Part shown: piece after piece, positions 1-64,000 of the stretch
Layout: each line of letters opens with the position of its first letter
How positions within the stretch are numbered: the first letter of the stretch is position 1
NCBI GenBank assembly: GCA_028122735.1
Contig: JAOHSR010000001.1
Location: 79,711 to 143,710 of the forward strand
DNA length: 64,000 bases
Direction of reading: 5' to 3'
Source of the DNA: Flavobacteriales bacterium
GTDB lineage: Bacteria > Bacteroidota > Bacteroidia > Flavobacteriales > BACL11
Program-made: the position numbers and the translations under genes
The notes under the pieces: model-generated
Seen by the model: only the letters and a program-made list of their open reading frames with translations
Database searches by the model: none
What the model was told of the DNA's origin: nothing

Positions 1-587
1 ACTTTAAAATAAATACCGTTAATACTGATATATTTTCCAATTGGGTTAATATCATCAGTAAATAATTCTTTTTTGGTTCTCTCCCCAATTACACAAACTT
101 TCCGTTCTTCATTTATATCTAATTCATTTATAAATCTCCCACCATCATAAATGTCTTTTTGAGATACAGTAGCAAGTACAGGATAATCTCCATAGATATT
201 ATAAGTTCCTGATCGTTTACCATTAGAAATATTTGCTCCACTTGAGCCAAAATTTCCTTTTTGAATTCTTGGAGCGATATATTCAATTTCAGGAATTTCA
301 TTTTTTAATGTTTCTACATCACTTAATTTAATGCTCCAATTTCTATCAATTTTGAACCCTTTATATGGAATACTAGTACTTTGTGTCCAAATAAATAAGC
401 TATTTGCTGAAATTCTTTCAAACCGTTGTTCAAATCCATTATCCACTCCTTTAGCTGCTCCTGAGAGAACAATGTATAGAAATATTCCCCAAAGGACACC
501 AATAATTGTAATCATGGTACGTAGCTTATTTTGCCCAATTGAGCCAAAAATTTCTTGCCAAGTATCTTTGTCAAAAATTGTTTTCAT
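1..587 (-). CDS. ABC transporter permease (MacB-like), C-terminus truncated by window edge
   Basis: Reverse-strand ORF starting at CAT 585-587, translating MKTIFDKDTWQEIFGSIGQNKLRTMITIIGVLWGIF..., with MacB-type periplasmic core; adjacent to a second permease and an ATPase. Confidence 0.85.
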   Translation of the reverse strand, partial: MKTIFDKDTWQEIFGSIGQNKLRTMITIIGVLWGIFLYIVLSGAAKGVDNGFEQRFERISANSLFIWTQSTSIPYKGFKIDRNWSIKLSDVETLKNEIPEIEYIAPRIQKGNFGSSGANISNGKRSGTYNIYGDYPVLATVSQKDIYDGGRFINELDINEERKVCVIGERTKKELFTDDINPIGKYISINGIYFK

Positions 588-1823
588 TTATTTATCTCTA
601 AGAGCAATTATTGGTTTTATTTTAGCTGCTTTTCTAGCTGGTAAATAGCCAGCAAGTGCACCAAAAAATATTAAAATAATTGTTGCCCAAACAGCATTAG
701 ATGTTTGGATGTATGGGTTTGAAATAAAGTATTTGTCCATCAAATTATCTCCGATTCCATTTAATATAATCAATGCCACAACTAGCCCTAGATACCCTGA
801 TATCATTGTTATAAAAATTGATTCTTGAAGTACCATTGCAATAATACTATTTGGTGTAGCTCCAATTGCTTTTCTAATACCAATCTCTTTAGTCCTTTCT
901 TTAACTACAAAAACCATAATATTACTTATCCCTATTATTCCAGCTACAAGAGTTCCAATACCTATGAAAGATATAATGATGCTTAGTACTGATGCAAATT
1001 GTCTTGAGTTTTCTTGTTCTTCTCCAGTGTTACTTATGTAAACACCTCTGTTATCATCTGGAGAAATAAATTTTTTCTCTTTAATATAGCTTTCTAAGTC
1101 CTTTTCAAGTATTAAAGATTCATTATAGCTCATATTTTTATCATATATAACTATCATTTGATTAATCTCATCATTATTTTTTTGAATCTTCTGCATACTT
1201 GTATATGGAACATACAGGTTTCTTTCTTCTCTGTCACCACCCTCATCCTGAAATACTCCAATAACCTTCCAACTATGGCCACTTCCAAAGATGTATTTCC
1301 CTATAGGATCTTCATCTTGAAATAAATCTTCAGCTACTAATCGTCCAATAACAGCATGTTTCTTTCTATTTGTAATATCCCCCTCATTCAAATATCTTCC
1401 TTTCATTATTATTGTTAGCTCTGCTTCCTGATGTCCTGGTGAAACCGCTCTAATTGAATAATTATTTGCTCTCTCTTTATATTTCATCTGAAAGTAAAAT
1501 GTATTTCTAACAACTATATCTTCAATTCTAGAATTAAACTTTTCTTGAAAATCTACTAGGTCACTATTAGTAAATTTTATTCTTCTTTGCGATTCATAAC
1601 CTCTATATGGAATTGTTGTTGAGCTAGGATATAGTCTTATGGTATTCACTTTGTCATCAGTGAAAAATGTCTTAAAACTATTTTCGAGGCCATTTCCTAA
1701 GCCAAATAGGATTATAAAAATCAAAATACCTATTGCAACAGTAAACCCTGAAAGAAATGTTCTTAGTTTATTTTTTTTGATAGTATCAAAAATCTCTTTC
1801 CAACTGTCTTTGTTGAACAACAT
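588..1823 (-). CDS. ABC transporter permease (MacB/FtsX family)
   Basis: N-terminal TM, periplasmic core, C-terminal FtsX-like 3 TM (VVKERTKEIGIRKAIGATPNSI). Confidence 0.92.
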   Translation of the reverse strand: MLFNKDSWKEIFDTIKKNKLRTFLSGFTVAIGILIFIILFGLGNGLENSFKTFFTDDKVNTIRLYPSSTTIPYRGYESQRRIKFTNSDLVDFQEKFNSRIEDIVVRNTFYFQMKYKERANNYSIRAVSPGHQEAELTIIMKGRYLNEGDITNRKKHAVIGRLVAEDLFQDEDPIGKYIFGSGHSWKVIGVFQDEGGDREERNLYVPYTSMQKIQKNNDEINQMIVIYDKNMSYNESLILEKDLESYIKEKKFISPDDNRGVYISNTGEEQENSRQFASVLSIIISFIGIGTLVAGIIGISNIMVFVVKERTKEIGIRKAIGATPNSIIAMVLQESIFITMISGYLGLVVALIILNGIGDNLMDKYFISNPYIQTSNAVWATIILIFFGALAGYLPARKAAKIKPIIALRDK

Positions 1824-2501
1824 TTAGCTTGTTTGGATATCTGTCACAATAACTCCATCTTTTAGTGTGATTATTCTGTTACACATGTTGGCAATTTCAT
1901 GCTCGTGGGTAACAACTAAGATTGTCTTTCCTTCTTTATTAATTTTTTTTATTAGGGCCATTACTTCCTCTGATGTTGTAGAATCTAAAGCCCCAGTAGG
2001 CTCATCAGCAAGTAATACTTTTGGTTGAGAAGCTAGGGCGCGAGCGATAGCAATTCTTTGTTTTTGACCTCCAGATAATTCGCTCGGTAAGTGCTCAGAC
2101 CAGTCCCCAAGACCAACTTTTTCTAGATATTCAAATGCTATCTTTTGACGCTCATCTCTTGAGATTCCTTGATAATATAATGGTAGTGCAATATTTTCTA
2201 TGGCTGTCTTATAATTTATAAGATTAAATGATTGGAAGATAAAGCCCAAAAACTGATTTCTATATTTAGCCGCCTTTGTTTCATCAAGATCTTTAATTGG
2301 GACATTATCTAAATGGTACGATCCAGAATCATAATTATCTAACATTCCTATTATGTTTAATAATGTAGATTTTCCAGAGCCAGAAGACCCCATGATCGCA
2401 ACTAATTCCCCTTTTTTAATTGATACTTCAATTCCCTTAAGCACATGCAGAGAATTCTTTCCAATTACATAGGATTTATTCAGTTTTTTTATTTCAATCA
2501 T
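1824..2501 (-). CDS. ABC transporter ATP-binding protein (LolD/MacB type)
   Basis: Walker A GSSGSGKST, signature LSGGQKQR, Walker B VLLADEPTGALD. Confidence 0.96.
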   Translation of the reverse strand: MIEIKKLNKSYVIGKNSLHVLKGIEVSIKKGELVAIMGSSGSGKSTLLNIIGMLDNYDSGSYHLDNVPIKDLDETKAAKYRNQFLGFIFQSFNLINYKTAIENIALPLYYQGISRDERQKIAFEYLEKVGLGDWSEHLPSELSGGQKQRIAIARALASQPKVLLADEPTGALDSTTSEEVMALIKKINKEGKTILVVTHEHEIANMCNRIITLKDGVIVTDIQTS

Positions 2502-2594
2502 ATTATAATGAAAAGGTCAATTTTATTAAACAAAGATAGTTGTGATATTCTAACATAACTAGATATTCATCATAATGTTTTGTTTTTTTGTATA

Positions 2595-4130
2595 TTAATC
2601 CATACAGCTAATACATGTAAGTCCGTCTTCTTCCATTTTCCAATAGTGTCCAAGCATATCATAGTCCCAAGTATCAGTAGTGTTTTTTATGTCATAAATA
2701 AAATCTTCCATGCTATGATCTAAATATATAACAGAGTTCTCTGGGATTTCTAACGAAACATTTAGTGTCTGAAAGCGCCATTTCTGTTCTTCTATATAAA
2801 AAAAATCATCAAAAATTAGATTGTCATCCTCAAATATGAAATTAAATGAAACGCCTTCAGCATTTTTTCTTGCTTTTTGTTTGCTACGACCAAAGGCCGT
2901 TGCCTCTTTTATTAAACAAAAATTATCATTTTCACTCTTTAAAATATCTAGCTGCATTCCTATACCAATTAATTCATCTTCAAATGGAGTTACTTTAAAT
3001 CCTTTTGCATCAAATGCATTATCAAACAACCTGTCAACTTCATTCATGCTAAGATGAATAGTATCATTTTCTACTGTTATGTTTTCCACAATTGTATTTT
3101 TGGCTTCTTCTTGAAACTCTTTTGAAACATCTACTGATGAAATGAAAAGAAAAAATAAAGAAATAAACCATAAGCAAAGCATGCCAATTTTATAATTTGT
3201 ATGAATTTTAGTATTGTTGGTGAGTCTTAATCCAAATAATATCACTGACAAAATAGGAATGCCAATAAAAAGTATTATACCTGTTTTAAAATCTCTGGGG
3301 ATAGCTTCTGATTCAAAAATATATTGTCCCAATTGATTAATATCTAGCCACCATGTGAAGTTGCTTACAGCAATCATGATATCACCTGAATTTATTACTG
3401 AAAAAAATATAAATAACAAAATCACACCAATTATGATAGCAAAAACCCCAAAACAACTTCCGATTAATTGAAATATGCCTTTAAAAAGTCCAACAAGCAA
3501 ATCAGTTGTTTTTTGAACAAAATTATAGAATGGTTTATCAAAATCTCTTAACTTTTTTTCTAAATTTTCAAATTCATTTTTAATATTCTTAACTGTTACT
3601 TTTTCGCCTTTCATTTCTAATTTCTCAGAAGTAGTTTTTGCAGAGGGAAGTGCTATCCAAAACATTATATATAAAAATGGAGCGCCAGGTCCAATTATAA
3701 ATAAAAGCCCAAGAAATATCATTCTAATAATAAAGATACTCTGTTCAAAAGATTGAGCTAATCCACTACAAACACCCCCAATCATTCTTTCATCTTCATC
3801 TCTAAAAAATCTTCTTCTCTTATTTTTAAGAAGATCTTTATTGTAATCAGTTTTTTCTTCATTGTTAAAATCCTCATCGTAGTCAGAAGGATTCCCCATT
3901 GTTCTAATTACTTCATTTACATCTGTGATTGATACAATTTCTTTTTTTTCTAGCTTTTTAGTAAATAGCTCAGCAATTCTTCCTTCAATATCCTTTAGTA
4001 TTTCATCTCCTCCTTCTTCATTTTTGAAATGATTTTTTAGTGTGTTGAGATATTTGTTTAATATTTCGAAAGCATCTTGATCGATATGAAATATAAGCCC
4101 TCCTAAGTTAATATTAATTGTCTTATTCAT
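2595..4130 (-). CDS. PspC domain-containing membrane protein
   Basis: PspC domain RRFFRDEDERMIGGVCSGLAQSF followed by several TM segments. Confidence 0.88.
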   Translation of the reverse strand: MNKTININLGGLIFHIDQDAFEILNKYLNTLKNHFKNEEGGDEILKDIEGRIAELFTKKLEKKEIVSITDVNEVIRTMGNPSDYDEDFNNEEKTDYNKDLLKNKRRRFFRDEDERMIGGVCSGLAQSFEQSIFIIRMIFLGLLFIIGPGAPFLYIMFWIALPSAKTTSEKLEMKGEKVTVKNIKNEFENLEKKLRDFDKPFYNFVQKTTDLLVGLFKGIFQLIGSCFGVFAIIIGVILLFIFFSVINSGDIMIAVSNFTWWLDINQLGQYIFESEAIPRDFKTGIILFIGIPILSVILFGLRLTNNTKIHTNYKIGMLCLWFISLFFLFISSVDVSKEFQEEAKNTIVENITVENDTIHLSMNEVDRLFDNAFDAKGFKVTPFEDELIGIGMQLDILKSENDNFCLIKEATAFGRSKQKARKNAEGVSFNFIFEDDNLIFDDFFYIEEQKWRFQTLNVSLEIPENSVIYLDHSMEDFIYDIKNTTDTWDYDMLGHYWKMEEDGLTCISCMD

Positions 4131-4461
4131 CTTTTTTTGTTTTTGTAGTTAAGCGTACTGCTTTTGCTAATTGATTCCATGTAATATCAAGTTCATTTAA
4201 AAATTCAATTCCTTTTGTTGTTAATGAATAATATTTTCTTGGTGGTCCAACCATAGATTCTTCCCAGCGATATTGTAATAGTTCAGCATTTTTTAATCTA
4301 GTAAGTAGCGGGTAAAGTGTTCCCTCTACAACTATTAGTTTTACTTTTTTTAGTTTTTCTATTATATCTGAGGGGTAGGCTTCTTCGTTTTTTAAAGTGG
4401 CAAGTATACAGTATTCCAAAATCCCTTTTCGCATTTGCGATTTAGTATTTTCAATTTTCAT
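4123..4461 (-). CDS. PadR family transcriptional regulator
   Basis: wHTH PadR signature (KGILEYCILATLKNEEAYPSDIIEKL...EGTLYPLLTRLKNAELL...GPPRKYYSLTTKG). Confidence 0.94.
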   Translation of the reverse strand: MKIENTKSQMRKGILEYCILATLKNEEAYPSDIIEKLKKVKLIVVEGTLYPLLTRLKNAELLQYRWEESMVGPPRKYYSLTTKGIEFLNELDITWNQLAKAVRLTTKTKKDE

Positions 4462-4465
4462 TTTG

Positions 4466-4473
4466 CAAACATA
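4466..4473 (-). promoter_or_regulatory. Bacteroidota -7 box (TATGTTTG) for the PadR-PspC-ABC operon
   Basis: Reverse complement reads TATGTTTGCAAAATG, matching TAnnTTTG; the ATG lies only about 5 nt downstream. Confidence 0.5.
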
Positions 4474-4621
4474 TAAAAAATATATAGAACCTTGTATAGC
4501 ATAGTACCTTATATATATTTATCTGATTAGAGATGCGAGAAATGAATAAAAAAATACGAATTATTTAATTATTGGCTTTTGTAAATTCTTTATTAATGGT
4601 TTGTCGATTATAGCTTTTAAA

Positions 4622-6535
4622 TTAATTTTTTTCCACCCAATCACCATTTTCTTTAATTAAATCAATTAGGGCATCTACAGCTAGCTCTTCATCAATATTT
4701 TTTTTGACAACAGTTTTTTCTTTATAAAGAGTGATTTTTCCAGGTCTTGTTCCAACATAGCCGTAGTCAGCATCTGCCATTTCTCCTGGTCCATTAACGA
4801 TGCAGCCCATTATACCAATTTTCACTCCTTTTAAATGATCAGTTACCTTTCTAATTTTAGCTGTTGTTTCTTGTAGGTCAAATAATGTTCTTCCGCATGA
4901 TGGACATGAAATATACTCTGTTTTTGAAATTCTTGTTCTGCTTGCTTGTAAAATACCAAATGCAGTTGAGTTTATATGTAAACTTTCACCCTCCTTATTA
5001 TTATTTACAGTAATACCATCTCCAAGCCCATCAATTAATAGTCCGCCAATATCAGAAGATGAATTTAATTGTAGATATTTTGCATCTAACTGACTATAAT
5101 CTCTACTTATAATAACTGGATTTTTAATATTTCTGTTTATTAGCTCAATAAATATTCTTCTTTGTTCTGCTAAGCCATTAACATTATCAGTTTTTACTAT
5201 TAAAACAGCTGTAGGGTCTTTAGTTATTTTTGTGAATAGGTCTTCACACAGATTCTTAATATATATTTCGATAAAATTAATCTCGTTGGATAATTTATTA
5301 TTATTTAAGTATTCATCGGAACTTAATAGTGGGTAGCCTTCTTTATTTTTTTTCCAAAATTTAAAATTATAGATTAATCTAAGGGTGCCAGGAATTTCAA
5401 AATCAATTTTTTTATCATCCAAAAATATATAATCAGTCGCTTGGTCATTAATATTCCATTTGTCTAATGGAACTGAATATTGATATCCTAATGGGAAAAA
5501 AGATGATGGTTTAATTTTATTCTTACGTTTTAAATTTGAAATGACAATGGGTACATTATTACCTCCAATATTTTTTACCTTATTTGTTTTTCTTCTTGAA
5601 TACTCAAATGGATTTAAGGGGTTTTTAGCAATATCCTTTATTTTTTGACTATTATTTCTGTTTGTGAAGTTTTTTAGAAGATTAAAAGCAACTGGCATTT
5701 CGTGCTCAGGAGCTTCAGTTAACGAAACTCTTATGGTGTCGCCAATCCCATCTTCTAAAAGCGCACCAATTCCGACTGCCGATTTAATTCTACCATCCTC
5801 TGCCTCTCCAGCCTCTGTAACACCAAGGTGAAGAGGGTAGTTCATACTTTCTTTAATCATTTCAGCCACTAACAATCTATAGGCCTGAACCATTACTCTT
5901 GTATTTGAAGCTTTCATAGAAAGAATAATTTCGTGATAGTTTTCATCTCTACAAATTCTTAGAAATTCCATTGCAGATTCAACCATCCCTTTTGGGGTGT
6001 CGCCATATCTACTCAGTATCCTATCTGATAAAGACCCATGATTTGTTCCTATTCTCATAGCTGTACCGTGTTCTTTACAAATCTTTACCAGCGGGGTGAA
6101 CTTTTCTCTAATTCTATTAAGTTCATCTTGATAGGTTTTATCGGTATATTCAATCTCTTCAAATTTTTTCTTATCTGCATAGTTTCCTGGATTCACACGA
6201 ACTTTTTCTACAATCTTAGCGGCAATTTCTGCAGCATTAGGAGTGAAGTGGATATCAGCAACAATAGGAGTGTTGTAGCCTCTTTTTAATAATTCTTCTT
6301 TAATATTCTTAAGATTTTCAGCATCTCTCTTACTAGGAGCAGTTATCCTTACTAACTCACATCCAGCCTTTATCATCCTGATCGACTCTTCAACTGTTGC
6401 AATGGTATCCATTGTATCAGTAGTTGTCATAGATTGAACTCGTATTGGATTGTTTCCTCCAAAACCAATACCCCCAATCACTACCTCTCTTGTTTTAAAT
6501 CTAGAATATGAAGTTAGGCTATTGCAATACTTCAT
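4622..6535 (-). CDS. ispG: 4-hydroxy-3-methylbut-2-enyl diphosphate synthase (long form with central insert)
   Basis: GcpE TIM barrel N-terminus (VQSMTTTDT, VADIHFTPN), C-terminal Fe-S part (SCPSCGRTLFDLQ, GCIVNGPGEMADADYGYVG). Confidence 0.97.
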   Translation of the reverse strand: MKYCNSLTSYSRFKTREVVIGGIGFGGNNPIRVQSMTTTDTMDTIATVEESIRMIKAGCELVRITAPSKRDAENLKNIKEELLKRGYNTPIVADIHFTPNAAEIAAKIVEKVRVNPGNYADKKKFEEIEYTDKTYQDELNRIREKFTPLVKICKEHGTAMRIGTNHGSLSDRILSRYGDTPKGMVESAMEFLRICRDENYHEIILSMKASNTRVMVQAYRLLVAEMIKESMNYPLHLGVTEAGEAEDGRIKSAVGIGALLEDGIGDTIRVSLTEAPEHEMPVAFNLLKNFTNRNNSQKIKDIAKNPLNPFEYSRRKTNKVKNIGGNNVPIVISNLKRKNKIKPSSFFPLGYQYSVPLDKWNINDQATDYIFLDDKKIDFEIPGTLRLIYNFKFWKKNKEGYPLLSSDEYLNNNKLSNEINFIEIYIKNLCEDLFTKITKDPTAVLIVKTDNVNGLAEQRRIFIELINRNIKNPVIISRDYSQLDAKYLQLNSSSDIGGLLIDGLGDGITVNNNKEGESLHINSTAFGILQASRTRISKTEYISCPSCGRTLFDLQETTAKIRKVTDHLKGVKIGIMGCIVNGPGEMADADYGYVGTRPGKITLYKEKTVVKKNIDEELAVDALIDLIKENGDWVEKN

Positions 6536-9500
6536 TATATCTTAACTACTTTTTTAAGAATTTCTTCAGAATTTGTAATCACTTTAAGCATATAAACACC
6601 ATCTTTTAAATAGCTTAGGTCAAGATTTTTCTTAAAATCTCCATTTATATCAAATGTGATTTTCTTTAATTGTTTACCTAAACTGTCTAGTAAAATAAGG
6701 TCTGTTATACCGTTTGAAACACCACTTATAGTTACTTGGTTTTTTGCAGGGTTGGGATAAAAAGTCCAAGTATTAATATCTTCTTGTATGTAACTTATAC
6801 TATTATTTACTTGAAATTCATGATGTATGAATGAACCAAAATCTCCTTCAAATACTTTTAGCCAGCTAGCTCCAATTTCTCTAAATCTTGCCATTCCTGC
6901 CCCATCATTATTTGCCCAAAAATCAATACCATCATCATCTGTATCTGTCATAATAAAACTATAACAACCATCATCAAAAATTAATGTATCTCGGTACTGG
7001 CTGTTAATCATTAAGTTGCCTCCACCAGCAGATTCATATGTAAGATTATTATCTCTGTCAAATATTTTCCATGAAGTTTCAGATTGATTGAGGCCAATAC
7101 TTCCACTATTTGTTTGCATCCATAATGCAAAAACATTATCATAGCTAGGTGTAGGCTCAAAGGTTGAGTTGATATAGTTGTTAAAGATATTCTCATCAGT
7201 TGATAGATTAGGCTCGCTAATTTCTAAATAGAATTTATTTGAGCTTAAAAGATTATCCCATATAGAAGATGGAGCATCAAGTTCAACAGTCTCTTGTTCT
7301 TCAAAATCTAAATTACCATTCCATATTTGAACTTCTTTTGTGTTTGAGCCATTAACCCAGTATTCAATTTTTAAGCTAGTTAAATTAGTTGAACCTGTAT
7401 TTTTAATGATAATTTTTGGTTTCCCACATGTTGGGTTAATTCTTGAATATTTTACTTTATCTGTGGGGGAAATTATATCAATAACTGATGCATCAATAGT
7501 GTGGTTAGGAGCCTTGTAGCTAACTAATTGTGAGCTCACCCAATAATTAGATGTTCCAGAAGCGTTTGTAACACCATAATCAATATTATGAGTTTGTCCT
7601 GGGGTTACTAATGAGGTAATATCATCTTCTCTAAGATCAGATGCTTGTCCAGGACACCATCCCGCTCTATCGTATATCCAGGTTCCACCCTGTGGATAAA
7701 TTGGATTTCCACCACATTCGGTCCAAACCGGCCAAGTGTATTCTATATTACCTCCATTAATATTGAGATAATGATCTCTTGAGATAAACTCTCCTTCTTG
7801 ACCATGGCCAGTAATTACAGTTCTTAATTTATATGATACGGCATTTGGGTTAAGTTTTACATCTCTTGGTTCAAAAGAATTCTCGTTTAAAATGGAAGTA
7901 TATCCTTTTGATTGTGGTCTCCATATTTGCTGAATGTCAACAACATCTCTTGATGGTGTTCCAACAATAAAATGAAATTTAATATCCATATCTTCTTGCC
8001 ATTGTCCCCCACTTGTCATATTTATTCTTTTTAATCCTTTTAGAATTGGCGCAAAATCAGTAACATCAAAATACCATGTTTTTCCATATGTTCCTAAATC
8101 TAAATAAGCACCATATGGAGTGACAAATGACATGATTTGAAAGGCCATTGGATATCTATTGTAGTATGTAAGTTCTCCAATATTTATTGTGCTGTCAATA
8201 TATAGCGAGTCACTAAAAATAACTACTCCGCTGGTATCATATGTATAGCTTACTGCATGCCAAAAAGTGTTATAAGAAACTATTGCAATGCTATCATGAT
8301 TTAGAGAGTTGTGGTTTGAGTATACTGCTTTTTCCTGAACAATATTGGGTGATGCTAGTGCTGAGTCCAAAATATTTACTGTTGTTGTTGAACTTACATA
8401 ATCTCCTTGAAATAACTTTAATGATGGACGAAGATTAGTTGTTGTAAAGAATTGAGAAATTTTATCACCTCTAGATTGCTCCCAAATTACATTACCATTG
8501 AAACTAGCGGTCGTAGCATTTATTGAGTTGTCATTAGCAAGGTTTCCGCTTCCTTCATTAAACGGGTAGTATGCAACTAGATTATTATAGTCTGGATGAG
8601 TATTGTTTAGTCGTATATTCATCCACTGACTTATAGTGCTTTGATTTAGTTCTTTATTAAAGATTCTAAACTCTTTTATTTTTCCATCCCAAAAATAACC
8701 GCTGCCTTTGCCGTTAGATCCTAAAGAGATTTCTTGAATATCAATAGTTGCATTTTTGTTTGTTCCACTATGCCATAGAACACTATTTAGATATATTTTC
8801 ATTTCGCCACTTAAACTGTTTTTTGTAAAAACCCAATGATTCCATTTTGATGAGTAATCTTCTTGATTTGCAAGTTTATCAATTCTGTCATATGAGCCAG
8901 CATTATTTCCGCAATCCCAATATACTCTACTGTTACTCCACGGAAAATGGATGTTAAGCGTTCGACTTCCATTTCCATCAAGTCCCTCTAAAATAGTGCT
9001 ATTGTAAGGAAGAGTGTTTTCATCTCCGTATACCCAAAATGAAACCGTGATTTCATTTGATATTATACCCAAAGGAGTATGTGGAATTGAGATAGACTCA
9101 TTTTGATTCACATCAATATTTACAGCATCTGAAGAGCTCAACCCACAATCAAAATTTAAAGAATCTCCAAAAATTACAGTAGGATTTGATAAGATTGAAT
9201 TTGTTGTTGAAAATTCAACAATGATGTTGGAGATAGAGTCCCATAAAAATGGAGTGTGAAATTGTAATCTATTTTCACCGCTGGCTAGGTTTATGTTTGA
9301 ATGAAAAACTTCTGTAAATCCATTTAAATGTGGTGTTGCTGAGTTAAGAATACTGTCACTTGTATTCTTTAATCTAATTTTAAAAAAATTAGCATTACTA
9401 TTACTTAAGCTGTATAATGATAGTCCAAAAATAGAGTCGTTAGATAATCCAAAGTTAGTCAGTTCATCAGCTCGGTATAAAAATTGTGACTTGCTTGATG

Positions 9501-9984
9501 CTTTGTCTGTTTGAATGACAAAATCAAGTGAGTTATTTCTATTTCCAGTATTTGTTGTGTCTTCAGAAATTATTGAATTGATAGTAGTATTTTGTTGATA
9601 GAATTGATAATAGTTGTAAACTGGATTTACACTGTATGGATATATATTACCTGAGAAATTTGAAATGTTATGACTGCTTGTCTTTGATTTGATAGAATCT
9701 ACTCTGCTAGAATCATGAATATTTGTATGACAGCTATAATCCCATGCCCCACAGCCTATATTATTTATACTACCGCTTGTATTTACCACATCATCTTTAC
9801 ATCGCATATTGTATGACATAATAATCTTTTCATAAGTCAAAGCGTTATTAGGAAAATTAATCATTGTGTCTCTTGTTGTGCTTGAGTAGTCAAATGTTTG
9901 AATTGTAATTGTATCTCCAGGGTTTTGTGCCCCAAGAGTAAAATAGCAAATTGAGATAAGGAAAAGAAAACACTTTTTAAGCAT
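6535..9984 (-). CDS. Secreted T9SS cargo: PNGase F-like glycopeptidase domains with inserted LamG-like domain
   Basis: Signal peptide; GAWDYSCHT PNGase-F-like motif; LamG-like region (ITVSFWVYGDENTLPYNSTILEG...GKIKEFRIFNKELNQSTI); C-terminal sorting domain NTWTFYPNPAKNQVTISG...VVKI. Confidence 0.8.
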   Translation of the reverse strand: MLKKCFLFLISICYFTLGAQNPGDTITIQTFDYSSTTRDTMINFPNNALTYEKIIMSYNMRCKDDVVNTSGSINNIGCGAWDYSCHTNIHDSSRVDSIKSKTSSHNISNFSGNIYPYSVNPVYNYYQFYQQNTTINSIISEDTTNTGNRNNSLDFVIQTDKASSKSQFLYRADELTNFGLSNDSIFGLSLYSLSNSNANFFKIRLKNTSDSILNSATPHLNGFTEVFHSNINLASGENRLQFHTPFLWDSISNIIVEFSTTNSILSNPTVIFGDSLNFDCGLSSSDAVNIDVNQNESISIPHTPLGIISNEITVSFWVYGDENTLPYNSTILEGLDGNGSRTLNIHFPWSNSRVYWDCGNNAGSYDRIDKLANQEDYSSKWNHWVFTKNSLSGEMKIYLNSVLWHSGTNKNATIDIQEISLGSNGKGSGYFWDGKIKEFRIFNKELNQSTISQWMNIRLNNTHPDYNNLVAYYPFNEGSGNLANDNSINATTASFNGNVIWEQSRGDKISQFFTTTNLRPSLKLFQGDYVSSTTTVNILDSALASPNIVQEKAVYSNHNSLNHDSIAIVSYNTFWHAVSYTYDTSGVVIFSDSLYIDSTINIGELTYYNRYPMAFQIMSFVTPYGAYLDLGTYGKTWYFDVTDFAPILKGLKRINMTSGGQWQEDMDIKFHFIVGTPSRDVVDIQQIWRPQSKGYTSILNENSFEPRDVKLNPNAVSYKLRTVITGHGQEGEFISRDHYLNINGGNIEYTWPVWTECGGNPIYPQGGTWIYDRAGWCPGQASDLREDDITSLVTPGQTHNIDYGVTNASGTSNYWVSSQLVSYKAPNHTIDASVIDIISPTDKVKYSRINPTCGKPKIIIKNTGSTNLTSLKIEYWVNGSNTKEVQIWNGNLDFEEQETVELDAPSSIWDNLLSSNKFYLEISEPNLSTDENIFNNYINSTFEPTPSYDNVFALWMQTNSGSIGLNQSETSWKIFDRDNNLTYESAGGGNLMINSQYRDTLIFDDGCYSFIMTDTDDDGIDFWANNDGAGMARFREIGASWLKVFEGDFGSFIHHEFQVNNSISYIQEDINTWTFYPNPAKNQVTISGVSNGITDLILLDSLGKQLKKITFDINGDFKKNLDLSYLKDGVYMLKVITNSEEILKKVVKI

Positions 9985-10020
9985 GATTTTAGAATATTAA
10001 GATGTAATACAAATTTAGTT

Positions 10021-10572
10021 TTAATTTTCTATTTCAGAAACACCTCCAGAAATAATTAGCTTCATAATGTCTCTTGATGGAGTATCAATATGTGTTAGGT
10101 TTTTTCTGTCAACTAGAAAAACATTTCCTGAGAATGTTAATGAGTGTGGAATGTAGACAAGAACCTTTCCATTATCAATATTTAGACTTGAAAGATCTTC
10201 ACTTGTAATGAAGCCAAATCTTTCTATACTTGAATTGTCATAAATTTTTACCAATACTGCTTGGTCAAATCCCTTTTTGTTTCCAAAAAATGTATTCATT
10301 AAATCTTTAATAGAAGAGTAAATAGTCTTTAGTAACGGGGCTTTATCAAGAATTTTTTGGAATAGAGCATTAAATGGAGAAGCAATTAATCTTGATCCAA
10401 TCATTCCAATTACTGTAACCAGCGCAAAGAAAACAACAAGGCTTAAAATAGAGTTTTTTATTGGCAAAATATCCGCTATTTTATTTAGCGTGTATATGAC
10501 TACAAATATGGTTGCACTAATAGGAACAATGTATAAAAGTCCTTGTAAAAAGTAATTAATTATTTTTTTCAT
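10021..10572 (-). CDS. DUF502 family membrane protein
   Basis: Two TM segments and a typical DUF502 C-terminus (VLVYIPHSLTFSGNVFLVDRKNL). Confidence 0.88.
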   Translation of the reverse strand: MKKIINYFLQGLLYIVPISATIFVVIYTLNKIADILPIKNSILSLVVFFALVTVIGMIGSRLIASPFNALFQKILDKAPLLKTIYSSIKDLMNTFFGNKKGFDQAVLVKIYDNSSIERFGFITSEDLSSLNIDNGKVLVYIPHSLTFSGNVFLVDRKNLTHIDTPSRDIMKLIISGGVSEIEN

Positions 10573-10661
10573 AGTTTAAATTAAATTGAAATTAAAGATA
10601 ATATTCTTAGTAAAAATGAAGATTGATAATGCTTTTTAATTTTCAACAATAAATATTGTAA

Positions 10662-10797
10662 TTTTTAGGTATTTTTTTGTTGTTTTTGTAATTTTTTTTA
10701 AATATTTTATGTCTTTTTATGTATTTTTATGTCTTTTTATGTCTTTTTATGTCTTTTTGTGTCTTTTTGTGTTTTTTTGCGTTGTTTTAGTAATTTT
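10662..10797. repeat. 10-bp-period T-tract array (about 14 tracts, core unit gtctttttat)
   Basis: T-runs fall at nearly the same place in 14 consecutive decamers; core 10711-10780 is seven near-identical units. Confidence 0.9.
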
Positions 10798-10825
10798 ATT
10801 TATATGATTTCATTTAAAACTTGAA

Positions 10826-10871
10826 TTTTAATTAATTTTTATTGTATTTTATTGCATTTTATTGCATTTTT
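10826..10871. repeat. Second 10-bp-period T-tract array (attgcatttt units)
   Basis: Decamers attgtatttt, attgcatttt, attgcatttt at 10841-10870, flanked upstream by in-phase T-runs. Confidence 0.85.
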
Positions 10872-10992
10872 AATTGATTATTTGTGATTTTAATGTTAAA
10901 ATTGAGTTTTTCTGTTCTTTTAGATATATATAACATTAATCAAACCGTATCCTAAAGAAATGTTTAAATTTGTTTCCTTAAAAATATTTTTT

Positions 10993-12549
10993 ATGTCAAA
11001 AATCCTCAGTACTTTATATTTACTAGTCTTCTGCAGTTTATCATATTCACAATCCTTTAATGGTTTTGCGCTATACAATGCGCAAGGTGAGAATACAACA
11101 TATTTGATAGATGAGAATCTTAATATTGCCCACACTTGGACAATGTCTACAGAATGCAACTATACCGTTCTTTTAAAAGATAACGGTAATCTTGTTAGAG
11201 GAACTAAAAATAATATTCAAACAGGTGGTACTAATAACTCTTTAAATGGAGCTGCAAGCGCAGGAAGAGTTCAAGAGTTTGACCCATCTGGAAATATAGT
11301 AATGGATTTTATTTATTCTTCAAATGATGTATTATCTCATCACGATATTTGTCTTATTGGAGATAATGTATTGTTAACTGCTTGGGAAGTCAAAACATCT
11401 GCTGAGGTCAATGCCTTAGGTGGAAGTGTAACATCTGATAAATGGCCAACACATTTTGTTGAAATTTCAAGTGACGGAAATGGTGGTGGGCAAATTGTTT
11501 GGGAATGGCATATTTGGGATCACTTAATTCAGGATACAGATTCATCCAAGCCTAATTATGGTGTGATTTCAGATAATCCACAACTTATAGACATAAATAT
11601 GATAACTCAAGGAGGTGGAGGTGATTGGTTTCATGTTAATGGAGTCGATTATAATGAAGACTTAGATCAAATTGCTTTTTCTTCACGATTTGCTAGTGAA
11701 ATATATATAATAGACCATAGTACAACTACTGCTGAGGCAGCATCTCACTCAGGAGGAAACTCTGCTATGGGTGGAGATATTTTATATAGATGGGGAAATC
11801 CTTCCAACTATAACATGACTGGAAATCAAATTATTCCAGCAGCTGTACATGATGTTAGATGGATAACTGATGACGGTAGGCCTAATGGTGGTTTCTTACA
11901 GGTATTTAATAACTCAGGAGTATCCAGTAATCAATCGACTGTTGATGGAATTGAAACTCCAATAGACCCGTCAAATGCATATAATTATTACAGAGCAAAT
12001 GGCCAAGCATTTGGTCCTGTATCCTATTCAACAAGATATGTTTGTGCATACTCTGCTTCTGGTCAGTCTGCTTCTGATCGGATGTCAAATGGAAATATTT
12101 TTGTTAACGCATCTGGTGGTCAAGGTGGTGCTGGAGTAATGTATGAAGTTAATCAAAATGGTACAATTATTTTTGGGCCATATAATGCAGACACGCAAAA
12201 AGCATTTCGTTATGAGTGTGAGCATCCAGCAATTATTGCTTTAGAACCATTCATGAATTCTACTGCTACAAGTTCATGTTTTTCAACATCTGTTTCAAAT
12301 TTTGATAATCAAAATTTGTCAATCTATCCAAACCCTACTAATGGTTTTGTGAATATCGATTTTCCATTTTATAATATTGATAATGTAAAGCTTAAAATTA
12401 GAAATCAACTTGGACAAGAAATTAAGATGATTAATAGAATCACATCTTCATCTATTGATTTGGGTAATCAGCCTAATGGAATTTATCATTTTAGTATTTT
12501 TGTTGATGATGAAGAAATAGAAACGTTTAAAGTTGCACTTATAAAGTAA
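10993..12549 (+). CDS. Arylsulfotransferase (ASST)-family secreted protein with T9SS sorting domain
   Basis: Probable start at internal ATG 10993 (MSKILSTLYLLVFCSLSYSQ signal peptide; ORF opens at 10960); ASST-like HHDICLIGDNVLLTAWE, DWFHVNGVDYNEDLDQIAFSSR; C-terminal SIYPNPTNGFVNIDF... Confidence 0.8.
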   Translation: MSKILSTLYLLVFCSLSYSQSFNGFALYNAQGENTTYLIDENLNIAHTWTMSTECNYTVLLKDNGNLVRGTKNNIQTGGTNNSLNGAASAGRVQEFDPSGNIVMDFIYSSNDVLSHHDICLIGDNVLLTAWEVKTSAEVNALGGSVTSDKWPTHFVEISSDGNGGGQIVWEWHIWDHLIQDTDSSKPNYGVISDNPQLIDINMITQGGGGDWFHVNGVDYNEDLDQIAFSSRFASEIYIIDHSTTTAEAASHSGGNSAMGGDILYRWGNPSNYNMTGNQIIPAAVHDVRWITDDGRPNGGFLQVFNNSGVSSNQSTVDGIETPIDPSNAYNYYRANGQAFGPVSYSTRYVCAYSASGQSASDRMSNGNIFVNASGGQGGAGVMYEVNQNGTIIFGPYNADTQKAFRYECEHPAIIALEPFMNSTATSSCFSTSVSNFDNQNLSIYPNPTNGFVNIDFPFYNIDNVKLKIRNQLGQEIKMINRITSSSIDLGNQPNGIYHFSIFVDDEEIETFKVALIK

Positions 12550-14799
12550 ATGAAAATAAAACCAATAATTTTTATTCTATCAGCTTTACTATCATGGAAT
12601 TCTTTCTCACAGAATTTTTATGATGTTGATAACATACGTGAGATTAAATTATACTTTACACAACCCAATTGGGATCACTTATTAGACAGTTTGTATTTAG
12701 ATGGCTTGGAGGAGAGGCTGCTAGCAAGCATAGAAATTGACGGCAGTACGTATGATAGTGTTGGTGTTCGATATAAAGGGTTTAGTTCTGTCTCTATAAA
12801 CACCGTTAAAAATCCTTTCAATATTAAATTAGATTATATTGATAATAACCAGAATCATGAGGGCTTTGAAAAAATTAAATTGTCGAATGTCATTAAAGAC
12901 CCTTCTTTTTTAAGAGAGGTTCTTTCTTATGAAATTGCCAGAGATTATATTCCTAGCCCCAGAGCTAATTTTGCAAATGTTTACGTCAATGATAGCTTAT
13001 GGGGTTTATATGTAAATGTTGAAGCAGTTAATGATAAGTTTACAAACAAACATTTTTCTACGGTTAATTCCCCACTATTTAAATGTAACCCTAGTGGATT
13101 GAATCTTCAACCCTCTGGTGAAAACTCTAATCTTAGTAACACTCATGGAAATGATAGTTCCTTCTATTATGATTATTATGATTTAAAATCTGCTAATGGT
13201 TGGAACGAATTATATACTTTAATTGATAATTTAAATAACTCTTCAAACAATTTAGATAATGTATTAAATATTGACAGAGCTCTTTGGATGCATGCTTTTA
13301 ATTACACTCTAATTAATTTTGATTCTTATGTTGGTTACAGTCAGAATTATTATCTATATAAAAGTTTATCAAATCAATTTCAGCCTATACTTTGGGATTT
13401 GAATATGTCTTTTGGTGGTTTTAGATTAACCGATGCCACTCAAGCTTATTTTAATGGTTTTGATATTTCTCAGGCGCAAAGTATGGATCCCTTAGGATTT
13501 TTGACGAATAGTTTTTTATCACCGAGACCATTGATAACTAATTTGCTTGACGATAGTAGGAGACAAAGAATGTATCTAGCGCATATGAGAACTATCGTTG
13601 AAGAGCATTTTTCAAATCAAAATTATATTTCTCGAGCTCAATACCTACAGACACTTATTTCAAATGATGTTCAAAATGACCCAAATAAATTCTACTCTTA
13701 TAATGATTTCTTAGATAATCTTAATAGTCAAGTGACAATTCCAAGTTCTATTTGCCCAGGCTTATTACAGTTAATGGATGCCAGGACCACATATCTTTCA
13801 AATTACTGGTCTGGATTTGTTCAGCCTAGTATTTCAAATATTCAAACCCTCCCTAACTCTAATCAGTTCTTTGGAGGTGATTTAACTATAACTGCGCAAA
13901 TACAAGATGCGTCTTATGCAATGCTTGCGTATAGATTTGGAGAAAACATGCCTTTTGCAAATGAACAAATGTATGATGATGGTAACCATAATGACGGGGC
14001 AGCTAATGATGGACTATTTGGAGTGATAATTAATAATTGTAGTAATTCAATTGATTACTATTTATATGCAGATAATAGTGATGAGGGTGTTTTCTCACCT
14101 AAAAGAGCAGCATATGAATTTTATAATGTGAAGACTACAATAAATCAGGCAAGTCTAGTTATTAATGAGGTTATGGCGAATAATGTTTCTACTGAAATGG
14201 ATGAAACTGGAGATTATGATGACTGGATTGAATTGTATAATAATTCTTCTACACCCATTTCTACTAATGGATTATTATTTTCTGACAACCCATTAAATCT
14301 TGACAAATGGGACTTGCCAAATGTAGTTATAAATCCTAATTCTTATTTCATTATTTGGGCTGATGAAGATGGAAATACTGGAGATAATCACGCAAATTTT
14401 AAGCTTTCTAATTTAGGAGAACAGTTAATCCTTTCAAATAGTGACTCCAGTATTGTTGATGCAGAGTTTATCTATCCACAGCTTGATGATATTGCATATG
14501 GTAGATCTCCTAATGGAACTGGTAGTTTTACAATGCTTGCTCCTACTTTTAATGGTAACAATACCCCAACTGCAAATGAAAATATTTTTTCTGATAATTC
14601 TTTTTATGCTTTTCCAAATCCATTTAAGGATAATTTAAAAGTTAGTGAAAAGGATTATTATATAACTAATGCTTTAGGTCAAAAAATATATAGTTCGAAA
14701 TTTGAAACTACTATTAATACATCATCTTGGCATGAAGGGTTGTATTTCTTACATTTTTATAATTTACAATCAACAGTAAAGCTTATCAAAATAAAATAA
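12550..14799 (+). CDS. CotH kinase family protein with lamin-tail-like domain and T9SS sorting domain
   Basis: CotH motifs (KLSNVIKDPSFLREVLSYEIARDYIPSPRANFANVYVNDSLWGLYVNVEAVNDKF, LWDLNMSFGGF); LTD-like LVINEVMANN...DDWIELYNNS; C-terminal AFPNPFKDNLKVSE. Confidence 0.88.
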   Translation: MKIKPIIFILSALLSWNSFSQNFYDVDNIREIKLYFTQPNWDHLLDSLYLDGLEERLLASIEIDGSTYDSVGVRYKGFSSVSINTVKNPFNIKLDYIDNNQNHEGFEKIKLSNVIKDPSFLREVLSYEIARDYIPSPRANFANVYVNDSLWGLYVNVEAVNDKFTNKHFSTVNSPLFKCNPSGLNLQPSGENSNLSNTHGNDSSFYYDYYDLKSANGWNELYTLIDNLNNSSNNLDNVLNIDRALWMHAFNYTLINFDSYVGYSQNYYLYKSLSNQFQPILWDLNMSFGGFRLTDATQAYFNGFDISQAQSMDPLGFLTNSFLSPRPLITNLLDDSRRQRMYLAHMRTIVEEHFSNQNYISRAQYLQTLISNDVQNDPNKFYSYNDFLDNLNSQVTIPSSICPGLLQLMDARTTYLSNYWSGFVQPSISNIQTLPNSNQFFGGDLTITAQIQDASYAMLAYRFGENMPFANEQMYDDGNHNDGAANDGLFGVIINNCSNSIDYYLYADNSDEGVFSPKRAAYEFYNVKTTINQASLVINEVMANNVSTEMDETGDYDDWIELYNNSSTPISTNGLLFSDNPLNLDKWDLPNVVINPNSYFIIWADEDGNTGDNHANFKLSNLGEQLILSNSDSSIVDAEFIYPQLDDIAYGRSPNGTGSFTMLAPTFNGNNTPTANENIFSDNSFYAFPNPFKDNLKVSEKDYYITNALGQKIYSSKFETTINTSSWHEGLYFLHFYNLQSTVKLIKIK

Positions 14800-16049
14800 T
14801 GCATTTTCTGAAATACTTTCTTTTTTCTTTTTCATTTTTTGCTTTTTTTTATTCTTCTTCTCAAACTATTGTTTCATATTCAGAAGCGGACGGATTACTA
14901 AATAATTATGTAAAGTGTATAGCTGTAGACCCCAATGATAATATTTGGTTTGGAACTGCTTTTGGAGTGTCTATGTTTGATGGGATTTCATGGACAAGTT
15001 ATGATCAATCATCACACCCTTTAATGCTCTCAAATGATATTAAAGCAATTACAGCTACAACTAATGGAGATATATGGATAGGTACAGATTATGGAGTTAA
15101 TAAGTTACATTCTGGAGTAAGCGGAATGACATGGTTACCCTTTACAACAAATGATGGTTTAGCTAATAATAAGGTGACAAGTATTGATGAAGCTCCAAAT
15201 GGGGATCTTTGGTTTTCACACTCATCTTTTTCTGCCGGAGTTAGTGTTTTTGATGGAAGTAACTGGATATCATATAATTCACCAGATTTACCAATTAGTG
15301 GAGTGTGTGCAACATCTTTTAGTGATAATGGAGACATATGGTTTGCTTCACCTTTAGATGGTTTAGCTCATTTTGACGGAACTAATTTTACAAATTATTC
15401 GGCTAATGATGGTCTGCTTAGTAATTATAGCACTTCTGTTTTAATAGATAACAGCAATAATATTTGGTTAGGCTCTCAAGATGGGATGACAGTTATGAAT
15501 TCTACAGCTAATCAGTTTACTTTTCACACTATAATGTATACACTGCCTCCTCCAGATACTTTAAACCCAGTAACAGAAATTACGAAAGACTCGTGGGGAA
15601 GAATATGGACTACTATTTATGTTGGATATTTAGCAGAAGGAGGAGTAGCTTATTGGGATGGAAGTCAGTGGTTTGATTTTGATCATAGCGATGGTATTGC
15701 TGGCCCTAATGTAAAGAGTCTCGCTATTGATTCTCAGAATAATGTTTGGGTAGCAACTACTACAGGAGTTTCAAAGATTTCTGCAATAGCTAGTAGTTTA
15801 CATGAAATTAAAAATATGTCTTACCATATTTATCCCAACCCATCTTCGAATCATATCAATATTAAATTTGAAAATAATAGTATAACTGCTATCAAATTAT
15901 TTGATAATCTTGGTAAGACAGTAAAAAGCGTAGATGATATTAATAGATCATCAATCAGACTAGATATTTCTAATTTTAATAGCGGAATTTATTATTTACA
16001 AATTTTGGTAGGTAATGAATTAGTTTCTCAAAAGATTATCGTCAATTAA
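14799..16049 (+). CDS. Two-component-regulator-type beta-propeller protein with T9SS sorting domain
   Basis: Repeated NDNIWFGTAFGVSMFDG / NGDIWIGTDYGVNKL / NNIWLGSQDGMTVM blades; C-terminal HIYPNPSSNHINIKFEN; no kinase domain. Confidence 0.86.
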   Translation: MHFLKYFLFSFSFFAFFYSSSQTIVSYSEADGLLNNYVKCIAVDPNDNIWFGTAFGVSMFDGISWTSYDQSSHPLMLSNDIKAITATTNGDIWIGTDYGVNKLHSGVSGMTWLPFTTNDGLANNKVTSIDEAPNGDLWFSHSSFSAGVSVFDGSNWISYNSPDLPISGVCATSFSDNGDIWFASPLDGLAHFDGTNFTNYSANDGLLSNYSTSVLIDNSNNIWLGSQDGMTVMNSTANQFTFHTIMYTLPPPDTLNPVTEITKDSWGRIWTTIYVGYLAEGGVAYWDGSQWFDFDHSDGIAGPNVKSLAIDSQNNVWVATTTGVSKISAIASSLHEIKNMSYHIYPNPSSNHINIKFENNSITAIKLFDNLGKTVKSVDDINRSSIRLDISNFNSGIYYLQILVGNELVSQKIIVN

Positions 16050-16129
16050 TTTATACTTTCTTGTTAATAAGTATTATATAGCTACTAAATGCTAGGCTAC
16101 ATACTTTGTAATTTTGAATAAAAAAAGTT

Positions 16130-17125
16130 ATGCCTAGAATATCATTAATCATCTTAAGTATTTTTCTTATAAGCTCGTGTATTACTCCAAAAGTATATAA
16201 TGAACTATTAGACAAGCATGAAATTGCTAAAAAGAATCTCACTAAAAATGAAAAATTAATTCTTGAGTTAAGAGAGAATCTTGATGATAAAGAGCGTGAC
16301 ATTACTAATCTAAATGCTTTAGTTGAACAATTAAGAAAAGATTCAATAGTATTAAATAATGATTTGATTGCCTGTCAAAAAAAGTATGATGATTTAAGTA
16401 CTACTTATGATTTATTAACTTCTAAAAGTAGTAGGTATATGGCAGAGAAAGCTAAAGAAACTAAGGAACTTCTTAATCAGTTAGAAACTACTCAATCTGA
16501 ACTTTTTGCTAAAGAAGACCAGTTAAATAAATCAACATTAGAGTTAGAGGAAAAAGAAAGGAAATTATTAGATTCTCAAAATGAATTAGAGCTACGCTCT
16601 TTAAGAGTTGCGGAGCTTGAAGCTATAATTAATAGAAAAGACTCTATGGTTACTGCACTAAAACAGAAAATATCAAAAGCCCTAATTGGTTTAGAGGGGG
16701 ATGGTCTAACAATCGAACAAAGAAATGGAAAGGTATATATCTCATTAGAAGAAGATTTGTTATTTGCATCTGGGAAATATGAAATTAATCAGACAGGAAA
16801 ACAAGCTTTAGATAAATTATCCGATGCTCTATCGTATCAAAAAGACCTGGAGATTTTGGTTGAAGGTCACACAGATAGTATACCGCTAAGTGGAAGAGGT
16901 TTAGTCAAAGATAATTGGGATCTTAGTGTAATGAGAGCAACATCAGTAGTAAAAAGATTAACGTCAAATACTAATCTTGATCCAACCCAGTTAATTGCAG
17001 CAGGTAGAAGTGAGTTTGTCCCTATCTCATCAAATGAAACATCAGAGGGTAGGGGTGAAAATAGAAGAATTGAAATGATTCTTTCTCCAAACTTAGATGA
17101 CTTATTTAAGCTATTGGAAGAATAG
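16130..17125 (+). CDS. OmpA family lipoprotein with coiled coil
   Basis: Lipobox LISSC; long coiled coil; OmpA C-domain (ILVEGHTDSIPLSG...NWDLSVMRATSVV...GRSEFVPISSNETSEGRGENRRIEMILSP). Confidence 0.92.
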   Translation: MPRISLIILSIFLISSCITPKVYNELLDKHEIAKKNLTKNEKLILELRENLDDKERDITNLNALVEQLRKDSIVLNNDLIACQKKYDDLSTTYDLLTSKSSRYMAEKAKETKELLNQLETTQSELFAKEDQLNKSTLELEEKERKLLDSQNELELRSLRVAELEAIINRKDSMVTALKQKISKALIGLEGDGLTIEQRNGKVYISLEEDLLFASGKYEINQTGKQALDKLSDALSYQKDLEILVEGHTDSIPLSGRGLVKDNWDLSVMRATSVVKRLTSNTNLDPTQLIAAGRSEFVPISSNETSEGRGENRRIEMILSPNLDDLFKLLEE

Positions 17126-17130
17126 AAAAT

Positions 17131-18021
17131 ATGAAGGATAAAATCCTTATTACTGGCTATAATGGGGCTTTAGCTCAACGTCTAAGATCTTTTCTTAAAA
17201 ATGACTATGAGCTTATATATCTGACTTCAAATAAAAAATCAGCTGATAATCATTCTATTTATTATTGGGATGTTAAAAATAATTATGTTGATGAGAATGC
17301 ATTATTTGGATGTAGTCACATAATTCACTTATGTGGTTTTAATATAATGAATAGCTGGTCTAAGAAAAATAAAGAAAAAATGTATACCAGTAGAGTTGAT
17401 ACAGCAAATTTATTATTTGATAAGTGTAAGAGTTTAGGCGTAAACATAAAAACTTTTATTGGGGCATCAGCAATGGGATACTATGGTCTTGGTGTTGAAA
17501 GTGATGTTGATGAAAACAGTCCCTTAGGAGAAGATTGGTTAGCTAAATTATCATTTGATTGGGAGGCGGCTGCTAATCAATTTGAAAAGATAGGTTCAAG
17601 AATTGTTAATCTTAGGATTTCATTAATGATGGATTTGAATTCTGGATTTTTAAAGGTAACATTACTTCCAATGCGTATTGGAATTACTTCAGTTTTTCTT
17701 CCAAGTAATCTCGCTTATTCTTGGATACATATTGATGATTTATGTGGCTTTATTGCTTATGCTTTAAGAAATCAAAATATAGTTGGCCCTTTTAATATGG
17801 CATCTCCCAAAAAACAAAATCAACTTGAGGTGATTCGTGAGATTAAAAAATTTATATTTAAGAATGCTCTTATTTTTCCTATTCCTTTATTTTTAATGAA
17901 AATAATTTTAGGAGGAAGAAGTCAAGTGATTAAAGGAGGCCTTCATTTAAAAACAGATAAGTTGATTAATTCAGGATACAAGTATAAATACCCTACAATA
18001 TCAAGTTTTCTTAAAAAATAA
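17131..18021 (+). CDS. TIGR01777 family NAD-dependent epimerase/oxidoreductase
   Basis: ILITGYNGALAQRLRSFL, FIGASAMGYYG, SWIHIDDLCGFIAYAL, GPFNMASP. Confidence 0.92.
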   Translation: MKDKILITGYNGALAQRLRSFLKNDYELIYLTSNKKSADNHSIYYWDVKNNYVDENALFGCSHIIHLCGFNIMNSWSKKNKEKMYTSRVDTANLLFDKCKSLGVNIKTFIGASAMGYYGLGVESDVDENSPLGEDWLAKLSFDWEAAANQFEKIGSRIVNLRISLMMDLNSGFLKVTLLPMRIGITSVFLPSNLAYSWIHIDDLCGFIAYALRNQNIVGPFNMASPKKQNQLEVIREIKKFIFKNALIFPIPLFLMKIILGGRSQVIKGGLHLKTDKLINSGYKYKYPTISSFLKK

Positions 18022-18023
18022 AA

Positions 18024-18413
18024 ATGAAATTTATAAGTAAGGGGAGTAAGTTGTATAGCATTTTATTTAATAAATGTCCTAGATGTCACTCCGGAAAATT
18101 TTGGAAATATACCAATCCATTTAAAAATATATTTAATAAAGAAAAAGATAATATGCACTGCTCTAATTGTTCGTTGTTGTTTGAGCTAGAGGTTGGTTTT
18201 TGGTATGGTGCAATGTATGTGAGCTACGCAATTGGTGTAGCTATCATGTTATTTCTATGGGGATTGTCAAATGTTCTTTTTCCAGAAATAAATATATTCA
18301 ATCAAATATTTTTTGTTATATTTTTTATTCTTCTATTTGCTCCTTTTAATTATCATTACTCAAGATTGATATGGATTAATATATTTGTACATTATAAAAA
18401 TGAATTTTTATGA
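18024..18413 (+). CDS. DUF983 family protein
   Basis: Zinc-ribbon CPRCHSGKFWKY...CSNCSLLFELEVGFWYGAMYVSYA and TM segments. Confidence 0.92.
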   Translation: MKFISKGSKLYSILFNKCPRCHSGKFWKYTNPFKNIFNKEKDNMHCSNCSLLFELEVGFWYGAMYVSYAIGVAIMLFLWGLSNVLFPEINIFNQIFFVIFFILLFAPFNYHYSRLIWINIFVHYKNEFL

Positions 18414-18538
18414 GAAATTGGATCTTAATATTAATCGCCTTAGCAATTGTTTTTATTGGTATTACTACAAAAAAATTATTTTTTTTATTGTTTATAGTTC
18501 CGCTTTCTATGTTTTGGGATAAGAAAAAAGATGCTTAG
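18410..18538 (+). CDS. Small membrane protein (42 aa), not in ORF track
   Basis: ATGA overlap with DUF983 stop; MRNWILILIALAIVFIGITTKKLFFLLFIVPLSMFWDKKKDA; overlaps next start at 18531. Confidence 0.6.
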   Translation: MRNWILILIALAIVFIGITTKKLFFLLFIVPLSMFWDKKKDA

Positions 18539-18767
18539 AATTTATATAATTGGAATATCTATTTTGCTTATTGCTATTATAGCAAATGTTCTTGTAGATA
18601 AGATAGGGTTAAGTACTTGGTATGATTTTGGACCTAATTTTTTTAGCAATCCTTTTGACTCTATTAAAAATGTCGGGTTTTTTAGTTGCCTGTGGTTATT
18701 TGTTTTTTATCCTATTGTATTAGCTGCGGGTTATTTAATAGGAGATAAGCTATACTCATTATTTTAA
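18531..18767 (+). CDS. Small hypothetical membrane protein
   Basis: 78-aa ORF with two or three hydrophobic segments; start overlaps upstream small ORF. Confidence 0.6.
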   Translation: MLRIYIIGISILLIAIIANVLVDKIGLSTWYDFGPNFFSNPFDSIKNVGFFSCLWLFVFYPIVLAAGYLIGDKLYSLF

Positions 18768-19622
18768 TTCTACTTCTGATATTTGATAAATTTTAAGTAT
18801 GATGAGGCCAAAAACTACACCAGAGAGTAACAATATTAAACTTGAAACTCCACTAACACTAAAGGATAGACGAAGTAAAATTGTAGATATTATAAAGCCT
18901 GTATTTCTTATAATTTGAGCATATCTTTCAGTATATTGAAATGATATTAAAAGAATAAAAACATCTACTAATATTAAAATTGTAAAGAAGTCTATAAAGA
19001 AAATATAATTTAAATTTTCTAAAAATTCTTGGTTTACAAAAACTGCATAACTCCAATCATATAAATTTGACATACATAAAAATAATAATATTGGTAGTAA
19101 AGCAATACTTAGCATTTTTTTGTAGCTTATAAATCGGTTTATATTTATGGTAGGCTTTCTCTTAGGGATATTTAAAATTGTTTTTTTAAATAAGTGGATT
19201 AAATAATAAATTATAAGAATTGCCAGTAGATCATAAAGGAGTACTAAGCCTTCTTGATTTATAATTCCTTCTTCGAAATTTAACATTGGGATGTCCCCAA
19301 AAACTTTTCTGATCATTACTAATGAGATGATTTCATATTCCTTGGCAATTGAAGTTGTGAAAGATCTTGGGAAATAATAAATTAGAAGAAATGCTTCGTA
19401 GATAAGAATAAATGAGAATGGCGTGTATAAAGCGGAAATAGGATTTCTTAGTAAATTATCTAGTCCTTTTAATAAACCTATATCATAATTTAGATTCAAA
19501 TAAATTAGTGCTAAATGTAATATAAAGCCACCAACAGCAAGAAAAAGGATTAATTTTTCAAATAATTTTAAGTTGTTATCAGAAAATATATAACCGTGAA
19601 GTTTATTAATTTTCAATATCAT
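18759..19622 (-). CDS. Polytopic membrane protein of unknown function
   Basis: 287-aa ORF with about 7 hydrophobic segments; last gene of a tight minus-strand cluster. Confidence 0.75.
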   Translation of the reverse strand: MILKINKLHGYIFSDNNLKLFEKLILFLAVGGFILHLALIYLNLNYDIGLLKGLDNLLRNPISALYTPFSFILIYEAFLLIYYFPRSFTTSIAKEYEIISLVMIRKVFGDIPMLNFEEGIINQEGLVLLYDLLAILIIYYLIHLFKKTILNIPKRKPTININRFISYKKMLSIALLPILLFLCMSNLYDWSYAVFVNQEFLENLNYIFFIDFFTILILVDVFILLISFQYTERYAQIIRNTGFIISTILLRLSFSVSGVSSLILLLSGVVFGLIILKIYQISEVELK

Positions 19623-19625
19623 TTC

Positions 19626-19799
19626 TTACGAATTTTTTTCTATCTCATCAACTTTAATTAAGATATCGTTAGCTTCTTTTTCTAATTTATCACTTTCTTT
19701 TCTGTTAGTTTTAGAAAGGTGGAAAGCCTGCTCTTTTTTCTTGTTATATAAATCTAATAATTTTTCTTTTTCAGATTTTCTTTTAAATAGTCCAAACAT
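19626..19799 (-). CDS. DUF6435 / Lacal_2735-like small protein (57 aa), not in ORF track
   Basis: MFGLFKRKSEKEKLLDLYNKKKEQAFHLSKTNRKESDKLANEANDILIKVDEIEKNS; family pattern MFGLFKkkSEkeKL...eAhkLSksnRk.sD. Confidence 0.75.
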   Translation of the reverse strand: MFGLFKRKSEKEKLLDLYNKKKEQAFHLSKTNRKESDKLEKEANDILIKVDEIEKNS

Positions 19800-19939
19800 T
19801 ATTTTTTATTTTTTATTTCTGGATCGTTATCCATTTTTCTTTTTTGCGAGTCATGACCCCAATTTATCATATAAATTAGGCCACATACATAAAGTGTAAA
19901 TATTATAGCCCCAGTAATAAACATTGAAAGAGAAAGCAT
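19799..19939 (-). CDS. Small single-TM protein (46 aa), not in ORF track
   Basis: MLSLSMFITGAIIFTLYVCGLIYMINWGHDSQKRKMDNDPEIKNKK; TAATG overlap with next gene. Confidence 0.6.
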   Translation of the reverse strand: MLSLSMFITGAIIFTLYVCGLIYMINWGHDSQKRKMDNDPEIKNKK

Positions 19940-19941
19940 AA

Positions 19942-20139
19942 TTAATTATTTTTATTAAAGAAATTATTTCTTCTTTGTCTGATTGCAATTGCAAACAAAA
20001 GAATTGTTCCAGGCCAATGCGCTGAGTATTGAGCAGATTCAAAATCGCCAGTTAGACCTAAGATAATGGAATACATCATCGCAATAAATGCAATGATAAT
20101 TGGATAATAAACTAATATAAATTCTTTATAGTTTTTCAT
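19942..20139 (-). CDS. Small membrane protein (65 aa)
   Basis: MKNYKEFILVYYPIIIAFIAMMYSIILGLTGDFESAQYSAHWPGTILLFAIAIRQRRNNFFNKNN; -7-like TATATTTG (minus) at 20159-20166. Confidence 0.65.
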   Translation of the reverse strand: MKNYKEFILVYYPIIIAFIAMMYSIILGLTGDFESAQYSAHWPGTILLFAIAIRQRRNNFFNKNN

Positions 20140-20158
20140 ATATATATTTTTATTTAAG

Positions 20159-20166
20159 CAAATATA
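20159..20166 (-). promoter_or_regulatory. Putative -7 box (TATATTTG) for the 20139->18759 operon
   Basis: Plus strand caaatata; matches TAnnTTTG, about 20 nt upstream of the 65-aa ORF. Confidence 0.45.
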
Positions 20167-20239
20167 TAACTTTTTATTTTAAAAGCTATGCAAAAATTAA
20201 GTTTATAGGTTTTTTATTTTATAAATTTGAAATAAAAAC

Positions 20240-20323
20240 ATGAATTTTTCAGATTCTATATACATCCTTTTTTTGATAATGATTGGAGTAATTTATTATC
20301 AATTTAGAAAGTCAAAAAAATAA
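20240..20323 (+). CDS. Candidate 27-aa single-TM microprotein, not in ORF track
   Basis: MNFSDSIYILFLIMIGVIYYQFRKSKK with TAAATTTG -7-like box at 20222-20229. Confidence 0.4.
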   Translation: MNFSDSIYILFLIMIGVIYYQFRKSKK

Positions 20324-20386
20324 CTCTTACTTGTCTATAATTTAATCTTATGATTGAATAAAAAAACAGGCAACTGAAAATAGGTG

Positions 20387-20473
20387 CGGTGAGGAAGGGA
20401 TTCGAACCCCCGAAACAGTTTCCCGTTTACACGCTTTCCAAGCGTGCGCCTTAAGCCACTCGGCCACCTCACC
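20387..20473 (-). tRNA. tRNA-Ser (anticodon GGA)
   Basis: Reverse strand GGTGAGGTGGCCGAGTGGCTTAAGGC...CACGC-TTGGAAA-GCGTG...GGGGGTTCGAATCCCCCCTTCCTCACCG; 7-bp acceptor stem, long variable arm, CCA not encoded. Confidence 0.96.
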
Positions 20474-20496
20474 AGAACAATGTGCGAATTTAAAAA

Positions 20497-21489
20497 TTAA
20501 ATAGTAATCTCTCCTCTAAGGTTAAATGTAATTTCCTTTTTAATTTTGTCGTTAGAATATTTTTGACCTAAAAGATGCATAAGCTTAGTTAATGCAGCTT
20601 CCGTTGTCATGTCACTACCACTAATAACACCTATTTTCTTAAGCAATAAGCTTGTGTGATAGTCTCCTTGCCTAACACTTCCAGATAAACATTGAGATAC
20701 ATTAATTATGATTTTTCCGTTATTTATAGCAGATTCTAATTCTTCTAAAAACCATTTTTCTGTTGTTGCATTACCCGAACCAAATGATTCAAGTATTATT
20801 CCTTTAGATGAATTTAGAACTGATTTAACAAAATTTTTATTTATTGAAGGAAAGGTTTTTAGAATAGCTACATCATTAGAGATTTCTGAAAATAATTTCA
20901 GTTTTTTGTTACTACCAGTACTAATATATTGTTTTTGATACTTTATTTTAACTCCAGCCTGAGCAAGAATTGGATAGTTTGGAGATTTAAAAGCATCAAA
21001 ATTATCAGCATTAACTTTTACCACTCGATTACCTCTAAATAGTTGATATTCGAAATAGACGCAGACTTCATTAATAATTCCATTTGATGCAATTTCAATT
21101 GATGTTATTAGATTCTCTTTTGCATCACTTCTTTTAATACCAATAGGTAATTGCGATCCAGTTAGTATAATTGCCTTGTTTACATTTTCAAACATAAAGC
21201 TAAGCATGGAAGCTGTATAGGCCATTGTATCAGACCCATGCAATATCACAAATCCATCATACTGGTCATAATGATTATAAATACAGTTAGATAAACTCAC
21301 CCAATTTTTAATATTCATGTTTGATGAATCTATTGGTTTTTCTAATGAAATGTGTTGAACATCTGAGCCACAATCTTTAATTTCAGGAATTGCATTTTTA
21401 AGATTATCAAAATCAAAAGGGTTTAAGGAATTGTTTTTCTGAATCATTCCAATTGTTCCGCCAGTATATATAAGTAAAATATTTTTCAT
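20497..21489 (-). CDS. ansA: Type I L-asparaginase
   Basis: [33 protein letters not shown] motifs. Confidence 0.94.
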
Positions 21490-22262
21490 TATAAATGGAA
21501 TAAATCTATTGCATTTTCTGTAGTCTTCTTAGCAATCTCTTCAATATCTAAATTATATAAGTCAGCCATTTTAGCAGCAATATTTAGAAGGTATTTACTT
21601 TCATTTCGTTTTCCTCTAAAAGGCGTAGGAGTTAGATATGGTGAATCAGTTTCTAGTATAATATTATCTAAACTAATCTGATTTATTATTTTATTTATTC
21701 CTCCGTTTTTAAATGTTACCACTCCTCCAATTCCTAAATAAAAATTTTCTAGATTAATTATTCTTTCGGCTTCTTCAAGATTTCCAGTAAAACAATGAAA
21801 AACTCCAGAAAGATTATCATCATTTAATCTCTCAACAATTTCAATAGCTTCATGAAATGAATCTCTTACATGTATGACAGCAGGTAAATTATGTTCTTTT
21901 GCCAATTTAATTTGTGATTCAAACGCGATTTTTTGCAAATCTAAGGTTGATTTGTCCCAGTATAAATCAAGGCCTATTTCTCCAATAGCAATGAATTTGT
22001 TTTTATTTAGCATTTCTTCAACATGTGATATTTCTTTTTCAATATTATCTTTTTTTACGCTACAAGGATGGAGTCCAATCATTGGATAACAGTTTTTTGG
22101 ATACCTGTCACAAAGTTGTAGCATTTTTGTTGTAGTTGCTGAATCAATATTTGGTAATAGCATTTTAGATATCCCATTATCTATGGCGTTTTCTATTACT
22201 AAATCTATGTCATTGTCAAATTCTGATGCAAAAAGATGAGTATGGGTGTCAATAAAGTTCAT
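21489..22262 (-). CDS. TatD family hydrolase
   Basis: FIDTHTHL, IGEIGLDLYWD, VIHVRDS, GVFHCFTG, LETDSPYLTP. Confidence 0.95.
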   Translation of the reverse strand: MNFIDTHTHLFASEFDNDIDLVIENAIDNGISKMLLPNIDSATTTKMLQLCDRYPKNCYPMIGLHPCSVKKDNIEKEISHVEEMLNKNKFIAIGEIGLDLYWDKSTLDLQKIAFESQIKLAKEHNLPAVIHVRDSFHEAIEIVERLNDDNLSGVFHCFTGNLEEAERIINLENFYLGIGGVVTFKNGGINKIINQISLDNIILETDSPYLTPTPFRGKRNESKYLLNIAAKMADLYNLDIEEIAKKTTENAIDLFHL

Positions 22263-22298
22263 TGTGCAATATTAGTTAATTTCTTTAGTTTTACATCT

Positions 22299-23270
22299 GT
22301 GTCAAAGTCGCTCAAAATACTTGTTGTAAGATTTAGTTCAATTGGTGATATTGTTTTAACAACTCCTGTTATTCGTGTTTTAAAAAAACAATTAAATGCA
22401 GAAGTTCATTATTTAACTAAGAATGTGTACTCATCACTTTTAAAAAACAATCCAAATATTGATAAGCTTTTTAGTATTAAAAAATCTATTCTCGAGATCC
22501 GAAAAGATCTTAAAGATCAGAAATATGATTTTATTATTGATCTTCATAACAATCTAAGGTCTTCACTTTTAATTTTTTTAGGTTCTCCAGTAAAGAGATA
22601 TGTTAAATCAAATTTCAAAAAATTTCTATTCAGAAGTTTTGGTATAAATCTTCTTAGAAATCAACATGTTGTAGATAGATATCTAGATGCAATTTCCTTT
22701 TTAAAAACCAAAAATGACAATTTAGGTTTAGAATATTATATCGATGAAAGTACCTCTGTAGATTTTGATTTAAAAGAGAAATACATTGTATGGGCTATTG
22801 GGGGTTCTAAAATTCAAAAGAAAATTTCAGTAAATCAAATAATTGAATTATCTAAGGAATTAAATTTCCCAATTCTATTAATTGGTGGAGATAAAGAAAA
22901 AAATACGGGAGAGTTAATAAAAGAAAAGTGTAAAGGATTAAATATTACAAATCTTTGTGGTACTCTAGATTTGGATCAGTCAGCTTTTGTAATTAAACAT
23001 TCTTTTTGTTTGTTTTCTAATGATACTGGTATGATGCATATTGGAGCAGCATTTAATAAAAAGATAGTTTCTTTTTGGGGATGTACAAAGCCTAATATGG
23101 GTTTTTATCCTTATGTTAAGAAAGAAAATTCTATGCTCGTTGTTTCTTCAAATTCTCAAAGGCAGTGCTCTAAGCATGGCGATTCTTGTCGATATTCAAA
23201 AGACGGATGCATAAAGGAGATTAGTATAGATGAAAATTTGAGAGAAAAAATAGGAAGATTTATTTCTTAG
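22299..23270 (+). CDS. Glycosyltransferase family 9 (heptosyltransferase-like)
   Basis: Probable GTG start at 22299 (MSKSLKILVVRFSSIGDIVLTTPVIRVLK); CLFSNDTGMMHIGAAF; ORF track opens at 22236. Confidence 0.9.
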   Translation: MSKSLKILVVRFSSIGDIVLTTPVIRVLKKQLNAEVHYLTKNVYSSLLKNNPNIDKLFSIKKSILEIRKDLKDQKYDFIIDLHNNLRSSLLIFLGSPVKRYVKSNFKKFLFRSFGINLLRNQHVVDRYLDAISFLKTKNDNLGLEYYIDESTSVDFDLKEKYIVWAIGGSKIQKKISVNQIIELSKELNFPILLIGGDKEKNTGELIKEKCKGLNITNLCGTLDLDQSAFVIKHSFCLFSNDTGMMHIGAAFNKKIVSFWGCTKPNMGFYPYVKKENSMLVVSSNSQRQCSKHGDSCRYSKDGCIKEISIDENLREKIGRFIS

Positions 23271-23790
23271 AAAATAATGCTTTTAATTCTGTAGCATCTT
23301 CAGCTTTCATTTTACCACCAAGAATTAAAGATAATTGGCGTCTTCTTAATGCACCATCAAATCTTTCTTGCTCGATTTCTGTTTCTGGTGTAACAGTTGG
23401 AACCTTTACAGGTTTACCTAATTTACTTACAGCTACAAAAGTATAAATTGCTTCATTACATTTTGTTTTTTCTCCTGAAAGAGTGTCTTCCGCCCAAACA
23501 TCAAGAAAAATCTCCATTGAAGAAGTAAATGATCTAGAAATATTTGCCTCTATTGTTACTACACTACCTCTTGGAATTGGATTATTAAAACTGACATTGT
23601 TTACAGATGCAGTAACAGAAGTCCTGTTTGAATGTCTTTGAGCAGCTGTTGCTGCAATTATATCCATCCAATACATTAATCGACCCCCCATCAAATTATC
23701 TAAATTATTAGTATCATTTGGAAGTACTATTTCAGTTAATATAGCACGCGATTCTTTCGGGGTTTTACTGATCATATTGTTAATATCCAA
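23260..23790 (-). CDS. Acyl-CoA thioesterase (hotdog fold)
   Basis: NLMGGRLMYWMDIIAATAAQRHSNRTSVTASV hotdog motif, YTFVAVSKLGKPV. Confidence 0.92.
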   Translation of the reverse strand: MDINNMISKTPKESRAILTEIVLPNDTNNLDNLMGGRLMYWMDIIAATAAQRHSNRTSVTASVNNVSFNNPIPRGSVVTIEANISRSFTSSMEIFLDVWAEDTLSGEKTKCNEAIYTFVAVSKLGKPVKVPTVTPETEIEQERFDGALRRRQLSLILGGKMKAEDATELKALFSKK

Positions 23791-24728
23791 GCTTGGGGAT
23801 TTTCTTTCCTAATTTTTGACAATGAAATTAAAGCTTGTTCTTTGCTGTCAAAGCTATCATAGCTAACTCGCATCATTTTATCATTTTTAATTATGATTGA
23901 ATTGTAATTCCAAGAGTTAAGTCTATTCTTGAGTTTATTTGCGTTTTTTTCTATGCTGAAGGCTCCGGCTATAATGTAGAATTTTTGATTTGGTATAATA
24001 ACTTCTTTAAAAACTTGAGACACCTCATTATTTATAATTTCAGGCTGAATCTCTTGTTTAATTTTAATTTCTTTGTTGCTTTGGTCTTTTAATACAGTTA
24101 CGTTATCTTTTTTAAATGATATTGGGTTAACATTTGCAATTTGTGTGTAAATATTATTAATTCTATCCTCTTGAGTAATGCTTAAAAATGATAGGCCTAT
24201 TAAAGGAATAATGATTGCTGCAGCTTTTAGTAATCTCTTTGCTGTGAAGTTGTTTTTTTGCTTAATAAGCTTTAGTGACTCTTCAATTATTTCAGAATTA
24301 TCTCTTGTTATTTTGTTATTTATAACATCTTGAAATCCAAAAGCATTTAAATTGTAATTTCTTTTTAAATCTTGTGTGAAAATTATATTTCCATCACTAT
24401 TTAAAGTGAATAAGCCAATCTCTTCAAATCTGCATGACTTGAATTTATTTAGATTTTCAAGGCTTTGATTAACAAATTTTAGTAGATTTAGTTTTGCATT
24501 TTCTTGTGAAATATTCTCTGCTTGAGCAATATGATTTATAAGAAGTCCATCATTATCTTTTAGTTGAGAATTGAATAAAATAGATTTACTTGGAGGAGTT
24601 AGTATGCCAGTTTTTTTATTAAGATTTGCAGAGATGCTGCTACAAACAAATCCGCCAAAGTTCATTAGTATTACACAATCATTCTTGTATAATAGTTGAG
24701 AAATATAATATTCGATGGAATTTTTCAC
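23772..24728 (-). CDS. HU-CCDC81 / SPOR domain-containing protein
   Basis: N-terminal HU-CCDC81-like domain, TM, C-terminal SPOR (FYIIAGAFSIEKNANKLKNRLNSWNY). Confidence 0.88.
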   Translation of the reverse strand: MKNSIEYYISQLLYKNDCVILMNFGGFVCSSISANLNKKTGILTPPSKSILFNSQLKDNDGLLINHIAQAENISQENAKLNLLKFVNQSLENLNKFKSCRFEEIGLFTLNSDGNIIFTQDLKRNYNLNAFGFQDVINNKITRDNSEIIEESLKLIKQKNNFTAKRLLKAAAIIIPLIGLSFLSITQEDRINNIYTQIANVNPISFKKDNVTVLKDQSNKEIKIKQEIQPEIINNEVSQVFKEVIIPNQKFYIIAGAFSIEKNANKLKNRLNSWNYNSIIIKNDKMMRVSYDSFDSKEQALISLSKIRKENPQAWILTI

Positions 24729-24766
24729 TTACACAAAAATAACATAAATATCATTATCTTTACAAT

Positions 24767-27700
24767 ATGAAAAAACACCTTTTAATTTTATTATTTTACT
24801 CCTTTTGTTTTAGTGCAATATCTCAGACATATATCAATTTAAAATCTGGAAAAATTAAATTAAGCGACAGTTTGGAGCTAAACCTCACACAAGAGAATAA
24901 TTATTGTTTCTTAACTCTGAAAAATATTCCTACGGATAAAGAAAAAGAAAATTTAACCTTACTTGGCCTTTCTTTTTTAGAGTACATACCAAAGAATACA
25001 TTCCTTGTAAATTTCCCAAAAAATTTTAACATTAATAGTTTAAATAATTCTAATCTTATTAATGTTTTAAATGTTCTCCCTAAGCACAAGTTAGATTTTA
25101 AAATTAATGATGGAAAGTTTCCTGACTGGGCTTTAAATGGTGATAGGTTAACTATTAAGATTCTGTTTTATAAAGATTATGATTTCAGCACTTACAGAGA
25201 AAATTTAATCGGTGTAAATTATGCGTTAAAGTATGAAAATGAATCGTATAAATCAATAACTGTTGAGATTGACAAAGAAGATCTTTCTGCAATTTCTAAA
25301 ATTAATGATGTATGGTTTATTGAACCTATTGACCCTCCATCGATTGCTGAAAATAAAACAGCAAGAACATTACATAGATCAAATGCAATTAATACACAAT
25401 ATTTGGGAGGAAAAAAATATAATGGTGAGGGTATAAATATAATGATGCAAGATGATGGATTAGTTGGACCACACATTGACAGACAGGGTCGTCTTGATCA
25501 ATCTTTTTGTATAGGATGTAGTTCTAATGCCAATGATGACCATGGAGATCATGTTTCTGGAACTATTATGGGGGCTGGAAATCTTGACCCTACAACCAAA
25601 GGCATGGCTGATGGTTCTTTTCTGTATGTATATGGAAGTAGCAATAATAATTATTATGATGTTCCAACAATTTACCAGAATAATGATGTGATTATTACAT
25701 CTAAGTCTTATAGTAATGGATGTAATGCGGGCTACACTTCGTTAGCAGAAGATCTTGACGCTCAGATAAATCAACATCCATCTCTAATACATGTTTTTTC
25801 GGCAGGAAATAATGGTACTTCTGATTGTGGCTATGGCGCTGGCTCAGGATGGGGTAATGTAACTGGTGGACATAAGCAAGCAAAAAATGTTATTTGTGTC
25901 GCAAATTTAACTCAAATTAGTAATCTGGCAGGTTCTTCTAGTAGAGGCCCAGCTGCTGATGGAAGAATTAAGCCTGATATAGGCGCTAAAGGAACATCAG
26001 TAAATTCTACATTAACTGATAATACTTATGGGAGCTTTACTGGTACATCAATGGCATGTCCTGGCATAGCAGGCTGTATGGCTCAACTCTATCAAGCATT
26101 TAAAGAATTAAACGGAAATGTAAACCCACCTTCTGATTTAATGAAATGTATTATGCTAAATTCTGCAGATGATATTGGTAATCCAGGCCCAGATTTTAAA
26201 CATGGATGGGGAGAGGTAAATGTCTTAAGAGGATTGAGAATGCTGGAAGAATCTAACTACCAATCAGGGGCAGTATCTCAAGGAGATGATAATGATCATG
26301 ATTTAATAGTTCCAGCAGGCATAAAAGATTTAAAAATTATGGTGTATTGGCATGATAAGGAAGCTAGTCCATCATCCATAATTGCATTAGTAAATGATTT
26401 AGATATTCAATTAACATCTCCAAATGGAACTGTATTTCAGCCTTGGGTTTTAGACCCTTCCCCAAACTCTACATTATTAAATTCTAATGCAGTTAGAGGT
26501 ACTGATAGTTTAAATAATATGGAACAGATTACTATAAAAAATCCAGCTCCTGGAATATATAATTTGTTAGTAAACGGTACTAGCGTACCATTTGGACCGC
26601 AAGATTATTGGCTTACATACGAGTATAATTATGAAGATATAACATTAACATATCCAGTTGGTGGTGAAGGTTTAGTTCCTGGAGAATTTGAATTAATAAG
26701 ATGGGATGCACCTGAAGATACCTTGCCTTGTGTGTTGGAATATACAACTGATAATGGTCAGTCATGGATAACAATTACATCAAGTACTAGTATTAATACA
26801 AATTTTTATAATTGGCAAGTACCATCAATTATTTCTGATGAAGTAAGAGTAAGAATTAGTAGAAATGGAATTTCTGATGAGAGTAACGCTAATTTAACAA
26901 TTGTTGATGTGCCTAATGTATCAGTAAGTTGGATATGTCCAGACTCTATATATGTTAATTGGTCAACTGTTGCTGGAGCAACATCTTATGAAGTAAGTAT
27001 GTTAGGTCAAAAATATATGGATTCTATGACGACAGTTGTTTCAAATGGAAATACTACTCAATCTGCTTTAATATTAAATCCTAACCCCAATGTATTAGAT
27101 TCCTGGTTTTCTGTTTGTGCAAAAATTAATAGTAATAAAGGAAGAAGAGATATTGCAGTAAATGCTCAGCCGTTTAATAGTAGTTGTGCAGCTCCTCCCG
27201 TTGCAGGTTTTATTGTAAACGATCCATTTACATGCTCTGGTGATGTAAGTTTTCAAGATGATAGTTATGGTCAGCCTAGTGGGTGGTTCTGGGATTTTGG
27301 TGATGGGAGTACTTCTTCTTTACAAAACCCAATTCATTCTTACCTAAGCGAGGGAACATATGATGTTTCTTTATTTGTTTCAAATGCATTAGGACAAGAC
27401 TCAATTCTTTTAACCTCGATTGTAGTGGTAGATTTTGCCAATCCTCCAATTACATTTAATGATACGGCATATGTAAATCCATCAACCTTCACTTTAACCT
27501 CTTTAAGTAGTTCTGTAAACTGGTATGCTGATACAGTTGGTAGTCAGCCTGTTGGAAACGGATCTTCATACACTACACCACTATTATCTAATAATACTAC
27601 ATATTATGCCCAAGAATTAGGAGGTCCTATTGTTAGTGGTGGGCCATTAGATAATAATATTGGGGGAGGTAGTTTTTATAATAATGATAGACATATTATT

Positions 27701-28342
27701 ATTGATTGTTATAAACAAAGCAAATTAATTTCAGCGGATGTTTATTCAGGCACTAGTCAAAATGTAACTTTTGAACTGAGAGATAATAATAGTCAAGTTA
27801 TTGAAGATAAAACAATTTTTCTTCAAACAGGATTAAATACTCTTCAATTAGGATTTAATATGCCAATTATGAATGATTTAGAACTAGGAGTCAGCGGAAC
27901 AGGTTCAGATCTATTTAGAAATAATTCAGGTGCTTCTTATCCATATCTTCTTGGTAATTTGGCAAGTATAACAGGAAATAGTTCTCCTTATGCTGGAGAT
28001 ACAAATTATCACTACTTTTTTTATAATCTGAATATTCAGGAAAGCTGTTTGTCAAATTTCTCACAAACATATGCTGTTTTTGTTACACCTTCTGAAGTAA
28101 ATAATTTTGAAAGTTCTTTAATTGATGTCTACCCAAATCCTGCAGTGGATAAGGTTTTTATATCATCAAAAAGTCTCATTAGTAACTTAAAGATATTTGA
28201 TTTAAGTGGTAAGTTGTGTTATGTGGATAATACCATTTCTAATCAACAGGAAGTGGATATAAGTAAATTTTCAAAAGGGATATATACTATAAATGTTATT
28301 GATCAACAGAGCTCTTATGTTAGGAAATTATTCGTTGAATAA
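24767..28342 (+). CDS. S8 family serine peptidase with PKD domain and T9SS sorting domain
   Basis: Catalytic triad blocks MMQDDGLVG, DDHGDHVSGTIMG, SFTGTSMACPGIAG; PKD WDFGDGSTSSLQNPIHSY; C-terminal VYPNPAVDKVFISS. Confidence 0.94.
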   Translation: MKKHLLILLFYSFCFSAISQTYINLKSGKIKLSDSLELNLTQENNYCFLTLKNIPTDKEKENLTLLGLSFLEYIPKNTFLVNFPKNFNINSLNNSNLINVLNVLPKHKLDFKINDGKFPDWALNGDRLTIKILFYKDYDFSTYRENLIGVNYALKYENESYKSITVEIDKEDLSAISKINDVWFIEPIDPPSIAENKTARTLHRSNAINTQYLGGKKYNGEGINIMMQDDGLVGPHIDRQGRLDQSFCIGCSSNANDDHGDHVSGTIMGAGNLDPTTKGMADGSFLYVYGSSNNNYYDVPTIYQNNDVIITSKSYSNGCNAGYTSLAEDLDAQINQHPSLIHVFSAGNNGTSDCGYGAGSGWGNVTGGHKQAKNVICVANLTQISNLAGSSSRGPAADGRIKPDIGAKGTSVNSTLTDNTYGSFTGTSMACPGIAGCMAQLYQAFKELNGNVNPPSDLMKCIMLNSADDIGNPGPDFKHGWGEVNVLRGLRMLEESNYQSGAVSQGDDNDHDLIVPAGIKDLKIMVYWHDKEASPSSIIALVNDLDIQLTSPNGTVFQPWVLDPSPNSTLLNSNAVRGTDSLNNMEQITIKNPAPGIYNLLVNGTSVPFGPQDYWLTYEYNYEDITLTYPVGGEGLVPGEFELIRWDAPEDTLPCVLEYTTDNGQSWITITSSTSINTNFYNWQVPSIISDEVRVRISRNGISDESNANLTIVDVPNVSVSWICPDSIYVNWSTVAGATSYEVSMLGQKYMDSMTTVVSNGNTTQSALILNPNPNVLDSWFSVCAKINSNKGRRDIAVNAQPFNSSCAAPPVAGFIVNDPFTCSGDVSFQDDSYGQPSGWFWDFGDGSTSSLQNPIHSYLSEGTYDVSLFVSNALGQDSILLTSIVVVDFANPPITFNDTAYVNPSTFTLTSLSSSVNWYADTVGSQPVGNGSSYTTPLLSNNTTYYAQELGGPIVSGGPLDNNIGGGSFYNNDRHIIIDCYKQSKLISADVYSGTSQNVTFELRDNNSQVIEDKTIFLQTGLNTLQLGFNMPIMNDLELGVSGTGSDLFRNNSGASYPYLLGNLASITGNSSPYAGDTNYHYFFYNLNIQESCLSNFSQTYAVFVTPSEVNNFESSLIDVYPNPAVDKVFISSKSLISNLKIFDLSGKLCYVDNTISNQQEVDISKFSKGIYTINVIDQQSSYVRKLFVE

Positions 28343-29062
28343 TTAATTACCTACTTTTTTATAATATTCTAATAAGTTATCCAGATCATCTTTTGTATCT
28401 ATTGATATACTCTCAAAATTTGTCTCAATAATTTTAATCTTATAATTATTATCCATCCATCTTAATTGTTCTAATTTTAGCTTTAATTCATTCTCAGATG
28501 GATTAAGAGCGCAAAGTTTTTGAAGAATACCCTTTTTAAAAGCATATATACCAATATGCTTGTAATAAGTTAAACTTTCTTTTTCTACATCTCTATAAAA
28601 GTCAGTGGCAATCATTTCTTTATTGAAGTTAACTTTTACTGTATTTGGATTGTGTATTTCATTTTTAGATGTAATTTTTTTTGCAAGAGAAATTATATCA
28701 TCTGAACAAACTCCAAACGAATCAATTATCTTGTCAATTTGTTTAGGATTAATAAGAGGTTCATCTGCTTGTACATTAATGATTAAATCATAATCTATGT
28801 TTAAAGACTTGACTACTTCATTACATCTATCAGTGCCAGAAATGTGATTTTTATTAGTCATTATTGTTTTTGCATTAAAAAGTATTGTATGATCATAAAT
28901 TTCCTTACTGTCAGTGGCTATCAGTATATCTAAATCATTTTTACATTTTTTAATTTGATTATAAACAGTTTTAATCATGCTTTTACCATTTATATTTATT
29001 AATGGTTTTTTTGGTAATCTTGTTGATTCTAATCTAGCTGGAATTAAAACTAAGATCTTCAT
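28343..29062 (-). CDS. kdsB: 3-deoxy-manno-octulosonate cytidylyltransferase
   Basis: LIPARLESTRLPKKPL, NVQADEPLI, YYKHIGIYAFKKG. Confidence 0.96.
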   Translation of the reverse strand: MKILVLIPARLESTRLPKKPLININGKSMIKTVYNQIKKCKNDLDILIATDSKEIYDHTILFNAKTIMTNKNHISGTDRCNEVVKSLNIDYDLIINVQADEPLINPKQIDKIIDSFGVCSDDIISLAKKITSKNEIHNPNTVKVNFNKEMIATDFYRDVEKESLTYYKHIGIYAFKKGILQKLCALNPSENELKLKLEQLRWMDNNYKIKIIETNFESISIDTKDDLDNLLEYYKKVGN

Positions 29063-29063
29063 T

Positions 29064-31460
29064 TTATATTTTTATACTTAATTGAAGTGCTATAGTTCGC
29101 TGAGGTTGCATATCAGCAGGCCTACTCATATATTCTCTATTAAAAACATTATTTACCATTAAACTTAGCTTTGAATTTTTATCCACATTATAACCTAATC
29201 TAATATCAAATATCACATCTCCATTTTTGAATTTTTCTCTTGCTTCATTGATTCCAGGGATTAATTCTTGGTTTAGCCATTCATCAGTAAAAACTTTATC
29301 AATATTTTTCATAAACGAATTATAACGAACACTTCCTCCCAAAATATAATTATCAAAATAAGTTATTTCAGCATCGATTTTAGCAATATGTTGGTATCGA
29401 TATTTTAGTATAGAAGGATCAGAGCTAGAATTGTTGTATGTTAGTTCGGGTCCTATGATTTCGCCATTAATTGAGATTTCTCCGATACTTTCTGTATAAA
29501 CTTCATCAGGATTTAATGCAATAGGATTCATATATGTGTAACCACCAATGATATATGCCTTAATATTTGGAGTTATTTTTCCTTGTCCATTAAAACTTAA
29601 TTCCAATCCACTAATTTGTGTTGCTCCAATATTTACTGATTTAAATCCAAGTCCATATAATGGCATTGTCTGTGGGTCTCCCCATTGTCCAAAAGTAAAC
29701 TCCATCATATCATTATATCTCATATTGAATGCAGCAATATCAATTGAGCCATTCCAATTTCTTATTTTAATATTTTGTTTAATTCCAATTTCTGCACTCC
29801 AACCTGTTTCAGGTTTTAATTCTGGATTTGAATAAACTTCAATACCAGATGCATTTGTTGAAACAAATAGCTCTGCCATTGATGGGAAACGATATCCTTG
29901 ACCCCAAGATGTCCTTAAGAAAGTTGTTTCGCCAATTTGATAATTAAGACCAGCTCTAAAGACAGGGCTTCCAATAGCGAAATGGTCTGTAGTATCTCCA
30001 TTAATTATATGTTTTGATTCAGAGTTTAAGCTAAAATATTCATATCTACCACCAACTGAAATATTCAAGTCCCCAATTTTTTTATCAATCTGACTATATA
30101 CAGCGTGATTTCTTCTATAATTCTTTCCTTTAAATATTTTTGCTCTTGCAAATATTATTTCATTAGTTATTCCAGAAGTAAAACTTAGATTGTGTTTCTT
30201 GATATTTTTTTGCCACCGATAATCACTGTAGTATGATTTAGAAGTATTATCATTTTCTAGCAGACTATCAAGAGATTCATTATCATTAATTACTTTTAAA
30301 AAGCGTGTCCTTAAAGAATGTCTATTATTTCCTTTTATATAAGTTACATAAGGATCAATATTGTATGAATCCCCACTAGTTGTTGAAACATCATTGTTTA
30401 GAGCCGTAAATGCTCTGTCAAAGCTATCCCATATGATCACTGAGGCAGTTGATTCAAATAGAAAGTTAGCATTAATACCATAGCTAAGGCCAGTAATTTT
30501 TTTGCTTTTAAAAAGGGAATTAATATTAAATCTTTTTCTTTGAGTTTCTTCATCTTTCCTATAACCTTCATCTTCAAAAATATTACCTCCAAATGAAATG
30601 TCAAGATTATCATATTTTATTGCTTGTAAGAATTCAATTCCTTTGAATGTGTTTCTTTCTCCCTCATACCAATTAAGGGAGGATCTTTTGGCAAAATCAA
30701 TTATACCATAATTAATATTAACCTTTGTATATCCAATATTAGGATTCTTATCAATTTCAGATTGTTTAGGATATGCTGTTCGAATATTTATTATTCCATT
30801 TAATGCAGAAGACCCATATAATGCAGAAGATGCTCCCTTTATAATTTCTACTTGATTTATATTTTCTGTTGCAACTAAGTTCCATTGAACTTGACCTGCA
30901 TCTCCTGAAATAAGAGGCATATCATCTACCATAACTAAAACTCTTGTCCCCGCCCCATAACTCCAGCCACTACCCCCTCTAATATTTGCCTGACCATCAG
31001 TAATATTTAATCCAGGGATTTGCTCCATAGCTGTTTCAATATTTGATGAATTTTTATTTTCTATTAAATTAGGCTTAATCACTTCCATTGAAACTGTAGT
31101 TTCTTCAAGTCTTTGATTAAATTTTCCTGCTGATACTACCACTGTATTTAATTGCTCGGAAGATGGGGATAACTTAATATTAAGATTTATAGATGAATCT
31201 TTTTTGGAAGAGATATTTTTGATTTGGTTTTCATAACCAATATATTTAAAAGTAATCTTGCTCTCTCCAACAGGAATTTTTATTTCATAAAAACCATCAA
31301 TATTTGTTGAGGTTCCCTGATTATTGCAAATTATATTTACACCTATTAGTGCCTCTGAAGTTACTTTATCAATTACATTTCCTCTTATAATAACTTCTTT
31401 GTTTTGAGAGTATGTGTCAAGAAAAAATAGTAAGAATAAAATTGAAAGAAGTCTTTTCAT
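29064..31460 (-). CDS. TonB-dependent receptor with carboxypeptidase-like N-terminal domain
   Basis: Probable start at 31460 (MKRLLSILFLLFFLDTYSQ signal peptide; ORF opens at 31499); plug NIRGGSGWSYGAGTRVLVMVDDMPL, barrel and C-terminal aromatic end. Confidence 0.94.
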   Translation of the reverse strand: MKRLLSILFLLFFLDTYSQNKEVIIRGNVIDKVTSEALIGVNIICNNQGTSTNIDGFYEIKIPVGESKITFKYIGYENQIKNISSKKDSSINLNIKLSPSSEQLNTVVVSAGKFNQRLEETTVSMEVIKPNLIENKNSSNIETAMEQIPGLNITDGQANIRGGSGWSYGAGTRVLVMVDDMPLISGDAGQVQWNLVATENINQVEIIKGASSALYGSSALNGIINIRTAYPKQSEIDKNPNIGYTKVNINYGIIDFAKRSSLNWYEGERNTFKGIEFLQAIKYDNLDISFGGNIFEDEGYRKDEETQRKRFNINSLFKSKKITGLSYGINANFLFESTASVIIWDSFDRAFTALNNDVSTTSGDSYNIDPYVTYIKGNNRHSLRTRFLKVINDNESLDSLLENDNTSKSYYSDYRWQKNIKKHNLSFTSGITNEIIFARAKIFKGKNYRRNHAVYSQIDKKIGDLNISVGGRYEYFSLNSESKHIINGDTTDHFAIGSPVFRAGLNYQIGETTFLRTSWGQGYRFPSMAELFVSTNASGIEVYSNPELKPETGWSAEIGIKQNIKIRNWNGSIDIAAFNMRYNDMMEFTFGQWGDPQTMPLYGLGFKSVNIGATQISGLELSFNGQGKITPNIKAYIIGGYTYMNPIALNPDEVYTESIGEISINGEIIGPELTYNNSSSDPSILKYRYQHIAKIDAEITYFDNYILGGSVRYNSFMKNIDKVFTDEWLNQELIPGINEAREKFKNGDVIFDIRLGYNVDKNSKLSLMVNNVFNREYMSRPADMQPQRTIALQLSIKI

Positions 31461-31516
31461 CAAATCTCTAGTAAAATTCATACAAATATAAAAAACCAAA
31501 ATGGATACTTTAAAAG

Positions 31517-31546
31517 TTTGATTTTTATAAAAAAAATATACATTTG
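31517..31546 (+). promoter_or_regulatory. Bacteroidota promoter for gdhA: TTTG-N18-TACATTTG
   Basis: TTTG 31517-31520 and TACATTTG 31539-31546. Confidence 0.75.
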
Positions 31547-31587
31547 CGAAGATTATAAACTAAAAAGCACTAAAACACAAAAACAAA

Positions 31588-32922
31588 ATGGAAGAAAATG
31601 TAAGACAATTTCTCTCATGGGTAAAAGAAAGTAATCCAGGAGAATCTGAATTTTTACAAGCAGTTGAAGAAGTAGCAGAAGCAGTATTGCCAATAATAGA
31701 TGACCATCCAAGATTTAAAAACATAAAAATCTTAGAAAGAATGGTAGAGCCTGAAAGAGTAATTACTTTTAGGGTACCATGGTTAGATGATAATGGAAAT
31801 GTTCAAGTTAATAGAGGTTACAGAATTGAAATGAATTCAGCTATTGGTCCATACAAGGGTGGTTTGAGATTTCACCCATCTGTAAATTTATCAATACTTA
31901 AGTTTTTAGCATTTGAGCAAGTGTTTAAAAATGCTTTAACATCCTTACCAATGGGTGGTGGTAAAGGTGGTTCTAATTTTGATCCAAAAGGGAAGTCTGA
32001 TAATGAAATAATGAAGTTTTGTCAATCTTTTATGACAGAACTTTGCAGACATATAGGCCCTAACACAGATGTTCCTGCAGGAGACATTGGAGTTGGAGGT
32101 AGAGAAATTGGTTACATGTTTGGACAGTATAAAAGAATTAGGAATGAATTTACTGGTGTTCTTACCGGTAAAGGTTTGGGATGGGGTGGATCTTTAATAC
32201 GTCCTGAAGCAACTGGATATGGTAATGTGTATTTTGCACAAAATATGTTAGTTGAAAATGGGGATTCATTTGATGATAAAACTGTTGTTATATCAGGCTC
32301 AGGAAATGTTGCTCAGTATTCTTGCGAAAAAGCGACAGAACTAGGTGCTAAAGTAGTTTCTATGTCTGATTCATCGGGTTACATTTATGATAAAGACGGA
32401 ATTAGTTCAGAAAAATTAGCTTTTATAATGAATCTCAAAAATGTTAAAAGAGGAAGAATTAAAGAATATGCTAATCATTATGGTTGTGAATTTCATGAAG
32501 GAAGACCTTGGAGTTTAAAATGTGATATTGCACTTCCTTGTGCTACTCAAAATGAATTAAATAAATCAGAAGCAGAAGATCTAGTTAGTAATGGATGTAT
32601 TTGCGTTGCAGAGGGAGCAAATATGCCATCAACTCCAGAAGCTGTTGAAGTTTTTTTAGCTGCTAAAATCTTATTTGCCCCAGGAAAAGCATCTAATGCT
32701 GGAGGTGTAGCTACATCAGGCCTTGAAATGTCTCAAAATTCCTTGAGAATGAGTTGGACTCGTGAAGAGGTTGATTCAAAGCTAAAAACTATAATGAACG
32801 ATATTCATTCTCAATGTGTAAAGCATGGGAAAGAAGGTGACTTTGTTAATTATGTCAAGGGTGCTAATATTGCTGGTTTTCTTAAGGTTGCTGATGCAAT
32901 GTTCGACCAAGGAATTGTGTAG
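31588..32922 (+). CDS. gdhA: NADP-specific glutamate dehydrogenase
   Basis: GPYKGGLRFHPSVNLSILKFLAFEQVFKNALT, LPMGGGKGGSNFDPKGKSD, GSGNVAQY. Confidence 0.97.
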   Translation: MEENVRQFLSWVKESNPGESEFLQAVEEVAEAVLPIIDDHPRFKNIKILERMVEPERVITFRVPWLDDNGNVQVNRGYRIEMNSAIGPYKGGLRFHPSVNLSILKFLAFEQVFKNALTSLPMGGGKGGSNFDPKGKSDNEIMKFCQSFMTELCRHIGPNTDVPAGDIGVGGREIGYMFGQYKRIRNEFTGVLTGKGLGWGGSLIRPEATGYGNVYFAQNMLVENGDSFDDKTVVISGSGNVAQYSCEKATELGAKVVSMSDSSGYIYDKDGISSEKLAFIMNLKNVKRGRIKEYANHYGCEFHEGRPWSLKCDIALPCATQNELNKSEAEDLVSNGCICVAEGANMPSTPEAVEVFLAAKILFAPGKASNAGGVATSGLEMSQNSLRMSWTREEVDSKLKTIMNDIHSQCVKHGKEGDFVNYVKGANIAGFLKVADAMFDQGIV

Positions 32923-33041
32923 TGCTTCTTCTAAAGAAACATCGTATATTTATTTCAAATACAGGTTTTTTTGAGTTTTATAAAAATGGCAACTTAAAGG
33001 TATGGACAGCCGGTCCGTATTCAATTTGGGAGAAGCAATAA
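32922..33041 (+). CDS. Candidate 39-aa small ORF (GTG start overlapping gdhA stop)
   Basis: VLLLKKHRIFISNTGFFEFYKNGNLKVWTAGPYSIWEKQ; not in ORF track. Confidence 0.35.
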   Translation: MLLLKKHRIFISNTGFFEFYKNGNLKVWTAGPYSIWEKQ

Positions 33042-33085
33042 TTTTATTACTTTTTATTTACTTTTGCTAGAACAAAAAATCTACT

Positions 33086-34282
33086 ATGATTGGAAAGCTA
33101 AAAAAACAACTGCAAGAGGAGCTCAATAGTATTTCAGAAGCTGGATTGTATAAAAAAGAACGTATAATTACTAAACCTCAAGCTACTGAAATTGAGGTTA
33201 GTACGGGTGAAAAAGTGCTGAATTTCTGTGCTAATAATTATTTGGGACTTTCATCTCATCCAGAAGTGGTTCAAGCTGCAAAAGATGCTTTAGATACTCA
33301 TGGTTTTGGTATGTCTTCAGTTCGCTTTATATGTGGTACTCAAGATATTCATAAAAAATTAGAAGAAAAGCTTTCCTCTTTTTTGTCAACCGAAGACACT
33401 ATTTTATATGCTGCTGCATTTGATGCAAATGGAGGATTGTTTGAGCCAATTTTTGGGAAAGAAGATGCGATTATTTCAGATTCATTAAATCATGCCTCAA
33501 TTATTGATGGGGTGAGATTATGCAAAGCTGTTAGATACAGATACCAAAATAATGATATGCAGGATTTAGAAACTAAATTAATTGAATCTCAAGCTCAAAG
33601 AAATAGAGTGATTGTAACAGATGGTGTTTTTTCTATGGATGGATATATTGCTCAACTTGATAAAATTTGTGACTTAGCCGAGAAATATGATGCACTTGTG
33701 ATGGTTGATGACTGTCATTCAACAGGATTTGTAGGTAAAACAGGTAGAGGAACTCATGAACATTGTGGAGTTTTGGGGAGAGTAGATATTATTACTGGAA
33801 CACTTGGAAAAGCTTTAGGTGGTGCAATGGGAGGTTTTACTTCTGGAAGAAAAGAAATAATTGAGATGTTACGTCAAAAATCAAGACCTTATCTTTTCTC
33901 AAATTCTCTTGCACCTTCAATTGTGGGTTCTGGGATTAAAGTTTTAGAAATTTTAGAGAAATCTACTGATCTTAGAGATAAACTAGAGAAAAATACGAAA
34001 TATTTTAGAGAATCAATGTCGTCAGCTGGATTTGATATAAAAGAAGGGATTCACGCCATTGTACCTGTAATGCTTTATGATGCTAAATTAGCTAGCTTAA
34101 TGGCTGATAAATTATTGCAAGAAGGGATTTATGTTATTGGATTCTCATTTCCAGTAGTTCCCAAGGGAAAAGCTCGTATTAGAGTCCAAATTTCTGCTGC
34201 TCATAGCATTGAAAATCTTGACCATGCAATTAATTCATTTGTAAAAGTAGCAAAAGAGTTGGGAGTTCTAGATAATAATTAA
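33086..34282 (+). CDS. kbl: Glycine C-acetyltransferase (2-amino-3-ketobutyrate CoA ligase)
   Basis: [61 protein letters not shown]. Confidence 0.96.
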
Positions 34283-34292
34283 TTAATAAAAT

Positions 34293-34322
34293 TTTGAAAT
34301 AGATAAAAAAAGTGTAGTTTTG
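34293..34322 (+). promoter_or_regulatory. Bacteroidota promoter for rplM operon: TTTG-N18-TAGTTTTG
   Basis: TTTG 34293-34296, TAGTTTTG 34315-34322. Confidence 0.8.
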
Positions 34323-34354
34323 CACCCCTTTAAATTAAGTAAAAAATAAAAATT

Positions 34355-34810
34355 GTGGATACATTAAGCTATAAAACATTGTCATCAAACAAAATTTCTG
34401 CTGATAAGAAATGGTTTGTCGTTGATGCTGAAGGTCAAAACCTTGGAAGATTTTCATCTAAAATTGCAAAAGTTCTAAGAGGAAAATATAAAACAAATTT
34501 CACTCCACATGCAGATTGTGGAGACAATGTTGTTATTATAAATGCTTCAAAGATTGTTATGACTGGAAACAAATTAGAGAAGAGAGAAATTTTTAGTCAC
34601 ACTGGATACCCTGGAGGTCAAAAAAGAATTACCCCAAAAGAAATGTTAGTTAAGGACGGTACATCAGTAGTTAGACACGCTATTAAAGGGATGTTACCTA
34701 AAAATAAATTAGGAGCTGCAATTTTAAAGAACTGTTATATTTTCTCTTTAGAAAATCATGACAAAGAGGCGCAGAAGCCTACAAGTCTTAACTTAAACGA
34801 TCTTATTTAA
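34355..34810 (+). CDS. rplM: 50S ribosomal protein L13 (GTG start)
   Basis: KWFVVDAEGQNLGRFSSKIAKVLRGK, NASKIVMTGNKLE. Confidence 0.97.
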   Translation: MDTLSYKTLSSNKISADKKWFVVDAEGQNLGRFSSKIAKVLRGKYKTNFTPHADCGDNVVIINASKIVMTGNKLEKREIFSHTGYPGGQKRITPKEMLVKDGTSVVRHAIKGMLPKNKLGAAILKNCYIFSLENHDKEAQKPTSLNLNDLI

Positions 34811-34812
34811 TT

Positions 34813-35199
34813 ATGGATACAATTCACACTATAGGAAGAAGAAAAGCATCTGTTGCTAGAATATATTTAAACAAAGGCAAAGGAGCAATAACTATTAACA
34901 AGAAAGATTATAAAGATTTTTTTCCAGTTGAGGGTTTACAAAAGAAAGTTTTACAACCTTTTTCTGTTTTAGATTTAGAAGGAAAATTTGATGTAAAGGT
35001 TAATGTAAATGGTGGTGGAAATACTGGTCAAGCTGATGCAATTAAACTAGCAATTGCTAGAGCATTATGTGAATTGGATTTAGAAAATAGACCAGCTTTA
35101 AAAGCTGAAGGGCTTCTAACTAGAGATCCTAGAGTAGTTGAAAGAAAAAAACCTGGTCAGAAAAAAGCAAGGAAGAAATTCCAGTGGGTTAAAAGATAA
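34813..35199 (+). CDS. rpsI: 30S ribosomal protein S9
   Basis: IGRRKASVARIYL, GGGNTGQADAIKLAIARAL, KKPGQKKARKKFQWVKR. Confidence 0.98.
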   Translation: MDTIHTIGRRKASVARIYLNKGKGAITINKKDYKDFFPVEGLQKKVLQPFSVLDLEGKFDVKVNVNGGGNTGQADAIKLAIARALCELDLENRPALKAEGLLTRDPRVVERKKPGQKKARKKFQWVKR

Positions 35200-35214
35200 A
35201 AATATTATTAATTG

Positions 35215-35262
35215 TTTAGTATCTAAACTAATTAGACAAGCCAATGCTTTTACTAGTTAGTT
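35215..35262 (+). ncRNA. Candidate rpsB leader structure
   Basis: Hairpin AACTAATTAG (35226-35235) / CTAGTTAGTT (35253-35262), 10 bp with one G-U; overlapping small hairpin TTTAG-tat-CTAAA (35215-35227). Confidence 0.35.
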
Positions 35263-35288
35263 GAATAAACTTAAAAAAGAAAGTAAAC

Positions 35289-36047
35289 ATGTCAAGAACA
35301 AATTTCAAAGAATTATTACAAGCGGGTGTACATTTTGGTCACTTAAAGAAAAAGTATAATCCTGCTATGGCTCCATATGTATTTATGGAACAAAATGGTA
35401 TTCATATTATTGACTTAAATAAAACTGTAGCAATGCTGGAAGATGCTGCTGCAGCAATGAAACAAATTGCAAAGTCTGGTAAAAAAATACTTTTTGTTGC
35501 TACAAAAAAACAGGCAAAATCAATAGTTGCTGAAGCAGCTCAAAAACTTGATATGCCATACATTACAGAGAGATGGCCTGGTGGTTTATTAACCAATTTT
35601 GCTACAATTAGAAAATCAATCAAAAAGATGGATGGGATTGATAAAATGAAGGTTGACGGAACTTTTGATTCACTTTCTAAAAGAGAGAGGCTCCAGATTA
35701 GTAGAACAAGAGAAAAATTAGAAATTAATCTTGGTAGTATAGTAAAGATGAATCGTATGCCTGAAGCTATTTTTATTATTGATATTAACAAAGAGCATAT
35801 TGCATTAAAGGAATCAACAAAGCTCGGTATTCGTTCATTTGCTTTAACTGATACTAATACAAATCCAGCTCATGTACACTACCCTATTCCTGGAAATGAT
35901 GATGCTTCAAAATCTATTGCATATATAGTTGATGTGGTTTCTAAAGCTGTTTCTGAAGGATTAGAAGAAAGAGCTGAAGATCAGAATATGAAAGCAATGG
36001 AAAAACAAAAAAAGGCAAAGAAAATTTCTGAAGAAGCAAAAAAATAA
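35289..36047 (+). CDS. rpsB: 30S ribosomal protein S2
   Basis: LLQAGVHFGHLKKKYNPAMAPYVF, ITERWPGGLLTNF. Confidence 0.98.
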   Translation: MSRTNFKELLQAGVHFGHLKKKYNPAMAPYVFMEQNGIHIIDLNKTVAMLEDAAAAMKQIAKSGKKILFVATKKQAKSIVAEAAQKLDMPYITERWPGGLLTNFATIRKSIKKMDGIDKMKVDGTFDSLSKRERLQISRTREKLEINLGSIVKMNRMPEAIFIIDINKEHIALKESTKLGIRSFALTDTNTNPAHVHYPIPGNDDASKSIAYIVDVVSKAVSEGLEERAEDQNMKAMEKQKKAKKISEEAKK

Positions 36048-36066
36048 TTAAAAAATATTAGAAAAA

Positions 36067-36894
36067 ATGGGAAATATTTCAGCATCTGATGTAGGAAAGT
36101 TAAGAAAGCAAACAGGATCAGGAATGATGGATTGTAAAAAAGCACTAGTTGAAGCTAACGGTGATTTTGATTTAGCGGTAGATATACTTAGAAAAAAAGG
36201 TCAGAAAGTAGCTGCTAAGAGAGCTGACAGACAAGCGATGGAGGGTGTTGTTGTTGCAAAAAACAATGATGATAACAGTAAGGCAATTTTAATTTCATTA
36301 AACTGTGAAACAGATTTTGTTGCTAAAAATGAAGATTTTATAGCTATAGCTCAAGATATTTTAGATACAGCTGTTTCTGCTGATTTATCTTCTGCAGAGT
36401 CAATTCATGACTTAAAGTTATCTGATGGAATGACAGTTGCTGAAAAGGTTTTAGAGCAAACTGGTGTTATAGGAGAGAAAATTGAAATTAGCGCTCAGCT
36501 AATTGAAGATGTTCAGGTAAGTTCTTACATTCATGCAGGAAATAGATTAGCCACATTAGTTGGTTTTAATGCTGTAACTGATCTTCAAGTAGCTAGAGAT
36601 GTTGCTATGCAGGTTGCTGCTATGAATCCTTTAGCTGTTGATAAAGATGGTATAGATCAAGAAACTATTGATAGAGAATTAGAAATTGCTAAAGATTTAG
36701 CAAGGCAAGAAGGTAAGCCTGAAGAAATGTTGGAGAAAATTGCTTTTGGAAGATTAAATAAATTTTACAAGGAGAATACTTTGTTAAATCAAGCTTTTAT
36801 TAAAGATGGTAAAAAAACTGTTGCTCAATATTTAAAAGACCAACATGATTCGCTTTCTGTAACTTGCTTCAAAAGAGTAGGTTTATCTAGTTAA
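36067..36894 (+). CDS. tsf: Elongation factor Ts
   Basis: VGKLRKQTGSGMMDCKKALVEANGDFDLAVDILRKKG. Confidence 0.98.
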   Translation: MGNISASDVGKLRKQTGSGMMDCKKALVEANGDFDLAVDILRKKGQKVAAKRADRQAMEGVVVAKNNDDNSKAILISLNCETDFVAKNEDFIAIAQDILDTAVSADLSSAESIHDLKLSDGMTVAEKVLEQTGVIGEKIEISAQLIEDVQVSSYIHAGNRLATLVGFNAVTDLQVARDVAMQVAAMNPLAVDKDGIDQETIDRELEIAKDLARQEGKPEEMLEKIAFGRLNKFYKENTLLNQAFIKDGKKTVAQYLKDQHDSLSVTCFKRVGLSS

Positions 36895-36900
36895 TTAAAA

Positions 36901-36930
36901 AAAGAGATTTTTAAAAATCTCTTTTTTTTT
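36901..36930 (+). terminator. Rho-independent terminator after tsf
   Basis: Perfect AAAGAGATTTTT/AAAAATCTCTTT inverted repeat followed by T-run. Confidence 0.85.
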
Positions 36931-36945
36931 ATAAAAAAATTGAAG

Positions 36946-37653
36946 ATGAAATATAAAAGAGTACTACTTAAGCTAAGCGGTGAAGCTTTGATTGGTAATC
37001 AACAATATGGCATTGATTCTTCTGTATTAAGCAATTATGCTTTAGAGATTAAATCAATAGTAGAAACAGGTTGTCAATTAGCTATCGTAATTGGAGGAGG
37101 TAATATTTATAGAGGGATTCAATCAGAAGAATCTGGATTTGATAGGGTTCAAGGTGATCACATGGGCATGTTAGCAACAATTATTAATGGGATGGCCTTA
37201 CAATCTGCGCTTGAATCTTTAAAGATTGAAACTAGACTGCAGACAGCAATTAAAATGGAGCAAATTGCAGAACCATACATAAGAAGGAGAGCAATTAGAC
37301 ATTTAGAAAAAAATAGAGTTGTAATATTTGGAGCCGGTACAGGTAATCCATATTTCACTACAGATACGGCTGCAGCCTTAAGAGCGATTGAAATTGAGGC
37401 TGATATTATTTTAAAGGGTACAAGAGTAGATGGTGTTTATTCAGCAGATCCAGAGAAAGATTCTAAGGCCCAAAAGTTTGATCAGATTTCATTTGACAAA
37501 GCATATGATTTGGGCTTAAAAGTCATGGATTTAACAGCATTTACACTATGCAAAGAAAATAAATTACCGATAAATGTGTTTAATATGAATGTGGCAGGTA
37601 ACCTAAAAAAGGTATGCGATGGAATTACTGTTGGAACTTTAGTAACTTTATAA
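36946..37653 (+). CDS. pyrH: UMP kinase
   Basis: [44 protein letters not shown] track opens 6 nt upstream at TTG 36940. Confidence 0.97.
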
Positions 37654-37662
37654 ATAATTATT

Positions 37663-38226
37663 ATGAACGAAGAAATAAATTTTTGTTTAGATCTTGCTAG
37701 AGAACAAATGCAAGAAAGTTTAAATCATCTTGAGATAAGTTTGTCTAAAATTCGAGCAGGAAAAGCATCACCGCAGATGTTAAGAGCAGTTGTAGTTGAT
37801 TATTATGGTTCTGTTACCCCATTAACACAAATGGCTAATGTTACAACTCCAGATTCTCAGACAATTACAATTCAACCATTTGACAAGTCGATGATTTCTG
37901 ATATTGAAAAAGCAATTGTTAATGCACAGCTTGGATTTAACCCGTCAAATAATGGAGAAAAAGTTATTATTAATGTTCCTGCTCTAACAGAAGAAAGACG
38001 AAGAGATTTAGTTAAACAAGTGAAGATTGAGATTGAAAAGTCTAAGATAAGCTGTAGGAATATTAGACAAAAATCTAATGATGAGCTGAAAAATATTGGA
38101 AAAGAAGGTGTTTCAGAAGATATTATTAGAGATGCTGAAGAAAGTGTTCAATTAATTACTAATGAATACACAATTAAAATTGATGATATTTTCTCTTCAA
38201 AGGAATCTGACATTATGCAAGTTTAG
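37663..38226 (+). CDS. frr: Ribosome recycling factor
   Basis: LSKIRAGKASPQML, VTTPDSQTITIQPFDKSMI, LTEERRRDLVKQVK. Confidence 0.97.
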   Translation: MNEEINFCLDLAREQMQESLNHLEISLSKIRAGKASPQMLRAVVVDYYGSVTPLTQMANVTTPDSQTITIQPFDKSMISDIEKAIVNAQLGFNPSNNGEKVIINVPALTEERRRDLVKQVKIEIEKSKISCRNIRQKSNDELKNIGKEGVSEDIIRDAEESVQLITNEYTIKIDDIFSSKESDIMQV

Positions 38227-38268
38227 TTGTAGTTTTTATTCATTTTTTTAAATATTTACTAGAAAATC

Positions 38269-40590
38269 ATGTGGAACTCATTATCAAGCTTTATAATTAA
38301 GTTCAGAGTTTTATTCCTATTTATAATAGCAGGAGTCACTTTTTTTATGGCACAAAACGCTGTAAATGTTGAATATTCTGTTGAAAGAGCAAAAATTCTC
38401 CCATCTTCTCACCAGGTTTTTCTTGATAACCAAAACTTTCAGAAAAAATACGGTAATAATCAGGTTATGGCCATTGCAATCTCAGACTCATTATTTTTTA
38501 ATATTGATAGATTTCTCTTTTGGGATAGTCTTTGCGCTGAGATAAAAAAAATTAATGGAGTAGAAAATATTATTTCGGTAAATAATCTTTCTAAGCTTGA
38601 AAAAAATTCTGATGAGAAAAAATTTGAAACATGTAAATGGTTTAATGATAGCCTCTTAAATCAAGAGATATTAGATTCTCTTGTGATCGAACTTAATAAG
38701 CAAAAATTTTATGATGGATTTTTTAATGATAATAATGATGGTGCATTAGTTTTAATTGATCTTGATAGTGAAATTGTAATATCTAAGAATAGAGATGATC
38801 TTGTTTTTTCAATTAAGGAGATTTCAGAAATCTACTCAAAAAAATATAATATACGCATCCATTATTCAGGAATGCCATATATGAGAAGTGTACAATCTGT
38901 AAGTTTAAAAAAGGAAATTATACTCTTTGTTTTTTTGACATTACTAATAACTTCTTTGATTTTATATCTATTTTTTAGATCATTTAAAGCGATGTTTGTT
39001 TCTATTATTGTTGTAGTCTTAGGAGTAATATTTGCATTTGGTTTTATAGAGATTTTAGATTATAAAATTACACTGCTAACTGCATTAGTACCTCCAGTTT
39101 TAATTGTCATCGGCATACCAAATTGTATTTTTTTAATCAATAAGTTTCATAATGAATATAGAAAAAACAATAATAAAATTAAATCATTAAAAATTATGAT
39201 AGGTAAGATAGGTAATATTACTTTACTTACCAACGTAACAACTGCTACAGGTTTTGCTGCTTTTCTACTTACAAATAGTCAATCACTACAAGAATTTGGT
39301 CTAATTGCTTCAATAAATATCTTAGTTATATATGTATTGTCATTGTGCTTGATTCCAATTTTCTTTTCTTTTTTCTCTCCTCCAAAGCATAACCACACTA
39401 AACATTTAGACAGAAAATGGGTTGTTTCTATTGTTGATTATTTAATTTTTCTAGTTAATAATAAAAGAAATGCAATATATATAGTAACCTTTATTGCTAT
39501 TTTACTTTCAATCGTAGGTTTAAATAAAATGAATTTAACTGGTAATCTAAGTGATGATTTTAATAAAAGAGATGCGCTATATAAAGATCTAAAGTATTTT
39601 GAAAATAAATATAAAGGAGTATTACCACTTGAAATTTTAGTTGATACTAAGAAAAAAAACGGATTATTTAAGTCATATAATTTAAAAAAGATGGAAGAAT
39701 TTTCATCTTTACTAGCAACATATCCTGATTTTTCTCAGCCGTCTTCTTATATTGATTTTATAAAATATACAAAGCAAGTATATTATAATAATGATCCTGC
39801 CTACTTTAATTTACCAAATAATCAGGAACAGATTTTCTTAACAAACTATATCTCAAATACTAGTTCTTCATTTAATATGAGAGATATGTTGATTGATTCA
39901 TTAAATCAAGAAGCTCGTGTAAGTTTGAGGATTAAGGATCTTAGCGCTTCTGAAATGGATGAAATAATGTCAGATCTTGAACCAAAAATTTCAACAATTT
40001 TTGATCCTGATAAATATGATGTTATTATTACTGGAACTACTAAAGTATTATTAACAGGTACTAAATTCCTTTTAAATAATTTATTTATAAGTCTGTTTTT
40101 AGTTATTATTTTGATTTCAATTTTTATGGCATGGATGTTTTCATCTTTTAAAATGGTTTTAATTTCACTAATTCCAAATATAATCCCATTATTAATAACG
40201 GGTGCTATAATGGGTTTCTTTGGAATTGCATTAAAGCCTTCTACAATTTTAGTTTTTAGTATTGCTTTTGGAATTTCAGTTGATGACACTATCCATTTTT
40301 TAGCAAAATATAGGCAGGAATTAATCTCTAATAAAGGTTTAATTAGAATATCTGTTTTTGCAGCTCTAAAAGAAACAGGAGTAAGTATGCTTTATACTTC
40401 CATTGTTTTATTCTTTGGTTTTTTTATCTTTATTGCCTCAGATTTTGGTGGCACTGTTGCTTTAGGTCTTTTAGTTTCAATAACATTGTTAATTGCGATG
40501 CTTTCAAATTTATTATTGTTGCCAGCACTTCTCTTAACATATGAGAAAAAATTAATGGGTTCTTTTATAAGTCAAAACAAAAAAATATAA
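38269..40590 (+). CDS. MMPL/RND superfamily transporter
   Basis: Two 6-TM repeats; [31 protein letters not shown]. Confidence 0.92.
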
Positions 40591-40591
40591 A

Positions 40592-41449
40592 ATGAAAGGA
40601 ATTATTTTAGCTGGTGGGGCTGGTACTCGTTTACATCCAATAACTATAGCAATGAGTAAACAGATGATACCTATTTATGATAAGCCGATGATTTATTATC
40701 CTTTATCTACTTTAATATATTCCGGTATTAGAGAAATATTAATAATTTCTACACCAACTGATTTACCATTGTTTAAAAAGTTATTAGGAGACGGCTCAAG
40801 AATTGGATGTGAATTTTCATATAAAGTTCAAGAGGTTCCAAATGGATTAGCCCAAGCATTTGTTCTTGGTGAAGAATTTATTGGTGATGATGAGGTTTGT
40901 TTAATTCTTGGAGATAATATTTTTCAGATGAAAATTAAAATTCTTTCAGAAATTTCTAATATAGATGGCGGGGTAGTTTTTGGATATCATGTTACAGACC
41001 CTGAACGATATGGTGTGGTTGAGTTTGATGAGAATAATAAAGCAATTTCTTTAGAGGAAAAACCATTAAAACCTAAATCAAATTATGCGATTCCGGGTTT
41101 ATATTTTTATGATAATTCAGTTATTGATGTTGCTAAAGAAATAAAACCATCTGCGCGAGGTGAATATGAAATAACGGATATTAATAAGCATTATTTAAGT
41201 CAGGGAAAACTTGATGTAAAGGTATTGTCAAAAGGATCTGTTTGGCTTGATACAGGAACAATTAATTCTTTAATGCAAGCGAATCAATATGTTCAAGTTG
41301 TTGAAGAGAGACAGGGGAGAAAGATTGGTTGTATAGAAGAGGCTGCTTATTATAGTGGATTTATTAACAAAGATCAACTTTTAAAATTAGCTGAGCCTTT
41401 AAGAAAAAGTGGATATGGAGATTATTTGCTTAGTATAGCAAATCAATGA
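40592..41449 (+). CDS. rfbA: Glucose-1-phosphate thymidylyltransferase (RfbA-like nucleotidyltransferase)
   Basis: [40 protein letters not shown]. Confidence 0.92.
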
Positions 41450-42414
41450 TAAGTTTTATAACATTCAAAGAGCTTATAGATAATGAGCTTAACAAATTAA
41501 CTTTCCCTTCTAAACCATCTAATCTTTATGACCCAATTAAATATATCTTGTCCTTAGAGGCAAAAAGGATGAGATCGATAGCTTTATTATTGTCTCATAA
41601 TAGTTTTAATGAAAATTATGAAAATGCTTTACCTGCAGCTTTAGCAATTGAGTTGTTTCATAATTTCACATTAATCCATGATGATATCATGGACAAAGCC
41701 AAGTTAAGAAGAGGTGCAAAAACCGTTCATGAAAAATGGGATAATAATATTGCTATCCTATCAGGAGATACCATGCTGGTTCAGTCTTATTCATTGTTGT
41801 CTGATTTGGAATTAAATATACAAGCTAAGGTATATAAAGTTTTCTCTGATACAGCTACCCAAGTATGTGAGGGTCAGCAGTTAGATATGGATTTTGAGCA
41901 AATCCAAGATCTTGAGATTTCAGAATATATAGAGATGATACAAAAAAAGACTTCCGTACTTCTTGCTGCTTCTTTTCAAATAGGGGCATTAATAGCTAAT
42001 GCATCAATAGAAGACTCATCACTAATGTATCAATTTGGTTTGAATATTGGAATAGCGTTTCAACTTCAAGATGATATGCTTGATTTGTATGGTGAACAAA
42101 GTAAATTTGGAAAAAAAACTGGAGGAGATATTATATCCAACAAGAAAACTTATTTATATCTTAAATCTTTATTTCTTGCTAACTCTCAACAAGAACAAAA
42201 ATTAATAGAATTGTTTTCAAAGCCTACCATAAATGAAGATAAAAAAATTCAAGAGGTTAAAAATATTTTTGATGAAGTTGGTGTGTTGGATCATATAAAA
42301 AATCAGATTAATCACTATCATAATAAAGCTCAAAAAAATTTAGAAGATCTTTCTATCACTAATAAGAATTACTTAATTGATTTTGCAAAATTACTGTTGA
42401 AAAGAGAGTTTTAA
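41446..42414 (+). CDS. Polyprenyl (trans-isoprenyl) diphosphate synthase
   Basis: FARM-type [15 protein letters not shown] and second LQDDMLD motif. Confidence 0.95.
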
Positions 42415-42481
42415 AGAATAAATAAATCATTTAATATTTAAATTAAATTAAATAGTTTTACGAAACATTTAATTAACTCTT

Positions 42482-45187
42482 ATGGATAAGTTTTCATTTT
42501 TAGGCGCTACCCATATAAATATGATTGAAGAGATGTATGCTAAGTATCTCTCAGGTGATGCAGATCTTGATAATGAGTGGAAACATTTTTTTCATGGCTT
42601 TGATTTTGCTCAAAAAACATATGAAAATGAAATTTCTCAAGATGATTTGCCAAAGGAATTTAAAGTTATTACTCTTATAGATGCTTACAGGAAAAGAGGA
42701 CATTTATTTACATTAACAAATCCTGTAAGAGAAAGGAGAAAACACAAACCATCACTAGAATATAAGAATTTTGGTTTTCAAGAAAGTGATTTAGATACAG
42801 TCTTTCAAGCAGGAAATGAGATTGGTATTGGGCCTAGCAAACTTTCAGAAATTATTAATCATCTCAATGTTGTTTATTGTCAATCTATTGGGGTTGAATT
42901 TATGTATATACGGAATCCAGAAAAATTAAATTGGATAAAAAATAGATTACATAAGAATTCTAATACGCCAAATTTTTCAAATAAACAAAAAATACATTTG
43001 CTCCACAAAGTAAATCAAGCAGTAGCATTTGAAAGCTTCTTACATAAAAAGTTTGTTGGCCAAAAAAGATTTTCTTTAGAAGGAGCTGAATCATTAATAC
43101 CAGCTTTAGATACTTTAATCGAACATAGTTCTTCTCTAGGTGTTGAGGAATTTGTTATGGGTATGGCTCATAGGGGGAGATTAAATGTATTAGCTAATAT
43201 TTTTAATAAGACATATAAAGAAATATTCTCTGAGTTTGAAGGTAAAAAATACGAAGATGATTTAATAGCTGGAGATGTAAAGTACCATCTTGGCTTTACT
43301 TCTATTCAGAAATGTACTAATGGCAATAATGTCAAGCTTAACCTATCTCCAAATCCTTCGCATTTAGAGGCAGTAGATCCAGTTGTAGAAGGAATTACTA
43401 GAGCTAAAATTGATGAAAAATATGCAGGAGATCAGAATAAAATATTGCCAATTTTAATTCATGGCGATGCAGCAATAGCTGGCCAAGGAGTTATGTATGA
43501 AGTTGTGCAAATGGCTCAATTAAAAGGCTATAAAAATGGCGGAACTATACATGTCGTTATTAATAATCAAGTTGGTTTTACTACGAATTATTTGGATGCT
43601 AGATCAAGTACTTACTGTACTGATATTGCTAAAGTCACTTTATGCCCTGTTTTTCATGTTAATGGTGATGATATTGAAGCAGTTGCTCATACATTACAAA
43701 TTGCTGCTGAATATAGGCAAGAATTTAATAAAGATGTCTTTATAGACTTATTGTGTTACAGGAAATATGGTCACAATGAAGGAGATGAACCTAGATTTAC
43801 ACAACCAAAGTTATATGATCTTATTGCAAAGCACCCAAATCCAAGAGAGATATACAAAGCAAAATTAATTAAAGAGGAAGTTCTTAATGGTTCTGAAATT
43901 GATGCTGCAGATAATGAATTTAAAGTACTTTTAGAAACTCGTTTTGATGAGTCTCAAGAAATTAAAAAAGCTAAAATCACTCCTTTCTTAGAAGAAGAGT
44001 GGGAAGGCTTACCAAGATCAACAAAAATTGATTTTTTCAATACTGATACTACTTTTGATAAAAATAGGTTGATTGAACTATCAAAATATCTATACACTGT
44101 TGAAGATAAAAATCTATTCTTTAAGAAGACTCAGAAATTACTAGAAAACAGAAGAAAAATGGTAGATTCTGATCAATTAGATTGGTCTATGGGAGAGCTT
44201 TTGGCTTATGCAACATTAATTGATGAGGGTTTTCCAATTAGAATTAGTGGTCAAGATTCTGAGAGAGGTACATTTTCTCACAGACATGCAATAATAAAGG
44301 AAGAAAAATCTGAGAAGGAAATTTCATTATTAGATATAATTAGTGACAATACTAATTTTAATATTTTTAATTCATTACTTTCAGAATATGGTGTGCTAGG
44401 ATTTGATTATGGATATTCAATTACAACTCCAAATACTTTGACTATATGGGAAGCACAATTTGGAGATTTCAGTAATGGAGCACAGATTATTATAGATCAA
44501 TTTATTAGCTGTGCTGAAGACAAGTGGAAAGTGCAAAGCGGATTAGTAATGTTATTACCACATGGATATGAAGGTCAAGGAGCAGAACATTCTTCTGCTA
44601 GGCTTGAAAGATATCTTCAACTATGTGCTCAATATAATATGCAAATTGTAAATTGTACAACACCAGCAAATTTTTTTCATGTTCTAAGAAGACAACTAAA
44701 AAGAAAATATAGAAAACCTTTAATTATTATGACTCCCAAGAGTCTTTTAAGATATCCAAAATGTATTTCTTCATTAAATAATTTGTCAAATGGTACTTTT
44801 ATGGACACAATTGATGATTCTAATGTTAATCAAAAAGATATAAAGCGAATCGTGTTCTGCTCAGGAAAAATATATTATGAACTTGATGAAAAAAGAAAAA
44901 AAATAAAAAATAAAAATGTTGCAATTATTAGAATAGAGCAATTATTCCCACTAAATATTGAGTTTATTGATAAACTTTTTAATAAATATAATAAGTCAGA
45001 AATGTTCTGGGTACAAGAAGAGCCTGAAAATATGGGAGCATGGTCTTTTGTTTTGTCTAAACTGAGAAAGTATAATATACAGCATATTAGTAGGGACGAA
45101 AGTGCTGCTACTGCAAGTGGTTCTACTAAAGATTCTCAACATAAACAACAATTAATAATTGATAAGGTTTTTAATAATATTAAGTAA
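42482..45187 (+). CDS. sucA: 2-oxoglutarate dehydrogenase E1 component
   Basis: FEQFL-type SFLHKKFVGQKRFSLEGAESLIPALDTLIE, HGDAAIAGQGVMYEVVQM, LLPHGYEGQGAEHSSARLERYLQLC. Confidence 0.98.
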   Translation: MDKFSFLGATHINMIEEMYAKYLSGDADLDNEWKHFFHGFDFAQKTYENEISQDDLPKEFKVITLIDAYRKRGHLFTLTNPVRERRKHKPSLEYKNFGFQESDLDTVFQAGNEIGIGPSKLSEIINHLNVVYCQSIGVEFMYIRNPEKLNWIKNRLHKNSNTPNFSNKQKIHLLHKVNQAVAFESFLHKKFVGQKRFSLEGAESLIPALDTLIEHSSSLGVEEFVMGMAHRGRLNVLANIFNKTYKEIFSEFEGKKYEDDLIAGDVKYHLGFTSIQKCTNGNNVKLNLSPNPSHLEAVDPVVEGITRAKIDEKYAGDQNKILPILIHGDAAIAGQGVMYEVVQMAQLKGYKNGGTIHVVINNQVGFTTNYLDARSSTYCTDIAKVTLCPVFHVNGDDIEAVAHTLQIAAEYRQEFNKDVFIDLLCYRKYGHNEGDEPRFTQPKLYDLIAKHPNPREIYKAKLIKEEVLNGSEIDAADNEFKVLLETRFDESQEIKKAKITPFLEEEWEGLPRSTKIDFFNTDTTFDKNRLIELSKYLYTVEDKNLFFKKTQKLLENRRKMVDSDQLDWSMGELLAYATLIDEGFPIRISGQDSERGTFSHRHAIIKEEKSEKEISLLDIISDNTNFNIFNSLLSEYGVLGFDYGYSITTPNTLTIWEAQFGDFSNGAQIIIDQFISCAEDKWKVQSGLVMLLPHGYEGQGAEHSSARLERYLQLCAQYNMQIVNCTTPANFFHVLRRQLKRKYRKPLIIMTPKSLLRYPKCISSLNNLSNGTFMDTIDDSNVNQKDIKRIVFCSGKIYYELDEKRKKIKNKNVAIIRIEQLFPLNIEFIDKLFNKYNKSEMFWVQEEPENMGAWSFVLSKLRKYNIQHISRDESAATASGSTKDSQHKQQLIIDKVFNNIK

Positions 45188-45195
45188 CATTATCA

Positions 45196-45203
45196 TACTT
45201 TTG
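45196..45203 (+). promoter_or_regulatory. -7-like box (TACTTTTG) upstream of sucB
   Basis: Matches TAnnTTTG; no clear -33 element. Confidence 0.35.
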
Positions 45204-45225
45204 TAAAGTATTTAAATAAGATTCA

Positions 45226-46413
45226 ATGTTGTTAGAAATGTTAGTTCCTAGTCCTGGAGAATCAATTTCAGAAGTTGAAATTGCTGAATGGTTAGTGGAG
45301 GATGGCGATTATGTAGAAAAAGATCAAGCAATTGCAGAAATTGATTCTGATAAAGCAACTCTTGAACTTCCTGCTGAGAAAAGCGGTAAAATAAAAATTA
45401 TTGTCGCAGAGGGAGAAACAGTGGCAGTTGGAGATGTAGTTTGTTTGATTGATACCGATGAAATTCAATCTGAAAAATCATCTATAGAAAATATAAAAAA
45501 AGAAAGTACTTCAAAGGATTTATCACTTAATCAAAATAATCAGAAAAAAGTTAAATCAACTCCATTAGCTGATGCCATAATTAAGAAAAACAATTTAGAC
45601 TTGAAAGATCTTAACGGTAGTGGTGAATATGGTAAAATAACTAAAAATGATGTGTTAGAAATGATTAATAACTCTTCAAAAGTTACAGGAAGAGAGTATA
45701 CATCTAAAAAAATGTCTTCACTTAGAAGAAAAATTGCTACTAGACTAGTTGCTGTCAAAAATGAGACAGCAATGCTAACTACTTTTAACGAAGTAGATAT
45801 GTCATCAATTATGACTTTAAGATCTGAATATAAACAGAAATTTATTGATAAGCATGATATAAACTTAGGTTTTATGTCATTCTTTACAAAAGCAGTGACA
45901 ACAGCTCTTCTTGATTTTCCAGATGTTAATGCAATGATTGAAGGAGAAAATATTATTCATTTCAATTATATGGATATTGGAATTGCTGTAAGTGCTCCCA
46001 AGGGTCTTATGGTTCCCGTTGTTAGAAATGCACAGGACTTAACTTTTAAAGATGTTGAAAGTGAGATTAAAAGACTAGCGATTAAAGCAAGAGACGGTAA
46101 AATAACTGTTGATGAAATGCTAGGGGGAACCTTTACAATTACAAATGGAGGTGTTTTTGGATCTATGCTCTCAACTCCAATAATTAATCCACCACAGAGT
46201 GCAATATTAGGAATGCATAATATTGTTGAAAGACCAGTTGTTATTAACGGAAAGGTTGTAGTTAGGCCTATCATGTATCTAGCCTTATCCTATGATCATA
46301 GAATAATAGATGGGAAATCATCAGTTGGATTTTTATGTAAGCTAAAGGAATGTCTTGAAGATCCAAAACAGTACTTGATGAACAATAATATTCAAAAAGC
46401 TCTAGAATTATAA
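45226..46413 (+). CDS. sucB: Dihydrolipoyllysine-residue succinyltransferase (E2)
   Basis: Lipoyl motif [18 protein letters not shown]3-binding domain, catalytic [12 protein letters not shown]. Confidence 0.97.
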
Positions 46414-46414
46414 T

Positions 46415-46744
46415 TTATTCTTCAGGAGCAATAGTTGCTTCTAAGCCATTCATATTTTCATTTATTGAAATTTGACAGCCTAGTCTACTCCTATCTGTAA
46501 TATTAAAAGCTTCTGATAACATAGCCTCTTCTTCATCTTCCATTTCAGGCAGATTATGATCAGATGTTATATAGCATTGGCAAGAAGCACACATAGCCAT
46601 ACCCCCACAAATCCCAATAGTTCCTTCAGGAGCTAGTTCATAAGAACGTATTACCTCCATTAAATTCATAGCCATATCAGTTGGCGCTAATATGTCATGG
46701 GTCACCCCATGTCTATCAGTTATCTTTAATTTTACGTCAGACAT
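46415..46744 (-). CDS. [2Fe-2S] ferredoxin
   Basis: CGGMAMCASCQCYI cluster motif, SRLGCQI. Confidence 0.94.
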   Translation of the reverse strand: MSDVKLKITDRHGVTHDILAPTDMAMNLMEVIRSYELAPEGTIGICGGMAMCASCQCYITSDHNLPEMEDEEEAMLSEAFNITDRSRLGCQISINENMNGLEATIAPEE

Positions 46745-46754
46745 GTATTTTTAT

Positions 46755-47807
46755 TTACTCATTTATTGCTTGGACAACTGCCTTTGGAGCTTCTTTTCTT
46801 GAGCCATCAAAACCATCAATTCCACTAACAGTAGTATATTTGAGAACATATTTCTTACCAGGGTTAATAATCTTATATGCAGACTGGCACATAAGAGTAG
46901 CCTCATGAAAACCACATAGAATTAGTTTTAATTTACCAGGGTAAGTATTTACATCTCCAATAGCAAAAATTCCAGGAATATTAGTTTGATAGTCATATGT
47001 ATCAACCTTGATTGCATTTTTTTCAATTTCTAAATCCCAATTTGCAATTGGCCCGAGTTTAGGGGAAAGACCAAAAAGAGGAATGAAATGATCCACTTCT
47101 ATAATTTCTTCATTGCCATTATGTGATATAGTTACGCTTTCTAAACTTGAGTTTCCATTTAATTTTATAATTTCAGCTGGAGTTATAATCTTAATCTTAT
47201 TTTGGTTTTTTAATTCTCTAGCTTTCTCAACAGAGTCAAGGGCACCACGAAATTCATTTCTTCGATGTACTAATGTAACATCTGTATTTATATTTGCTAA
47301 AAAGATACTCCAGTCTAAGGCAGAGTCTCCTCCTCCAGCTATAACTACTTTTTTATTTCTATAAATTTCAGGGTCTTTAATAATATATTCAATACCATTA
47401 TCTTCAAATAGTTCAAGTTTTTCTAATTGAGGTTTTCTAGGCTCAAAGCTTCCTAAACCTCCAGCAATTGCTACAACAGGAGCTTGGTGTTGAGTGCCTT
47501 TATTTGTAGTTACTGTAAAAATCCCATCATGATCTTTTATTATTTTTTCAGCTCTTTCTCCCAAAGTAAATCCAGGTTCAAATTGTTTGATTTGCTCAAG
47601 GAGCTTATCAGTTAAATCTCCAGCAAGAATTTCAGGGTAAGCAGGTATATCATAAATTGGTTTTTTTGGATATATTTCAGAACATTGACCACCAGGCTGA
47701 GCAAGCGCATCAATTAAATGACATTTTAGTTTTAAAAGACCTGCTTCAAAAACTGTAAATAAGCCAGTAGGTCCTGCTCCAATGATAATAATATCTGTTT
47801 TAATCAT
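46755..47807 (-). CDS. TrxR-type ferredoxin-NADP(+) reductase
   Basis: IIGAGPTGLFTVFEAG, VVIAGGGDSALDW, GIFAIGDVNTYPGKLKLILCGFHEA. Confidence 0.93.
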   Translation of the reverse strand: MIKTDIIIIGAGPTGLFTVFEAGLLKLKCHLIDALAQPGGQCSEIYPKKPIYDIPAYPEILAGDLTDKLLEQIKQFEPGFTLGERAEKIIKDHDGIFTVTTNKGTQHQAPVVAIAGGLGSFEPRKPQLEKLELFEDNGIEYIIKDPEIYRNKKVVIAGGGDSALDWSIFLANINTDVTLVHRRNEFRGALDSVEKARELKNQNKIKIITPAEIIKLNGNSSLESVTISHNGNEEIIEVDHFIPLFGLSPKLGPIANWDLEIEKNAIKVDTYDYQTNIPGIFAIGDVNTYPGKLKLILCGFHEATLMCQSAYKIINPGKKYVLKYTTVSGIDGFDGSRKEAPKAVVQAINE

Positions 47808-47937
47808 TTACTTAAATTCAAAAATTAATCTGATTGTAAAATTACAAAGCTTTTCATATCTTTTTTTATTTTTAATATCTTTTTATAATATTATTTTCAT
47901 CTTTATTTTTGTAAAAAACTGTTAAAGTAAATTCACT

Positions 47938-47945
47938 TATCTTTG
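47938..47945 (+). promoter_or_regulatory. -7 box (TATCTTTG) for 4Fe-4S ferredoxin gene
   Basis: TATCTTTGCAC upstream of ATG 47962; -33 element weak. Confidence 0.45.
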
Positions 47946-47961
47946 CACTTAATTTTCATAT

Positions 47962-48315
47962 ATGGCAATAAGAATTACAGAAGATTGTATTAATTGCGGT
48001 GCTTGCGAGCCCGAATGCCCAAACAATGCTATTTACGAAGAGGATCAACCGTGGAAGTTTTCTGATGGAACAGGACTAACTGGTAGTATAACCCTGCCTG
48101 ATGGTTCAGTTACTAATGCAGATACAGAAAATACAGATGGAGGTTTTTCAGAGGATATATATTTTATTGCTACTGATAAGTGTACTGAATGTAAAGGATT
48201 TCATGACGAGCCTCAATGCGCTGCTGTTTGTCCAGTTGATTGCTGCCTTCCAGATGAAGAAAATGTTGAGACTGAAGAAGAATTATTAGCTAAAAAAGAG
48301 TGGATGCATATTTAG
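47962..48315 (+). CDS. 4Fe-4S dicluster ferredoxin
   Basis: [16 protein letters not shown] and [22 protein letters not shown]. Confidence 0.96.
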
Positions 48316-48317
48316 GT

Positions 48318-48920
48318 TTATCCATTTATAGATACGACTTCCTTAATTTCTTCTCCTAATTTTTGTTTTAATAAAGACTCAATACCGTGTTTTAAAGTAG
48401 CTGTTGAAGAAGGACAACCACTACAAGCCCCTTTTAGAATTACTTTAACTATTCCATTTGAAAATGAATCAAATTCTATTGCACCTCCATCACCTTCTAC
48501 TGCAGGCTTAATATATTCATTTAGTAAGCCTATAATGTCCTGTTCAATTTCAGAATATATCACATTCTTTTTTTCTGGGTCTATATCTTTTTTTTCTGAG
48601 ATTTTTTTTTCTTTTTCTATCTCAATATTTTCAGTATAATTTTGAATATCATCCTCATTTAATATTTTAGTAATAAAATTTCTTAATTCTAAAATTATCT
48701 CTCCCCATTCAATATTATTTGTTTTTTTTATTGAGATGAAGTTAGAGCTCAAAAAAATACTTTCTACAAATGGTAACGAAAAAATCTTTTGAACCATAGG
48801 GATTTTTTTTGCTTCAGATGGTTTAAGAAATTCAAGACTCTTGTCTGCTAACATTCTATTTGAAACAAATTTCATTACTTCAGGGTTGGGAGTGCTTTCC
48901 GCGTAGATACTGTAAAACAT
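48318..48920 (-). CDS. NifU/Nfu family Fe-S scaffold with N-terminal Nfu_N domain
   Basis: AESTPNPEVMKFVSN; VKVILKGACSGCPSSTATLKHGIE. Confidence 0.96.
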   Translation of the reverse strand: MFYSIYAESTPNPEVMKFVSNRMLADKSLEFLKPSEAKKIPMVQKIFSLPFVESIFLSSNFISIKKTNNIEWGEIILELRNFITKILNEDDIQNYTENIEIEKEKKISEKKDIDPEKKNVIYSEIEQDIIGLLNEYIKPAVEGDGGAIEFDSFSNGIVKVILKGACSGCPSSTATLKHGIESLLKQKLGEEIKEVVSING

Positions 48921-48957
48921 AATTTATATTTTTACAAAAATACAAACTCATCATATT

Positions 48958-49470
48958 ATGCCATTAATAAAATCAATAAATAATATTACTCCAAAAATTT
49001 TAGAAGGGGTTTTTTTAGCAGATAATGCTGTTGTTATCGGTGATGTAATTATTGGAAAACAATCTAGTGTGTGGTATAATACCGTTATCAGAGGAGATGT
49101 TAACTCTATTATTATAGGCAATAGCGTAAATATACAAGATGGTGTTGTAGTTCATTGTACTTATAAGGAAACTAAGACAATTATTGGAGATAATGTTTCT
49201 ATTGGTCATAATGCTATTATACACGGCTGTGAAATAAAAAATAATGTATTAATTGGAATGGGAGCAATAATTATGGACGATGTTATAATAGAAGAAAATT
49301 CTATAATTGCAGCTGGAGCAATACTTACAAAAGGCACTTATGTTAAATCGGGTTCTCTTTTTGCGGGTGTACCAGCTAAATTTAAACGTAGCTTGTCAAA
49401 ACAAGAAATTGATAATAGTATTATCAAAACAGCAGAAAACTATAAGAAATATTTGTCTTGGTATAATTAG
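48958..49470 (+). CDS. Gamma carbonic anhydrase family protein (left-handed beta-helix)
   Basis: SSVWYNTVIRGDVNSIIIGNSVNIQDGVVVHC, IGHNAIIHGCEI. Confidence 0.95.
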   Translation: MPLIKSINNITPKILEGVFLADNAVVIGDVIIGKQSSVWYNTVIRGDVNSIIIGNSVNIQDGVVVHCTYKETKTIIGDNVSIGHNAIIHGCEIKNNVLIGMGAIIMDDVIIEENSIIAAGAILTKGTYVKSGSLFAGVPAKFKRSLSKQEIDNSIIKTAENYKKYLSWYN

Positions 49471-50270
49471 TTTGATTTCCAAATATCTTTTTCTTCTAAA
49501 CTTATATTCTCTTTGAAAAAAATATTTGCACTTTTAGAAAAAGATTCTGTAAAATTTGAAATAATGAAATTAAATTTAGGATTATTGGCTTGATTTAATA
49601 GTTTTAATTTACTGAGTTCTTTTTTAATATGTTCAGCAACAATTTCTGATGCATCAATAACATCAATCTTATTATAAAAGCTTTTTATTTCATTTTGAAT
49701 TAACGGGTAGTGGGTACATGCCAGAACAAGAGCATCAATTTTATCTAACTTTTTATCATTTAAGTAATTTTTGATGATAGTAGAACTTATTTCTTGATTA
49801 AAAAAACCTTCTTCAATCATTGGGGCTAATAATGGCGTCTCTAATGAAGCAATTTCTAATGTAGTCTCTTTCTCTGATAGTTTTCTTTTGTAAACTCCAG
49901 ATTGTATTGTTGCTTTTGTGCCAATAACGCCTATTTTTTTATTAAAATATTTTTTTGATATAAAACTAACTATAGGATCAATTACATTATAAATAGGAAT
50001 AGAATTAATATTTTTTTTAATGTGATAATATGCTGCTGAAGAGGCAGAGTTACAAGCAATAATAATGGCTTTGCAATTATTATTTTTTAAAAAATCAGCA
50101 ATTTTAAGGCTGTAATCTTTTATAGCTTGCTCAGATTTTTCGCCATAGGGTAAATGTTTTGTGTCTCCAAAATAAATTAAACTTTCATTTGGAAGTTTAA
50201 TTTTTATGGCATGAGCAATTGTAAGACCTCCAATTCCAGAATCAAATATACCTATAGGGTTCTTAGACAT
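49467..50270 (-). CDS. murI: Glutamate racemase
   Basis: IGIFDSGIGGLTI, ACNSASSAA, LVLACTHYPLI. Confidence 0.97.
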   Translation of the reverse strand: MSKNPIGIFDSGIGGLTIAHAIKIKLPNESLIYFGDTKHLPYGEKSEQAIKDYSLKIADFLKNNNCKAIIIACNSASSAAYYHIKKNINSIPIYNVIDPIVSFISKKYFNKKIGVIGTKATIQSGVYKRKLSEKETTLEIASLETPLLAPMIEEGFFNQEISSTIIKNYLNDKKLDKIDALVLACTHYPLIQNEIKSFYNKIDVIDASEIVAEHIKKELSKLKLLNQANNPKFNFIISNFTESFSKSANIFFKENISLEEKDIWKSN

Positions 50271-50283
50271 GACTTAAAGATAT

Positions 50284-50309
50284 AAAAAAAGCATCACTAG
50301 GATGCTTTT
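50284..50309 (-). terminator. Rho-independent terminator after skp/ompH pair
   Basis: On minus strand AAAAGCATC-CTAGT-GATGCTTTT followed by T-run. Confidence 0.8.
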
Positions 50310-50316
50310 AAGTACT

Positions 50317-50814
50317 TTAAAGTTTAAGCTTTATCTTGACCTTATCAAGGATATTTTCACTTTCTTTTACATACAGAATACTTCCGACACTCTTGTCAAA
50401 AATATATGTATAGTCTCCTTCGCTTGCAACATCTTCTATTGCTTGACGGGCTTTTTGTAATATAGGCTCTAAGAGCTCTTGCTCTTTTGATTGTAATGCC
50501 TGTTGTGCATTCTGCTGAAAAGACTGTATTCTTTGTTCAAGACCTGTTATTTCTGTTACCTTATCTTGTTTTACTAAATCCGTATATGTAGCTTCATTTG
50601 CTTGGTACTCTTGAACACTTTGTTGGTATTCGGCAGTCATTGCTTGCAATTGAGATTCTAAACTTTTAGCAAAGGTTTGAACTTCTTCTTCAGCTGTTTT
50701 TCTTTCAGGCATTAACAGTAATAACTCTTGTGAATCAATGTAGCCAAACTTATTTTGTGAGAATGAACTGATTGAAATTAAAAATGTTAAGCTTAGTAAT
50801 AATATTTTTTTCAT
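50317..50814 (-). CDS. OmpH/Skp family chaperone
   Basis: Signal peptide, FGYIDSQELLLLMPERKTAEEEVQTF, coiled coil. Confidence 0.93.
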   Translation of the reverse strand: MKKILLLSLTFLISISSFSQNKFGYIDSQELLLLMPERKTAEEEVQTFAKSLESQLQAMTAEYQQSVQEYQANEATYTDLVKQDKVTEITGLEQRIQSFQQNAQQALQSKEQELLEPILQKARQAIEDVASEGDYTYIFDKSVGSILYVKESENILDKVKIKLKL

Positions 50815-50830
50815 TTTTGTTTTTATTAAA

Positions 50831-51340
50831 TTAATATCCTAGTAACTCTAGTATTTTATCACTCTTATCAAGGTTAGAATTTGTATAAAGCATTATTAAA
50901 TCACTTGAACTATCAAAGATAACAGCATATTTGTTGTTAGTTGCTAACTGTTGTACAGCATTATATATTTTATCTTGAATGGGTTTTACTAACTCTTGTC
51001 TTTTTATATATAAATCCCCCTGAGGAGCAAAGTATTTTTTTTGTAAATCTTTTGCTTCTTTCTCTTTACTCATAATTGCTTCTTCACGTTTATTTTTCAT
51101 AGGTTCAGTAAGAAGAACTTGTTCTTGTTGATAAGCGCGATACATAGCATCAACATCAGCATATTTTATCTCAATTTCTTTTTGCCACTCCGTAGATAAT
51201 GCATCAAGCTTATCTTGTGCTTGTTTGAATTCTGGAATTTTATTTAAAATATAGTCAGTATCAATATAAGCGAACTTTTGTGCATAACTGTCAAAAGAGA
51301 TAAATAGTAGAGTACTAACTAAGAATAATATTTTTTTCAT
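50831..51340 (-). CDS. OmpH/Skp family chaperone
   Basis: Signal peptide, FAYIDTDYILNKIPEFKQAQDKLD, coiled coil. Confidence 0.94.
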   Translation of the reverse strand: MKKILFLVSTLLFISFDSYAQKFAYIDTDYILNKIPEFKQAQDKLDALSTEWQKEIEIKYADVDAMYRAYQQEQVLLTEPMKNKREEAIMSKEKEAKDLQKKYFAPQGDLYIKRQELVKPIQDKIYNAVQQLATNNKYAVIFDSSSDLIMLYTNSNLDKSDKILELLGY

Positions 51341-51353
51341 TTTGCAAATTTAG

Positions 51354-53888
51354 TTAAAAATTTTGTCCTATTGAGAAATGAAACTGGCCACCATTAGCAT
51401 CTGGATTTCCTATTATTTCGTCTAATCCCCAACCATAATCTAATCCCATCATACCAATCATAGGAAGCATTATTTTAACCCCAATACCTACACTCCTTTT
51501 AATCCCAAAAGGATTGAAATTATCAAAGTCTTCCCAAGCATTTCCAGCTTCTAAAAATGCCAATGCATACATGGTTGATGTTGGATTTAAACTTAACGCA
51601 TATCTTATCTCAGCAGTGTATTTGTTGTAAATTGTAGCACCTGTTTGAGGTGAAAGAGAATTATTTGAATACCCTCTTAAAGCTACTAGTTCTCTACCGT
51701 CATTCATATACCCCATTCCACTTAACCCATCCCCACCAACATAAAACCTTTCAAATGGTGAAATTCCAAGTTGATCATTGTAGCCCCCAAGAAAACCAAA
51801 TTCTGTTTTAGTAGCAAGAATGAGTTTTTCAGTAAATGGAGAAAACCATGTAGCTTTAAATTTCCATTTATAATATTCAACCCACTTATATTTTTCTTGA
51901 TCAGTTAAGGATGAATAATCATCCACATTATCAAACATTGAATAAGGGGGTGATAGCTTTATTGATAACAAGAAATTAGAACCTTGTCTTGGATAATTCA
52001 ATTGATCAACTGAATTCCTACCAAGATTAATTTGATAATTTACATTGTTAGATTCACCATTCCTAAAAGAGAAGAATGATTGAGAGTTACTCAATTTGTA
52101 CTGAATAAAATTAAGTCCGTTATATAATGTGAAATAATCATCAGGATTTTTTAATCTTTTACCAATGCCTAGTGAAAGACCAGAAACTTGGATTTCTTGT
52201 CTCTCATCACCAGTTTGCCCATTTGAAGAAACAGATTTAGAAAGAGAAACTGATAGCGATGTAGGTTTTTTACCACCCAACCAAGGCTCTGTAAAAGACA
52301 TCATATAATTCTGATAATAAGCTCCATTTGACCTTGCTGTTAAAGACAATCTCTGTCCATCACCAGATGGAAGTGGTCTCCACTTACTTCCATTAAAAAT
52401 ATTTCTCGAAGAAAAATTATTAAAAGTAAGGCCTAAAGAACCAACCACTCTTCCTCCTCCCCAGCCTCCTTGAAGTTGGATTTGATCAGAAGATTTTTCA
52501 GAAACTATATACGTTACATCTACCTCATTTCTTGCTGGATTTGGATCTATTTTCACATCGAATGCTTCTGGATCAAAATATTGCATTTGAGCTAACTCCC
52601 TTTGAGAACGCATTATATCAGAACGTTTAAATAAATCCCCAGGTCTTGTTCTGAGCTCTCGCATAATTACATGATCTTGTGTTTTTGTATTTCCTTGTAC
52701 ACTTATTTTATTTAAGCGAGCTTGCTCTCCTTCATAAAGTCTTACCTCTATATCAATGGTGTTATTATTTGTTGCTATTTCTACAGGAGTTGCGTTAAAG
52801 AAAAGATATCCATCATTTAAGTATAATGAACTAATGTCGGTTCCCTCTTGACTACCAAATAATCTAGAGTCTAAAATGGATTGATTAAACACCTCTCCTT
52901 TGTCAATTCCTAATTGTGAACTTAATTGTTCATTTGTATATCTTGTGTTTCCAATAAAACTAATATCTCCAAAAAGATATGGTTCTCCTTCTTCTAAAGT
53001 TATTTCTATTGTTATTGTATTATCTTCATTTAGATAAGTTGTGTCATTAATAATTTTAGCATCACGGTATCCCTTATTGTTATATTCTTCTATTATATTA
53101 TTCTTATCATCTTCATAATTAGAATTTATAAATTTAGAAACTTTAAAAAACCTCCATTTGTTTTTAACTTTGGTTTCCTTCATGCTTTTCTTTAATCTTT
53201 TATTGCTTATAGCATATACTGTGTCTTTATTATTGAAAAAAGATTTGTTAGTGTTTACAATTTCTTTTCTTCCATAAACGATAATATCTTTAATCTTAAC
53301 TTTATCATATTTATTAATATCAAAAATTAAGATTGAGGCATTTGCAGATGTTGAATCTTTTGCGACGATATGCTTTACACTAACATTTAAATATCCTTTA
53401 TCAGTATAAAACTTTCTAATCTTATTTACACTATTTTTAATTAAGTTTTGAGTTAAAACTTTTCCTCTCATTAATTTCAGATCATCTTTTAATGTCGTAA
53501 TATTTGATTTACTGATATCACCTTTAAACTTAAATTTGGATAATCTTGGATACTCTTTTAGAATAATATTTAAATAGATTGAATCATTTATAATTTTATC
53601 ATACTCAATTTTTATATCTGAAAATAGATTTTGTTTCCAAAGTTTGTTAATGGCAATGCTTATGTCATTTCCTGGAATAGAAATGATTTGATTTATTTTT
53701 AATGCTGATATATCAGTTATTGTAGACTTACTTAAAAATTTAATCCCTTTTATAGAAATATCAGCAAGAATATAATCTTTAGGCTGAGTATAATCAATAG
53801 GATCAGTATTAACTATACTATCTTGAGCATTAATAAAATGATTGCTAAAAATCATTACTAGAAATATCAATAATAATTTTATCTTCAT
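51354..53888 (-). CDS. bamA: Outer membrane protein assembly factor BamA
   Basis: POTRA repeats and Omp85 barrel (FNNFSSRNIF, VGIGVKIMLPMIGMMGLDYGWG, FHFSIGQNF). Confidence 0.95.
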   Translation of the reverse strand: MKIKLLLIFLVMIFSNHFINAQDSIVNTDPIDYTQPKDYILADISIKGIKFLSKSTITDISALKINQIISIPGNDISIAINKLWKQNLFSDIKIEYDKIINDSIYLNIILKEYPRLSKFKFKGDISKSNITTLKDDLKLMRGKVLTQNLIKNSVNKIRKFYTDKGYLNVSVKHIVAKDSTSANASILIFDINKYDKVKIKDIIVYGRKEIVNTNKSFFNNKDTVYAISNKRLKKSMKETKVKNKWRFFKVSKFINSNYEDDKNNIIEEYNNKGYRDAKIINDTTYLNEDNTITIEITLEEGEPYLFGDISFIGNTRYTNEQLSSQLGIDKGEVFNQSILDSRLFGSQEGTDISSLYLNDGYLFFNATPVEIATNNNTIDIEVRLYEGEQARLNKISVQGNTKTQDHVIMRELRTRPGDLFKRSDIMRSQRELAQMQYFDPEAFDVKIDPNPARNEVDVTYIVSEKSSDQIQLQGGWGGGRVVGSLGLTFNNFSSRNIFNGSKWRPLPSGDGQRLSLTARSNGAYYQNYMMSFTEPWLGGKKPTSLSVSLSKSVSSNGQTGDERQEIQVSGLSLGIGKRLKNPDDYFTLYNGLNFIQYKLSNSQSFFSFRNGESNNVNYQINLGRNSVDQLNYPRQGSNFLLSIKLSPPYSMFDNVDDYSSLTDQEKYKWVEYYKWKFKATWFSPFTEKLILATKTEFGFLGGYNDQLGISPFERFYVGGDGLSGMGYMNDGRELVALRGYSNNSLSPQTGATIYNKYTAEIRYALSLNPTSTMYALAFLEAGNAWEDFDNFNPFGIKRSVGIGVKIMLPMIGMMGLDYGWGLDEIIGNPDANGGQFHFSIGQNF

Positions 53889-54605
53889 TTATATTGTAGT
53901 TGTTTTTCCAAATCTTCTTTCTCTATTTTGATACTCAATTATTGCTTCTTTTAAATCCTCTTTTCTAAAATCTGGCCATTTTTTTTCTGTAAAATAAAGT
54001 TCAGAATATGCTATTTGCCAAAGCATGAAGTTGCTAATTCTTTTCTCTCCACTTGTTCTAATTAAAAGTTCAGGATCAGGAACGTTATTTGTGGATAGAT
54101 ATTGTAGGAAAATATCCTCAGAAAAATTTTCTGAAGTAACCTCTTGCTGTAATATTTTTTTTATGGCATTAATTATCTCCCATTTTCCACTGTAACTTAG
54201 AGCTAATATTAATGTCATTCCAGTGTTATCTTTTGTTTTTTTAATTGATTCAGCAAGTTCTTTTTGACATTTTAAAGGTAATTGTGAAATATCTCCTATT
54301 GTTTTTAAGGAAATATTGTTTTTTATAAGATCTTTTGTTTCGTTATTTATTGCTTTTATTAAAAGTGTCATTAATGCATTTACTTCAGATTTTGGTCTTT
54401 TCCAATTTTCTGTTGAAAATGCAAATAATGTTAAGAATTCAACTCCATATTCAACAGCACCTTCGATTGTATCTCTCACAGATTTAATCCCTTGATTATG
54501 TCCAAAAACTCTTTTTTTTCCGCGTTCCTTTGCCCAACGTCCATTGCCATCCATTGTAATGGCTATGTGTTTGGGAATATTTAGTTTGTTTATTAATTCT
54601 GACAT
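53889..54605 (-). CDS. uppS: Isoprenyl (undecaprenyl) diphosphate synthase
   Basis: HIAITMDGNGRWAKERG, LTLFAFSTENWKRP, LLIRTSGEKRISNFMLWQIAYSELYF. Confidence 0.97.
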   Translation of the reverse strand: MSELINKLNIPKHIAITMDGNGRWAKERGKKRVFGHNQGIKSVRDTIEGAVEYGVEFLTLFAFSTENWKRPKSEVNALMTLLIKAINNETKDLIKNNISLKTIGDISQLPLKCQKELAESIKKTKDNTGMTLILALSYSGKWEIINAIKKILQQEVTSENFSEDIFLQYLSTNNVPDPELLIRTSGEKRISNFMLWQIAYSELYFTEKKWPDFRKEDLKEAIIEYQNRERRFGKTTTI

Positions 54606-54621
54606 TTAAATTTGGCACCTA

Positions 54622-55452
54622 TTATTCGTAATTACAACCATTTGTGTCATTATTTAATCTAAACGAGATAGTAATTCCACTATAATAGTACCAGTCATCT
54701 TTTAACTCATTACCCCTTTGTTCATCTTTACTATGAGTATATGTAGGGTCAGACATTTCTATATTTGAAGCTCCAAATTCAGTTGGTGTTCCAGGATATG
54801 TAGTGCTTACATCATCTAAATAGTCGGTATATGTTTTTCGTGCACTAAAGGAAAAAATGATATTGAGGTTGTCATTTAGTGAGATTTTTACCCCTCCCCC
54901 CATTGGAATTGCAATCTGTGTTCTAGAATATTTCTTTCTATCTGGATATGCTGTAGTTCCCTGTCCTTCTGTTCCAAGCGGCTGGAGATCTACCCATTGA
55001 CCATTGGAGTTTTCAGCTTGAGGATTAAAGTTATATATTGATATTCCACTAAAAATAAAAGGTGTCCAATCATATAACACACTTCCCACTTCATAAGGAA
55101 GAAAGTTAAATTCAATTTGGGATGAAAGCTCTTGGATTGAGCTTTTAAAATGTAGTCCTCTATCTAAGCGGATAATATCATCTGATTCTCTGTCATCAGC
55201 ATCGATTTTTAGTAGTGAAATTTCTGCTTTTAATGAAAATCTCCTATCAATATTTCTTCTTATTGTAAAGCTTGCAGCCGGATTTGCAGAATTGAAGTGA
55301 TTACTATTTAAATCACCTGTATAATAAGAAAGACCACCTTTAATTCCAAGCTCAGTATTTGGTTTGAAAAGTTGAGAAGATACAGTTTTTGGAAAAAAAC
55401 AAATACATATTAATAGCAAAGTTGATTTAAGTACATGATTTAATTCAGTCAT
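54622..55452 (-). CDS. DUF6089 / PorG family outer-membrane protein
   Basis: ELGIKGGLSYYTGDLN...; gene order next to uppS-bamA-skp-skp. Confidence 0.82.
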   Translation of the reverse strand: MTELNHVLKSTLLLICICFFPKTVSSQLFKPNTELGIKGGLSYYTGDLNSNHFNSANPAASFTIRRNIDRRFSLKAEISLLKIDADDRESDDIIRLDRGLHFKSSIQELSSQIEFNFLPYEVGSVLYDWTPFIFSGISIYNFNPQAENSNGQWVDLQPLGTEGQGTTAYPDRKKYSRTQIAIPMGGGVKISLNDNLNIIFSFSARKTYTDYLDDVSTTYPGTPTEFGASNIEMSDPTYTHSKDEQRGNELKDDWYYYSGITISFRLNNDTNGCNYE

Positions 55453-55512
55453 TTTCTTATAAGGAAGATGTTTTACAAATATAATTTTTATCGATTGTTT
55501 TATAAAGAATTA

Positions 55513-56391
55513 TTAATTTCTTTTATCACTTCCCCACATTAATTTACTTCTAATAGTAGATGTAAACGTATTTCCTTGGGGTTCAATTAAATTTATTCTA
55601 AAATTGGCTTTTTTTATTGTTAGCTCTTCTGATGAGTCAAATGCTCTAGAACAGGAGTCTAAAGCAACAAGAGCTAATTGATCTCTATCTTCAACTTTTA
55701 GCTTTATAATACTATTGTCATTAATAATTATCGGCCTTACATTTAAATTATGAGGAGCAATTGGAGTTATGATAATGTTGTTTGTTCCAGGAGAAATTAT
55801 TGGACCACCACAACTTAGAGAATATCCGGTAGAGCCTGTAGGAGTAGAGATTATTAAACCATCTGCCCAATACGTATTTAAAAATTCGTCATCTACAAAA
55901 GTGTCAATTTTCACCATTGAAGAGGTGTCTTTTTTTAACACAGCAACTTCATTAAGAGCAAAGTTTTTGTTTTTAAAAAGATTATTTGTTGATGAAAGAG
56001 TGAGTAGTGTACGTCTATTAATATTATAGTTGTTAGCTAAAACATCATTAACCGCTTTATCAATTTGATCAGGCGCTACACTCGAGATAAAACCAAGTCT
56101 TCCTGTATTAATTCCTAATATAGGAATGTTACTATCTCTTACATATGATACTGCATTAAGTAGTGTTCCGTCACCACCAATACTAAATAAAACATCTGCT
56201 TTGTTTTTTAAATCATCATGGTTGGTAAATGTGAAAACATCATTTTTAAAGCGCAATCTATCTTCGAGATAATTATAGAAAAATTGTTCTACATAAATTT
56301 TTACATTTTCAGCTTCTAATTTATTAATTAGATGTTGAATGTATTTGTTGAAATTTTCAGAAAAATTTGTTCCAAAAAGTGCTATTTTCAT
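55513..56391 (-). CDS. nadK: NAD kinase
   Basis: FSIGGDGTLLNAVS, GINTGRLGFIS, NEVAVLKKDTSSMVKI, ISTPTGSTGYSLSCGGPII. Confidence 0.96.
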   Translation of the reverse strand: MKIALFGTNFSENFNKYIQHLINKLEAENVKIYVEQFFYNYLEDRLRFKNDVFTFTNHDDLKNKADVLFSIGGDGTLLNAVSYVRDSNIPILGINTGRLGFISSVAPDQIDKAVNDVLANNYNINRRTLLTLSSTNNLFKNKNFALNEVAVLKKDTSSMVKIDTFVDDEFLNTYWADGLIISTPTGSTGYSLSCGGPIISPGTNNIIITPIAPHNLNVRPIIINDNSIIKLKVEDRDQLALVALDSCSRAFDSSEELTIKKANFRINLIEPQGNTFTSTIRSKLMWGSDKRN

Positions 56392-57821
56392 TTTTTATTT
56401 GTTTCTCCAAATGGGTTCGAAAAGTGTAAAAATACTCCTTTTTCACCTAATTCATTTATAGAAAATTCAATTCTTAACATCTTATCATAATAGGTTACGT
56501 AATCAATACTAAAGCCTCTTCCCCATAGAAGTGTGTTTTCTAGAGAATTTTGATTGTAATTATGCCTGATATTAGTATATCCAAGATCAGAAAAAACAGT
56601 AGCATAAATTGAGAAGTGAGCCTTGTTGAATTGCTTTCTTTTAATATATTGAAGGTTAATTTTTTTATTTTCTATTAAAATTAATTTTAATGCAGTTTTT
56701 GACAAATAAAAATCTTTTCCATCAACAACGTAAAACTCATATCCTCTTACATAATCTTCAAATCCAAGTGTTTGATTTGCAAAATAAGCGAGCTCATCTG
56801 CATTACTAATTCTAGATTTAAGGCTTGATCCTAAAATAAATCTATTTGAGAAGTGCCTGTGTTTTTCTAATTGAAAACTAATTTCATAATGATTAATAGG
56901 GCTTTTAAAAGCAATATTTTTAGAAATCTCAATATCAAAATAATTTCCATTAGTTGGATAAATATTACTGTTTCTATTTTCATGAATAAGTTGATAGCTT
57001 ATTTTTCCAAAACTACCTTTATCATTTGTATTAAGTAGATAGTTTGGGTTTCTGAAAATTATCTCAGTATTAACTTTTGTTGAATGATAATCAAAATTTA
57101 TTTTGTGTTTTGTTTTTAAATTTTTTCTATATATAAACTCAATATTGAGAAGCATTTCGTTAGAGGAAAAAGAATTATCATCTTCAAAATACACTAACTC
57201 ATTATTAATTGTTTGATAAAACGTTTTTTTCCTTCTAAAAAACTCAAGATGCGTATTTATTCCAAGAGTTTTTTGTTTATTCATATTTGGTGTCTCGAAC
57301 CTTAGCATGTAGTGCTCTTTAAATCCTTTTCTGAATTTGAGCATTAGTAGTTCATTTTGACCTCTAAAGTTTTCGATATTTAGAAATAACCCATAATTAA
57401 GTCTTGAGAAGTCAGAATAATTGCTGCTTTTAAATTCGTCCCACCAAACATTGAAGTTTCTTTCTGAAATTTCAAGTATTGGATATGGCCAAATGTACCA
57501 TCTCTCTGTTACTTCAATTAAGATTATTATATTTTTTTCGTTTACGGTATTACTAATTGTAATGAAGTTAAAAAGGTTAAGATTTGTTAAGTTAACTTTA
57601 CTTTCAGCCTCTATTTTTTTTAGTTTGGCAATATCTATTAGATCACCTTTTTTAAAACTTAACTCTCTTAAGATTATAGATTCCTTTGTGATTTTATTAC
57701 CTGTAATAATGATTTTTGATATTTGATGCTCTTTAGTTTCTGTAGATATATCATTATTACTTAAACATATATTTATATTAACTGTCAATAAACAAATAAA
57801 AATTGCTATTAACTTGTTCAT
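56388..57821 (-). CDS. POTRA-domain outer-membrane barrel protein (BamA/TamA-like)
   Basis: IIITGNKITKESIILRELSFKKGDLIDIAKLKK POTRA; ERWYIWPYPILEISERNFNVWW; beta-barrel C-terminus. Confidence 0.8.
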   Translation of the reverse strand: MNKLIAIFICLLTVNINICLSNNDISTETKEHQISKIIITGNKITKESIILRELSFKKGDLIDIAKLKKIEAESKVNLTNLNLFNFITISNTVNEKNIIILIEVTERWYIWPYPILEISERNFNVWWDEFKSSNYSDFSRLNYGLFLNIENFRGQNELLMLKFRKGFKEHYMLRFETPNMNKQKTLGINTHLEFFRRKKTFYQTINNELVYFEDDNSFSSNEMLLNIEFIYRKNLKTKHKINFDYHSTKVNTEIIFRNPNYLLNTNDKGSFGKISYQLIHENRNSNIYPTNGNYFDIEISKNIAFKSPINHYEISFQLEKHRHFSNRFILGSSLKSRISNADELAYFANQTLGFEDYVRGYEFYVVDGKDFYLSKTALKLILIENKKINLQYIKRKQFNKAHFSIYATVFSDLGYTNIRHNYNQNSLENTLLWGRGFSIDYVTYYDKMLRIEFSINELGEKGVFLHFSNPFGETNKK

Positions 57822-57903
57822 TAATTCTTTGTTGATTTTGAAAGAGTCATAATTAATTTTTATAAAAAGTAATTATTTTTTAAATAGCAAACATACTATT
57901 TTT

Positions 57904-57911
57904 TACATTTG
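57904..57911 (+). promoter_or_regulatory. -7 box (TACATTTG) for pdxJ
   Basis: Matches TAnnTTTG upstream of ATG 57929. Confidence 0.45.
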
Positions 57912-57928
57912 TTAAATAAGTTTTTGAG

Positions 57929-58639
57929 ATGACTAAACTGAGTGTTAATATTAATAAAATTGCAACTTTAAGAAATGCTAGAGGAGGTGATTTCCCAAAT
58001 GTTTTAAAAGCAGCAGTTGATTGCCAGGCTTTTGGAGCTGATGGGATTACAGTTCATCCAAGACCAGATCAAAGACATATTACTAAGAAAGATGCATTTG
58101 ATCTTAAAGGCGTAATTACAACAGAATATAATATTGAGGGCTATCCTTCTAAAGATTTTATTGAAATGGTTTTAGAGATATCTCCTGATCAAGTAACACT
58201 TGTTCCGGACGCTGTTGATGTAATCACATCAGACAGTGGTTGGGATACTATAACACATAATTCATTTTTAAAAGAAATAATTACAGAGTTTAAGGCAAAC
58301 GGTATTAGAACTTCAATTTTTGTTAATCCTGAAGTCAAAATAATTGAAGGGGCCAAATTATGTGGAACTGATAGAATAGAGTTATATACAGAAGATTATG
58401 CATCTAGATATTCTGTTGATAAAAATCAAGCCATTTTCCCATATTTGGCCGCAGCTGAAAAAGCTCTTGAGTATGACCTTAAAATTAATGCTGGTCATGA
58501 TTTAAATCTTAATAATCTAGGTTTTTTTGTGGATAACATTAATCATGTATCAGAGGTCTCTATAGGTCATGCCTTGATCTCAGATGCCATTTATCTAGGT
58601 CTTGAAAATACAATACAAATGTATAAACGATTATTATGA
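57929..58639 (+). CDS. pdxJ: Pyridoxine 5'-phosphate synthase
   Basis: LSVNINKIATLRNARGGDFPN, GITVHPRPDQRHI, INAGHDLNLNNL. Confidence 0.97.
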   Translation: MTKLSVNINKIATLRNARGGDFPNVLKAAVDCQAFGADGITVHPRPDQRHITKKDAFDLKGVITTEYNIEGYPSKDFIEMVLEISPDQVTLVPDAVDVITSDSGWDTITHNSFLKEIITEFKANGIRTSIFVNPEVKIIEGAKLCGTDRIELYTEDYASRYSVDKNQAIFPYLAAAEKALEYDLKINAGHDLNLNNLGFFVDNINHVSEVSIGHALISDAIYLGLENTIQMYKRLL

Positions 58640-59424
58640 TGTTTTCTAGAATTTATGGTAAAGGGCAAGCGGTTATTATTATACATGGCCTTTTTGGAAT
58701 GAGTGATAACTGGAATTCAATTGGAAAAAAAATATCTGACAATTTTAATGTACATATTATTGACTTAAGGAATCATGGTAGGTCTTTTCATAATAATAAT
58801 TTTTCATACCATGATATGTCTAATGATCTGCAAGAATATCTGTTTCAACATAATATTCAAAAACCAATTTTAATAGGCCATTCCCTTGGGGGAAAAGTAG
58901 CTATGGATTTTTGTTTTAAAAACGCAGAAAAAGTGAAAGGACTAATTGTTGTTGATATAGCGCCTAAAACTTATAATGTTGATTTTCATAATAAACTGTT
59001 AAATATTCTCAATAGTTTGCCTATTAGTAATTATAATAGTAGAGATGAAATTGATAAAGTTCTTTCTAAATCTATTACTGAATTATCTATAAGATCTTTC
59101 TTAATGAAGAGTCTTTACAGAGATGGGGATAAAAGTTTTAATTGGCGATTTAATATAGAAGTTCTAAAAAAAGAGCTTAGTAATATTAAAAATGCAGATT
59201 TTTTAAATGGAGAGCTTACCCTTCCAACAGTTTTCATAAAAGGAGGTAATTCTAACTATATAAATTCTGTTGATGAGAGTTTGATTTCAAAGCATTTTAA
59301 AAATTCAAGAATAAGAGAAGTTGTTGGGGCAGGACATTGGGTTCATGCTGAAAAACCAAACCTTTTTTATGATGAGGTTATAACTTTTATAACTCAAGAA
59401 CTAGGTTGTCCATTGCAAAATTAA
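58636..59424 (+). CDS. Alpha/beta fold hydrolase
   Basis: IIIHGLFGMSDNWNSIGKK, LIGHSLGGKVAMDF, GAGHWVHAEKP. Confidence 0.95.
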   Translation: MMFSRIYGKGQAVIIIHGLFGMSDNWNSIGKKISDNFNVHIIDLRNHGRSFHNNNFSYHDMSNDLQEYLFQHNIQKPILIGHSLGGKVAMDFCFKNAEKVKGLIVVDIAPKTYNVDFHNKLLNILNSLPISNYNSRDEIDKVLSKSITELSIRSFLMKSLYRDGDKSFNWRFNIEVLKKELSNIKNADFLNGELTLPTVFIKGGNSNYINSVDESLISKHFKNSRIREVVGAGHWVHAEKPNLFYDEVITFITQELGCPLQN

Positions 59425-60268
59425 AACCTAACTTTTTCACTTCGAATTGCTCTTTGCTTTCTTTAATTATAAGAGGATTAGTATGGTTAAGATGAGTGAA
59501 AAACACTTTTTGTTTATTTTGTTTTGATAAATCCTTAAAAAGCTTCATGCTTTCCTTTACAAATGGATGCGGTATTTTACTCATATCTCTACCAAGCTCA
59601 CCATCTTGATAAAATGTTCCATCAAGCAAAGCATAATCAACAATCTTTATCATTTCTATTATGTCTTTGTCCCACAGGTGCCACTTATCAATATCTGGTA
59701 TATACAATAGCTTTTTTTTCATTGTAGATACCAAATAACAAACTGTTTCAGAATATTCATCTCTATGAGGAACTAAAATTGGAGTAATACTAATTCGTGA
59801 ATTTAATTTTATAGTAAGCTCATTTTGGATTTTTTCTAATGTAATATTTTGAAGTTTTATTAATTGATCCCATGGGCCATTATTGCTTAAAAAGTCAAAC
59901 ATTCTCTGCATACAGTAAACTTTTATTTTCTTGCTCCCAATTACTTCTTGACCTAATTGAGCTAAGCCAAGATAGTGTCCGATGTGAGCGTGAGTTAAAA
60001 AAAATCCGTTAATTTTTTCTGATTTGCTTTTTTTATAAAGTTCATTTAGCTGTTCCTTTAAGTCGGGAGTTGCGTCAATTATCCATTGCTCTGAACTTAT
60101 GGGGTCTACAATTGCTATAGAGCTGACCCTAGTTGGTTTTTCATTTTTTAAAACAGCATTCTTACAGCATACTTTTTTGCAAATAGCCATTGGGTACCCA
60201 CCATCCTGAGCGCTACCAAGTATCATTATATATGGTTTCTTTAATCCTTCTTTTTTGTTTTTAAGCAT
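59387..60268 (-). CDS. PqqB-like MBL-fold metallohydrolase
   Basis: ILGSAQDGGYPMAICKKVCCKNA; FFLTHAHIGHYLGLAQLG; LLDGTFYQDGELGRDMSKIPHPFV. Confidence 0.85.
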   Translation of the reverse strand: MLKNKKEGLKKPYIMILGSAQDGGYPMAICKKVCCKNAVLKNEKPTRVSSIAIVDPISSEQWIIDATPDLKEQLNELYKKSKSEKINGFFLTHAHIGHYLGLAQLGQEVIGSKKIKVYCMQRMFDFLSNNGPWDQLIKLQNITLEKIQNELTIKLNSRISITPILVPHRDEYSETVCYLVSTMKKKLLYIPDIDKWHLWDKDIIEMIKIVDYALLDGTFYQDGELGRDMSKIPHPFVKESMKLFKDLSKQNKQKVFFTHLNHTNPLIIKESKEQFEVKKLGFNFAMDNLVLEL

Positions 60269-60285
60269 TATGATTCAAAAAGTTT

Positions 60286-60789
60286 TTATTTTATCAATTT
60301 TTCAAAACAATAATATTCGTTTTTATTTGGCTTTAAATAAATTTCTCCTAAAATTTTATATCCTAAATTCTTATAAAAATTGATAGCCTTTATATTAGTG
60401 TTGTAAGTGTCAAGTCTAATTGATTTTAATTTTTTCTTTGTCACTAATTTTTCTGCAAAAAGCATGAGTTTTTTTCCTGTACCTTTACTCCAATATCTTT
60501 TATCTACCGCGAGCCTATGAACAACTAAAAATAAGTCTTGCGTATCCTCCCAATTTATTGAAAGATAAGTTTTGTCTTGTTTATTATCAATATTTATTCC
60601 AGCAATAATTTTGTTTTTTTCTGTAAGTACATAAAATGTTTTGTTTTGAATGTCGTGCAGTATAATTTCTTTGTTTGGATATGTATTGTCCCATTGATCT
60701 ATGCCAATTTTAATCATTCCTACAACACAAGAACTGTACATCTTCATGATTTTCTCTATGTCATTTACATTGGCTTGTCTAATTGTCAT
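60286..60789 (-). CDS. GNAT family N-acetyltransferase
   Basis: LFLVVHRLAVDKRYWSKGTGKKLMLFAEKL, NFYKNLGYKILGE. Confidence 0.93.
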   Translation of the reverse strand: MTIRQANVNDIEKIMKMYSSCVVGMIKIGIDQWDNTYPNKEIILHDIQNKTFYVLTEKNKIIAGINIDNKQDKTYLSINWEDTQDLFLVVHRLAVDKRYWSKGTGKKLMLFAEKLVTKKKLKSIRLDTYNTNIKAINFYKNLGYKILGEIYLKPNKNEYYCFEKLIK

Positions 60790-61766
60790 TGTATTAAAAG
60801 ATTACATCCACGCATATCTGAATTTGATAGTCGACCATTAATTTTAAATTCATTCTGATTTAATTTAATTCCTAGATCGTCTGTAGCAATAAATGAGCAT
60901 GAGTTTAAATTTGCTAGATCAATAATATTCACCCCTCCTAATTTATTAAAACCTAGAATTGACAGTGGATCATTAATATCTCTAATTAATATATCCATCC
61001 AGCTTGGGCTAAGGAAAACCCCATCTTTTTTTGAATATGCCTGAGAGAGAAGCTCCGTCATCCCATATTCAGAGTGAATATGATTTAATCCAAAATCATC
61101 TTTAAGTATTTTGTGTAATTCCTCTTTTAGCATTTCCTTTCTTTTGCCTTTCATGCCGCCAGTTTCAATAACTATTGTATTTTTTAATTTTTGAGGATAT
61201 TTTTTTCCGAAATCTAAAAGGGCATATGAAACACCTATTAAAATTGTATTTGTTTTGCTAGACTCTAATATTTTTAATGATTTATTAAGTTCTTGGAAAT
61301 TATTATTGTAGAAACCACTAAGTTTATTTTGGCTGATATTTATTAATTCATTTATCATATAAATTAATGAAGAATCTCCATTTTCTTCATAAGATGGGAG
61401 TAGGCCAATTATACATGTGTCTTCAATTTTATGATATTGTTGTAAAAAATTATTGACAAAACTTTTTTTATAAAGCTCTAAATCAGCCACATAGTGACTG
61501 CTTCTAGCTCCGCTAGTACCACTGCTTTTAAAAATTAATTTATGATTAAGATTATTTAAAATAATTTTACTTGTTTTAAAAAAACTAATTGGTAAAAAAG
61601 GAATTTCTCTTATTGAAGTTGGTTTTTTCCCTTTTAAAATAAAGCTCGAATATTCTGAGTAAAAATTATTGTTTTTGTTTTGATAATCAAATATTTTTAA
61701 AGCTAATTCCTCAAAATTACTTCGTGATTTTATTTCAAATATTTCATTTGTTTCAAATGATTTCAT
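60786..61766 (-). CDS. LuxE-like acyl-protein synthetase / acyltransferase
   Basis: LIFKSSGTSGARSSHYV adenylate-forming-like motif, HSEYGMTELLSQAY. Confidence 0.85.
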   Translation of the reverse strand: MKSFETNEIFEIKSRSNFEELALKIFDYQNKNNNFYSEYSSFILKGKKPTSIREIPFLPISFFKTSKIILNNLNHKLIFKSSGTSGARSSHYVADLELYKKSFVNNFLQQYHKIEDTCIIGLLPSYEENGDSSLIYMINELINISQNKLSGFYNNNFQELNKSLKILESSKTNTILIGVSYALLDFGKKYPQKLKNTIVIETGGMKGKRKEMLKEELHKILKDDFGLNHIHSEYGMTELLSQAYSKKDGVFLSPSWMDILIRDINDPLSILGFNKLGGVNIIDLANLNSCSFIATDDLGIKLNQNEFKINGRLSNSDMRGCNLLIQ

Positions 61767-61771
61767 ACTTA

Positions 61772-62824
61772 TTATTTATTAAAAATATTCAGCAACGTAT
61801 TCCAGTTAGTATCCTCATTTCTTTCTTTTATGTTTTGAAATTTTTGAGTGGTTACAATCAGATTTTTTAAAATGATTTCATTTTGATTGATAGATTTAAA
61901 GTATCTAGATTCTGATAAATATTTGGATAAATATTCTTGCTCTGTTTGTCCTGGCGTTGGTATAAGTACTGCGTTTTTTTGAAGTTTAAACAAGTCCATT
62001 ATAGTAGAATAACCAGCCCTACATATTATCAGTCTTGATTCTATCATTGCTAAGTTTAATTCCTCTGATGAAAGATGAGACTTAATTGTTAAGTTATTTA
62101 TTTTGTCAGTATATTTTTTTTCTGGTTTTCCTTGTAGTAGGAGTGATTTATTCTTGTGAAGTTTTAATTCTCTTATAAGATTTTTTTCTAAAATTGATCT
62201 TTGGGGTTCAGGGCCAGATATTATTGCTAGAATATCATATTTTATTTCACTTCTCTTTTTTGTAAACCTAGATAAAGGACCAATATATTTGTAATTTATT
62301 GTTGTATTTGTGGTATGTGATAATTTCCCTGCAATACCATTTGTTTTAAAATCTGGGACCCAACATTCAGAGAACTTATCGATTAGTTTATGGTTTATTT
62401 TGTTAATAAAGCTACTAAATATAGGAGCTTGAATCTCAAGCTGATGCGTAATAAATACTGAAGGTATTTCTTTTGAATATATTCCATATCTATTGTCTGA
62501 AATTATTCCATCAATTTTAAAGTCATTTATTATTGATTTTAGTTGAGCGTGTTCTTTTTTGATGCTTAATAAGATTTTTGGTATTTGAATTAAAATAGAA
62601 ATAGCCATTGGAAGGAATGAGTAGTATTTAATATTATAATCATCTATTTTAATAAAGTCTTGATTTGGAAATTCTTGAATTAATAATTTTAATGATCTAC
62701 CAGAAGAAGCTATAATAACATTGAAATTATGTTCCTGTAATTTTCTAATAATGGGAATACATCTTGTAGCATGTCCAATACCCCAGTTTAAAGGAGCAAC
62801 AAGAATATTTTTTTTTAATTTCAT
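61772..62824 (-). CDS. MurG/GT28-like glycosyltransferase
   Basis: ILVAPLNWGIGHATRCIPIIRKL; LIICRAGYSTIMDLFKLQKNAVLIPTPGQTEQEYL. Confidence 0.88.
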   Translation of the reverse strand: MKLKKNILVAPLNWGIGHATRCIPIIRKLQEHNFNVIIASSGRSLKLLIQEFPNQDFIKIDDYNIKYYSFLPMAISILIQIPKILLSIKKEHAQLKSIINDFKIDGIISDNRYGIYSKEIPSVFITHQLEIQAPIFSSFINKINHKLIDKFSECWVPDFKTNGIAGKLSHTTNTTINYKYIGPLSRFTKKRSEIKYDILAIISGPEPQRSILEKNLIRELKLHKNKSLLLQGKPEKKYTDKINNLTIKSHLSSEELNLAMIESRLIICRAGYSTIMDLFKLQKNAVLIPTPGQTEQEYLSKYLSESRYFKSINQNEIILKNLIVTTQKFQNIKERNEDTNWNTLLNIFNK

Positions 62825-62848
62825 TTAACGAAAATACTTAAAAGACTA

Positions 62849-62856
62849 TATTTTTG
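62849..62856 (+). promoter_or_regulatory. -7 box (TATTTTTG) for trmB
   Basis: Matches TAnnTTTG about 18 nt upstream of proposed TTG start 62875. Confidence 0.4.
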
Positions 62857-62874
62857 TTCAAAATATTTTTTCAA

Positions 62875-63543
62875 TTGGCTAAAAATAAACTAAAAAAATT
62901 TGCTGAGCTTAAAACTTTGGCGCATGTAATTGAACCACCTATTGATGAACCTAATAAATCTTTTGATTTAAAAGGGCAATGGAGTAGAGATTTTTTTAAA
63001 AATGAGAATCCAATTACATTAGAACTTGGTTGTGGTAGGGGGGAATATACAGTTGCCTTAGCAAAAAAATTTCCTCAAAAAAATTTTATTGGCATAGATG
63101 TTAAAGGATCTAGAATTTGGTCGGGAGCTAAGGAGTCGCAAGAAAATAAATTAACCAATGTTGGTTTTTTAAGAACTAGAGTTGATTTGATTCAAAAATA
63201 TTTTTCTAAAAATGAAATTGATGAGATTTGGATTACATTTCCAGACCCCCAATTGAAAAGGTCCAGATTGAAAAAAAGATTAACTCATCCAAAATTTCTT
63301 AATTTATATAATCAGATTTTAAAGCCTAATTCTGTCATTCATTTAAAAACAGATAGTCAGTTTTTTCACGGATTTACTTTAGGAGTAATTTCAGGTGAGG
63401 GGCATATATTAAAGGATTCAACAAATGATTTATATGCCTCTGAAGTTCAAAGAGATAATTTAGATATTAAAACTTATTATGAAAAAATTTTTCTAAAAAA
63501 AGGGATGTCTATTACTTATTTAAAATTTATTTTAAATTATTGA
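62875..63543 (+). CDS. trmB: tRNA (guanine-N7)-methyltransferase
   Basis: Proposed TTG start gives MAKNKLKKFAELKTLAHVIEPP; LELGCGRGEYTVALAKKFPQKNFIGIDVKG, EIWITFPDPQLKRSR. Confidence 0.95.
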   Translation: MAKNKLKKFAELKTLAHVIEPPIDEPNKSFDLKGQWSRDFFKNENPITLELGCGRGEYTVALAKKFPQKNFIGIDVKGSRIWSGAKESQENKLTNVGFLRTRVDLIQKYFSKNEIDEIWITFPDPQLKRSRLKKRLTHPKFLNLYNQILKPNSVIHLKTDSQFFHGFTLGVISGEGHILKDSTNDLYASEVQRDNLDIKTYYEKIFLKKGMSITYLKFILNY

Positions 63544-63583
63544 TTAAAAAAACTATAGCTTATACTATCAGCTATTAATAATT

Positions 63584-63591
63584 TATATTTG
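63584..63591 (+). promoter_or_regulatory. -7 box (TATATTTG) for mrp-like gene
   Basis: Matches TAnnTTTG 18 nt upstream of TTG 63610. Confidence 0.45.
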
Positions 63592-63609
63592 CATATACAA
63601 TTATACCCT

Positions 63610-64000
63610 TTGGATTTAAATAAAAAAAATATAAAAGAAGTTTTTAAAAAAGTCATATTTCCAACTACTGATAAGAATTTTATTGATTTAAGTGTAATCT
63701 TAAATATTCAGCTTTTTGGTAATGAGGTTATTTTAGATATTGAGATTTCAAACCCAAGCCTACAATTTAAAAAACGCATTGAAAATATATGCGTCGAGGC
63801 TTTGCAAAAACAATTTGGGAAAACTATAGTTGTAAAGCTTAATTTTATAATTAAAAAAGTTGAAAAGGATAATAAGATAAAAGGAAATCCAATACCTGGG
63901 GTTAAAAATATTATTGCTGTTTCATCGGGTAAAGGAGGTGTAGGGAAATCTACAATTTCTGCGAATTTATCTGTCGCTTTGGTTGAGTTAGGTTATAAAG
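63610..64000 (+). CDS. Mrp/NBP35-type Fe-S carrier ATPase with N-terminal MIP18/DUF59 domain, truncated by window edge
   Basis: TTG start, MDLNKKNIKEVFKKVIFP...GVKNIIAVSSGKGGVGKSTISANLSVALVELGYK (deviant Walker A). Confidence 0.9.
   Translation, partial: MDLNKKNIKEVFKKVIFPTTDKNFIDLSVILNIQLFGNEVILDIEISNPSLQFKKRIENICVEALQKQFGKTIVVKLNFIIKKVEKDNKIKGNPIPGVKNIIAVSSGKGGVGKSTISANLSVALVELGYK

Follow-up and report, generated by a model that had tools for sequence, protein, structure and literature searches.

We analysed a window of 64,000 nucleotides, part of a 168-kb contig in a draft genome (G000; 1.03 Mb, 58.7% complete) of an uncultured marine Flavobacteriales genus. The genomes compared with it are also drafts, and related genomes were counted as independent. 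Apart from one isolate labelled AG-426-M23, which judging by its name is probably a single-cell genome, the named relatives are metagenome-assembled genomes. Two divergent genes in the window flank an element of phased T-tracts that spans approximately 240 bases. The left border is formed by a minus-strand gene (10021-10572) encoding a DUF502 membrane protein (PF04367, E = 1.5e-24), which was found in 46 of 52 genomes of the family. The right border is formed by a plus-strand gene (10960-12549) encoding an arylsulfotransferase-like T9SS cargo protein (PF05935, E = 7.9e-14; PF18962). In agreement with the original prediction, which placed the element beside genes for secreted sulfotransferase-like and CotH proteins, the adjoining proteins have Arylsulfotrans and CotH domains and bear T9SS sorting tails. 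The divergent intergenic region, predicted to be about 390 bp long, measures 387 bp between the longest ORFs.

Using the −7 consensus TAnnTTTG (PMC6847099), we found candidate −7 elements for both genes. The candidate for DUF502, TATCTTTA (10593-10600, minus strand), is a weak match within a block that is conserved among relatives. For the sulfotransferase-like gene, the candidate TAAATTTG (10965-10972, plus strand) was read from the sequence, and TAnnTTTG precedes the orthologous gene in G002, G003, G004, G005, G009, and G011. Since TAAATTTG sits 3′ of the first ATG of the ORF (10960), translation probably starts at the ATG at 10993 (MSKILSTLYLLVFCSLSYSQ) and the intergenic region is then probably about 420 bp rather than 387 bp. 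Matches to sigma-70-type promoters occurred in the region at chance level; the phylum uses another consensus. A scan of the region for intrinsic terminators found none.

The main array (10662-10797, plus strand) consists of T-tracts, each 4-8 T in length and recurring about every 10 bp, with core units (A/G)TGTCTTTTT. Its T-runs of at least 4 are located at 10662-66, 10672-78, 10683-87, 10692-99, 10705-08, 10714-18, and 10724-28, followed by 10734-38, 10744-48, 10754-58, 10764-68, 10772-78, 10785-88, and 10794-97. The original count of about 14 phased tracts was exact for this interval, but it missed two further groups on the same strand. One is a pair of leading T-tracts (10633-37 and 10640-43), which appear in the list of T-runs and lie outside the strict 10-bp register. 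The other is a second in-phase block of five T-tracts (10826-10871) made of TTTTATTGCA units. The main array is uninterrupted over about 136 bp with a period of 10.0-10.2, and its best 110-bp stretch contains 11 tracts with a resultant of 0.95 and a period of 10.0. TRF reported period 10 with 7.4 copies and 93% matches at 10705-10778 in the main array, and also period 10 at 10837-10870 in the second block. Scored by T-phase, the second block has a period of 10.4 and peaks at C1:90525 with a score of 24.2.

We scored the 387-bp intergenic region for T-phase and compared it with 1000 dinucleotide-preserving shuffles of the same region. The region scored 35.3, while the shuffles had a mean of 16.5 (sd 2.7) and a maximum of 25.8. 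Across 163 kb of the contig, T-phase exceeded 33 at only two loci, the DUF502-border array and C1:36973, and the remaining T or A phase peaks were below 22, the second block aside. No other locus in the 163 kb has helically phased A/T-tracts as strong as those of the DUF502-border array. A scan of the 1.03-Mb draft genome for five exact TTTTT tracts 10 bp apart revealed that this pattern is unique to the array.

We predicted curvature in 150-bp windows across the 163 kb using a phasor model with De Santis-type dinucleotide parameters and a Bolshoy-type wedge model. In degrees that are approximate in absolute terms, the array reached about 234 per 150 bp in the De Santis-type model, the maximum of the contig, with 143 at the next independent site; in the Bolshoy-type model it ranked first but narrowly (208 versus 205). 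The curvature maximum of the contig is located at C1:90347-90372. The intrinsic curvature originally proposed is thus favored by both models, in one of them by a small difference, and the identification of the array as an intrinsically curved DNA element is well supported by these predictions.

T-tract arrays are present upstream of DUF502 in all seven genomes of the genus and in three genomes of the sister genus g3, and the sulfotransferase-like gene forms the opposite border in both genera. The array units vary between genomes and include TTTTTATGTC, TTTTATTGCA, GTGCATTTTA, CATTTAAGTG, and TTTTAATCAC. When three close relatives were aligned, the DUF502-side flank was nearly identical, whereas the array was rewritten and differed in length. 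Phase was significant in nine of the 10 border arrays from the two genera (p = 0.0033, the floor of 300 shuffles). The exception was G004, in which the tracts are shorter and phase was not significant (p = 0.12, 300 shuffles). The original prediction was to fall if relatives had no conserved 10-bp phase; this check did not refute it, and what these nine arrays kept was the phase and not the sequence. These results suggest that relatives keep the bend at the same border despite rewritten letters and that shape, rather than sequence, is preserved. The gene upstream of DUF502 is a different one in most other genera, in which the array was not found, while G015 (g5) has both DUF502 and the sulfotransferase-like gene without the array. 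As genera without the array retain the same genes, the array is not essential.

When the 52 family genomes were scanned for five phased TTTT tracts, 26 contained matches, many of them directly 3′ of the gene for kynurenine 3-monooxygenase (kmo). The best matches of the kmo protein among solved structures are kynurenine 3-monooxygenases. The second phased array of G000 (C1:36983-37088; TATAAAAGTG × 10.7) is 3′ of kmo, approximately 43 kb before the window, and precedes a MORN-repeat/DUF4197 gene pair. The position 3′ of kmo bears arrays in most genera of the family and is the top combined phase peak in G029 (567 kb) and G048 (220 kb). All 25 of the kmo 3′ regions that we scored were above dinucleotide shuffles (p from 0.0033 to 0.013); the sites in G033, G035, and G050 were placed by coordinates alone. 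The three g3 genomes have neither a gap nor an array 3′ of kmo, and the kmo 3′ region also lacks an array in the neighbouring family f7 and in more distant Bacteroidetes.

A- and T-tracts on one helical face bend DNA alike. We examined sites with at least three A-tracts and at least three T-tracts within 110 bp, picking windows without regard to A/T agreement, and determined the phase of the A-tract centres relative to the T-tract centres. The two phases agreed within 2 bp in 17 of 21 mixed sites, compared to 22 of 63 (35%) background AT-rich windows (Fisher p = 0.0003, with sites treated as independent despite their kinship). Location of A and T on one face points to shape, since neither an RNA, nor a one-strand motif, nor simple slippage predicts it. 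We had considered an RNA element and rejected it, as there is no Rfam match, the T-rich strand at kmo differs between relatives, and A and T tracts are mixed.

The spacing of the tracts has a sharp peak at 10-11 bp in the sites and is flat in contigs. The spacers between in-phase tracts are 39.5% GC, compared to 24% in other gaps, and CA and TG steps make up 23% of in-phase spacers versus 10% of other gaps. Some sites (B_G007, B_G028, B_G038, and A_G006) are phased, yet have little unit identity at 10 bp. In a harsher control, in which tracts and gaps were kept and their order was permuted, 15 of 35 sites passed at 0.05. The number is low because a gap is itself about one turn in length.

The arrays occur in several gene contexts: between divergent genes in the window, between co-directional genes 3′ of kmo, and between two convergent gene pairs. 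The convergent pairs are thioredoxin reductase (trxB) and RNase P RNA in G017 and G022, and a UvrD-type helicase and flavokinase in G026 and G027. One explanation, which we consider unlikely, is a promoter element whose bend would serve as UP-like or polymerase-wrapping DNA for the two divergent promoters, those of DUF502 and of the sulfotransferase-like gene. The array does lie between divergent genes, each of which has a candidate −7 element. Moreover, in Flavobacterium johnsoniae promoters AT-rich motifs recur from one helical turn to the next upstream of the −7 element (PMC6847099), and prokaryotic plectonemes localise upstream of promoters (PMC6301789). However, the distance from the array to the sulfotransferase −7 element varies from 35 to 148 bp with scattered phase (six genomes, sulfotransferase side only), G015 has both genes but not the array, other genera have DUF502 without it, and like arrays are found at the convergent borders. 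With contexts so mixed and a promoter distance so inconstant, the element is unlikely to act solely at promoters or terminators. The original suggestion of a promoter architectural element is therefore weakly supported, with the divergent setting in its favour and the co-directional and convergent arrays and variable promoter geometry against it. The lack of a fixed geometry to the promoter also speaks against a phase-variable VNTR that would switch expression of the secreted sulfotransferase-like/CotH operon. Although the number of ten-bp units differs between species and there is precedent in the intergenic T-tract rheostat of Helicobacter pylori sabA (PMC4081817), adding whole turns would alter bend size and distance and leave the helical face as it was, and we regard such a switch as very unlikely. 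The sabA tract resembles our arrays in that intergenic T-tracts vary, and in sabA this variation affects local DNA structure. It differs in being one homopolymer by the −35 element that undergoes single-base changes, whereas the arrays have many tracts and change by whole turns. Alternatively, the arrays may be neutral 10-bp tandem repeats, in which replication slippage makes and renews 10-mers in an AT-rich spacer and helical phase arises as a side effect. Near-perfect 10-mers in several genomes (for example, TTTTACGCAC × 8 in G023), differences in copy number between close relatives, and ambiguous bases within the G001 array are all consistent with this explanation, and a drifting unit is compatible with a constant period in a tandem array. 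The near-perfect 10-mers and the copy-number differences between species likewise fit the expandable 10-bp repeat of the original prediction, but slippage alone leaves the same-face A and T tracts unexplained. In addition, several sites are phased with little 10-bp unit identity, the strong tandem arrays in 163 kb of G000 all have period 10 or double and lie at the DUF502-border and kmo sites, and syntenic sites recur across genera. A purely neutral origin thus seems to us rather improbable.

The arrays could also be strong gyrase sites, with the GyrA C-terminal domains wrapping the phased DNA and gyrase loaded or stalled where supercoils accumulate. Well-phased sequences bind E. coli gyrase better, and in the 130-bp E. 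coli gyrase motif a 36-bp core is flanked by two 47-bp arms whose GC content has a period of 10.75 bp (PMC6379681). Like this motif and the Mu SGS, the arrays consist of phased AT/GC alternation over about 130 bp that would be read indirectly through bending, and by eye several kmo 3′ sites are two phased arms that flank an unphased centre. In contrast to the E. coli motif, which is degenerate, the window array is near-perfect and runs through without an arm-core-arm layout. The centres of the bipartite kmo sites differ in length between genomes, and site periods are 10.0-10.7, mostly below 10.75. We therefore view a dedicated gyrase site as improbable. Finally, the T-rich phased block could be an unwinding or architectural part of oriC, or of a terminus. 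Measured from the array at the DUF502 border (site A), the cumulative GC-skew minimum lies at a distance of 1.5-2.6 kb in G000, G009, and G011 and of no more than about 2.5 kb in G001, G002, G003, and G005. However, strand-split third-position skew has the same sign on both sides of the site in G000, G003, G005, and G009, the genomes with sufficient genes, indicating that the raw minimum arises where genes change orientation. In G010 the site shows no skew minimum, and the kmo sites in G029 and G048 lie mid-slope of the skew, with no DnaA-box clusters there. Moreover, none of the eight TTWTNCACA (DnaA box) matches in the window falls in the intergenic region. With no strand-corrected skew flip and no DnaA boxes, we consider a replication origin or terminus extremely unlikely. 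In several genomes, the GC-skew minimum (window positions 8000-10000 in G000) falls inside the PNGase F-like gene adjoining the array, which the same change in gene orientation explains.

Since shape is the remaining common denominator of the sites, we favor a structural element. In the mechanism that we propose, approximately 19 T-tracts spaced by one turn, with CA/TG-rich spacers between them, would bend the helix one way, and the predicted bend sums to roughly 200-230 degrees per 150 bp. Arrays may grow and turn over through one-turn (10-bp) tandem duplication and point mutation, while selection would hold the tracts on one helical face, so that shape is conserved and the letters are not. 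Such an element would occupy one to a few sites per genome across this uncultured marine family. The static bend could fix the place of the superhelical (plectoneme) tip at the border of a transcription unit or, alternatively, place a shape-wrapping protein (HU/IHF-type or gyrase) at that border. Phase, predicted curvature, and same-face A and T tracts are direct results of our computations, as are phase without sequence conservation and the several contexts, and from them we infer selection as the cause and a plectoneme or wrapping role. That the array is maintained for its curvature seems likely. For the full statement, a curvature-kept element that is renewed by 10-bp duplication and sets the place of a supercoil tip or of a wrapping protein, we estimate a probability of roughly 0.45. 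More tentatively, the arrays may represent a dedicated class of architecture elements, with one to a few strongly curved arrays per chromosome, located at syntenic borders family-wide, conserved in shape only, renewed through tandem duplication of single turns, and positioning supercoil tips or wrapping proteins.

Curved A-tract DNA was recognised decades ago, and its role in bacterial chromosomes has mostly been inferred from weak genome-wide averages. A literature search found no paper on such arrays in Flavobacteria. The A-tract periodicity of prokaryotes (Tong and Mrazek, 2014; PMC3940949) has been associated with intrinsic curvature and perhaps also with compaction of the nucleoid. Our arrays share with that signal the recurrence of short A or T runs in phase with the helix. 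However, the signal is statistical and genome-wide, whereas the arrays are discrete and dense, number one to a few per genome at syntenic borders, and keep phase while their sequence turns over. A second likeness is to curved 75-bp inserts that pin plectonemes, with the tip bent approximately 240 degrees (Kim et al., 2018; PMC6301789). In both cases, strong local curvature extends over 75-250 bp with a similar bend, but those sequences were lambda-type, synthetic, or promoter DNA tested in vitro, and the curvature of our arrays is predicted from sequence. The arrays provide a short list of loci at which to test plectoneme pinning, gyrase wrapping, and nucleoid-protein binding, and loci that retain helical phase through sequence turnover would allow selection on DNA shape to be studied as a natural experiment.

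Individual genomes revealed further variations on the kmo arrays. In G032 (C2:1-931), the kmo 3′ region, consisting of a T-array, a spacer, and an A-array, is apparently duplicated together with the last codons of kmo. In G005 (C2:32081-32156), a phased array has been absorbed into the kmo reading frame, such that the C terminus becomes KNTQKSAKKCKKVQKSAKN. Two genes separate kmo from the phased array in G008 (C3:102752-104875), while the array adjoins kmo in relatives. In G001 (C61:1485-1578), Ns recur at the same position of successive kmo-array units, perhaps reflecting population variation. Dense T-tract arrays of 10-bp period also occur beyond this family: genomes from other families of the order (G159, G183, G192, G200, G238, and G240) contain 23 to 74 five-tract matches each.
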